Part shown: positions 1 through 36,853 of the stretch, piece by piece
Layout: each line of letters starts with the position of its first letter
How positions within the stretch are numbered: position 1 is the stretch's first letter
Assembly (NCBI GenBank): GCA_013376995.1
Contig: JACAAZ010000006.1
Span: 78,736-115,588 of the forward strand
Reading direction: 5' to 3'
From: Bacteroidota bacterium
Lineage (GTDB): Bacteria > Bacteroidota > Bacteroidia > Bacteroidales > UBA4417
Length of the DNA stretch: 36,853 nt
Notes under the pieces: model-generated
What the model was told of the DNA's origin: nothing
The model's input: only the letters and a program-made list of their open reading frames with translations
The model's database searches: none
Position numbers and translations under genes: made by a program

Positions 1-237
1 ATGTGACTATTGTGTTTTATCACTTCCTTTTTTTGGAACACAGTAGGCACAATAGTTATCAGTAGGCACAATAGGTTTCAATTGGCACATAGCTCTTTCT
101 ATTGTGACTTCTATGTGTACTATGTGTCTATTGTGTTTATCATCTGCCTTATTTTTCCCAAACAAATTGTTCAGTCTTCCGACTACTTTTCAACCCGGAA
201 CAGGCTTCTGCGGTTTTGCCGGCTTACAGTATTAAGT
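1..237. repeat. Intergenic low-complexity repeat, CTATTGTG/CACAATAG units
   Basis: No credible gene is seen here. The 15-mer CAGTAGGCACAATAG occurs at 41-55 and again at 60-74. The 8-mer CTATTGTG occurs at 7-14, 99-106 and 128-135, and its reverse complement CACAATAG lies inside both 15-mers. An open frame across the stretch is made of Phe/Tyr/Ile-rich low-complexity sequence and overlaps the end of queD, so I do not call it a gene. The role is unknown; it looks like expanded intergenic filler downstream of queD. Confidence 0.6.
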
Positions 238-702
238 TCAAACCATATTATCTTCTGCAAACCACTCTGCGTAAGAAGTAACGGTTTCTCTCAATTTAAG
301 ATTGTGAAGCTTTACATTGGCAGGTAATAGAGGGATCAGCCTGGCGGCATAATCGATTAGCAGGTTTTCGCTGGTGGGCTGATAGTCAACCAGAATAGTT
401 TTACCAAAAACTTCTGAATTAAGCGGGAGGAATTCATCCGCGGAAGCCTTGTTCAGGACGAGGGCATGATCGAACTCTTCAACAATGCTTTTCCTGACTA
501 TCTTTTTCAGATCACCGAAATCCATCAGCATGCCGTTCTTTGGTGAGGATGCATCCTTTAGAGGAGTGCCGATTACAGTTACGTATAGTTCATAGGAATG
601 GCCATGTATATTCCTGCAAGGGCCGTCGTAACCCTTGAGGGCGTGAGCCATCTCAAACTTAAATTCCTTGGTTAGCCTTATAGTTGACAAAATAGGAGAC
701 AA
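238..702 (-). CDS. queD: QueD / 6-pyruvoyltetrahydropterin synthase family protein
   Basis: Probable 6-carboxy-5,6,7,8-tetrahydropterin synthase, the second step of queuosine/7-deazaguanine synthesis, acting in the cytosol on dihydroneopterin triphosphate. Zinc ligands are visible as His20 (FEMAH) and His33/His35 (IHGHSY), with the candidate catalytic Cys29 just before them. The FDHALVLN and PTSEN motifs follow, and a late Glu lies in LRETVTSYAEW. At 154 aa it is slightly longer than the E. coli enzyme (about 120 aa) but normal for the family. No ATG fits the N-terminus: the first in-frame ATG (codon 18) would remove the first beta strand, so initiation is probably at TTG (702, or 690). It starts 6 nt after the upstream nuclease gene, so it is the last gene of the pgk-led run. 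A pterin synthase (PTPS) activity cannot be excluded, but QueD is more likely. Confidence 0.88.
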   Translation of the reverse strand: MSPILSTIRLTKEFKFEMAHALKGYDGPCRNIHGHSYELYVTVIGTPLKDASSPKNGMLMDFGDLKKIVRKSIVEEFDHALVLNKASADEFLPLNSEVFGKTILVDYQPTSENLLIDYAARLIPLLPANVKLHNLKLRETVTSYAEWFAEDNMV

Positions 703-708
703 TTGAAG

Positions 709-1776
709 TTATTTTTTAATGATCCTGCTGTAATACACCGGCTGATCGTTATCCGACAGAACTTTAATTATGTATATCCCTGAAGGAAGGCCTGCAACAT
801 TAAGTTCGGCAGTTGAAGAACTCCAGGTGACCTGAACGTTCATTTCCTGCATCGTGGCTGTATAAACAAGAAGTTCAGGCTTATGTTTTGCAGAAATGCC
901 CGGAATATCCAGTTTACAAATGTCGCTGGCTGGATTCGGATAGGCATTCAGGACTATTGCTGAGGTGAGGTCACTCAATCCTGCATTCGGCCCCCAAATG
1001 TTAGGTGCATATTCCGGATGATCTATAAAAGGGTTACGATTATGCTGGATGGCGTAAACGGCATTGTTCCGGTCAATTTCTTTTTGTGAGACTGGGTCCA
1101 GCTGACTCCATCCAAGCATCATAGTCATGGCCCAAGCCTTGAGTTGTGAGCCATTGGTCATATCGCTCCCGGCCCACCCATTGTCTTCGTTGTAATAACG
1201 GGTAGCCATGTAAAAATAAGAACGGGCAAAATCACCTTTATAGGCATCAATAGGTTCAAAAACAGTTCCTGAATATCCTGGAGCAATGCAATCACCCAGT
1301 TTACTCCCGTTATCGGAGGTCCAGCTTGCAGATCCGACTTTTCCGTAAGGATAATTAGACCTCCTGTTATTTACATATCCATCCGTAGGATAGAGATGAA
1401 ACAGGTCGGAATACATTGGAGTCAAATCGCTGAACCAGCTTTTGGGCCAGGAATGTTCACGATTAAAGCAATCACCTTCATTATTGTAGCTGCCACACTG
1501 GTCACTTCCGAAAGTAAATTCATAAGGAGGCGTACCACCAGGAATATCAGAATACATATCCCAAACTTTTCCATTTGGTTTTTTATCAGTCGTCTGAAAA
1601 GCATTCCAAAGATCGTCGTACGTAATCACCGTATGATTGTCAATAATGTCATGTAAAGCTTGCTGCAGTTGAGTCCCGTATTTCCCTGCTGCAGGATCAT
1701 AATATCCTGAAGGTGGCTGGCTTTGGGCCCAAAAACTAGTTAAGATCAGTAACAGGGCTAGTAGAAGAAGTTTCAT
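709..1776 (-). CDS. Secreted endonuclease I with T9SS sorting domain
   Basis: Extracellular DNA/RNA endonuclease of the endonuclease I (EndA/NucM, PF04231) family. The start is placed at the ATG at 1776, giving 355 aa; the frame extends to a TTG at 1788, but the ATG begins a clean signal peptide (MKLLLLALLLILTSFWAQS). The family motif REHSWPKSW lies at about residues 106-114 (His108 is the expected catalytic residue), followed by DLFHLYPTDGYVNNRRSN and, later, HNRNPFIDHPEYAPNIWG. The last ~80 residues (LNAYPNPAS...GIYIIKVLS...RIIKK) form a type IX secretion C-terminal sorting domain, so the protein probably crosses the outer membrane by T9SS. It likely scavenges nucleic acid for phosphate or nucleotides. 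It sits 17 nt after the MntP-like gene. Confidence 0.93.
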   Translation of the reverse strand: MKLLLLALLLILTSFWAQSQPPSGYYDPAAGKYGTQLQQALHDIIDNHTVITYDDLWNAFQTTDKKPNGKVWDMYSDIPGGTPPYEFTFGSDQCGSYNNEGDCFNREHSWPKSWFSDLTPMYSDLFHLYPTDGYVNNRRSNYPYGKVGSASWTSDNGSKLGDCIAPGYSGTVFEPIDAYKGDFARSYFYMATRYYNEDNGWAGSDMTNGSQLKAWAMTMMLGWSQLDPVSQKEIDRNNAVYAIQHNRNPFIDHPEYAPNIWGPNAGLSDLTSAIVLNAYPNPASDICKLDIPGISAKHKPELLVYTATMQEMNVQVTWSSSTAELNVAGLPSGIYIIKVLSDNDQPVYYSRIIKK

Positions 1777-1805
1777 TTTTTGAGTCAATGAGTTTGTAAG
1801 TGTAA

Positions 1806-2369
1806 TTAATAGCCAATGAGGCTGATGAGCATTTTTAAGGCAGCAGCAAGAATGACAAGTCCTGCAAGGATTTCGAGTTTGAAACCATAGGAAATACTGA
1901 TCTTTTTAAGGCCTGCAGAAAATCCTGCAATGATTGCTATTGTTTGAAAAGAAATTATTATCAGCCATGCTATCATAACTGAGTCTACATCAAGGCCAAT
2001 GGCAATACCCAGTAACAGGGGAAGTATTCCTTCGGAAAGAGCTAACACTACCAGGTCCCTTGTTTCAAGCAGGTTAGTCCTTTTGTTATCCTGCCTGTAA
2101 CGCAATGAATCGAAGATGATCTTCAGGCCAACGAACATCAGTATACCCTGGGAGATATAATAATTTGAATTGACGGCCAGTATCCCGATCCGGATCCCTA
2201 ACCAGAGCCCGGCTCCGGACATGAGCACCTGGAAAATGAAAAGGGTTGCTCCTGACCGTAACTTCTGGTCGAAATCAGTTGAAGTGAGTGAATAGCCTGA
2301 ATTGAAAAAGCTGATGAATGAATTCAATGCCAGGCCTGCTGCAAGAATGGCAATCTGAACTGAATTCAT
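1806..2369 (-). CDS. MntP-like (DUF204) membrane protein, divergent
   Basis: A 187-aa integral membrane protein with six hydrophobic helices and the length and overall plan of the manganese exporter MntP (188 aa in E. coli). The C-terminus KLEILAGLVILAAALKMLIS matches the MntP end KAEILGGLVLIGIGVQILW well. The TM1 aspartate (MDAF in E. coli, residue 16) is Asn here (ALNSF, Asn16), and the SLDAMAVG motif of TM4 has become EGILPLLLG with no Asp. Since acidic residues in these helices are thought to bind the metal in MntP, Mn export is doubtful; it may be a paralogue with another substrate or function. The neighbours (pgk, MsrC-like, nuclease) give no clear clue, although methionine-sulfoxide repair and Mn both concern oxidative stress. 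Confidence 0.7.
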   Translation of the reverse strand: MNSVQIAILAAGLALNSFISFFNSGYSLTSTDFDQKLRSGATLFIFQVLMSGAGLWLGIRIGILAVNSNYYISQGILMFVGLKIIFDSLRYRQDNKRTNLLETRDLVVLALSEGILPLLLGIAIGLDVDSVMIAWLIIISFQTIAIIAGFSAGLKKISISYGFKLEILAGLVILAAALKMLISLIGY

Positions 2370-2398
2370 AGGCTTGAGGTTGAGTAGGAGTTTATAAT

Positions 2399-2863
2399 CT
2401 ATTGGTTGGCAAACACCATTGAGGCAATCATTTCGAGATGATGGCGGTCAATGTCATCAAAGGAATTGAATGAAGTACTGTCAACGTCTAAAACTGCAAC
2501 CAGCTGTGAATCCTTATCAAAAACAGGGATGACAATTTCGGAATTGGAGCGGGAATCACAGGCAATATGACCCGGGAATTGATGGACATCAGGTACAACA
2601 ACAGTTTTTCTTAGATTGACAGCTGCCCAGCAAACGCCTCCATCTTTAAGTACCTGGCAGGCAACCGGCCCCTGGTAGGGCCCGGCAATTAATTCATCCT
2701 GGTTCACCCTATAAAACCCGCACCAAAAGAAATAATCGAATTTATGGCTTAAAACTGCTGCAATAGTTGCCATTCGGGCTATCGGATCACCGGGCTTAGT
2801 TAGCAAGCCCTGTAATTGAGTCATGATCCGTTCGTAACGGCCTTTTTTTTGAGCAGCTTCCAT
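2399..2863 (-). CDS. msrC: Free methionine-(R)-sulfoxide reductase (GAF domain)
   Basis: Cytosolic GAF-domain enzyme that reduces free methionine-R-sulfoxide using thioredoxin-linked cysteines (fRMsr). At 154 aa it is the normal size. Diagnostic stretches are WCGFYRV, LIAGPYQGPVAC, GGVC and VPDVHQFPGHIACDSRSNSEIVIPVF. All three family cysteines are present: Cys69, Cys78 and Cys102, the last being the probable catalytic one (equivalent to E. coli Cys118). The residue after Cys78 is Trp where Gly is usual, and the loop between the first two Cys is one residue shorter than in E. coli. The gene begins 16 nt after pgk and ends 29 nt before the MntP-like gene, so it is probably co-transcribed with them. 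Confidence 0.92.
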   Translation of the reverse strand: MEAAQKKGRYERIMTQLQGLLTKPGDPIARMATIAAVLSHKFDYFFWCGFYRVNQDELIAGPYQGPVACQVLKDGGVCWAAVNLRKTVVVPDVHQFPGHIACDSRSNSEIVIPVFDKDSQLVAVLDVDSTSFNSFDDIDRHHLEMIASMVFANQ

Positions 2864-2879
2864 GGTTCAAATCATGTGA

Positions 2880-4136
2880 TTAGTCTTCAAGTATAGCTTT
2901 TACCCCTGGGAGTTCTTTCCCTTCAATGGATTCAAGCATAGCGCCACCACCTGTTGAAACATAGCTGACCTTGTCAGCCAGTTTGAACTTATTGATAGCT
3001 GCAACGGAATCTCCGCCTCCAACAAGTGAGAAAGCACCTTTGGCAGTAGCGTCGGCAACAGCCAGTGCTACCTCTTTGGTTCCTTTCTGGAAATTGCAGA
3101 GTTCAAAAACACCCATGGGTCCATTCCATAGAATGGTTTGTGATTTTTCTAGTACTTCCCTGATCATGCGGATACTTTCAGGTCCAATGTCAAGGCCCAT
3201 CCAGCCATCCGGAATTTCATCCGATTTGCAGAGTTGTTTTTCAGCATCATCAGCAAATGCATTGGCGGCAATTGCATCTACAGGAATGAGGATGTTAACA
3301 CCAAGTTCTTTAGCACCAGCAAGTATATTTTTTGCCAGTTCAACGAATTCTGGCTCAACAAGAGAGCCCCCGATTTTTCCGCCTTGTGCCTTGATGAAAG
3401 TGAACATCATACCGCCGCCAATAACCAGGTTATCAACTTTGCTGAGCAGATGGTTGATAATTTCGATCTTGCTTGAAACCTTTGCTCCGCCCAGGATGGC
3501 TGTGAACGGGCGTTTATTGTCTTCCAGCACCTTCTTGATAGCAGCAACTTCGTCGCGCATCAGGTAGCCGAACATCTTGTCGTTTGGGAAATATTTTGCA
3601 ATAAGTGCAGTTGAGGCATGAGCCCGGTGAGCTGTGCCGAATGCATCATTCACGTAACAATCAGCAAGCCCTGCAAGTTTTTTAGTGAATTCTTTCTGTG
3701 ATTCCTTTACCCTTGCTTTTGCTTCTTTCTTTTCTACATCCGTTGCAGTTTCAGGAAGCCTTGGCTTGCCTTCTTCTTCTTCGTAAAAGCGAAGGTTTTC
3801 AAGCAGAAGGACATCGCCTGGCTTAAGTGCGGCTGAAAGATCAACGGCACTTTGCCCGATACAATCATCAGCAAATTTTACATCCTTGCCCAGTTTTTCG
3901 CTGAGGTAAGGAAGGATATGTTTAAGTGAAAGCTTTGCTGACGGGCCTTTTGGCCTTCCAAGGTGCGACATGAGTATAACGGATCCACCGGAAGAAAGTA
4001 TTTTATTGATAGTTGGTATAGCTGCATCTATACGCGTGGTGTCAGTAATTTTGAAATTTTCGTCCAGGGGAACATTAAAATCAACGCGAACGATGGCGCG
4101 TTTCCCTGTAAAGTTATAATTATCAACTGTTTTCAT
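2880..4136 (-). CDS. pgk: Phosphoglycerate kinase
   Basis: Glycolytic/gluconeogenic phosphoglycerate kinase, transferring phosphate between 1,3-bisphosphoglycerate and ADP in the cytosol. The start is taken at the ATG at 4136 (MKTVDNYNF, 418 aa); the frame runs 15 codons further upstream, but that part is not PGK-like. Visible motifs are [10 protein letters not shown] (about 17-26), [47 protein letters not shown] and the C-terminal [10 protein letters not shown] Lys/Glu-rich segment between [15 protein letters not shown] and [18 protein letters not shown] lengthens the N-domain, as is common in Bacteroidota PGKs. A minus-strand TACCTTTG box lies upstream at 4165-4172. Four genes follow closely in the same direction. 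Confidence 0.98.
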
Positions 4137-4164
4137 AAAGATAAGGTTTTCTAAAAATTCAGTG

Positions 4165-4172
4165 CAAAGGTA
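4165..4172 (-). promoter_or_regulatory. Candidate -7 box for pgk
   Basis: On the minus strand this reads TACCTTTG, an exact match to the Bacteroidota -7 consensus TAnnTTTG, 28 nt upstream of the pgk ATG. No good TTTG -33 box is seen at the expected 17-21 nt distance, so the call is tentative. Confidence 0.45.
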
Positions 4173-4231
4173 ATAAAACATCTCTTAGATATTCGATCAG
4201 TAAAGGCATGAAGTTGTAATACCGACTTACG

Positions 4232-4263
4232 TTTTCAGCAGCCATTTTATTGCATTACCTTTG
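4232..4263 (+). promoter_or_regulatory. Candidate promoter for ybdL
   Basis: TACCTTTG at 4256-4263 exactly matches the TAnnTTTG -7 element, with TTTT at 4232-4235 in place of TTTG and 20 nt between them. The ATG of ybdL is 20 nt downstream, so the leader is very short. Confidence 0.55.
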
Positions 4264-4283
4264 ACCCATTCCACCCTTAAACT

Positions 4284-5441
4284 ATGAGCAGATTCGACGG
4301 ATTATTAAACTCAAAGCTTCCAAAAACGGAAACCTCCATTTTCGCTGTAATGTCAGGTCTAGCAAATGAAGTTGGAGCAATCAATCTTTCACAGGGATTT
4401 CCTAATTTCCCGGTATCTGAGAAACTGATAGAGCTTGTGCATCATTTTATGAAACAAGGTATGAACCAGTATGCTCCGATGCAGGGCGTGATGTCGCTTC
4501 GCGAAGCCATTGCAGCCAAGGTACAGGATACATACGGAATCAGCTATGATCCGCAAACAGAGATTAACATTACAGCCGGTGCTACACAAGCTATCTTTGG
4601 TGTAATTGCAGCTTTAATAAGGCCAGGGGATGAGGTGATTGTTATTGAACCTGCTTATGACAGCTATGCTCCTTCTGTGGAACTCAATGGAGGAGTTGTC
4701 CGGTATTCGTCTTTGATGGTGCCTGGTTATGATGTAAATTGGGCTGAAATCAGGAGTTTGATCAGTTCCCGGACACGACTTATCATTATCAATACACCTC
4801 ACAATCCAACGGGAGCCGTGCTTAGTAAAAAGGACCTTGTCGAACTTGACAAGATCACCGATGGAACAGATATCCTGATCCTCAGTGATGAGGTTTATGA
4901 ACATCTTATTTTCGATGGCATAAGGCATGAAAGTGTTTGCTGGTATCCATCGTTGGTATCCAGAAGCTTTGTGATTGGATCCTTTGGAAAGACCTTTCAC
5001 ACAACCGGCTGGAAAACAGGCTTTGTTCTTGCTCCTTCATACCTGATGAAAGAGTTCAGGAAAGCACACCAGTTCATAGTATTTGCCGGTAATACTCCTA
5101 TGCAATACGCAATGGCAGAATACCTGCAGGACAAGGAAAATTATATTCATTTGCCTGACTTCTACCAGAAAAAACGTGATTTGTTCCTGGATATGATCCG
5201 GGGTTCAAGGTTTGGAATTATTCCCTGCCATGGAACCTATTTCCAGTTACTTGATTATAGCAGGATATCTGAGGAAGGTGAAATGGATTTCGCCATAAGA
5301 TTAACTAAGGAATACAAGTTAGCTTCTGTTCCCGTTTCGCCTTTTTATCATGAAAAGGAAGAACACAAGGCCCTTCGTTTTTGTTTTGCAAAGACAGAGG
5401 AAACCATGCAGAAGGCAGCAGAGATAATTTGCAGGATATAG
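4284..5441 (+). CDS. ybdL: Methionine aminotransferase (YbdL-like, PLP fold type I)
   Basis: Cytosolic class I/II aminotransferase of 385 aa. Its opening (KLPKTETSIFAVMSGLA, INLSQGFPNFPV, MNQYAPMQG) is characteristic of the YbdL / kynurenine aminotransferase / glutamine transaminase K group. The PLP lysine is Lys236 (SFGKTFHTTGWKTGF), with Asn174 in NTPHNPTGA and Asp202/Tyr205 in SDEVYEH. It probably converts the methionine keto acid (KMTB) to methionine with glutamine or an aromatic amino acid as donor. The next gene is a YafV-type omega-amidase, which would remove the alpha-ketoglutaramate formed when glutamine is the donor, supporting that role. A -7 element lies just upstream. Other KAT-like substrates are possible. 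Confidence 0.9.
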   Translation: MSRFDGLLNSKLPKTETSIFAVMSGLANEVGAINLSQGFPNFPVSEKLIELVHHFMKQGMNQYAPMQGVMSLREAIAAKVQDTYGISYDPQTEINITAGATQAIFGVIAALIRPGDEVIVIEPAYDSYAPSVELNGGVVRYSSLMVPGYDVNWAEIRSLISSRTRLIIINTPHNPTGAVLSKKDLVELDKITDGTDILILSDEVYEHLIFDGIRHESVCWYPSLVSRSFVIGSFGKTFHTTGWKTGFVLAPSYLMKEFRKAHQFIVFAGNTPMQYAMAEYLQDKENYIHLPDFYQKKRDLFLDMIRGSRFGIIPCHGTYFQLLDYSRISEEGEMDFAIRLTKEYKLASVPVSPFYHEKEEHKALRFCFAKTEETMQKAAEIICRI

Positions 5442-5485
5442 AAGGGTTTGAAGGGTTCAAAGGGTTCAAAGGGTTAGAAGGGTTC
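5441..5485 (+). repeat. 9-bp tandem repeat RAAGGGTTY
   Basis: Five consecutive 9-bp units of the form (G/A)AAGGGTT(T/C/A) begin at the last base of the ybdL stop codon. This is low-complexity DNA of unknown role; copy number may vary between strains. Confidence 0.75.
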
Positions 5486-5494
5486 GGCCTTAGC

Positions 5495-5508
5495 CCGCCA
5501 GCTGGCGG
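5495..5508. repeat. Perfect 14-bp palindrome CCGCCAGCTGGCGG
   Basis: A perfect inverted repeat centred on CAGCTG, followed by AT. A near-identical palindrome lies at 5730-5743, so this looks like a small dispersed REP-like element rather than a terminator: there is no T tract. Confidence 0.65.
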
Positions 5509-5551
5509 ATCGGCGTTTAAGTGTTCTGCATTTAACATTTCACTTTTGCAC

Positions 5552-5729
5552 TTTGCCTTCTGCCTCCTGCCTCCTGCCTCCTGCCTCCTGCCAACTGCCT
5601 ACTGCTTAACGCTTGCCGCCTTCTGCCAACCGTCTACTGCCAACCGTCTACTGCCAACCGCCAACTGCCAACCGTCTACTGCCTACTGCCTGCTACCTTT
5701 TGTCTTTTTAGTTTCCTCTTTTGTCTTTT
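5552..5729 (+). repeat. Pyrimidine-rich tandem repeats in the ybdL-yafV spacer
   Basis: The gap between ybdL and yafV (5442-5769, 328 nt) has no credible gene. After the first palindrome it holds CTGCCTC units, then degenerate CTGCCAACCGTCTA units, then a CTTTTGTC-type segment. The last resembles the reverse complement of the GACAAAA array at 25199-25297. A frame crosses it, but its Cys/Leu/Pro-rich translation simply follows the repeat. Confidence 0.75.
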
Positions 5730-5743
5730 CCGTCAGCTGACGG
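5730..5743. repeat. Perfect 14-bp palindrome CCGTCAGCTGACGG
   Basis: Second palindrome of the same type, differing from the one at 5495-5508 by one compensatory pair (C:G to T:A), so the symmetry is kept. It is also followed by AT. It lies 26 nt before the yafV ATG. Confidence 0.65.
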
Positions 5744-5769
5744 ATTTATCTTTTGTCATAAAAACCGCC

Positions 5770-6564
5770 ATGAATAACCTCACTATCACCCTTATCCAGC
5801 CTGAGTTGGCATGGGAGGACAAAGAGAAGAACCTGAAAAAGTTTGAAGCATTGTTGCGCCCACTGAAACAGCTGCAGGACCTGGTTGTCTTACCTGAGAT
5901 GTTTAGTACCGGGTTTGTAGTGGATTCACAATCACTGGCAGAAGCCCCGGATGGGCCTACTGTTTCATGGATGGCCGTTCAGGCTTCAAGGTTGGATTCT
6001 GTGATTGTTGGCAGCCTGGTTGTTAAAGACCAGGGGAAATATGTTAACCGCCTGATCTGGATGAAACCAGACGGAACCTTTGTCCATTATGATAAGCGTC
6101 ATCTTTTCAGGCTGGGGAACGAGCACCTTCAGTTTTCACCCGGAAGCGGGAAGATCGTTGTAGAATTGAATGGCTGGAAGATTTGCCCCCTGGTTTGTTA
6201 CGATCTTCGTTTCCCGGTATGGAGTAAGAATACATACAAAGATGGTAGCTATGAATACGATATCCTGCTTTATGTTGCCAACTGGCCCGGCAGGCGGAGT
6301 TATGCATTCAGACAATTATTGATTGCCAGAGCGATTGAAAACCAGGCATATGTTGTGGGAGTTAATCGTGTCGGGACTGACGGGAAAGGAATTAATCACC
6401 TTGGTGAGTCGGCCGTACTTGATTTCAAAGGGAAGCATATTATTGAATTGCCTCCAGGAGTTGAGGATATGGAAACCGTGGCGCTTGCATATGAAGATCT
6501 CAGGGTTTTCCGGGAAGGTTTTACTGTCGGGCTTGATTGGGATGAATTCAGAATTGTTGACTAG
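5770..6564 (+). CDS. yafV: Omega-amidase, nitrilase superfamily (YafV/Nit2-like)
   Basis: Cytosolic carbon-nitrogen hydrolase of 264 aa that probably hydrolyses alpha-ketoglutaramate to alpha-ketoglutarate and ammonia. The nitrilase triad is complete: Glu43 (LPEMFSTGF), Lys109 (HYDKRHLF) and Cys143 (PLVCYDLRFPVW). The context NEHLQFSPG and the later ANWPGRRSYAFRQLLIARAIENQAYVVGVNRVG are typical of YafV. It follows the aminotransferase ybdL; transaminase plus omega-amidase is a known pairing that makes glutamine-dependent transamination irreversible. The ATG at 5770 immediately follows the repetitive spacer, and no clear ribosome-binding site is seen. It is followed 18 nt later by a MATE transporter. 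Confidence 0.92.
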   Translation: MNNLTITLIQPELAWEDKEKNLKKFEALLRPLKQLQDLVVLPEMFSTGFVVDSQSLAEAPDGPTVSWMAVQASRLDSVIVGSLVVKDQGKYVNRLIWMKPDGTFVHYDKRHLFRLGNEHLQFSPGSGKIVVELNGWKICPLVCYDLRFPVWSKNTYKDGSYEYDILLYVANWPGRRSYAFRQLLIARAIENQAYVVGVNRVGTDGKGINHLGESAVLDFKGKHIIELPPGVEDMETVALAYEDLRVFREGFTVGLDWDEFRIVD

Positions 6565-6582
6565 CAGGAGAATTACTTACTT

Positions 6583-7932
6583 ATGCCCTTATTAAACTTG
6601 AATACGGAAATACCTTCGACCAGAAGAATTTGGGACATCGCATGGCCCATAATGATCAGCCTGCTTGCACAGAACATTGTTGGTGTTACAGATACCGCAT
6701 TCCTTGGAAGGGTTGGTGAAGTAGAACTTGGGGCTGCTGCCCTAGGGGGATTGTTTTACATCATTATTTTCATGGTTTGTTATGGCTTCACAACGGGTGT
6801 TCAAATCCTTGTTGCCCGCAGGCACGGTGAAAAAAACTATTCACAGATAGGGAAGATATTTGATAACAGCCTTTATTTCCTGGCCTTCATCTCCTTGCTG
6901 GTAACAGGACTGATCTACCTCTGTTCCTCCTTTATACTTAAGCCAATTATTTCTTCTCCCGAAGTATTCAAAGCAGCGACTACCTTTTTGAGTTACAGGA
7001 TTTTTGGTCTCTTCTTTGCTTCCATGGGATTGCTGTTCCGATCCTTTTACACAGGCATAACCGACACCCGCTACCTAAGCATCAGCGCCGGTATAATGGC
7101 TGGTCTTAACATTATCCTTGCTTATGCAATGATATTCGGGAAGTTTGGATTACCACCCATGGGAATAGCCGGGGCTGCCATCGCTTCGTGCATCTCGGAA
7201 TTTTGTGCTGCAATATTCCTTTTCCTGGTCACGATTGGGAACAAGAGGGTGAAAGTTTATCAATTGTTTCGCTGGGTCAAACCTGAATGGGAGATTATCA
7301 AAAGTACCCTGGGAGTATCGGTGTTTGTCATGATACAGTTTGTTCTCTCATTGAGTGTTTGGTTTGTTTTCTTCCTGATCATTGAGAAGATGGGTGAACG
7401 CCCACTGGCCATTTCCAATATTGCCCGCTCAATCTATATGTTTTTGATGATCCCCGGCTGGGCTTTATGTTCTGTGACCAATACGCTTGTGAGCAATGTG
7501 CTGGGTGAGGGAAAGCCTGAACAAGTGCTCCCTATAACTTTTAAGATCATGAAATTCAGTGTTGCCTTATTATTAGTGGTTGTGGTTATAGCTGCATTTA
7601 TACCGGTTCAGGTTTTAGGTGTATTTACCAATGACCAGAGCCTAATCCAGGCAGCCATTCCGACTTATTATATTATTTTGTCAGCATTATTCCTGTTCTC
7701 ACTTATGAGTGTGCTGTTCAACGCAGTGCTTGGTACAGCCAACACCAGGATAACGTTGATCATTGAAGTAGTAACACTGTCTTTTTATGTAATGTATTGC
7801 TGGTTTATAGCCATCATACTAAAGAAACCTGTTCAGATTGTCTGGACCAGCGAATGGGTGTATGCGTTTTTCCTGGGAACCTTTTCATACTTCTATTTGA
7901 AAAAGGGAAAATGGAGAGACCGGAAAGTTTGA
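6583..7932 (+). CDS. MATE family efflux transporter (NorM/DinF-like)
   Basis: Inner-membrane multidrug/toxin exporter of 449 aa with about 12 hydrophobic helices. The family opening is clear: IWDIAWPIMISLLAQNIVGVTDTAFLGRVGEVELGA, and the second half repeats it with helices around PLAISNIARSIYMFLMIPGWALCSVTNTLVSNVLGEGKPEQ. It is driven by Na+ or H+ in the family; the substrate cannot be read from the sequence. It lies 18 nt after yafV in the same direction and could share its transcript, but a functional link to methionine salvage is not evident. Confidence 0.93.
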   Translation: MPLLNLNTEIPSTRRIWDIAWPIMISLLAQNIVGVTDTAFLGRVGEVELGAAALGGLFYIIIFMVCYGFTTGVQILVARRHGEKNYSQIGKIFDNSLYFLAFISLLVTGLIYLCSSFILKPIISSPEVFKAATTFLSYRIFGLFFASMGLLFRSFYTGITDTRYLSISAGIMAGLNIILAYAMIFGKFGLPPMGIAGAAIASCISEFCAAIFLFLVTIGNKRVKVYQLFRWVKPEWEIIKSTLGVSVFVMIQFVLSLSVWFVFFLIIEKMGERPLAISNIARSIYMFLMIPGWALCSVTNTLVSNVLGEGKPEQVLPITFKIMKFSVALLLVVVVIAAFIPVQVLGVFTNDQSLIQAAIPTYYIILSALFLFSLMSVLFNAVLGTANTRITLIIEVVTLSFYVMYCWFIAIILKKPVQIVWTSEWVYAFFLGTFSYFYLKKGKWRDRKV

Positions 7933-8289
7933 TTTAATAGGCTTTAATTTTCCTGAGTTAGCCATATTGTTGATCATAAATCAACAGTTAACGAAAGTAC
8001 AATTTGTGAGATCTTTCCGGCATGAACATGATTCTTTGTGATTCTTTGTGTCCTGGATTCTTAGTGGCAATATTTGAATAATCAACTTTTTTTTGCCACG
8101 AAGTCACGAAGATTCACTAAGGTTTCTCGTTACTTTTAGTCCGAAGGAATCCAAGTGATAAAATCAAGTGGGTACTAGTGCAAAAAGGATGAAAATATTC
8201 TAAATTCACTGATACTAACAACTAAAATGTAACGAAGCCGTTCAATTAATCTGATAGTTTCGAAAATAGTTGGTGAAAGGACAATGTGA
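7933..8289. other. Intergenic region with a dispersed GTGGCAA/TTGCCAC repeat
   Basis: No gene is seen in this 357-nt gap between the convergent MATE and 8290-8922 genes. At 8031-8070 there is a degenerate direct repeat, GATTCTTTGTG twice, then CTTAGTGGCAA. It is mirrored about 20 nt later by TTGCCACGAAGTCACGAAG at 8093-8111. The 7-bp stem is GTGGCAA (8064-8070) with TTGCCAC (8093-8099). It may form a hairpin between the converging genes. Confidence 0.45.
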
Positions 8290-8922
8290 TTATTTCCTCC
8301 CTGCGATTTCACCCAGGTAAACTTCCCAGGTTTGGATGCTGTCTTTCCCAAAGGATTTGCTCCTTTTTATGAGATAAACAGATACTTCAAACGGAATTTT
8401 TTTCTGAGCCGACTGCTCTTTGAACTCAACTAAAAAGGCCAGTTTCCCATTAATAGTAGAGTCGTTTGATTGCTGTAAATGCATTTCAACCCATGAAGAA
8501 TCCAGTGTTAACGTCTGATGGAATTTGTTTTCCAGTCCGGCATTCATCATTTCATTGGCTGTGCTGATTTCATTGCCGTACAAAAGAGATGTAAATCCCT
8601 GGATACGAGTATTATTCCTGTAAAAAAGGGCTGTTGACATTTCTGCAGCTTTCTGTCGAAATGATTTATCCAGGCCCGGATCGGCTATGATTTTCAGGTA
8701 GTTAAAAAGATTGTTCAGCTTGAGTGTTGCTGATGTTTCATAGGAGAGGAGGTTCTGTTTCGATATTAGTGATCCCTCAACAGCATTCTTGACACTATCT
8801 CTTGCGAGCAGAACTACAGAATCCTCTTTAACTTTTGATTTACTGCCTTCCTCATTGCAACTCCTTGCCCCGCATACCAGGTATATCAGAGCCAGCAGGA
8901 AAATATAGATGAAGCTTCTCAT
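8290..8922 (-). CDS. Secreted or lipid-anchored protein of unknown function
   Basis: A 210-aa protein with a hydrophobic N-terminus (MRSFIYIFLLALIYLVCGARSC). Cys22 follows an imperfect lipobox (ARSC), so it may be a lipoprotein; Cys17 is a weaker candidate. The rest is soluble. I recognise no domain, but a helical first half (about 55-100) followed by a predicted beta-rich half ending VEFKEQSAQKKIPFEVSVYLIKR suggests an NTF2-like or envelope stress-sensor fold (inference). It starts 14 nt after the gene at 8937-9905. That neighbour also has a periplasmic part containing a similar SDDAIIYQVPDDKVLVAMELFNKKEF segment, so the two probably work together in the periplasm. Confidence 0.6.
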   Translation of the reverse strand: MRSFIYIFLLALIYLVCGARSCNEEGSKSKVKEDSVVLLARDSVKNAVEGSLISKQNLLSYETSATLKLNNLFNYLKIIADPGLDKSFRQKAAEMSTALFYRNNTRIQGFTSLLYGNEISTANEMMNAGLENKFHQTLTLDSSWVEMHLQQSNDSTINGKLAFLVEFKEQSAQKKIPFEVSVYLIKRSKSFGKDSIQTWEVYLGEIAGRK

Positions 8923-8936
8923 TGGTTGTATCCTGG

Positions 8937-9905
8937 TTATTTACTTAATTTCTTAATCCTGAATCGAAGAATTGCAATCCTGCCATCCTTGTATTTAGAA
9001 CCCAATATTTCAATCTGGCCCGGAATGGCAGCCGGCATACTGAGTTTATCGATGAACTCCTTCTTATTAAATAGTTCCATGGCAACCAGTACCTTGTCAT
9101 CCGGCACCTGGTAAATGATTGCATCGTCGCTGAACAGCTTATCCAATTTGTTCCTTCTTTCCTGCCAGCCTTTTATGTCGTTTTGGGAGAAAAAGCGTAT
9201 CATGAGTGCATTGGCATCTGCATGTAATTTTACCTGTTCTTCCCGGTTAAACTTCTTCAATATCCTGTCAACAGTATCTGTCATGTAATAAGGTGACCTG
9301 ACTACCAGGCGAATTTTGCTTTGATCTGTGCGAAGGCTGAGTTTGCCATTTGGATCGCAGGTATAACTTAAAGGAGATTCATTGCCCATGAGCATATCTA
9401 CCTGAATGTGTCCATCCAGGATGGGCTCACCTGTGTCAGCATCAATAAATGAGAAGCGGTAATTCTGGGTATTCATCAGCATATAAACAATGAACAACAA
9501 AATTACTGTGGCCAGCAGGATGAGCGGAACTTTAACAAAAACTGAAACTTCTTTCGATTTTACTTTTGCAGTTGGAAGGGTTGCCGAATTTCTGAACCTG
9601 AAATCATCCCAGTTATTATAACCGGCATATTTGCTGAGCATGTTCAGCACATCAATTCTCGGTAAGGATTTAGCTTCGGATTTAATATGCGTATAAAACC
9701 ATTTTTCGCTCAGTCGTCCATTAACCTTAATAAATAAATCTTCCTGGAAATCTGTAATCTCCTGTCCTTTCCATTCTCTAATATCAGGATTGATACCTGG
9801 GTATGAGTTTGTCATCACCGATACTATTTCCTCCTTAAGGAGTGCAAAGCATGTACTATCTTCCTGATGCAAAGTTGGAACAGAATTAGGAAAAGTGTTT
9901 GCCAA
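8937..9905 (-). CDS. Single-pass signalling-type protein with cytosolic N-domain and periplasmic C-domain
   Basis: A 322-aa protein with three parts. The N-terminal ~110 residues are cytosolic (WKGQEITDFQEDLFIKVNGRLSEKWFYTHI, then LPRIDVLNMLSKYAGYNNWDDF); such IDVLNxLxxYxGYxxWxDF motifs occur in Bacteroidota regulatory proteins. One membrane helix lies at about 120-142 (VPLILLATVILLFIVYMLM). The periplasmic part begins with a carboxypeptidase-regulatory-like beta domain (FSFIDADTGEPILDGHIQVD) and ends in an uncharacterised domain. The topology suggests it passes a periplasmic signal to the cytosol, or the reverse (inference). The start is uncertain: TTG at 9905, TTG at 9872, or ATG at 9815; the ATG would lose a helix that looks native (FALLKEEIVSVMTNSYPG). 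Paired with 8290-8922. Confidence 0.65.
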   Translation of the reverse strand: MANTFPNSVPTLHQEDSTCFALLKEEIVSVMTNSYPGINPDIREWKGQEITDFQEDLFIKVNGRLSEKWFYTHIKSEAKSLPRIDVLNMLSKYAGYNNWDDFRFRNSATLPTAKVKSKEVSVFVKVPLILLATVILLFIVYMLMNTQNYRFSFIDADTGEPILDGHIQVDMLMGNESPLSYTCDPNGKLSLRTDQSKIRLVVRSPYYMTDTVDRILKKFNREEQVKLHADANALMIRFFSQNDIKGWQERRNKLDKLFSDDAIIYQVPDDKVLVAMELFNKKEFIDKLSMPAAIPGQIEILGSKYKDGRIAILRFRIKKLSK

Positions 9906-9998
9906 AGGCTTGCAAAATCTTTACAACTAATTTACAAAAGAAATTCAAACCCATACGGCGCCAATGTCAATAATTTTACCCCGTTAAAAATAGCAAAA

Positions 9999-10349
9999 AT
10001 GAAAAAGCGATTAGAATGGAAGGGCGTTGTCCATATCCTGGGAGTTGTTCTCATAGTAATTGGAACGGTTGATCCCCTGGAAGGTTCTGTGCTGATTGCA
10101 GCTGGAAGTGGCTTGCTGGCACTCACAACCTGGTTAAGACGGGATCGTAATTGGAAGTTGTTCCTGCTTGCATTCATTATGATCGTTGAAGGTGTAAGCG
10201 CGATGTTCTATTTCTCCGATCTTGGTGGATTTGGTGGCAAATCAAGCCTTTCCTGGTGGTGGTCGTCCCTGATAGTACCCTATCCGATCGGCTGGATATT
10301 AGTTATTACCCTTCTCATCCTCAGAGCAGTCAGGAAGAGGAATAAATAA
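9999..10349 (+). CDS. Small multi-pass membrane protein of unknown function
   Basis: A 116-aa protein beginning MKKRLEWKGVVHILGV, with four hydrophobic stretches (about 9-27, 28-44, 53-70, 90-108) and a basic C-terminus RAVRKRNK. I do not recognise a family. The frame extends upstream to 9867, but that part overlaps the divergent gene and looks non-coding, so the ATG at 9999 is preferred. It is 29 nt before the TPR protein gene on the same strand. Confidence 0.6.
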   Translation: MKKRLEWKGVVHILGVVLIVIGTVDPLEGSVLIAAGSGLLALTTWLRRDRNWKLFLLAFIMIVEGVSAMFYFSDLGGFGGKSSLSWWWSSLIVPYPIGWILVITLLILRAVRKRNK

Positions 10350-10378
10350 TCAAAGTGTCTAATTTAAAACCCAAAATC

Positions 10379-11455
10379 ATGAAAAAACTGGTTATCTTAA
10401 GTTGTATGCTGTTCGGATTCCATATATCCAGCACAATGGGTGGGAATCATCCGGATAAAAATGTAATGAAAGCTTTTGATCTCAGGATGGCAGGGAAGGT
10501 TGATGAAGCAAAGGCCTTGCTGAATGATATTATTGCGAAAGATTCAACTAATGCAATGGCATACTATGAGCTGGCACGTTTACAGCATTACATGCTGGTT
10601 GGCGGAGGGCAGGTTGGTATCGGTGATATTATGAATTCTATTGATAAAGCAGTTGCTAATGATCCCAGCAATGCAACCTATGCTTATTACAGGGGGATTT
10701 CCTGTTTTCTTAAGGCTTTTATATCGATGCAACAGGGCGGGTCTGAAGTGCAGAAGAATATTGAAGCCACGGCTGCTCAATTTGAGAAGGTTTTATCCCT
10801 TAAGCCGGATTACTGTGAGCCAATGCTATACCTGGTAGAAATTTATGGTCTGCTGCCAAGGGAGATGGGCGGCGATAGTTTGAAAGCCGTCGGTTTTGCA
10901 GATAAATTGAATGAGTTGAATCCCTATTTTGGTGCCCGGGCTAAAGCCGTTCTTATGCCAGAGAATTCAGATTTTGAAAAATTCTGGAATTCCTTCCCCG
11001 GAACAAAGGACAAAAATCCCGAATATCTTACTGAACTTGGGAAAGCTTGTCTGTACAAAGGTGATGTGAAGTCGGCTGAAAAGTATTTTACTGAAGCCAT
11101 TAAGGTTGATCCATCACTGAACTTCCGTATACTTGACCTTGCCCGGTTTCATATGATGAAGGTAATGCAGGATAAAGAAAAGGCCAAAACTGAGCTGCCT
11201 TTTGCGAAAACATTTCTTGAACAATACCTTGCAAGTAAGCCTGAACCAAACATCCCATTAAAAGCATACACACTTGGATTGCTTAACCGGGTTGAAATGA
11301 TCCAGGGCAATAAGGCTGAAGCTGACAAAATTGAGGCAAAAGCTAAAGATCTTGACAAGTATTTTTCACGGGCATCAGGAGTTCCGACACTCTTACTGTT
11401 TGACCCTCCTCAGCAACTGTCACATCATTACTTTTCCTTTTTCAGTCCTTATTAG
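10379..11455 (+). CDS. Secreted TPR-repeat protein
   Basis: A 358-aa protein with a signal peptide (MKKLVILSCMLFGFHISSTMGG) and tetratricopeptide repeats. Clear TPR-like helices are NVMKAFDLRMAGKVDEAKALLNDIIAKDSTNAMAYYELARLQ near the N-terminus and ELGKACLYKGDVKSAEKYFTEAIKVDPSLNFRILDLARFHMM in the middle. The C-terminus (LDKYFSRASGVPTLLLFDPPQQLSHHYFSFF) is a distinctive non-TPR tail. It is probably periplasmic and involved in protein-protein contacts; no enzymatic motif is seen. The start is set at the ATG at 10379 because it opens the signal peptide; an upstream in-frame start at 10355 would add eight polar residues. Confidence 0.75.
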   Translation: MKKLVILSCMLFGFHISSTMGGNHPDKNVMKAFDLRMAGKVDEAKALLNDIIAKDSTNAMAYYELARLQHYMLVGGGQVGIGDIMNSIDKAVANDPSNATYAYYRGISCFLKAFISMQQGGSEVQKNIEATAAQFEKVLSLKPDYCEPMLYLVEIYGLLPREMGGDSLKAVGFADKLNELNPYFGARAKAVLMPENSDFEKFWNSFPGTKDKNPEYLTELGKACLYKGDVKSAEKYFTEAIKVDPSLNFRILDLARFHMMKVMQDKEKAKTELPFAKTFLEQYLASKPEPNIPLKAYTLGLLNRVEMIQGNKAEADKIEAKAKDLDKYFSRASGVPTLLLFDPPQQLSHHYFSFFSPY

Positions 11456-11478
11456 GATACTTTTATTTGCCCTATCAA

Positions 11479-11509
11479 TTTGGAAATCCTACGGAAATTT
11501 GTACCTTTA
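11479..11509 (+). promoter_or_regulatory. Candidate promoter upstream of 11571 gene
   Basis: TTTG at 11479-11482 and TACCTTTA at 11502-11509 (7 of 8 to TAnnTTTG) are separated by 19 nt, matching the Bacteroidota promoter layout. The leader to the ATG at 11571 would be about 55 nt. Confidence 0.5.
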
Positions 11510-11570
11510 ATAATCTTGCGAGCAAAAAACATTGTTTAAATCCCATGTTAAACCCTAAAATCTATATACA

Positions 11571-11975
11571 ATGATCGAGCATCTTCACGAACACATGACA
11601 TCAGAACTGCAGCAGAATGCTAAGACTGATACCATTTTTATCCTGAGTGCTATTTTATTGAATCTTATTATGCTTGCCGTTAATTCCGGAATGGTTGAAA
11701 AATCGAGAACAGATAATTCCATGCTGGTAGTCATGCTTTTATTTGTCATTCTGATTGTTCTCGTGAACCTTGTTGTGATCATTGGCCTTCAAAAAGGGAA
11801 ACAGACTCGTACCAAACTTCAAACCGGCTTAATGGAGATGTATAAGGATAAGAGTGTCGACAAATACTATGACCCATCCTTACTGGGGAATTATAATACC
11901 CGTTACAACCTGTTCATCATGGTGGTTACATTTACCGGCATAATCGCCATCGTTGTCCCGTTTGTGCTAAGATAG
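11571..11975 (+). CDS. Small membrane protein of unknown function
   Basis: A 134-aa protein with a polar, His-containing N-terminus (MIEHLHEHMTSELQQNAKTD), then three hydrophobic helices (about 22-38, 50-73 and 113-132). A hydrophilic loop KGKQTRTKLQTGLMEMYKDKSVDKYYDPSLLGNYNTR lies between helices 2 and 3. No family is recognised. It has its own candidate promoter and is followed by a short hairpin at 12014-12030, so it is probably a single-gene unit. Confidence 0.6.
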   Translation: MIEHLHEHMTSELQQNAKTDTIFILSAILLNLIMLAVNSGMVEKSRTDNSMLVVMLLFVILIVLVNLVVIIGLQKGKQTRTKLQTGLMEMYKDKSVDKYYDPSLLGNYNTRYNLFIMVVTFTGIIAIVVPFVLR

Positions 11976-12013
11976 GTGAGATCCGGTAGTCTTCTTATTC
12001 CCCTTATCGGGGC

Positions 12014-12040
12014 CAACTCTTTAAGAGTTGAGTATTTCTT
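12014..12040 (+). terminator. Possible terminator after 11571-11975
   Basis: The inverted repeat CAACTCT / AGAGTTG (7-bp stem, 3-nt loop TTA) is followed by the T-rich AGTATTTCTTTTC. The stem has modest GC content, so confidence is moderate. Confidence 0.4.
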
Positions 12041-12066
12041 TTCTTATGAAATTAATACCAGATTTT

Positions 12067-12720
12067 ATGAAAAAATACACTTTCATATGCTTATTACTAT
12101 GCTTGTGCTCCGGTCTTGGCGCCCAGACATGGAAGGCAGAAATTCAGAGGGCTGATGGACACAAGGGGACAATGACCCTAAAGGTGAAGCCCGGGATGAA
12201 GGTCATAGTGAATAACCTGGAGAGCAACAGCGATTCTTTGAAAGTCAGCAAGATAATTGAAGGGACCTTCATCAGCGGATCTTCCGACTTTATCAGGATC
12301 AAACTGAATACCGTCAGAAGTGAATCTAACTATGCCAATGGAATAAGGCAGTTTAAGATTACCCCTGCTAAATGTTATACAGGCTATGCCGCACCAGATA
12401 CCAATACTTTAAATATACCTGTCAGGCAGATCGATTATCTATCTTTTCAGAATGAGAAGAAAGAGGGTTTAACTGAAATCGGAGAACCGATCATATTGGG
12501 CTCTATCCTCATGGTCATACTTTCTCCACTTATCAGCTACAATTTTAAGGAAGGAAAGATTAATGCCAATCGATATAAGTACTGGGCCTTGGGCAGCACC
12601 GCCGGAATGTTAGTGGGCTTTGCAATTCCAATCACTTTTGCGACTGTTTATAAGCAGAAGAATTACCAGTTCCGGGATGGATGGCCGTCTAAGAAGGCTA
12701 AGGTCTGGAAATTCAGGTAG
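12067..12720 (+). CDS. Exported membrane-associated protein of unknown function
   Basis: A 217-aa protein with a signal peptide (MKKYTFICLLLCLCSGLGAQ) and a beta-rich extracytoplasmic domain that opens WKAEIQRADGHKGTMTLKVKPGMKVIVNN and includes QIDYLSF. Two C-terminal hydrophobic segments follow (ILGSILMVILSPLISY and WALGSTAGMLVGFAIPITF). The pattern resembles small Bacteroidota envelope proteins in which a short beta domain tests a transcript-like or glycan ligand, but I cannot name a family. The ATG at 12067 is chosen because it starts the signal peptide; the ATG at 12046 is possible. A strong bidirectional hairpin follows. Confidence 0.65.
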   Translation: MKKYTFICLLLCLCSGLGAQTWKAEIQRADGHKGTMTLKVKPGMKVIVNNLESNSDSLKVSKIIEGTFISGSSDFIRIKLNTVRSESNYANGIRQFKITPAKCYTGYAAPDTNTLNIPVRQIDYLSFQNEKKEGLTEIGEPIILGSILMVILSPLISYNFKEGKINANRYKYWALGSTAGMLVGFAIPITFATVYKQKNYQFRDGWPSKKAKVWKFR

Positions 12721-12765
12721 TTGCAAGAACTTTTGAGCTCAAGAGGTATTTATCTATTCTAAAGA

Positions 12766-12798
12766 AATAAACCCGGGTGAATTAATTCCGGGTTTATT
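12766..12798. terminator. Bidirectional terminator hairpin between convergent genes
   Basis: A perfect 11-bp stem, AATAAACCCGG (12766-12776) with CCGGGTTTATT (12788-12798), and an 11-nt loop. On the plus strand it is followed by TTTTAAT, and on the minus strand by TTTCTTT. It lies between the stop codons of the converging genes at 12720 and 12820, as expected for a shared terminator. Confidence 0.85.
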
Positions 12799-12819
12799 TT
12801 TAATATAACTCATTTAAAA

Positions 12820-13113
12820 TCAGGAGTGGGCAGCTTTTAGCCTTGAAACTCTCTGGACAAGAGCCATCTGATGTTCCTCATCCGTACAGTTAGGGTCTTT
12901 CATTTCCCTGAACATTTTACAGGGTAATTCGGCACAACTGCCACAATCATGAAAACTCTTCTGATTTACAGAACAGTTAAACAAAGGGCAGGTATGATCG
13001 GGCATCATCTCTTTCGCCCAGAAAGTTTGCCCTTTTACAACTTTACAACCATTGCATTCCTTGCCGAAGAATTCACATTCATCGCAAATCAATCCACAAG
13101 CAGATAGTACCAT
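12820..13113 (-). CDS. DUF3795 cysteine-rich protein
   Basis: A 97-aa small protein rich in Cys. The start MVLSACGLICDECEFFGKEC at 13113 is typical of DUF3795 proteins (CGLxCxxC); an upstream in-frame ATG at 13188 would add a non-conserved 25-residue stretch. Cysteines form CGLICDEC, CNGCK, CPLFNC and CGSCAELPC, eleven in all plus His residues, so it most likely binds zinc or an iron-sulfur cluster (inference). No signal peptide. The function of the family is not established. It is transcribed convergently to the preceding gene and divergently from the glycosyltransferase. Confidence 0.82.
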   Translation of the reverse strand: MVLSACGLICDECEFFGKECNGCKVVKGQTFWAKEMMPDHTCPLFNCSVNQKSFHDCGSCAELPCKMFREMKDPNCTDEEHQMALVQRVSRLKAAHS

Positions 13114-13218
13114 AACAGCAGGTTTTTGTACAGGTAGATAAATGAAAATATCAAGACAAATATACTTTATCTGAGTGCAAAATTTCATTCCCGGGGATTA
13201 TTTGAATGAAAATAACCG

Positions 13219-13251
13219 TTTGTACAAAAGAGTGAATTCTCCTTACATTTG
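13219..13251 (+). promoter_or_regulatory. Promoter for GT2 glycosyltransferase
   Basis: TTTG at 13219-13222 and TACATTTG at 13244-13251, an exact TAnnTTTG, with 21 nt between them. The ATG at 13272 lies 20 nt downstream. This is one of the best matches to the Bacteroidota promoter in the window. Confidence 0.6.
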
Positions 13252-13271
13252 TGACGAACAGCAAATACTTT

Positions 13272-14039
13272 ATGGTGAAATTATCGGTAGTTATCATAAC
13301 ATTTAATGAGGAAAAGCAAATCGGACGCTGTATTGATTCGGTTCTGGGTATTGCTGATGAAGTGATAGTACTGGATTCATTCAGTACTGATACCACCGAA
13401 ATTATTTGCAGGCAGAAAGGTGCAATTTTTCATCAGCATGAATTTGACGGATATATAGAACAAAAGAATCGTGCCCTTTCTATAGCATCCTTTGATTTCA
13501 TCCTTTCCCTGGATGCTGATGAGGTGTTATCTGATGAACTGAGGTCTTCCATAGGAGAGGTAAAGCAGAATCCTACTGCCTCTGGTTTTACTATGAACCG
13601 ACTGAACAATTATTGCGGGAAATGGATCCGGCATGGTGGATGGTATCCTGACAAGAAATTAAGACTTATTGATCGCAGGCTTGGAAAATGGGAAGGAGAG
13701 AACCCTCATGATAAACTTGTGATTTCAGATAATAACATTAAACACCTTACCGGTGATCTTTTTCATTATTCCTATCATTCTATTCACAGCCATGTTCAAC
13801 AATCCAATAATTTTTCTGAAATCTCTGCTGCCAGCATGTATAAAAAAGGCATAAAAGCACCTCTCTGGAAACTGGTTGTCAATCCGAGCATCATGTTTAT
13901 CAAGTGCTATATCACCAAGGCCGGGTTTCTCGATGGGTATTTAGGATATACAATAAGCAGGATATCATCACATTCCACATTCCTCAAATACGCAAAGTTG
14001 CGTTTCCTTTGGATTCATGGGAAACAGGATGGCAGGTAG
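13272..14039 (+). CDS. Family 2 glycosyltransferase (WaaE/KdtX-like)
   Basis: A 255-aa GT-A fold glycosyltransferase that probably adds a sugar to the lipopolysaccharide core at the inner face of the inner membrane. The N-terminus KLSVVIITFNEEKQIGRCIDSV is the nucleotide-sugar binding strand-loop; the DxD-type motif is Asp81-Ala-Asp83 (SLDADEV). EQKNRALSIA and the later GWYPDKKLRLIDR with WEGENPHDKL are characteristic of the KdtX/WaaE branch. The start is at the ATG 13272; the GTG at 13251 lies inside the -7 box. It is followed by the lipid kinase gene, in the same direction but with its own promoter. Confidence 0.9.
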   Translation: MVKLSVVIITFNEEKQIGRCIDSVLGIADEVIVLDSFSTDTTEIICRQKGAIFHQHEFDGYIEQKNRALSIASFDFILSLDADEVLSDELRSSIGEVKQNPTASGFTMNRLNNYCGKWIRHGGWYPDKKLRLIDRRLGKWEGENPHDKLVISDNNIKHLTGDLFHYSYHSIHSHVQQSNNFSEISAASMYKKGIKAPLWKLVVNPSIMFIKCYITKAGFLDGYLGYTISRISSHSTFLKYAKLRFLWIHGKQDGR

Positions 14040-14114
14040 GCTCGGGTAATTAAAAGCAGCAAGCTGGAATTTAGTCTTTTCAAGTGTATTATTGATCCAA
14101 ACTTTCCTCATTAT

Positions 14115-14144
14115 TTTGAGGATAATATGCAAATTGTATCTTTA
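14115..14144 (+). promoter_or_regulatory. Candidate promoter for lipid kinase gene
   Basis: TTTG at 14115-14118 and TATCTTTA at 14137-14144 (7 of 8 to TAnnTTTG), separated by 18 nt. The ATG at 14173 is 29 nt downstream. Confidence 0.5.
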
Positions 14145-14172
14145 CAATCCGGTGTCTATTAAAATCACTTTC

Positions 14173-15102
14173 ATGGCTACTGAATGGTTTATTATTGTAA
14201 ATCCTAATGCAGGTAAACGCAAGGGCCAGCATGACTGGTTGAATATCGCAAAACTCCTTAACGAAGCGGGCATAGAGTTCATCAATATTTTTACTGAACA
14301 CCGCGATCATGCCATGCATCTGGCTCAGAAGTACATTGAGAAAGGATTCAGAAACATTATTGTTGTTGGAGGAGATGGAACGCTCAATGAGGTTGTTAAC
14401 GGAATATTTACCCAATCGCACGTTGCGCCTTCAGAAATCAGGCTTGCCATGATCCCGGTCGGAACAGGCAATGACTGGTGCAGGATGTACAATATTTCCA
14501 ATGATTATAAGGAGGCTATTAATACCATTGTCAATGGGAAGGAATTTGTGCAAGATGCCGGTTCAGTGAAGTATTTTACAAGCCTTGGAATGGAAAAGAC
14601 CCGTTATTTTATCAATATGGCCGGAATGGGTTTTGATGCATTGGTGGCTAAAAAAACCAACCGTCAGAAAGAACAGGGAAAAGGCGGGGCACTATCCTAC
14701 TTTGTTAATATCTTTTCTAGCCTGTTCTATTATAAATTTACCCGGACATCGATAAAGCTGGACGATCAATCTATTCAACATGAGGTGTTTAGTATGAGCG
14801 TTGGCATTTGCCAATTCAACGGGGGGGGGATGAAACAGGCACCGAATGCCAAGCCTGATGATGGTCTGTTTGACCTTACTATTATTAAGCCAATTGGCAA
14901 ATTCAAAGTGATCAGGAATGTTGTAAAGCTGTTTGATGGTTCGTTTACTCGGCTGCCTGAAGTAAGCACTTACATCTCCTCCAAAATAAATATTCTTTCA
15001 GAAACCCCGATGTACCTGGAAGTTGATGGCGAATCGCTTGGCCACACGCCTTTTGAGTTTGTAATCATTCCCAGAAGCCTCAGGATAATTACAGGCCTTT
15101 AA
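14173..15102 (+). CDS. Diacylglycerol kinase family lipid kinase (YegS/BmrU-like)
   Basis: A 309-aa cytosolic or membrane-associated lipid kinase. NPNAGKRKG (10-18), VVGGDGTLNEVVNG (64-77, GGDGT at 66-70) and IPVGTGND (94-101) are the nucleotide-binding and catalytic motifs of the DAGK catalytic domain (PF00781). The C-terminal beta domain includes MAGMGFDALVAKKTNR and KPDDGLFDLTIIKP. Family members phosphorylate diacylglycerol, sphingoid bases or phosphatidylglycerol; the substrate here is not evident, although sphingolipid bases are plausible in Bacteroidota. The ATG at 14173 begins the conserved WFIIVNPNAG strand; the longer frame from 14092 is not conserved-looking. Confidence 0.93.
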   Translation: MATEWFIIVNPNAGKRKGQHDWLNIAKLLNEAGIEFINIFTEHRDHAMHLAQKYIEKGFRNIIVVGGDGTLNEVVNGIFTQSHVAPSEIRLAMIPVGTGNDWCRMYNISNDYKEAINTIVNGKEFVQDAGSVKYFTSLGMEKTRYFINMAGMGFDALVAKKTNRQKEQGKGGALSYFVNIFSSLFYYKFTRTSIKLDDQSIQHEVFSMSVGICQFNGGGMKQAPNAKPDDGLFDLTIIKPIGKFKVIRNVVKLFDGSFTRLPEVSTYISSKINILSETPMYLEVDGESLGHTPFEFVIIPRSLRIITGL

Positions 15103-15163
15103 GTCTTACCAGTTTAACATCTTTTTAACAGGCATAAATTAACCTGGTTTCATCAGGATAGCT

Positions 15164-15171
15164 TACATTTG
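15164..15171 (+). promoter_or_regulatory. Candidate -7 box for the metal-uptake-like locus
   Basis: TACATTTG exactly matches TAnnTTTG, 17 nt before the ATG of the HYC_CC_PP gene. No TTTG is seen at the expected -33 distance, which might indicate activator dependence (inference). Confidence 0.4.
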
Positions 15172-15188
15172 TATGCAGGATATTAAAT

Positions 15189-15674
15189 ATGATCTCAAAA
15201 AGGCCCTTGAATAAGGTAAAGTGCATTTTGGTCAGCATCCTCGCCGGCATTATTGTTTTTGCCAGTTGCGGGTTTGCTTATCATATTCATTATTGCCATG
15301 GCTCCAGGGCATCTGCATCATACTATCCAGGTTTATTCCAAAACGTAGCCGGTTGCGGGTGTGAATCAGGCAGCAATACAATGAAGGCTGCTTCGCATTT
15401 CCATTCCGGAACAGCCATCAGCAAATCAGGCTGTTGCAATAATTATAAGTTTTTCCAGAAAGTACCGACCATATCGTTCAGCGATTTTTTCGGTAAAATT
15501 AAATTTGTTGAGGTTGTTCAATCAGGTATTCTTGCCAGTACCCTGGATAGAATTCAGCCTGTGCAACCTTCAGTGCCCATATTGTTATCGCATCATCCTC
15601 CCCCTAAATCCGGCAAATCGCTGGTTTTTCGCTTTCATCAAATCCGTATTCCTTCCTTTCCGGGTGATTGTTGA
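15189..15674 (+). CDS. HYC_CC_PP family protein
   Basis: A 161-aa exported protein carrying the three marks of this Bacteroidota family: HYC at 34-36 (just after the hydrophobic segment ILVSILAGIIVFASCGFAYHI), CC at 82-83 (SGCCNNYKFF) and HHPPP at 135-139. A further GCGC lies at 55-58. The Cys/His pairs suggest it binds a soft metal ion such as Cu(I) outside the cytoplasm (inference). It is encoded 100 nt before a TonB-dependent receptor that has its own Cys-Cys, the usual setting of the family. It probably delivers, binds or senses the substrate of that receptor. Confidence 0.82.
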   Translation: MISKRPLNKVKCILVSILAGIIVFASCGFAYHIHYCHGSRASASYYPGLFQNVAGCGCESGSNTMKAASHFHSGTAISKSGCCNNYKFFQKVPTISFSDFFGKIKFVEVVQSGILASTLDRIQPVQPSVPILLSHHPPPKSGKSLVFRFHQIRIPSFPGDC

Positions 15675-15774
15675 TCAGCTATTTGCTGTTCAATAGCTAT
15701 GCCTTTGGCTCACTAAGTGTTCCAGCGGCATTAGATGCAATTCATAGGATTTTCACAAATCTAACACCTGGATT

Positions 15775-18087
15775 ATGAAATTGAAAGTGATAAGAATTTT
15801 TACAATAACAATGTTAGTATTCCTGGGAACACTTGTTACCCAGGCTCAAAACATCACCGGTAAAGTAACTGTCGCCGGGTCAAACGGGAATTCAGATCCT
15901 GTTGCCGGGGCTAATGTCTTCTGGATTAAAACAACAACTGGCACAACTACTGATGCCAACGGTGAATTTAAATTGAATTCTGCCTCTATTAAAGATATGA
16001 GGCTGATCATAAGTTTGATTGGTTATAAATCAGATACGCTTGCCGTAAGAGGTTTAAGCCATGTTGATGTTAAACTTCTTCCATCCACCAGCCAGTTGAA
16101 TGCTGTTGAAATTGAAGGCAGGATTGGTAGTTCATTTATTTCGGAACTTGATCCACGCAAGGTTCAAAACATTACTTCTCATGAGTTGCGCAGGGCTGCT
16201 TGCTGTAACCTTGCTGAAAGTTTTGAAACAAGCGCTTCTGTTGATGTCAATTATGCTGATGCTTTGACTGGTGCCAGGCAAATACAGTTGTTGGGGCTAT
16301 CCGGTGTTTATAGCCAGATCATTACTGAGAATGTTCCCCTGGTAAGAGGATTGGGAAGTTCTTTTGGTATGGGTTACATTCCAGGTTCCTGGATGGAATC
16401 GATACAACTTTCTAAAGGAGCCTCATCAGTGGTTAATGGTTTTGAATCTACAACCGGCCAGATTAATGTTGAACTCAAAAAGCCCGCAAGCAGTGAAAAA
16501 CTTTTCATCAATGTTTATGGAAACCAGCGCGGGAGGGCTGAATTCAATATCAATGCTGCAACGAAGCTGAATGAACATTTGAGTACCATGTTTTTGGGGC
16601 ATTTCAGCCGTTTTGCCAATCCCGTGGATGCAAACAAGGATCTGTTTATGGATCAGCCTAAAGTTACCTCGCTTAACCTGATGAATCGCTGGGATTATAT
16701 GATCCCGGATCATTATGTCTCGCGTTTTGGGATAAAATACCTGGATGAAAAACGTATTGGCGGTTTCCTGAATTTTAACCCTGATACCTATAAGCAGGAT
16801 ACCAGTGGAATAAATGACGATTCGAAATCCTACGGGATGCAAATGCACACCCAAAGGCTTGAGAGTTTCTGGAAAAATGGTATCATGTTCAAGAACAAGC
16901 CTGATAAGAGCCTTGCACTTATTGTTTCAGGAATATACCATAAGCAGGACGGATACTTTGGCCTTAATAATTACAACGCAACACAGAAAAGCTTTTATGC
17001 CAATTTGTTGTACCAAAATATCATTGGCAACCCGCATCATAAGTTTACTACCGGTTTAAGCTTTATGTATGATAATTACCTGGAAGCCTACAAAAGGACT
17101 GACTTTACCTATGGTACTGACAGCCTGCTTTTTGTAATTCAAAGCTACAGGGATACAACCTATAAGATGGACCGCAAGGAAGTCGTGCCCGGAGCCTTTT
17201 TCGAGTACACTTACACCTGGAAGGATAAACTAACCCTGATTGGCGGTATCCGTGCTGATCATCATAATACCTTCGGGACTTTTGTCACACCTAGAGTCCA
17301 TCTCCGGTACAAGATCACCCCGACTACAACTTTCAGGGCTTCAGTTGGCAAGGGATTCAGGACTGCCAACATTTTTGCTGAAAACTATTCAATTATGGCA
17401 AGCCAGCGAAGAATCCATTTTGTAGATACTCCTAAACAGGAAGAAGCCATCAATATGGGGCTTAACCTTACACAGGATTTCAAACTTTTCAAAAGGGATG
17501 CACAGATTGACCTGGAAGCATACCGGACTAAATTTATCAACCAGGTCATAGTTGATCTTGACAGTATGCCTGCAGCTGTTTTCATTTACAATCTTGACGG
17601 GAAATCCTATTCCAATATCCTCCAATTGCAATTTACCATGGAACCTGTTAAAAGGTTGAGTGTTTTGGCAGCTTTCAGGATAAATGATGTTCATGTTACC
17701 GAGAATGGAAAATTGAGGGAGAAGGCAATGGTGAATGCATACAAAGGTTTGGTCACTTTATCGTATGCAACGAAATTCGGGAAGTGGAAATTTGACCTGA
17801 CTTCCCAATTCAATGGCAAGGCAAGGATCCCGGATACCTATAAGATGCCTGCAAAGCTTCAGAGAGCTGAATATTCGCCAGCCTACATGCAATTGCTTGC
17901 TCAGGTTACCCGCCACTTCAAAATGGTCGATATATACCTGGGTGGTGAAAACCTGACTGGTTATACACAAAAAGACCCGGTAACCGAATATTGGAAACCT
18001 TATCATACCCACTTTGATACTTCCATGGTATGGGGTCCGATCGTAGGAACCACCATTTATGCAGGTTTGCGCCTGTCAATCAAATAG
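15775..18087 (+). CDS. TonB-dependent outer-membrane receptor, putative metal (copper-type) uptake
   Basis: A 770-aa outer-membrane receptor. The signal peptide (to about residue 24) is followed by a carboxypeptidase-regulatory-like domain (NITGKVTVAGSN...GANVFW...LIGYKSDTLAV, about 26-103). The plug contains LRRAACCNLAESFETSASVDVNY with Cys143-Cys144, then GARQIQLLGLSGVYSQIITENVPL. The large C-terminal beta-barrel ends in alternating aromatic/hydrophobic strands (GTTIYAGLRLSIK). Active import through TonB/ExbBD energy is the family role. The plug Cys pair and the upstream HYC_CC_PP protein suggest a thiophilic metal rather than siderophore or sugar; there is no adjacent SusD. A strong hairpin follows. 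Confidence 0.88.
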   Translation: MKLKVIRIFTITMLVFLGTLVTQAQNITGKVTVAGSNGNSDPVAGANVFWIKTTTGTTTDANGEFKLNSASIKDMRLIISLIGYKSDTLAVRGLSHVDVKLLPSTSQLNAVEIEGRIGSSFISELDPRKVQNITSHELRRAACCNLAESFETSASVDVNYADALTGARQIQLLGLSGVYSQIITENVPLVRGLGSSFGMGYIPGSWMESIQLSKGASSVVNGFESTTGQINVELKKPASSEKLFINVYGNQRGRAEFNINAATKLNEHLSTMFLGHFSRFANPVDANKDLFMDQPKVTSLNLMNRWDYMIPDHYVSRFGIKYLDEKRIGGFLNFNPDTYKQDTSGINDDSKSYGMQMHTQRLESFWKNGIMFKNKPDKSLALIVSGIYHKQDGYFGLNNYNATQKSFYANLLYQNIIGNPHHKFTTGLSFMYDNYLEAYKRTDFTYGTDSLLFVIQSYRDTTYKMDRKEVVPGAFFEYTYTWKDKLTLIGGIRADHHNTFGTFVTPRVHLRYKITPTTTFRASVGKGFRTANIFAENYSIMASQRRIHFVDTPKQEEAINMGLNLTQDFKLFKRDAQIDLEAYRTKFINQVIVDLDSMPAAVFIYNLDGKSYSNILQLQFTMEPVKRLSVLAAFRINDVHVTENGKLREKAMVNAYKGLVTLSYATKFGKWKFDLTSQFNGKARIPDTYKMPAKLQRAEYSPAYMQLLAQVTRHFKMVDIYLGGENLTGYTQKDPVTEYWKPYHTHFDTSMVWGPIVGTTIYAGLRLSIK

Positions 18088-18092
18088 TTTAC

Positions 18093-18128
18093 ATGGGGTG
18101 TGGCTATCAGAATTCGGTCACACCCCAT
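18093..18128 (+). terminator. Hairpin after the TonB-dependent receptor
   Basis: A perfect 10-bp stem, ATGGGGTGTG (18093-18102) with CACACCCCAT (18119-18128), and a 16-nt loop, starting 6 nt after the receptor stop codon. No T tract follows, so it may act as an mRNA-stabilising or weak terminating structure. Confidence 0.55.
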
Positions 18129-18165
18129 AGTAAATATCATCGATTTGATTGATAAATATATGCCA

Positions 18166-18194
18166 TTTGAATTCCTGAGTAATTAATACATTTG
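18166..18194 (+). promoter_or_regulatory. Candidate promoter for the lipoprotein-barrel pair
   Basis: TTTG at 18166-18169 and TACATTTG at 18187-18194, an exact -7 match, with 17 nt between. The ATG at 18222 is 28 nt downstream. Together with the hairpin, this suggests the lipoprotein and barrel genes form their own transcript. Confidence 0.55.
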
Positions 18195-18221
18195 TAATGA
18201 AATACCTAAATACCTGATTCA

Positions 18222-18590
18222 ATGAAGAAGAAGTACATATCCAGAATTTCCTTTCTTGCGCTTATTAGCGTTGTGCTATTATTGTCGTGCTATTCATGTA
18301 AGAAGGATGATAGTCCGGCCGGAACCGGGAAAACTCTTGAATTCGTTGGGCTGAAAGCTGAAAAGGATACCATCGTTGTCCAGGAAGTCACAAAAATTAC
18401 GGCGACAGTTACAGGTGAAGGGTTAAGCTATGCCTGGAAGTGCGATAATGAACTTGGGGTAATTGATGGATCAGGTGCGGAGGTAATGTTTACCATTTGT
18501 CATGCCGGCAAATTCAAAATTACCTGTGACGTTACCGACAGCAATAATAACAAAGCAACTAAGGATGTCTATGTCACTACGGTTGAGTAG
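18222..18590 (+). CDS. Lipoprotein with Ig/PKD-like domain
   Basis: A 122-aa lipoprotein: MKKKYISRISFLALISVVLLLSC gives a good lipobox (LLSC, Cys23), followed by YSCKKDD. The mature part is one Ig-like/PKD-type beta-sandwich (KDTIVVQEVTKITATVTGEGLSYAWKCDNELGVIDGSGAEVMFTICHAGKFKITCDVTDSNNNKATKDVYV). It contains three Cys (WKCD, TICH, ITCD) that could make a disulfide or bind metal. The gene overlaps the start of the next gene by 26 nt, indicating translational coupling. It is likely an outer-membrane partner of the following barrel. Confidence 0.82.
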   Translation: MKKKYISRISFLALISVVLLLSCYSCKKDDSPAGTGKTLEFVGLKAEKDTIVVQEVTKITATVTGEGLSYAWKCDNELGVIDGSGAEVMFTICHAGKFKITCDVTDSNNNKATKDVYVTTVE

Positions 18591-19518
18591 GTTATTATTG
18601 TTTTTACCTTTCCTTACTGTTTTCAGCTTGTTGCAGAATTCTGTGTTTGCCCAGTGTTGTTCCACGGGAAGCCCTGTCGGCGCTTCGACCTATGTTGGAG
18701 TTCTTAATAAGAATTCCATCAGGTTTACAACCTTCTTCAGGCACAGTTTTTCAGATGTTTATTACAGTGGAACGGCACCTTCGAAGGATAGCCTTGATAT
18801 GGCCAATAATGCGCATTACAGTTACCAGGCCTTATCCGTTGAATATGGTATTACCCATAAACTGACAGCCCAGTTCGATATGGGTTATTTTTACAGTAAA
18901 ATTGTTGATTTCAGGAATCCCATACTTACTGATCATAATGGCAAAGGCTTGTCCAATGGATTGTTGATGCTGAAATATGGCTTTTATGTAAATACTGCAA
19001 GGCTGATCGAGTTTTCAGGAGGACTTGGATTGAAATTCCCTTTTAGCCGTAAACCCATGACGGCTCCAAACGGAACGTTACTTCAACTTGATGCGCGTCC
19101 TTCGACCAATGCTTTTGGCCTTACAGGCACCCTTATGTTCAGTAAGGAGTTTTCTGACATCACTCTTCGGTCATTCCTGTTGAACAGGTTTGAATACAAT
19201 TTCTCGAATATTAATGAATATCAGTCCGGGCCTTTGATGATCAATTCCCTTTTTGTCTCAAAGCGGATAATTCCCCGCCTTTTCGGGATTCTTCAAGTGA
19301 GGAATGAAATTCATGGCAAAGATGTTCAAAAAGGAACAGAAGAAGTTAACACCGGCTATCATTTGATAGTTTTTACACCCCAGGTGTCTTATTCCATTAT
19401 GGGAAAATGGAGCCTTTCCTTATTGTATGATATCCCTGTTTACAAAAACTACCAGGGGAAACAGTTAACTCCCCAGTATTCTTACGCCATCAGCCTGGCA
19501 AGGGATTTAGCACTCTAG
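18565..19518 (+). CDS. Outer-membrane beta-barrel protein with N-terminal Cys-Cys
   Basis: A 317-aa outer-membrane protein. The ATG at 18565 starts a signal peptide ending SVFAQ, and the mature protein begins with Cys31-Cys32 (QCCSTGSPVGASTY). The rest has alternating hydrophobic strands typical of a 12-14-strand channel (SIRFTTFFRHSFSDVYYSG, LSVEYGITHKLTAQFDMGYFYSK, KWSLSLLYDIPVYKNY), ending SYAISLARDLAL. I do not know its substrate; the vicinal cysteines fit the soft-metal theme of the upstream genes (inference). Translation is probably coupled to the lipoprotein gene it overlaps. The ATG at 18571 is an alternative start. Confidence 0.78.
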   Translation: MSMSLRLSRLLLFLPFLTVFSLLQNSVFAQCCSTGSPVGASTYVGVLNKNSIRFTTFFRHSFSDVYYSGTAPSKDSLDMANNAHYSYQALSVEYGITHKLTAQFDMGYFYSKIVDFRNPILTDHNGKGLSNGLLMLKYGFYVNTARLIEFSGGLGLKFPFSRKPMTAPNGTLLQLDARPSTNAFGLTGTLMFSKEFSDITLRSFLLNRFEYNFSNINEYQSGPLMINSLFVSKRIIPRLFGILQVRNEIHGKDVQKGTEEVNTGYHLIVFTPQVSYSIMGKWSLSLLYDIPVYKNYQGKQLTPQYSYAISLARDLAL

Positions 19519-19581
19519 GTTTCTGAAGGGAATCCTTAGTGATTGAATTTTAGCACATTTTTAAAGGCTCTATTCTCTTCC

Positions 19582-19605
19582 AGGGAAATGACAATTAATT
19601 TCCCT
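19582..19605 (+). terminator. Possible terminator after the barrel gene
   Basis: An 8-bp stem, AGGGAAAT / ATTTCCCT, with an 8-nt loop, 63 nt after the barrel stop codon. It lacks a T tract, so this is weak. Confidence 0.3.
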
Positions 19606-19729
19606 TAAACAATCCCTATTTCAATTTGTTACATGTGTGATTCAGCAGCGAATCTTATGCTGCTATTGTATCCAATGAACCTTCTATAGATTTCATAATC
19701 CATATTGATTCATTTTTAATTGAAACACG

Positions 19730-20938
19730 ATGAAACAGATTTTATTCCTTTCAGGCTTCTTATTGGTATCATTTTGCCTTCACGCCCAATGGACGCAGAT
19801 CTATCATACTCCACGAACCCAGCAGGCCAGGGTTATGTCATCTCCCAATGACCAGGTTTGTTGGTTTATTTCAAATATGGATTCCCTGTTTAAAACGGAA
19901 GATGGCGGTCAGAACTGGCATAAGGTTATCCAGAGTGGAGCATCATTTAATCCTTCAGGACTTTTTGTTGTAGATAAGGATGCAGCATTTAAGACTGTGT
20001 ATGGCTATGCTTTCAAAACAACAGATGGTGGACTGCATTGGCACCAGGTGTTTTCCGGGAATACGTCCGATCCGCCAACTATCTTTATGAAGGATGATCA
20101 GGAAGGAATACTGGTAAATGGAGGCATAGTCTATAAAACCAGTAACGGTGGAGAGATTTGGAATTCATATGTTTATTTGCAACCTCCTAATCCACCCATT
20201 AATTCATTGGGGAAAGGCAACCTGCAAATTATAGGAGATACCATTTTCATAGCTGCTTCGAATTCGGGGGTTGAATATTCTGCGGATTTTGGCTTCACAT
20301 GGGTAGTGCCATCAAATAACGGCCTGAGTATTTCAGCGCCAGGGAAGATCAGTTTCGCCAATTCCAGGTATGGGCTAGCCTTTTATGGAAGCATGCCCTT
20401 TATCTACAGGACATTGGATGGCGGAAATACCTGGACTACCTGTGATAACTCACTGGGAGAAAATGAAGATGTGCTTGCTATCGGAACAGCATCCTGGTAT
20501 ATTCCAAATTCGGCAGATCATTTCTATGTTAAATACTCGGATGATCATGGTACACATTGGAACGTGCAATTGAATGATCCTGATGGCTTTGATGTGTTGG
20601 AACGATCACGGTCCGGCCATACCCTTTGGGCAGGATCGGATAAGGGGAAGATCTATACAATGTCACTTGATCTTCCTACATCAACAGAGCAAAGCCTTGT
20701 CAAACCTGATGTTTCGATCAGCCCAAATCCGAGCACAGATAGTTTCGTTCTGAATGCAGAATCGTATACATGTCCATTTAAGTTAACCATTGTTGACCTG
20801 GCTGGTAACGTTGTTAAACGTGAGAACGTGCTGCCCGGATTGATAACTTTCGGATCAGACCTAAAGCCTGGGACTTACCTGGTTTCTGTAACTTCTAACA
20901 ACTACAGGGTTTACAGTTTGAAGGTCATAAAAAACTGA
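19730..20938 (+). CDS. T9SS-exported BNR/YCF48-like repeat protein
   Basis: A 402-aa secreted protein with a signal peptide (MKQILFLSGFLLVSFCLHAQ) and at least five Asp-box/BNR-type repeats, including FKTEDGGQNWHKV, FKTTDGGLHWHQV, YKTSNGGEIWNS, YRTLDGGNTWTTC and YSDDHGTHWNVQ. These form a beta-propeller like YCF48 or sialidase folds, but no sialidase catalytic set (FRIP motif) is seen. The last ~80 residues (VSISPNPSTDSFVLNAES...LKPGTYLVSVTSNNYRVYSLKVIKN) are a type IX secretion sorting domain. It is probably displayed on the cell surface as a binding or adhesion protein. It stands alone between a barrel gene and the convergent DUF5686 gene. Confidence 0.88.
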   Translation: MKQILFLSGFLLVSFCLHAQWTQIYHTPRTQQARVMSSPNDQVCWFISNMDSLFKTEDGGQNWHKVIQSGASFNPSGLFVVDKDAAFKTVYGYAFKTTDGGLHWHQVFSGNTSDPPTIFMKDDQEGILVNGGIVYKTSNGGEIWNSYVYLQPPNPPINSLGKGNLQIIGDTIFIAASNSGVEYSADFGFTWVVPSNNGLSISAPGKISFANSRYGLAFYGSMPFIYRTLDGGNTWTTCDNSLGENEDVLAIGTASWYIPNSADHFYVKYSDDHGTHWNVQLNDPDGFDVLERSRSGHTLWAGSDKGKIYTMSLDLPTSTEQSLVKPDVSISPNPSTDSFVLNAESYTCPFKLTIVDLAGNVVKRENVLPGLITFGSDLKPGTYLVSVTSNNYRVYSLKVIKN

Positions 20939-20965
20939 GATTTATAGCCTGGGTTTGATTAAGTA

Positions 20966-23383
20966 TTATTTTGTTGTCAGGGCAATCGATAACTTTAGAG
21001 AGAGGTTATCTTCTGTTTCAGTGAAACTATTAGGGCCATAGCGGTAATAGATGCCCACTCCCAAACCCAGGTATGCAATATTCAGGTAATTGATCCTGAG
21101 CAGGTTATCTAGTTGCAATCCTGTTTCAATAATTCCCTTCTCCAATGATTTGAATTCAATAAAATGATGGTTCCCGGGATGGGATAAGGATCCATATCCC
21201 ATATTTTGATGCAGGGTGATGTGGGGTTTGAATTTCGGGGTCTGAAAGAGCAATGTCCCAAATTTGTGTGTCAGGTATAGATTGATGTAACGGTCGGATA
21301 AAAACTCGTAAGGCTTTACCGTTTGAAAAGAATTATTGATTACGAAGGGAAGTGAATTATCAAAGCTCCCATTTCCGTTGAATAGCAGTCCGCAGGGCAG
21401 GGCTTTATCGGTGAGTCCCGCATCCAGCCTGAATTGTGTTTCACCAATATTTTTGGTAAAAAAGGTATGCTCAAGCCTGGCTTCTATTTTGTTATAGTCA
21501 AAATCACTGTTATGCAATTGCCTGATTCCCCGGATGTAGGTCAGGAAGAAAACAGGGTACCTTGTACTTACACTTACCCTTTGGTTTAATGATTCAACAA
21601 TTTTTTCCCTGAATGCGTACCTTAAATCAAGCCTGATATCTGAGCTGGTATAATCTGTTATGGTATTTTCAGGGCTTGCCAGGTATTCATATTTGAACTG
21701 AGGTTGGGTTGATGTGTGATTGAACGAAAAATTTATCCTTGCATACCTCAAAGCTCTGAATCCAAGACTTGCTGAAAGCATCTCAATTCTGTCCATTCGC
21801 GAGGCCATTAAACTTCTGTAATCGTATGAGTTCTGAGCAAAGAAATTCAAGCCGGAATTGCCTGCTTCTGACAGCGAATTCCAGTACTTACCCCTTAGCT
21901 TCAATTCCCTGTATTTATTCAATGTCAGGATAAATTCAGCTCCATATTTCCAGGTATGATCTATTGTTCCATATCCAAAGAAACCTCCAATGCTCAAATA
22001 ATCCAGGACTTTCTCATTGGTCCAGAGTCCCATGCCTAGCCTTGTCCCTTCATGTTTATTGTAAATGAGTGTCCTGGACAGATCAAGATCTATGAAGCCG
22101 ACAGGTATTTTATTTTGCGTGATTTTTTCCAGAAGAAGCTGGAAGAAATCAAGTTTGTTCTTTTCGCCAATGCTGTCCATTACCCTGTATGTAATCCTTT
22201 CCTTCCTGGTTAAAGGTTCAGTCCTGAATGAATTCCAAAAGGTACTATCACGGTCAGTTGCCAGTGGATGCATGGAAACGCTTTCCAGGGTAAATTCTTT
22301 ATTTCTGAAGTTTGGGTATAACTGTACATCGCTGATATAGCTTTTTCCATTTGCCAGCATCCCCATTTTTTTAGAAGGATATTCCAGGATGGTAAATTCA
22401 AAATTCAGCTGTTCAGGGAACCATTGTTTCCCATCAATAAAATTATACTGCTGTTGGATCTTTATATCAATGAAACCTTTGACAAAAGGTTCTGCAATCA
22501 CATTCTGGATGGCGAACCTGTTGGTGTTGATATACAAAAGGCCGGTCAGGGCATCAAAGTTTTTACCAGGTAAAGGTTTGAATGAGAGAATAAAAACAGA
22601 GTCGCTGTGTTGATAGAGCGTATCCTTTAGGAAGAATTGGTATTTGTCAAGGCTGCCGTTGCTGATAGGATTTAAGTAGTTTATGTCGAAAATCCTGATG
22701 TTATCCTTATAAAAGGAAAAAGGTTGAAGGTCGGTTGCCAGTTGTGCAAATGATGGGTGTTTAAACCCTGAAACTCTGGTAGCTGTGACAGTTTCCTGGT
22801 TGATATCAGGTGACATAAATTTCCGGTCAGTTACCGATTCCATGATCAGCAGGTGACCACCTTTTAATGACTTGTCGAGTTTGATCTTAAGGCTGTCAGA
22901 TCCTTTTGTTTCATTCGGTGAAAAGTCATAAATTGATTTGTTGTAAGAGGTATATCGGAATGATGAGATTTTTTCAGGATCGTTAATATCCTTATTATTG
23001 ATGACTTTCCTGATGATTCCGTTGGCAGGGTTTTCACCTGCGATTATTGTAACTTCATTGAGATCATAAGCTGAGGGGGAAAGTTCAATCAACAGATCTT
23101 GATTCCCGCTCTGGATTGAGTCCAGGTTAATAAAATATGGCTTATACCCCAGGTAACTGCATTTTACAGTGTTGATTCTGGCTTTCTGACTGTATCTGAA
23201 CCTGCCATCAATATCAGAAGTTGTTCCGGAGCGCCCGTTTTTATTGAAAATTATAGTAACGAAAGCCAGTGGTTGCCCGGATTTATGGTCGATGACCTTG
23301 CCATGTAATTCATATTGCGCATAGCTAAAGGAAAATAGAAATAACAGGCATAGAAGTAACGAAAATTGAAAAAATGATTTCAT
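20966..23383 (-). CDS. DUF5686 outer-membrane protein with carboxypeptidase-regulatory-like domain
   Basis: An 805-aa outer-membrane protein. The signal peptide ends at SYAQ; a carboxypeptidase-regulatory-like domain follows (YELHGKVIDHKSGQPLAFVTIIF...YLGYKPYFINLD, about 24-105). The DUF5686 signature is ENPANGIIRKVINNKDINDPEKISSFRYTSYNK, with a C-terminal beta-barrel region ending NLSLKLSIALTTK. Unlike TonB receptors there is no TonB box or plug. The family is common in Bacteroidota; its role is not established and it is often considered an outer-membrane transport or assembly factor. It is transcribed alone, convergent with the BNR protein gene and 87 nt from ispG. Confidence 0.9.
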   Translation of the reverse strand: MKSFFQFSLLLCLLFLFSFSYAQYELHGKVIDHKSGQPLAFVTIIFNKNGRSGTTSDIDGRFRYSQKARINTVKCSYLGYKPYFINLDSIQSGNQDLLIELSPSAYDLNEVTIIAGENPANGIIRKVINNKDINDPEKISSFRYTSYNKSIYDFSPNETKGSDSLKIKLDKSLKGGHLLIMESVTDRKFMSPDINQETVTATRVSGFKHPSFAQLATDLQPFSFYKDNIRIFDINYLNPISNGSLDKYQFFLKDTLYQHSDSVFILSFKPLPGKNFDALTGLLYINTNRFAIQNVIAEPFVKGFIDIKIQQQYNFIDGKQWFPEQLNFEFTILEYPSKKMGMLANGKSYISDVQLYPNFRNKEFTLESVSMHPLATDRDSTFWNSFRTEPLTRKERITYRVMDSIGEKNKLDFFQLLLEKITQNKIPVGFIDLDLSRTLIYNKHEGTRLGMGLWTNEKVLDYLSIGGFFGYGTIDHTWKYGAEFILTLNKYRELKLRGKYWNSLSEAGNSGLNFFAQNSYDYRSLMASRMDRIEMLSASLGFRALRYARINFSFNHTSTQPQFKYEYLASPENTITDYTSSDIRLDLRYAFREKIVESLNQRVSVSTRYPVFFLTYIRGIRQLHNSDFDYNKIEARLEHTFFTKNIGETQFRLDAGLTDKALPCGLLFNGNGSFDNSLPFVINNSFQTVKPYEFLSDRYINLYLTHKFGTLLFQTPKFKPHITLHQNMGYGSLSHPGNHHFIEFKSLEKGIIETGLQLDNLLRINYLNIAYLGLGVGIYYRYGPNSFTETEDNLSLKLSIALTTK

Positions 23384-23470
23384 GCAAAAATTAGCTGATA
23401 GATACTAAAACAGGATGGGTAAATATATATTGTAATAAAAATTCAAAGCCGGATATTCAAAGCTCTTGAA

Positions 23471-25141
23471 TTATTCAGTAACGTCGATTTCCTTCCAGTC
23501 TCCCGATTGCCTGATGAGTTCTGTTAATGCCTTGATGGCATCTTCCTCTGGTATATTCCGGCCAACAACTTCGTTGCCTTTGTAAAGTGTTATTTTCCCT
23601 TTTCCGGCACCCACATAGCCATAATCTGCATCAGCCATTTCTCCGGGACCATTGACAATGCAACCCATTACCGCGATTTTAAGGCCGGTCAGGTGGCTGG
23701 TTGCTGCTTTTATAGATTGAAGTGTAGTCTCAATGTCAAATAGTGTTCTGCCGCAGGATGGGCATGAAATATACTCTGTCCTGGTAATCCTTGTTCGTGT
23801 TGACTGAAGTACGTCAAATGCAGTCCTGATAATAGATTGCCTTTCAATTGCAGGTGCCAGTGGCATAATCGCATCTCCAATGCCGTCGACAAGCATAGCT
23901 CCAAAATCAATGGCTGCATTTACCTGGAAACGAAGAAGGTTGGCGGTGAAATATGAATTTGACAGGATAATTGGACGTAAGTCATTATTGTTGAGGACAG
24001 CGAAGGAATCCCTGCGCATATCCCGGATGGTACCATCAATCAAATTGACTTGTTTAACAAAATCCATATCCTGCGAAAGCACTTCCCGGCCGTTTTCATC
24101 ATAAGTAATCAGATGTCCATTCGCTTTACCAAGCACCTGAACAGGATTATTATGGCCTATATTTCCGATTTCAATTGTAGTCCTTTTTCTATACTGGAAG
24201 GGGGAAAAATCATCTTTTGAGGGATAGGGCAGTGAGTTTTTTCCAATTTCTTCCGGAAACCGTGCATTATATCTCCGGGCTATTTCCAGGGCAACAGGGA
24301 TTTCTTTGACCGGATCACCCGTGAGAGAGACTCGGATAGTATCACCAATGCCATCTTCCAGAAGCGTGCCTATACCAACAGCTGATTTGATTGCCCCTTC
24401 TTCACCTTCACCGGCTTCTGTAACACCGAGATGAATAGGAAAGAACAGGTTTTCCTCCATCATCCTGTCAGATAAAAGCCTCGTAGCCTGTACCATGATC
24501 AGCACATTGCTGGCTTTCATGGATAGGACAAGTTCTTTGAATCCTTGGTTAGCAAACATTCTTGCAAATTCAAGGGCAGATTCCACCATTCCCTGGGGAG
24601 TGTCTCCAAAACGGTCAAGTATTCTCTTGCCCAGGGAGCCATGGTTTGTACCGACCCGGATTGCAGTTCCATGTTGCCTGCAGACTTTAAGAAGGGGGTA
24701 CAGGTTTTCGGCTATCTGCTCCAATTCCAGTTCATATTCCTTTTCTGAATAGGTGGTCAGGTTGGTATTCCTGAAATAGTTACCAGGGTTTATGCGGACT
24801 TTTTCAACGATACCTGCTGCAATTTCAGCAACTTTCGGGTTGAAATGGATATCGGCGATCAAAGGTGTGCGATAGCCTTTGCTCCTTAATTCTCCTTTGA
24901 TCTTAAAAAGGTTAAATGCTTCACGTTCACCTTGAGCAGTGAGCCGGATGAGTTCGCATCCTGCATCAGCAAGTTGAATACATTGTGCTACGGTTGATAC
25001 TGTATCATTCGTATCAGTATTGGTCATGGACTGGATGCGTATGGGCTGATTGCCTCCAAGCAGGACTCCTCCAATGTTGATCTGAGGGGTTTTAAACCTG
25101 ACAGGTCTCTGACTGCAATATAGATCCAGGAATGATGACAC
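23471..25141 (-). CDS. ispG: 4-hydroxy-3-methylbut-2-enyl-diphosphate synthase with insertion domain
   Basis: IspG (GcpE), the [4Fe-4S] enzyme of the MEP isoprenoid pathway, converting MEcPP to HMBPP. The TIM-barrel part has PIRIQSMTNTDTNDT and LIRLTAQGEREAFN. The C-terminal Fe-S domain has Cys460-x2-Cys463 (SCPSCGRTLFDIE) and Cys494 (VMGCIVNGPGEMADADYGYVG, Glu501). Between the barrel and the Fe-S domain lies an insertion (about residues 285-440), so the protein is 556 aa against about 370 in E. coli; this three-domain form is known from Bacteroidota, Chlamydiae and plants, here towards the shorter end. The only fitting start is GTG at 25141. A repeat-rich spacer lies upstream. Confidence 0.97.
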   Translation of the reverse strand: MSSFLDLYCSQRPVRFKTPQINIGGVLLGGNQPIRIQSMTNTDTNDTVSTVAQCIQLADAGCELIRLTAQGEREAFNLFKIKGELRSKGYRTPLIADIHFNPKVAEIAAGIVEKVRINPGNYFRNTNLTTYSEKEYELELEQIAENLYPLLKVCRQHGTAIRVGTNHGSLGKRILDRFGDTPQGMVESALEFARMFANQGFKELVLSMKASNVLIMVQATRLLSDRMMEENLFFPIHLGVTEAGEGEEGAIKSAVGIGTLLEDGIGDTIRVSLTGDPVKEIPVALEIARRYNARFPEEIGKNSLPYPSKDDFSPFQYRKRTTIEIGNIGHNNPVQVLGKANGHLITYDENGREVLSQDMDFVKQVNLIDGTIRDMRRDSFAVLNNNDLRPIILSNSYFTANLLRFQVNAAIDFGAMLVDGIGDAIMPLAPAIERQSIIRTAFDVLQSTRTRITRTEYISCPSCGRTLFDIETTLQSIKAATSHLTGLKIAVMGCIVNGPGEMADADYGYVGAGKGKITLYKGNEVVGRNIPEEDAIKALTELIRQSGDWKEIDVTE

Positions 25142-25198
25142 GACTGTGTTTTAAATGATTTTACAATAGTACGTAAAATTGAAGAAAAAGGGGAATCA

Positions 25199-25297
25199 AG
25201 ACAAAAGACAAAAGGAAAAAGACAAAAGACAAAAGACAAAAGACAAAAGGAAAAAGACAAAAGACAAAAGGAAAAAGACAAAAGACAAAAGGAAAAA
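25199..25297 (+). repeat. GACAAAA tandem array upstream of ispG
   Basis: A nearly 100-nt purine-rich run of the 7-mer GACAAAA, broken by GGAAAAA units, between ispG and the TPR gene. Its reverse complement (CTTTTGTC, CTTTTTCC) matches the end of the ybdL-yafV spacer (about 5698-5729), so it is a dispersed low-complexity family. It lies about 60 nt upstream of the ispG start and might affect its promoter. Confidence 0.8.
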
Positions 25298-25360
25298 TAT
25301 CCGAAATGAAAGCTTCAAGTTTTGCCTGCATCCTATTACCTACTACCTATTTCTGTCGGA

Positions 25361-25993
25361 TCACTTAATCATCCCCAATCCTTCCATTGCCGAAGCATCA
25401 CCGGGACGGTTTAGTAAGGTTTTATTGAATAATACTTTTGCTTCCCTGTATTTGCCCATCTGGTAGTTTGTCCAGGCAAACATATGGAGGACGTCATAAT
25501 CAAAGGGATACATATTGACTAACTTTTCGAAGAGTTTATAGGCGCTTGCATAGTCTTTCCGGGTATAATAAATCGAAGCCAGCCTGTAAGTTGCAAGGTA
25601 ATTTGAAGGGTCTATCTTTAGTATTTCCTGGTATTTACCAATAACAGCTTCCCAATTTCCAAGGGAGGCTGCCGGATATGCATATCCAAGTCTTGCTTCA
25701 ATCGAGTAGGGCATAAGTTTGATAGCTCTGGAATAACAGTTTAAAGCTTCAGAAAAAGATCCTGCCATGTAATGCAACCAGCCAAGCCTGACATTCATTT
25801 CATAGGATGATTCGTCAAAGTTTTTCTTAATGACGTCAACTGCAGCCTGATATTTGCCTGCTTTTTCAAGGCTGTAACTATTCGAGAATGCGTCCTGTAG
25901 TGCCTTATAGTCCTGTGAAAAAACACTTGCTCCAGGCAGAAGCAGCGAAATGCAAATGCAGGTTTTAACAAAAAGATTATTTACAGTTTCCAT
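25361..25993 (-). CDS. Exported TPR-repeat protein
   Basis: A 210-aa protein with a signal peptide (LFVKTCICISLLLPGASVFSQ) and about five TPR units, e.g. SYSLEKAGKYQAAVDVIKK, VRLGWLHYMAGSFSEALNCYSRAIKLMP, YQEILKIDPSNYLATYRLASIYYTRKDYASAYKLFEKLVNMYP and FAWTNYQMGKYREAKVLFNKTLLNRPGD. It is probably periplasmic. It overlaps the preceding TPR/beta-barrel gene by 13 nt, so the two are translationally coupled and likely partners. No catalytic motif is present. Confidence 0.8.
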   Translation of the reverse strand: METVNNLFVKTCICISLLLPGASVFSQDYKALQDAFSNSYSLEKAGKYQAAVDVIKKNFDESSYEMNVRLGWLHYMAGSFSEALNCYSRAIKLMPYSIEARLGYAYPAASLGNWEAVIGKYQEILKIDPSNYLATYRLASIYYTRKDYASAYKLFEKLVNMYPFDYDVLHMFAWTNYQMGKYREAKVLFNKTLLNRPGDASAMEGLGMIK

Positions 25994-27483
25994 TTTAGTC
26001 CTCCGATAAAAATTTGATTTGTGTAAGATTGGCTTGTTACTGATGAAGTGATAACCGGATCTGAACCAGCCGGAGCCGCATTCAGGTATCGTAATTGCTG
26101 AGAATCTTTCAAGTAAATTCTGTACATTAAACTTATCTCTGCATGTTTTCCCAATAAGCAGGTAAGATCGATGCCCGTTCGGGACGTGATATAATCAGGT
26201 TGATTAAAAACAACATAGGCATTTTTTTCATTGTAGAGGTTCATGTTTCCCTGTGTCCAGAACCCCGTAATCCAGGTATTTTCAAAAATCTTTCCACCAA
26301 GCGAAAGTTCATACACCATCCGCTGTTTCTTATCATTGAAGACTGAAACAGTGCTAACACCCCCATAAAGATTAGTATTCCCCATGGGATACCAAGTAAG
26401 GCTCGATCCAACCTCTGACTGTCGCATCCTGTTAAAATCGGAGATGCTCCCTGATAGGTCAAGGGTAACATTTCCAATGTCTTTGCTTGCACTGATGGAG
26501 AAAACATAATTACTGTAAGAAGTATCCCATTGGTAAAGAGAATAGGCTGAACCCTGGTAATTAAACATATGCCAGGAAGTATCGGCGGCCAGGAAATAAG
26601 CGGTATCAGTCAGGTTACTTGTGAACTGAACACTCGTTTTTTTATATTGAACCTGCAAATGATGCAGGGCTGCTGTGATCTTCAGTCCATTATCAGCCAC
26701 GTAGGTTGTATTGAGATAGAAATCTCCCTGGGTAATATTATAGGGAATATTGATTGCTGAAAAGGTTTTAGGGAATGAGTATAGATATGCCTGTCCAAAA
26801 GGAGGATAGGCAATGGAATCAAGATGGGCAACAAGGTAAGAGTATGCCAGGTGTTTTTCCATTTTGATGTTCATTCGCGTAAAGGCTGCAAAAATTGATA
26901 ATGCCGGCATTACCCTTATCTTTCCACCAAATTGTGTATAAAACATGTCTTTCTGGCAATCTTCCTCACCGTATATACTGTCAGTGCCTGCAAGTTCTCC
27001 CGGATTATGGCCATGGCCTGATGAGGGGGAGTAGCCGCTTTCAAGGAAAACCATATCTAAAAAGTTTCCTTTACGTATGTGAAGAGCATCTAATTTTTCA
27101 TTTCCAATTTTTCCTGAAATCCGGGCTGCCTGATCCCGATTGCCTAAATTTATATAGCTAAAATATTTTCCTGACTTAGCTTCATCATCTGAAGAGTTGA
27201 ATCGCAGCGCCTTGTTGTATTGGCTGATTGCTTTGCTGTAATTACCGGTTTCATATGCGGCTGCGCCTAATCGCATCCTTAAATAGTAATAATCATATCC
27301 AGCAGATAATGCATTCATCCCCTGGGTAATCACCTCCGGCCAATTACGTTGCGTATATGCCTCATAGGTTGCACTATCATACCAGCGTGAATCCTTAGCT
27401 TCATTCTGAGCGCTAACCTGGTATCCAGCCATTACCAATAAAATAATGAAGAGATTGAATAATTGTCGGCAATACAATTTCAT
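25981..27483 (-). CDS. TPR-domain outer-membrane beta-barrel protein
   Basis: A 500-aa protein with a signal peptide (LFIILLVMAGYQVSAQ), a short TPR region (YEAYTQRNWPEVITQGMNALSAGYDYYYLRMRLGAAAYETGNYSKAISQYNKALRFN, about 40-105) and a large beta-strand-rich part ending with an aromatic barrel strand (YTNQIFIGGLKWKL). A His-rich segment lies at about residues 156-162 (SGHGHNPG). It is most likely an outer-membrane channel or anchor with a periplasmic TPR domain. It is 11 nt after the urea transporter/M23 gene and overlaps the next TPR gene, so it belongs to the same operon-like set. The substrate is unknown. Confidence 0.72.
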   Translation of the reverse strand: MKLYCRQLFNLFIILLVMAGYQVSAQNEAKDSRWYDSATYEAYTQRNWPEVITQGMNALSAGYDYYYLRMRLGAAAYETGNYSKAISQYNKALRFNSSDDEAKSGKYFSYINLGNRDQAARISGKIGNEKLDALHIRKGNFLDMVFLESGYSPSSGHGHNPGELAGTDSIYGEEDCQKDMFYTQFGGKIRVMPALSIFAAFTRMNIKMEKHLAYSYLVAHLDSIAYPPFGQAYLYSFPKTFSAINIPYNITQGDFYLNTTYVADNGLKITAALHHLQVQYKKTSVQFTSNLTDTAYFLAADTSWHMFNYQGSAYSLYQWDTSYSNYVFSISASKDIGNVTLDLSGSISDFNRMRQSEVGSSLTWYPMGNTNLYGGVSTVSVFNDKKQRMVYELSLGGKIFENTWITGFWTQGNMNLYNEKNAYVVFNQPDYITSRTGIDLTCLLGKHAEISLMYRIYLKDSQQLRYLNAAPAGSDPVITSSVTSQSYTNQIFIGGLKWKL

Positions 27484-27494
27484 GTTAGGTTCTT

Positions 27495-29714
27495 TCAGCT
27501 CGTTAAATCAGGATTATCCTGGCAGGTGCAAGTGATGATTCTGCTTTTTCGGTTAAGTATGATTTGTTCTATCCTGTCATGATCAATATGAAAGCCGATT
27601 CCAGCAATTTGTTTGCTTTTAAACGATGTTCTCTGGGTAATTGTGGCATTTAGGGTAACCTGGGTTTGATTGATCTCATCCTGCATTGATTTATATTCCA
27701 TCCGGTATTCTGTATGCACAAAAAGGTAAAACGGGGCAAGGAAGTCTTGAAGTATCTTTCGGATACCGGTCTGCATAACTGTAACAGGGAACTCATCTAC
27801 TATTTTAAGGCCTGGGTAAAAACCACGGGCAATTTTATAAGCTCCTAGGTAAAAGGCATAAAGCAAAGAACTCTTGTCCCCCTGGAAAGCAGTGAAATAA
27901 AGCAGGTCGTCTTCATTCCTGAACCATGCCTGTGATTCTGTTTTCAGGCAACGGAGATAAGTAAAATTGTAAATATCCACTTCTACGACCCAGTTTTCTG
28001 ATTGGTCAGGTTTCCCATTTTCCTGTACAAGGTAGGATAACTTCTGCCCCGGAATAAAATTGAACGCTTTTTTCAAGCTTTGGATACTCTCAATGTTGGA
28101 TAAACGATCCCCTTTTGCAGGTCTTTCCCAGGTTAGTAATTCAAATTGCTTTTCATTAACAAGCATATATCTGCCTAAAGGATAATCGAGCGTTGCTGAG
28201 CCGATATAGGGAGTAGCCTGTAATTGGAAATGCAGATGGGGTTCAGGAGATCGCCCGGAATTGCCACAGAGAGCCAGTTTATCTCCTTTTCTTACAAATT
28301 GCCCTTTTTCAACGGAGAAACTTCCCTTTTTAATGTGGCTCAGTTTGGAATAGAGTCCATCGAGATGTTTGATTACGATTGAATTTCCCCAGTTCTGTTC
28401 AATGTTGATTTCATGAGGTTGGTTATCATCGACTGAATCGACAATCTCTTCAATCCAGCCATCCGCCGGGGCTATTACAGGTTTATTGTAACAATAGAAA
28501 TCTGAAAGAGAAGTTCCTTTGCCGGAATGATTCTTGTCATTTTCATCCGCAATCTCAAAATCCCAGGCATGCCGCCAGATACCTTTATGAGTATGTTCCC
28601 CTGAATGGCCTTGTGTAACCTTCCATTCTCCCATAAATGGCAAGCCAAAAGGGAAGTATTGGTATCCCCTGAATCGTGTTTTACTATTTTTTTGATTGTA
28701 GAGGTTCTTTTCAGGAGAGAATTCCTGGAAAGTAACCAGTTCAAGTTTCTTATCAGGTTTTTCACGGAACCTTAGCATATAAAGGAACAGGATCACAACA
28801 ATATTAAAAGGAAAGGAATAGGTCGAAAGCTGAAAGTATCCAAGGAACTCACTTGAACTCGAAAGTAAAATGGAAATTATTGGGGTAAGCAATATCACCC
28901 ACAGGAATGATATTCGGGAGGATATGATAAAAAATCCACCGATTGCAATAGCTGTAAGTATAAAATTGAAACCTATATAGCTGTAATTAAGTTCGTTAAA
29001 ATCAGCTCCAATAAAATGATAGAAGAGGTAAGCCGAGTAAAATCCCAGCAATGAAAGCACGAACGCAATCCGGGAGTAGTAGATTAACCCAATTCCAATA
29101 AGGATGCCTGGTAAAAGATGGTATTGGAACAGGATGGCAGAAAGAGATTTGAAGTAAGTTGACAGGGCCAGGGGGAGTTTCAAATCATTAAACCAATCAT
29201 AGGCTTTCACCATTGCAAAACCACCCCAGTAATAAAATTCATTGTAGGTAAAGATTCCTCTTTCGCTTAGATTAAGCTGGGTATAGCGCCTCGCAGCCAA
29301 AGTAACAAGCCAGAACGTAAAAAGGAATGATAGCGTAAGAAATGGCAAACCATATTTGCCGATAACTCCCTCAAAGAACAAGGTTAGAAACAAGGTCAGT
29401 AAGGCTGCAAAAATGATCAGAATAAGGAGCACCAGTGAGAATTGGAAGTAAACTCCTATGCCAAGGCCAACCAGTACTGCGTTGAAACCATATACTCCGG
29501 CCAGGATATTATTCCTGTTAAATCCAATTAGGTAAGCAGTAAAGTTAGCAGTAAGAACTGCAATCAACCCTCCTAGACCTGCTATGGGATCAAAAAAGGA
29601 AACAATGACCAGCATTGCAGCAAATGCATGATTCTTTGAAAAGAAGATCATGGAATAGCTGTTCAGCAGGCTGGTTCCTGCTTTCTTGAATATTAGTGCA
29701 GGTCTGCCGGACAT
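27495..29714 (-). CDS. Urea-transporter-fold protein fused to M23 (LytM-like) peptidase domain
   Basis: A 739-aa fusion. Residues ~20-315 have about ten membrane helices and two degenerate urea-transporter signatures (canonical LPxxTxPF): LPFLTLSF at 123-130 and LSTYSFPF at 296-303. The stretch NNILAGVYGFNAVLVGLGIG (68-87) also matches the family. Residues ~350-520 resemble an M23 metallopeptidase: HAWDFEI (Asp385), a long beta core, LYSKLSHI (His460) and PHLHFQL (His493/His495). The usual HxxxD spacing is not seen at HAWD, so a zinc ligand may come from GEHTHKG just before. A uncharacterised beta-rich tail (~520-739) follows. It is 93 nt after the sigma factor gene and 11 nt before the TPR/barrel gene. 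Activity is unproven. Confidence 0.78.
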   Translation of the reverse strand: MSGRPALIFKKAGTSLLNSYSMIFFSKNHAFAAMLVIVSFFDPIAGLGGLIAVLTANFTAYLIGFNRNNILAGVYGFNAVLVGLGIGVYFQFSLVLLILIIFAALLTLFLTLFFEGVIGKYGLPFLTLSFLFTFWLVTLAARRYTQLNLSERGIFTYNEFYYWGGFAMVKAYDWFNDLKLPLALSTYFKSLSAILFQYHLLPGILIGIGLIYYSRIAFVLSLLGFYSAYLFYHFIGADFNELNYSYIGFNFILTAIAIGGFFIISSRISFLWVILLTPIISILLSSSSEFLGYFQLSTYSFPFNIVVILFLYMLRFREKPDKKLELVTFQEFSPEKNLYNQKNSKTRFRGYQYFPFGLPFMGEWKVTQGHSGEHTHKGIWRHAWDFEIADENDKNHSGKGTSLSDFYCYNKPVIAPADGWIEEIVDSVDDNQPHEINIEQNWGNSIVIKHLDGLYSKLSHIKKGSFSVEKGQFVRKGDKLALCGNSGRSPEPHLHFQLQATPYIGSATLDYPLGRYMLVNEKQFELLTWERPAKGDRLSNIESIQSLKKAFNFIPGQKLSYLVQENGKPDQSENWVVEVDIYNFTYLRCLKTESQAWFRNEDDLLYFTAFQGDKSSLLYAFYLGAYKIARGFYPGLKIVDEFPVTVMQTGIRKILQDFLAPFYLFVHTEYRMEYKSMQDEINQTQVTLNATITQRTSFKSKQIAGIGFHIDHDRIEQIILNRKSRIITCTCQDNPDLTS

Positions 29715-29807
29715 AGGCTGATAGGGGAAATGGCATTATTATACACAACATCGAAATGCTGCTGTGATTTGGTGAATGTTATGAAATGAAGGTGGGGTAA
29801 AGGGGGG

Positions 29808-30377
29808 TTAAAGCAGGGCTTTAATGGCAGGATCATTTTCAACCATTCGTTTAAGGGCTTCCTTGCAAAGATATTTTTTTGTCTTGGCATAGAATTCAGA
29901 TTTGTACCCCATCTCATCTGCGATTTCCTTTAGTGACATTTTGCCCAGGAACAGGTGTAACAGCTTTTTGCAATCCTCGCTCAGGTTATCAAATTGTTTG
30001 ATAAACACGTCGTATTTTTCTTCATCCTCGATAAATTTCTCACTGGCATGCGAGGGAGAACTGAAATGACGAACCAGTTCATCATGGTTGTGTTCAATCA
30101 GCCTTTTTCTTTTCAGCCTTTGTAACCAAAGGTTTTTGCTGATAGAATACAGGTACGTTAAAAATGAAGAACTTAATTCAAATTCATCTTCATTGATTTT
30201 CTTGAGAATGATATAAAGTGCTTCCTGGAAAATGTCTTCTGCATCCTCTTCCAACCCTGCATTTGTTTTGATCAGGTAGCGGATGGAAGGAAAAAATTCC
30301 TTGTATACGTATTTGATAATGTAATCACTATGGAGCCTTAACCCTTCGATGATGGCAAAGTCTGAATAGTGGATCAT
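29808..30377 (-). CDS. Sigma-70 family (ECF-like) RNA polymerase sigma factor
   Basis: A 189-aa cytosolic sigma factor. Region 2 is clear: DAEDIFQEALYIILKKI preceded by YVYKEFFPSIRYLIKTN, with a promoter-melting-type segment SFLTYLYSISKNLWLQRLKRKR. Region 4 is LSEDCKKLLHLFLGKMSLKEIADEMGYKSEFYAKTKKYLCKEALKRM. No region 3 or region 1.1 is present, so it is ECF-type. No anti-sigma (FecR-like) gene is adjacent. It is followed after 93 nt by the urea transporter/M23 fusion, which it may regulate (inference). The linker between regions 2 and 4 (about 100-135) is rich in Glu and His. Confidence 0.88.
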   Translation of the reverse strand: MIHYSDFAIIEGLRLHSDYIIKYVYKEFFPSIRYLIKTNAGLEEDAEDIFQEALYIILKKINEDEFELSSSFLTYLYSISKNLWLQRLKRKRLIEHNHDELVRHFSSPSHASEKFIEDEEKYDVFIKQFDNLSEDCKKLLHLFLGKMSLKEIADEMGYKSEFYAKTKKYLCKEALKRMVENDPAIKALL

Positions 30378-30564
30378 AATAGTACCTTTGAGATTCTGGT
30401 ATCACTAAAACCGAAAATACAAGCAACAAGTAGGACCTGATTTTGTTGACCCAGTATTTACCAGTCTTGTGGTATAACTGCATTTTTTCGGGTGTGAAGA
30501 TACTAAAATATAGATTAGTAATCATGTTTTTTTGCGTTGAAATAATTCAACTTCTTAGATACGA

Positions 30565-31920
30565 TCACTTATTCAGCTCCAAAAAACCTGGAATTTGTTC
30601 CATTAGTCCCGGGTTATCCCTTCCCTCTCTTTTCCTTATCACATGCGGCTCTCCGCTACTTGATATTAGAACTACCGCCGGCCTCATAGTGATAAACTGC
30701 ATCCATTGAGTAATGTTGTAAGCCCCCGTACTGAAGATCACAATCCTTTCACCTTTTTTCAACAGGGGTAGGTTGATAGAATTTCTGATCACATCGATGT
30801 TCATACATAATGGGCCACAGAGTAATGTTTCCTCAAAGTATTGGGAAAATGGCTGTGCAGGTAAAATCTTATGGTCGTACCAGAAAGAGGTAAAGAGCAA
30901 GTTTACTCCTGCGTCAATTACAGTTGACCTGGATCCGGATGCCAGGCGCTTATTGGCCAGCACAGTAGAGATCAAATAACCTGCTTCATCAATCAATGCT
31001 CTTCCTGTCTCCAGGATGAGTAATGGGAGTTCTTGTGTTTCGAAACCGCTGTTGTGCAGGCTGGTTGCTATAGCTTCTGCATAATCATCGAAGGTTGGAT
31101 TTACATCAGGGCCTGGCAAATACGATCCTTTCAGCGTATTTCTTGACACAAACCCTCCGCCCAGGTCAAGATACTTGATGGCAAACTTGTATTTATTCCT
31201 GATATCGATTGCCAATTGAGCAAGCTTTGCAGCAGCTATTCCATATGCACCTGTACTCGAAATAAAAGTTCCTATATGACAATGCAGCCCGGTCAGTTCA
31301 AGCTTTCCTGAATGCATGATCTTATTTATGGCATCCCAAGCCTGGCCATTTTCAAGATTAAATCCAAATCGGTCCCATTGCGGATATATTCCGGTATCCA
31401 GGTTTATTCGGATGGCAACCTTAGGTTTGCTGTTTAATTCTCCTGCCAGGTCGACCAGTTCATACAACTCATCCAGGTGGTCGATATGGATAAGAGAGTC
31501 ATTTTTAATCGCCATTTGCAAATCTTCACGCGATTTGTCGGGGCCGTTAAAAATGATCTTTTTACCATCGACCTGGTTATTCAGTGCCTTTTCGTACTCG
31601 AACCCGGATACGACTTCTGCCCAGGCACCTTCCCGATGAAAGATCCTGCAAATGCTGTCCAGGTAGTTTGTTTTATACGACCAGGCGAATTGAACCCGCG
31701 GATAGCGGGTAGTAAAAGCTCTCTTTGCCTTATTCAACGTTTGAACAATAGTTTCCTCGCTGAAAACGAACAGAGGTGAACCATATTTTCTTACAAGGTC
31801 ACTCACTGCCACTTCATCAATGTGAGTCTTTGGGTTAAGGTCATTCCTCATTCCAAATTTACCAGGCATTCCTGTTTCCAGTTTTCTTATCAGCGGGCGT
31901 TCATATTCTTTTCTAGTCAT
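30565..31920 (-). CDS. Alanine-racemase-fold PLP decarboxylase (LysA-like)
   Basis: A 451-aa fold type III PLP enzyme related to diaminopimelate, arginine and ornithine decarboxylases. The PLP lysine is Lys83 (AWSYKTNYL); other cofactor motifs are HCHIGT (213-218), LDLGGGF (251-257) and LETGR (303-307, where LysA has EPGR). The substrate Cys372 is in CGPLCMNID: LysA has GPLCESGD, so the Glu after Cys that holds the distal amino group is Met373 here. Tyr401 (TGAYN) is kept. The substrate is therefore probably not diaminopimelate. It is the last gene of a unit with a PqqD-like protein and an ATP-grasp ligase, 39 nt downstream of the latter. A modified peptide or amino-acid product is plausible (inference). 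The first ~35 residues are an unusual extension. Confidence 0.85.
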   Translation of the reverse strand: MTRKEYERPLIRKLETGMPGKFGMRNDLNPKTHIDEVAVSDLVRKYGSPLFVFSEETIVQTLNKAKRAFTTRYPRVQFAWSYKTNYLDSICRIFHREGAWAEVVSGFEYEKALNNQVDGKKIIFNGPDKSREDLQMAIKNDSLIHIDHLDELYELVDLAGELNSKPKVAIRINLDTGIYPQWDRFGFNLENGQAWDAINKIMHSGKLELTGLHCHIGTFISSTGAYGIAAAKLAQLAIDIRNKYKFAIKYLDLGGGFVSRNTLKGSYLPGPDVNPTFDDYAEAIATSLHNSGFETQELPLLILETGRALIDEAGYLISTVLANKRLASGSRSTVIDAGVNLLFTSFWYDHKILPAQPFSQYFEETLLCGPLCMNIDVIRNSINLPLLKKGERIVIFSTGAYNITQWMQFITMRPAVVLISSSGEPHVIRKREGRDNPGLMEQIPGFLELNK

Positions 31921-31959
31921 AGAGGGGGGCGACTAAACCGGGTTAAAACGATTAATTAA

Positions 31960-33015
31960 TTATATCTGCTTGAATTCTCCATTAACTGAAAGTTGCTCAA
32001 AGTTGTTTCTTTCAACGATCATGTCATATGAATAACGTATGAATAACTTGCCAACTTCATAGGATTCATAAGGCGAGACAGGCTTTCCCAGGGCAAGGTT
32101 GACCAGGGCTTCTGGGATATTTTGGCCGGTAGCAATGGCTAGATATACCCAAGCCGGGATGCGGGGGTTGATTTCCATCAAATAACATTTACCGTTGTCT
32201 GATTTCATAATTTCCAATTCGAAGGCACCACGCCAATGGGTAGAGGAAATAAAGTTCCTGGTGATCTTAAGCAGATCTGGGTCATTGATGGTTATTCCAG
32301 CCCATGCTTTACCTTTATCAGTTATGAATTGCTTGCGCATTGCAACAGCAGCAATAGTTTGTCCGCTACCATCACCAAGTCCTGTAACATTTAGCTCTGT
32401 CCCTTTTACAAATTTCTGGACAATTACAGGAACTCCCCATTTGGCGCTAATCTTTGCATAATAACCTTTTGCCTGTTCCAGAGTGTGAGCAATGTATGCT
32501 TCATAATACCGGCCTTTGATCATAAGAGGGAAGTCCATAGATTTTACAGTTTTCTCCAGTTCTGATAGGCTATGGATGGTCAGGCTTTCCGGGACATCAA
32601 TTCCGTGCTTTTTCCCAAACGCAGAGAGGTTGGCTTTCTGCCTTTCTTCAAATTGATCTAGAGTGGGAAGAAACATATGAATGCCATGCTGTTCGAGTTC
32701 CGGTGCGAGTTTCATGAAGGAGAACAGCTCAGCATCAAAATTGGGAATGATGACATCCAGATGCTCCTTTTGATGAATATAAAGCAGGCGATCCCGAAGT
32801 GAATCGATGCCTTCTGTAGGGTAAGGGATAAGGTAGGATTTGTTTACCAAACCATCCATATATATTCCAGGTTCCAGTGCTTCATAAGCAAGGCCGGTTA
32901 CGTTTGCTTCGAAAGATAAAGCTTCATGCAATCCGCGAATAACAGGAACTCCGGGCCCCGGGCTATCAACAGCATTTAAACCAGTGACAGCGATGTTAAC
33001 ACGAGGCCTACTCAT
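31960..33015 (-). CDS. ATP-grasp ligase (CarB-like)
   Basis: A 351-aa ATP-grasp enzyme that should join a carboxylate to an amine using ATP. The N-terminal Rossmann-like domain (VNIAVTGLNAVDSPGPGVPVIRGL, DVIIPNFDAELFSFMKL) is followed by the grasp domain: the ATP-binding Lys in PLMIKGRYYEAY, VIVQKFVKGTELNVTGLGDG, and the metal site in GAFELEIMKS and LMEINPRIPAWVYL. It resembles carbamoyl-phosphate-synthase-like proteins of COG0458 but is far smaller than CarB. It overlaps the PqqD-like gene by 8 nt, so the two are coupled, and precedes the LysA-like decarboxylase. Ligation of an amino acid onto a peptide or small carboxylate is the likely chemistry; the substrate is unknown. Confidence 0.88.
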   Translation of the reverse strand: MSRPRVNIAVTGLNAVDSPGPGVPVIRGLHEALSFEANVTGLAYEALEPGIYMDGLVNKSYLIPYPTEGIDSLRDRLLYIHQKEHLDVIIPNFDAELFSFMKLAPELEQHGIHMFLPTLDQFEERQKANLSAFGKKHGIDVPESLTIHSLSELEKTVKSMDFPLMIKGRYYEAYIAHTLEQAKGYYAKISAKWGVPVIVQKFVKGTELNVTGLGDGSGQTIAAVAMRKQFITDKGKAWAGITINDPDLLKITRNFISSTHWRGAFELEIMKSDNGKCYLMEINPRIPAWVYLAIATGQNIPEALVNLALGKPVSPYESYEVGKLFIRYSYDMIVERNNFEQLSVNGEFKQI

Positions 33016-33262
33016 TTGAGGAAACTAGTCGGAAATGTTTCAGTAAATTCAAGAAATCCATCAGGTCTCTTTCCGCTTGTTCAAGATCTACCTGGAATTC
33101 AACTACAAGCTGATCCAGGATCTCCTGCCGGGCTTTTCCAAGCCGAAGTTGGTTAAGAATCCCAACTCCTATCGGGTTAACAGTAAATGATTCCCCTGTA
33201 ACAGGATTAAAGATAAAACCAGAATCGCTAAGAGCAATGTCTTTTATTAATGAGGGTTCCAT
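33008..33262 (-). CDS. PqqD family (RiPP recognition element) protein
   Basis: An 84-aa PqqD-like protein. IKDIALSDSGFIFNPVTGESFTVNPIGVGILNQLRLGKARQEILDQLVVEFQVDLEQAERDLMDFLNLLKHFRLV follows the PqqD fold: a beta-hairpin, then three helices. In the family this domain binds the leader of a ribosomal precursor peptide and presents it to modifying enzymes. No precursor peptide gene was found nearby. It is the first gene of the unit with the ATP-grasp and decarboxylase genes, whose stop/start codons overlap. PqqD-like domains also occur outside known RiPP clusters, so a peptide substrate is not certain. Confidence 0.85.
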   Translation of the reverse strand: MEPSLIKDIALSDSGFIFNPVTGESFTVNPIGVGILNQLRLGKARQEILDQLVVEFQVDLEQAERDLMDFLNLLKHFRLVSSNE

Positions 33263-33604
33263 AAGATTTGTAAGTCGAAGACCAGCTAAGGTGACTAATT
33301 GAGGGGTTGTCGTTTTGAGACCTTTTGACTACAATAATACACTAAAGTTTAAATACTCCTGAACTTCTTTCATTCCATTCAAGCCTCTTTAACATTCTGA
33401 ATGTTTTTATTTCCCTGCTATATAACATGGTTCATCCCAAAGTGTTGCCTGATTCAGCTCATTTGTCGTAATATTGTAACGATGATACAACGTTTTCCGG
33501 TGTTTTCATTCCTATTACTTTGGCCGGTAAAACCGGATTTATAATCTGCAATAAAATTGTGCAGGAAAAGTTATAACACATTAACATCACGTAAGCATTA
33601 CCGA
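33263..33604. other. Divergent intergenic region between pqqD-like gene and porZ
   Basis: A 342-nt AT-rich spacer carrying the start regions of both divergent genes. No protein gene is supported. On the plus strand TAATATTG (33469-33476) is a one-mismatch -7 candidate for porZ. On the minus strand no CAAAnnTA (the reverse complement of the -7 box) was found. A 28-codon minus-strand open frame at 33342-33428 is noted but not supported. Confidence 0.4.
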
Positions 33605-35932
33605 ATGAAATTCACATCTCTTCTGATCTTTTCATGCTTTGTGTTTCAAGGCATTTTCAATACTGCATCTGCTCAGGATCTGCGCATAGGACAATGGAGG
33701 GACCACCTCCCTTTTAATCGTTGTACATTTATTTCTATGGCTGGAGATCGTGTCTATGCTTCAACTCCGAGCAGCTTAGTTTATTTTGATAAAAAAGACA
33801 ATAGCCTGAACCGTAAAAACAAGATCAACGGGCTTTCGGATGTAGGCCTCAGTGCTATTGCCTATAGTGATAAATACAGTACCCTCGTTATTGCCTATTC
33901 TAATACCAATCTCGATTTGCTGAAAAACGATAATGTCACCAATATCCCTGATATCAAGAGAAAGCAGATCCTTGGGAATAAAACAATAAACCGTATTCTG
34001 ATCATTGATAAATACGCATACCTATCCTGTGGTTTTGGAATCGTTGTCCTTGACCTGGAGCGGGAGGAAATTCACGATACTTACTTTATCGGCCCCCTGG
34101 GAACTCAAATCAATGTGTTCGACCTCACCTTCAATGCCGCAGACAACAAGTTCTATGCTGCCACTGAAAAGGGAATATATTCTGCAGAAATATCATCCAA
34201 TCTAGCTTTCTATGAAAACTGGAAGCAAGAAACATCCCTGCCTGCTCCTAACACTAAATATAACCTCATCGCCTCATTCAACGGGAAAGTTTATGCAAAT
34301 GCATCCAAAGCTTCTTTCAATTCTGATACGTTGTATGTGTATGATGGAACTGGCTGGAACTATTTTGATAATACAAACCATTCTACCCGCGCAAGCCTGA
34401 GCGTATCAAATGACAGGTTGCTGATCTGTAATTTTCTTACCATTGATGCATACAAACCTGATGGTACCAAGGAAAGGAATTATTGGACCTACAATCCCGG
34501 GAATATCCGTCCAAATGATGTTGAATTTGACAGCGACAACACGCTATGGATTGCAGATAATGACCATGGGATTTACAGCATTAATAAATCGGACGTAAGC
34601 CAGCAATACCTGATCAACGGGCCTGCTACCTCACAGGTCTCAGCCATGGATATTGTAGGAACTTCTGTTTGGGCTGTTCCTGGTGGGCGCAATGCATCTT
34701 TCGGGAATTTGTACAACCAGGCCCAGTTTTATAACTACCAGGATGAAAGCTGGACATCCTATAACAATGTTACTATACCAGCACTTACCGATGCACGTGA
34801 TCTCCTTTGCGTAGCTACTGATCCTCTCAAATCTGATCATGCTTTTCTTGGCAGTTGGGGATATGGATTATTCGAAATGGATGGTGGCAGCCTGGTTAAA
34901 ACCTATACTCCTGCTAATAGTTCCCTGCAAGCATCTATTTATGATGATGCATTATGTTTTGTCGGTGGAATGGCCTTTGACACTGACCACAACCTGTGGA
35001 TGACAAATTCTACAGCCAATAATATCCTCACAGTAAGAAAAAATAACGGGGATTGGAAATCCTATAACCTTGGCACCAATGCAACAGGAGTTGATGTCGG
35101 GAATATCGTAGTTGATCATTCCAACCAAAAATGGATGCAGATGCGTGATCTCTCGTTGTTTGTTTACAATGATAACAATACCCTAGACAATACAGCCGAT
35201 GACCAGGTTCATAAACTTACAAATGCAGTTGGAAATGGAAACCTTCCGGGAAATGGAATAGCAAGTTTCGCAATTGACAAGGAAGGACAACTCTGGCTTG
35301 GAAGCGACCAGGGTGTTGCTGTAATCTATTCACCTGAAAACGTGTTTACAGGAGGGAATTTCGATGCAGAAAAAGTAATGATTGAAGAAGCGGGATACCT
35401 GCATCCTCTGCTGGAAACAGAAGCTGTAACTGCCATTGCCGTTAACGGGAATAATGAAAAGTGGATGGGAACTGATAAATCAGGTGTTTTCCTGATGTCA
35501 GCTGATGGATCAAAGGAGATCTATCATTTTACTGAAGAAAACAGTCCATTGATTTCAAATTCCATCACCAGTATTAAGATTGCAAGTGACGGTGAGGTGT
35601 TTTTTGCAACATCAAACGGGATCGTGTCTTATAAGGATTCTTCGCAACCACCCTCAGCTGGACTAGATTCTATTTATGTATTTCCCAACCCTGTGAGACC
35701 TGACTACACAGGCCCTATTGCCATAACTAACCTTGTTGCAGACTGTTATGTTAAGGTTACCGACATTAGCGGTAACCTGGTTTGGGAAACCCAGGCATCA
35801 GGCGGACGTATTGTATGGGATGGGAATGACCTCGACGGACATAGGGTGAAGACCGGCGTTTACCTGGTATTTATTACCAATTCTGATGGCTCTTCTAAGG
35901 CTGTTACCAAGGTGCTGTTCATCGATAAGTAG
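33605..35932 (+). CDS. porZ: PorZ-like T9SS attachment-complex protein
   Basis: A 775-aa surface protein, the size of Porphyromonas gingivalis PorZ (776 aa), which belongs to the attachment complex that helps anchor T9SS cargo to A-LPS. After the signal peptide (MKFTSLLIFSCFVFQGIFNTASAQ) the mature start DLRIGQWRDHLPFNRCTFIS is typical. Two seven-bladed propeller-like domains follow with repeated blades (NKFYAATEKGIYSAE, NTLWIADNDHGIYSIN, GQLWLGSDQGVAVIY, EKWMGTDKSGVFLMS). The last ~85 residues (VFPNPVRPDYTGPIAITNL...HRVKTGVYLVFITN) are a T9SS sorting domain. The ATG at 33605 starts the signal peptide. recO follows 45 nt later, an arrangement seen in other Bacteroidota. It should help the nuclease and BNR protein reach the surface. 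Confidence 0.9.
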   Translation: MKFTSLLIFSCFVFQGIFNTASAQDLRIGQWRDHLPFNRCTFISMAGDRVYASTPSSLVYFDKKDNSLNRKNKINGLSDVGLSAIAYSDKYSTLVIAYSNTNLDLLKNDNVTNIPDIKRKQILGNKTINRILIIDKYAYLSCGFGIVVLDLEREEIHDTYFIGPLGTQINVFDLTFNAADNKFYAATEKGIYSAEISSNLAFYENWKQETSLPAPNTKYNLIASFNGKVYANASKASFNSDTLYVYDGTGWNYFDNTNHSTRASLSVSNDRLLICNFLTIDAYKPDGTKERNYWTYNPGNIRPNDVEFDSDNTLWIADNDHGIYSINKSDVSQQYLINGPATSQVSAMDIVGTSVWAVPGGRNASFGNLYNQAQFYNYQDESWTSYNNVTIPALTDARDLLCVATDPLKSDHAFLGSWGYGLFEMDGGSLVKTYTPANSSLQASIYDDALCFVGGMAFDTDHNLWMTNSTANNILTVRKNNGDWKSYNLGTNATGVDVGNIVVDHSNQKWMQMRDLSLFVYNDNNTLDNTADDQVHKLTNAVGNGNLPGNGIASFAIDKEGQLWLGSDQGVAVIYSPENVFTGGNFDAEKVMIEEAGYLHPLLETEAVTAIAVNGNNEKWMGTDKSGVFLMSADGSKEIYHFTEENSPLISNSITSIKIASDGEVFFATSNGIVSYKDSSQPPSAGLDSIYVFPNPVRPDYTGPIAITNLVADCYVKVTDISGNLVWETQASGGRIVWDGNDLDGHRVKTGVYLVFITNSDGSSKAVTKVLFIDK

Positions 35933-35977
35933 CCTTCTTTTTCTTACAGTGATGCTATTAACAGATGATTTGCAATC

Positions 35978-36700
35978 ATGTTGATCTCAACAACCGGTAT
36001 TATTTTCCATGTTTCAAATTATTCTGAAACCAGCCTGATCGCTAAGGTCTATACCCGGCAATTCGGGTTGCAATCATATATTGTAAAGGGGGTTCGGAAG
36101 AAGGGATCGAAGATAAAGAGGAACTTGTTTGGCCCGTTATCTGTTGTCGAACTGGTTGCCTATCAAAAAGAGAACAGCGGATTGCATACTATTCGTGATG
36201 TTTCCTGCCATCGGCAGTTCAATGAGATCTCAACTGATATTATTAAGAGTTCCATACTGCTGTTCATGAATGAACTTTTGTACAGGTCAATTCATGATGA
36301 AATGCCCGATCCGGGTCTTTTCAGTTTTATTCTTGAATCTCTTAATTCCCTTGAAAGTTTGGGAGAAAACCTGGCAGGTTTCCCGCAGATTTTTGCTCTT
36401 CAGCTTTCAGATCACCTGGGATTTGCGCCACATAAAAATTATACAGCAAGGAATAGTTATTTTGACCTTCAGGAAGGCCGGTTCGCCCCTATTGTCCCTG
36501 AACATAATTACTTCCTGCTGCCTGAATACAGCAAGTCACTGGCATTCCTACTTCAACTCAGTCCGGGCATGGATGATTGTCTGGATCATTCTACCAGGTT
36601 AGTATTACTTGAAAAAATTCTTCAATATTTCAGGTTGCATCTTCCTTCATTCGGCGAAATGAAATCACCGCATATCCTTAATACTGTGCTGCGGGATTAG
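35978..36700 (+). CDS. recO: DNA repair protein RecO
   Basis: A 240-aa RecF-pathway mediator that binds single-stranded DNA, with RecR, and helps load RecA. The N-terminal OB-fold is clear (TTGIIFHVSNYSETSLIAKVYTRQFGLQSYIVKGVRKKGSK, then FGPLSVVELVAY). The helical C-terminal domain has LLYRSIHDEMPDPGLFSFI and LQLSDHLGFAPHKNY. The usual zinc finger (CxxC...C) after LGF is absent: the segment ARNSYFDLQEGRF has no Cys, a feature of many Bacteroidota RecO proteins. It is 45 nt after porZ. Just downstream lies the start of a GC-rich repeat. Confidence 0.93.
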   Translation: MLISTTGIIFHVSNYSETSLIAKVYTRQFGLQSYIVKGVRKKGSKIKRNLFGPLSVVELVAYQKENSGLHTIRDVSCHRQFNEISTDIIKSSILLFMNELLYRSIHDEMPDPGLFSFILESLNSLESLGENLAGFPQIFALQLSDHLGFAPHKNYTARNSYFDLQEGRFAPIVPEHNYFLLPEYSKSLAFLLQLSPGMDDCLDHSTRLVLLEKILQYFRLHLPSFGEMKSPHILNTVLRD

Positions 36701-36715
36701 TGAGCTAGCCGCGTC

Positions 36716-36853
36716 CTTCTCCGCGCGCATCTCTGATGCGTGCAAACTCGGTACACTCATATCCTCCATTCCGATGCGTGCAAACTCGTCGTTCTTCTCT
36801 TTCTCTTCACTCATTTTCGATGTATGCTACTACCACTTCTCCGCGCGCATCTC
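36716..36853. repeat. Edge of GC-rich repeat, 120-bp period
   Basis: An 18-mer CTTCTCCGCGCGCATCTC occurs at 36716-36733 and again at 36836-36853, exactly 120 nt apart and running off the end of the window. Inside, the 16-mer GATGCGTGCAAACTCG occurs at 36735-36750 and 36773-36788 (38 nt apart). GCGCGCATC and GATGCGTGC are near-inverted repeats (8 of 9), so a hairpin is possible. Its composition differs from the rest of the window. Confidence 0.65.

Follow-up and report, generated by a model that had tools for sequence, protein, structure and literature searches.

The window analysed here, a stretch of 36,853 nucleotides from a Bacteroidota bacterium of the order Bacteroidales (contig JACAAZ010000006.1), encodes a discrete PqqD-like RiPP recognition element (RRE), named A, next to an ATP-grasp ligase (B) and a fold-type III PLP decarboxylase (C). 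Judging from the sequences of A and C at many loci, A very probably docks on a leader-like tail of the decarboxylase. The ligand of this RRE would be the N-terminal tail of an enzyme and not a precursor peptide.

Gene content and conservation of the operon

All genes described here are located on the reverse strand. A (84 aa, 33008-33262) matched PF05402 (PqqD) with 41.2 bits at a cut-off of 23.4, B (351 aa, 31960-33015) matched PF15632 (ATPgrasp_Ter) with 43.3 bits and PF02655 with 25.7 bits, and C (451 aa, 30565-31920) matched PF02784 with 108.3 bits and PF00278 with 46.5 bits. A preliminary description of this DNA had listed the three genes head to tail, with an 8-nt overlap between A and B and a 39-nt gap between B and C, and both the enzyme types and the spacing were reproduced by the ORF coordinates and the Pfam matches. 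The residues K167, E268, E281, N283 and R285 of B, which we take to be catalytic, were conserved in 97% or more of 90 proteins.

The unit is larger than the three genes that had been proposed. The operon (25361-33262) comprises six conserved genes, of which A, B and C form the first half, while D, E and F follow downstream. D (739 aa, 27495-29714) is a fusion of a urea-transporter (UT) domain (PF03253, 183.6 bits) with an M23 peptidase domain (PF01551, 57.7 bits), and it was found on the operon strand in 166/192 loci. The UT membrane domain of about 300 aa scored above the PF03253 cut-off, and D differs from UT urea transporters, with which it shares this domain, by the fused M23 domain and by its place in an operon. 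The M23 domain has conserved His and Asp positions, with H376, D385, H460, H493 and H495 of D shared by 97% or more of 73 proteins. For E (500 aa, 25981-27483) an AlphaFold2 model (pLDDT 81.7, pTM 0.74) predicted an N-terminal helix, helices at residues 32-133 and long strands at 142-499, and its best Foldseek matches were outer-membrane barrels; E is thus modelled as an N-terminal TPR-like domain joined to an outer-membrane beta-barrel, and a TPR_1 match stayed below the cut-off. The final conserved gene, F (210 aa, 25361-25993), encodes a TPR protein (TPR_2, 71.5 bits). An ECF sigma factor gene between C and D (29808-30377, PF04542) is not a conserved part of the operon, and relatives at the same place were seen only in L032 and L155, which apparently are one contig. 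A PADLOC run on the six proteins gave no defence-system match, and a defence system was therefore rejected. No description of this operon was found in the literature covered, a scope that included the available parts of PMC10373908 and PMC8939145 and had subscription journals mostly, and bioRxiv wholly, outside it.

The ligase B was found in 154/393 sampled genomes of the order, representing 102/206 sampled genera, and in 27/296 of the phylum. The comparison comprised 192 loci, all collected through B and possibly including near relatives (the window, L033-L067, L069-L088, L120-L155 and L157-L256; from the order survey 100 of 132 new B-positive genomes were taken, mostly in E-value order). Loci that repeat the window (L001, L002) or apparently the contig of L155 (L032), one weak match (L068), and short loci that are fragments of places already represented or belong to other queries (L003-L031, L089-L119, L156) were excluded. 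In 191/192 loci A precedes B on the same strand, the exception being L077, which ends inside B. C followed next after B in most of the loci, across Bacteroidota and in one Ignavibacteriaceae genome. Larkinella humicola (L054) is one of the carriers of the operon. This conserved order shows that the trio is not a chance arrangement, and the genes are indeed kept together elsewhere, as their proposal as a unit had implied. A PqqD-like protein with another partner in its relatives had been named as the counter-case; this was examined in the B-derived loci only, and there the likely partner is C.

In the 136 loci where over 6.5 kb of sequence follows B, the order ABCDEF was by far the most frequent (107), followed by ABCDF (14), ABC (6), ABCDE (3), and ABCDFE, ABCD and AB (2 each). 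No C was found on that strand in L173 and L204, which have about 8 kb downstream of B. An apparent natural B-C fusion in L187 was rejected as an artefact, because two reading frames were bridged by a run of N. UT domains were detected in 16/148 genomes of the phylum, and 14 of these were B-positive with D in the operon; the other two (G168 and G191), with UT frames of 280-294 aa, were not among the B-positive genomes.

The RRE and the leader-like tail of the decarboxylase

A has the size of the PqqD family (a domain of about 80-100 aa), and its nearest solved structure was TbiB1 (E 3.8e-7). According to the available part of PMC13381572, discrete lasso RREs bind the motif [Y/W]xxPx[L/V/I/F/A], and in LppB D70 forms a hydrogen bond with the leader Tyr, F74 divides or lines pockets and N33 fixes a Pro kink. 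Before the covariation test, the LppB residues N33, D70 and F74 given in this source were mapped by hand to N29, D66 and F70 of A, so that A, by this mapping, also has LppB-type groove residues. They were found in 91/91 (N29), 76/91 (D66) and 89/91 (F70) members of the A family. Residue 66 is Asp in the window (codon 33065-33067) and is the predicted contact of the tail Tyr of C.

This tail (Y6-G23 of C, 31852-31905) was recognised by its pattern, and it co-changes with residue 66 of A; it consists of YxxPx[ILV] followed by K21 and G23, which are tail positions 16 and 18. The pattern [YF]xxPx[ILV]...K16xG18 was present in 184/186 C proteins, and the two others (L063, L220) are truncated and start inside the protein, so that 184 tails were counted. 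In an ungapped comparison K16 was found in 184/184 and G18 in 182/184 tails; positions 1, 4 and 6 were part of the search pattern, whereas 16 and 18 were outside it in this count. According to the available part of PMC10368454, the YxxPxL motif of lasso leaders spans -17 to -12 and is followed by Thr at -2 and by Gly1. This register corresponds to tail positions 1-6, 16 and 18, and the tail of C matches it. The loose motif alone is common, being present in the first 40 aa of 53/960 unrelated ORFs and of 21/167 D proteins. Ten tails had no match in NCBIfam, with filters that drop weak matches, and a search of the PDB with the tail gave no lasso match; membership in a known lasso leader family was rejected on these grounds.

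Lys16-x-Gly18 lies outside the RRE-binding motif and probably serves as a grip for another protein, for which B and the D-borne M23 domain are the candidates. The same two residues could mean that the tail is itself a RiPP-like substrate, which is presented by A and either modified by B at Lys16 or a neighbour, or cut by the M23 domain before Gly18. In that case C would be an enzyme with a leader tag, and its own operon would mature or arm it. The near-invariance of K16 and G18, in the T(-2)-x(-1)-G(+1) cleavage register taken from the available text on lasso leaders, fits this explanation. The M23 domain may moreover be cytosolic by the positive-inside rule, as the 39 residues that follow the final membrane stretch of D form a loop with a mean of 6.2 Lys/Arg. 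This topology is predicted from hydropathy alone, and M23 peptidases usually cut peptidoglycan outside the cytoplasm. We therefore consider the tail as a substrate, together with an enzyme armed in this way, to be unlikely.

The evidence for docking comes from covariation. Position 1 of the tail is Tyr or Phe, and in 182 loci residue 66 of A was Asp or Asn with 143/144 Tyr tails and with 0/38 Phe tails (Tyr tails: D128, N15, H1; Phe tails: Y24, S11, A2, H1; the tail classes of L150, Phe, and L187, Tyr, were assigned by eye). Among 27,761 column pairs of A and C, this pair ranked first. On a tree of B, residue 66 also changed on 7/9 branches with a tail change (p 4.4e-9), and on a tree of B and tail-less C all 7/7 tail changes coincided with changes at residue 66 (p 7.5e-11, compared with 0.02 for the next A position). 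The tree tests had n = 182 after one locus without A (contig end) and one locus with a Phe tail and Tyr66 (short B) had been dropped.

Such a pattern could also arise as a lineage effect, if the tail and A were co-conserved for another reason, for example because A is a fold-stabilising subunit or a wHTH regulator. The tail states do form clusters on the tree, and few pairs are well supported. The strict treekit test of well-supported branches gave one pair with 85 loci, three pairs with 182 loci on the B tree (two the same way, none opposite, one without change) and four pairs on the tree of B and tail-less C (three the same way, none opposite, one without change), numbers too small for significance. 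A lineage effect does not sit well with the first rank of the pair and with the coincidence of 7/7 changes on the second tree, and the choice of position 66, guided by what is described for LppB, preceded the test. It is thus regarded as quite improbable.

The docking is not shown by AlphaFold2 for A, B and C joined in one read-through chain, because the tail was disordered (pLDDT 24-47) and A was poorly modelled (45-78); only 4/16 alignment rows covered A. In one lasso system, phosphorylation of the precursor was unaffected by Y(-17)A, as reported in the available part of PMC10368454, and the leader Tyr is therefore not needed in every RRE-dependent step.

Search for a separate precursor peptide

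The preliminary description had proposed that the three genes may build or tailor a peptide, and had suggested a search for a conserved short ORF within 2 kb. Small ORFs at most 2 kb away from operon genes numbered 13,158; the leader-register pattern occurred in 36 of them, compared with 26 after one shuffle of each ORF, which is no excess beyond chance. Among the 20 of the 36 pattern ORFs that were inspected, the sole leader-like one (L063) was a broken-off tail of C, so that no precursor was found in cis and a separate ribosomal peptide was not borne out. The transglutaminase-like B2 leader peptidase (PF13471) had no match in the window's genome at E 0.001, and Pfam revealed no asparagine-synthetase-like lasso cyclase among the operon genes. 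The earlier statement that this is not a standard RiPP cluster agrees with the missing small precursor gene nearby and with the absence of PF13471. A RiPP cluster with a precursor gene in another part of the genome, which resembles the earlier idea, would account for an RRE-type protein, yet it is very improbable, as leader-register ORFs near the operons did not exceed chance, the tail as query matched only C in the window's genome, and A covaries with the tail of C.

Proposed pathway and comparison with known systems

Docking of A on the tail of C would place a Tyr/Phe-x-x-Pro-x-Ile strand in the groove of A, with the Tyr hydroxyl on Asp66, as the covariation suggests, and would presumably bring C beside the ligase B. 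Going by protein families and active-site residues, B would activate a carboxylate and couple it with an amino acid, or else couple an amino acid with a partner, and C would then strip the alpha-carboxylate from the conjugate, as FigC/FslC do on N-citrylornithine and BtrK on glutamyl-BtrI. The product of B and C is probably a decarboxylated amino-acid conjugate. Gene order and domains suggest that it would leave by the UT channel of D and, at the outer membrane, through F and E as a pair; these three proteins could equally well act in import. The whole reading, in which A docks C via its tail, B and C make a conjugate and D, E and F move the product, is considered rather likely, and a ligase-decarboxylase-export pathway of B, C and D/E/F is given an even chance.

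The closest relatives of C, by sequence and fold, are the N-citrylornithine decarboxylases FigC/FslC of rhizoferrin synthesis. The best PDB match was 7kh2 (222 bits), and the best NCBIfam match was FslC (NF041039), with 248 bits at a cut-off of 500. By alignment count, C372-M373, Tyr401 and Arg307 of C correspond to C354-M355, Tyr383 and Arg290 of FigC, whereas the citrate contacts H357 and R387 of FigC are replaced by I375 and Q405. The Cys-Met pair together with these replacements argues for an N-substituted, non-citryl substrate. C was rejected as an N-citrylornithine decarboxylase because of the score below the cut-off and the replaced contacts, and its partner is an ATP-grasp enzyme and not an NIS synthetase. 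A diaminopimelate decarboxylase (LysA) was likewise rejected, as TIGR01048 gave 221.5 bits against 297.9 and CMNID stands in place of CESxD; the diaminopimelate decarboxylase 1twi has CES where C has Cys-Met.

In butirosin synthesis, BtrI, BtrJ, which is an ATP-grasp enzyme, and BtrK similarly place a small protein, a ligase and a fold-type III decarboxylase in series. BtrK decarboxylates glutamyl-BtrI according to the available part of PMC7857480. C is nearer to FslC than to BtrK (222 versus 94 bits), and PqqD was the sole Pfam match of A, with no acyl carrier protein match, so that a butirosin-type system with A as such a partner was rejected. The part of the earlier suggestion in which an amino acid is attached to something and decarboxylated fits the enzyme types. 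LysW-type amino-group carriers are small proteins with a conserved C-terminal Glu; the C-termini of 64 aligned A proteins vary, and this role was also rejected.

The discrete lasso RREs TbiB1, TfuB1, PbaB1 and LppB share with A the PqqD family, the groove residues, the YxxPx[L/I/V] motif and the leader register. The difference is that here the motif is carried by a decarboxylase of 450 aa, and that a precursor, a leader peptidase (in the genome) and a cyclase (in the operon) were not found. A bolder and rather doubtful idea is that the RRE reads a full lasso-like leader on the decarboxylase, including K16-x-G18, and that the operon either ligates something to this leader or cuts it. The part of the 'precursor' would fall to the enzyme itself, and this widespread Bacteroidota system would make an amine and move it.

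As far as the available part of PMC7470986 goes, only about half of the proteins retrieved with the discrete lasso RRE model adjoin lasso machinery, and many others are unexplained. The operon is a concrete candidate answer for such orphan RRE proteins, namely an RRE that reads an enzyme-borne leader. If this is true, PqqD-type domains can act as enzyme-docking adaptors, orphan PqqD genes need not mark a ribosomal peptide, and a system with its ligase in about half of the sampled genera of one order would be making a compound.

The A-B-C trio and its operon

The PqqD-family protein A (84 aa, 33008-33262), the ATP-grasp ligase B (351 aa, 31960-33015) and the fold-type III PLP decarboxylase C (451 aa, 30565-31920) are encoded on the minus strand, and the ORFs and spacings of the preliminary description (8-nt overlap, 39-nt gap) were recovered. 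Neighbour clustering and profile searches gave the gene order A, B, C, D, E, F, in which D carries a urea transporter membrane domain (UT, PF03253) and an M23 peptidase domain, E a TPR-like domain and a barrel, and F is a TPR protein. All 192 loci were collected through B, and the association figures for A, B and C hold for B-bearing loci only; A was absent from a single locus, at a contig end. Where the sequence extended more than 6.5 kb beyond B (136 loci), the downstream arrangement was ABCDEF in 107, ABCDF in 14, ABCDFE in 2, ABCDE in 3, ABCD in 2, ABC in 6 and AB in 2. Two loci (L173, L204) had A and B, and C was missing from the same strand over about 8 kb downstream.

Relatives of B were found in 38 of 60 near genomes including the own genome (E 0.001; 31 strong, E 3e-88 or lower), and a contig scan with B yielded 37 loci, 36 of them strong; the record titles named various Bacteroidota groups and, once each, 'Chlorobiota' and Ignavibacteriaceae. 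B was present in 27 of 296 genomes sampled from the phylum (E 1e-40) and in 154 of 393 sampled from the order (E 1e-60), the latter covering 102 of 206 genera. Of 148 phylum genomes searched for UT domains, 16 gave matches; 14 were B-positive with D present in their loci, one of them (G064, locus L120) with a split D frame, and in G168 and G191, both outside the B-positive set, the UT frame comprised 280-294 aa. The genome of the window contains one PqqD-family, three PF02784 and one UT-domain protein (E 0.001).

Several neighbouring genes are of restricted occurrence. In the window, C and D are separated by an ECF sigma factor gene (29808-30377, minus strand, in the direction of the operon); only L032/L155, apparently one contig, had a relative at this place, and the gene therefore looks like a recent arrival. 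The gene for the type IX secretion protein PorZ (33557-35932; NF052228, 614 bits) starts divergently beside the operon, and none of the other 56 clustered loci had a relative of it in the neighbourhood. Immediately 5' of A, 18 of 57 loci (L046-L053, L055-L060, L062, L063, L065, L066), 10 of them labelled as Chitinophagaceae or Sphingobacteria groups, have a gene of about 167 aa, which we take to be GNAT-like from its sequence; it may modify the pathway product. Six of 12 same-genus loci (L069, L070, L072, L074, L078, L080) encode a secreted-looking protein of 266-267 aa between A and B, and some loci with this insertion a 754-aa protein after C, presumably resembling CotH; both are absent from the window.

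A leader-like tail on C and its covariation with A

The closest PDB entry to A was TbiB1 (E 3.8e-7), which PMC13381572 counts among lasso RiPP recognition element (RRE) structures (5v1u/5v1v). According to the same text, discrete lasso RREs read the motif [Y/W]xxPx[L/V/I/F/A], and LppB uses D70 to hydrogen-bond the Tyr of the leader, F74 to line both pockets and N33 to hold the kink at Pro. By D-x-x-x-F spacing these residues were mapped to D66, F70 and N29 of A, and this mapping was set down before residue 66 (A66) was compared with C. The sequence features tested were found in A, which is predicted to work like a discrete lasso-type RRE.

A conserved tail, beginning at Y6, precedes the decarboxylase domain of C. 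Solved relatives align to C only from residue 33 onward (BtrK from 33, 2yxx from 44), and AlphaFold2 modelled the tail with a pLDDT of 24-47, against up to 89 for the residues right after it. The pattern [YF]..P.[ILV] with a following K.[GA] was present in 184 of 186 C proteins, and the two others begin inside the protein. Aligned without gaps, these 184 have Y (145) or F (39) at tail position 1; position 2 is E (175), position 3 R/K (176), position 8 K/R (174), position 12 G (152), position 16 K (184) and position 18 G (182); P at position 4 and I/L/V at position 6 (184 each) are fixed by the selection pattern. In lasso precursors YxxPxL occupies positions -17 to -12 of the leader, Thr stands at -2 and the core begins with Gly (PMC10368454), matching tail positions 1-6, 16 and 18 in the same register, which the humidimycin leader likewise fits (PMC7168211). 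On its own the loose motif turns up often, in 53 of 960 other ORFs and in 21 of 167 D proteins; the case for the tail as RRE ligand is carried by register and covariation.

The covariation between tail position 1 and A66 is strong. In the first 85 loci, Y-tails were accompanied by D (70) or N (2) at A66, and F-tails by Y (11), H (1) or S (1); A66 carried the full 0.617 bits of tail entropy, and the next best of the 84 A positions 0.333. After 100 loci had been added (182 in the tree), the counts were D 128, N 15 and H 1 for Y-tails, and Y 24, S 11, A 2 and H 1 for F-tails. On the B tree A66 changed on 17 of 362 branches, including 7 of the 9 with a tail change (hypergeometric test, p 4.4e-9; second-best A position, p 0.005). 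The pair ranked first of 27,761 A x C column pairs, each column having at least 5 changes (second pair p 3.4e-7). A tree of B and tail-less C gave 7 coincidences for 7 tail changes (p 7.5e-11; next 0.02); the trees behind these co-change tests contain weakly supported branches. The strict treekit pair test found one well-supported pair with the first 85 loci, 3 with 182 loci (2 concordant, 0 discordant, 1 without change) and 4 with B and tail-less C (3, 0, 1), each time too few for significance. Tail position 3 (Arg/Lys; Arg8 of C, 31897-31899) with position 20 in the N-terminal part of A (Pro20, 33203-33205) ranked fourth, a pair for which the LppB contacts considered offer no parallel.

A separate precursor peptide, for which the preliminary description had proposed a short-ORF search within 2 kb, was not found: among 13,158 ORFs of 20-110 aa within 2 kb of operon genes, 36 fitted the leader register versus 26 after one shuffle each, and the sole leader-looking one of the 20 listed (L063) was the tail of a broken C. 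With the tail as query, only C was retrieved from the own genome, and both other PF02784 proteins lack it. A lasso-type leader (B2) peptidase (PF13471) was also not found in this genome. The earlier view that this is not a standard RiPP cluster thus holds: A has RRE features, but, in contrast to a lasso cluster, neither precursor nor B2 peptidase was found. RRE-leader docking applied to an enzyme would be a variation on known RRE-leader recognition; a description of such an operon was not found in the open-access literature searched.

Predicted chemistry of B and C

K167, E268, E281, N283 and R285 of B, which we take to be positions with roles in ATP-grasp enzymes, are each conserved in at least 97% of 90 proteins. 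A phmmer search of the PDB with B found no relative at E 0.001, and its substrates cannot be read from the sequence. C scored below the LysA and FslC cut-offs. Another PF02784 protein of the genome (388 aa, EPGR motif) adjoins a 441-aa ORF that appears, we assume, aspartokinase-like, and therefore C is probably not a lysine-pathway enzyme.

Nearest to C was FigC/FslC (222 bits in the PDB, and top fold match of the modelled chain). Counted along the alignment, C372-M373, Y401 and R307 correspond to FigC C354-M355, Y383 and R290; DAPDC (1twi) carries CES in place of the Cys-Met pair. The citrate contacts of FigC, H357 and R387, are I375 and Q405 in C; PMC7857480, the source for these contacts, assigns FigC, SbnH, AcsE, MccE and BtrK to a single clade, along with DAPDC and D-ODC, and sets out their conjugated substrates. 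From this comparison, the probable substrate that C decarboxylates is an amino acid already conjugated at its far end, and B would be the likely joining enzyme. The closest logic is that of butirosin BtrI/J/K or rhizoferrin FigA/FigC, but the operon here is without carrier protein or NIS synthetase.

Proposed transport genes and meaning of the operon

The membrane-like stretches of D end at about residue 311, and the 39-residue loop that comes next averages 6.2 Lys/Arg. Under the positive-inside rule this weakly suggests a cytosolic M23 domain; its His and Asp positions, presumably those with roles in such domains, are conserved. In its AlphaFold2 model (pLDDT 81.7), E combines a helical, TPR-like domain at the N-terminus with an outer-membrane barrel, and Foldseek matched FadL, autotransporter, BcsC and AlgE barrels (query TM-score at most 0.42 among the matches listed). 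E is missing after D in loci grouping with the Ignavibacteriaceae locus L064 on the tree, mostly with a gene of about 270-310 aa after F (L061, L064, L126, L131-L136, L138-L140; shorter in L137 and L145). Its E-profile scores are weak, 22 (L061) and 24 (L126), and it may encode an unfused barrel. D, E and F could alternatively import a compound; the simplest reading is export of the product.

What sets the operon apart from known systems is that RRE-leader docking would have been transferred to an enzyme, C, instead of a precursor peptide, and the prediction from the covariation of tail and A66 is simple to check experimentally.
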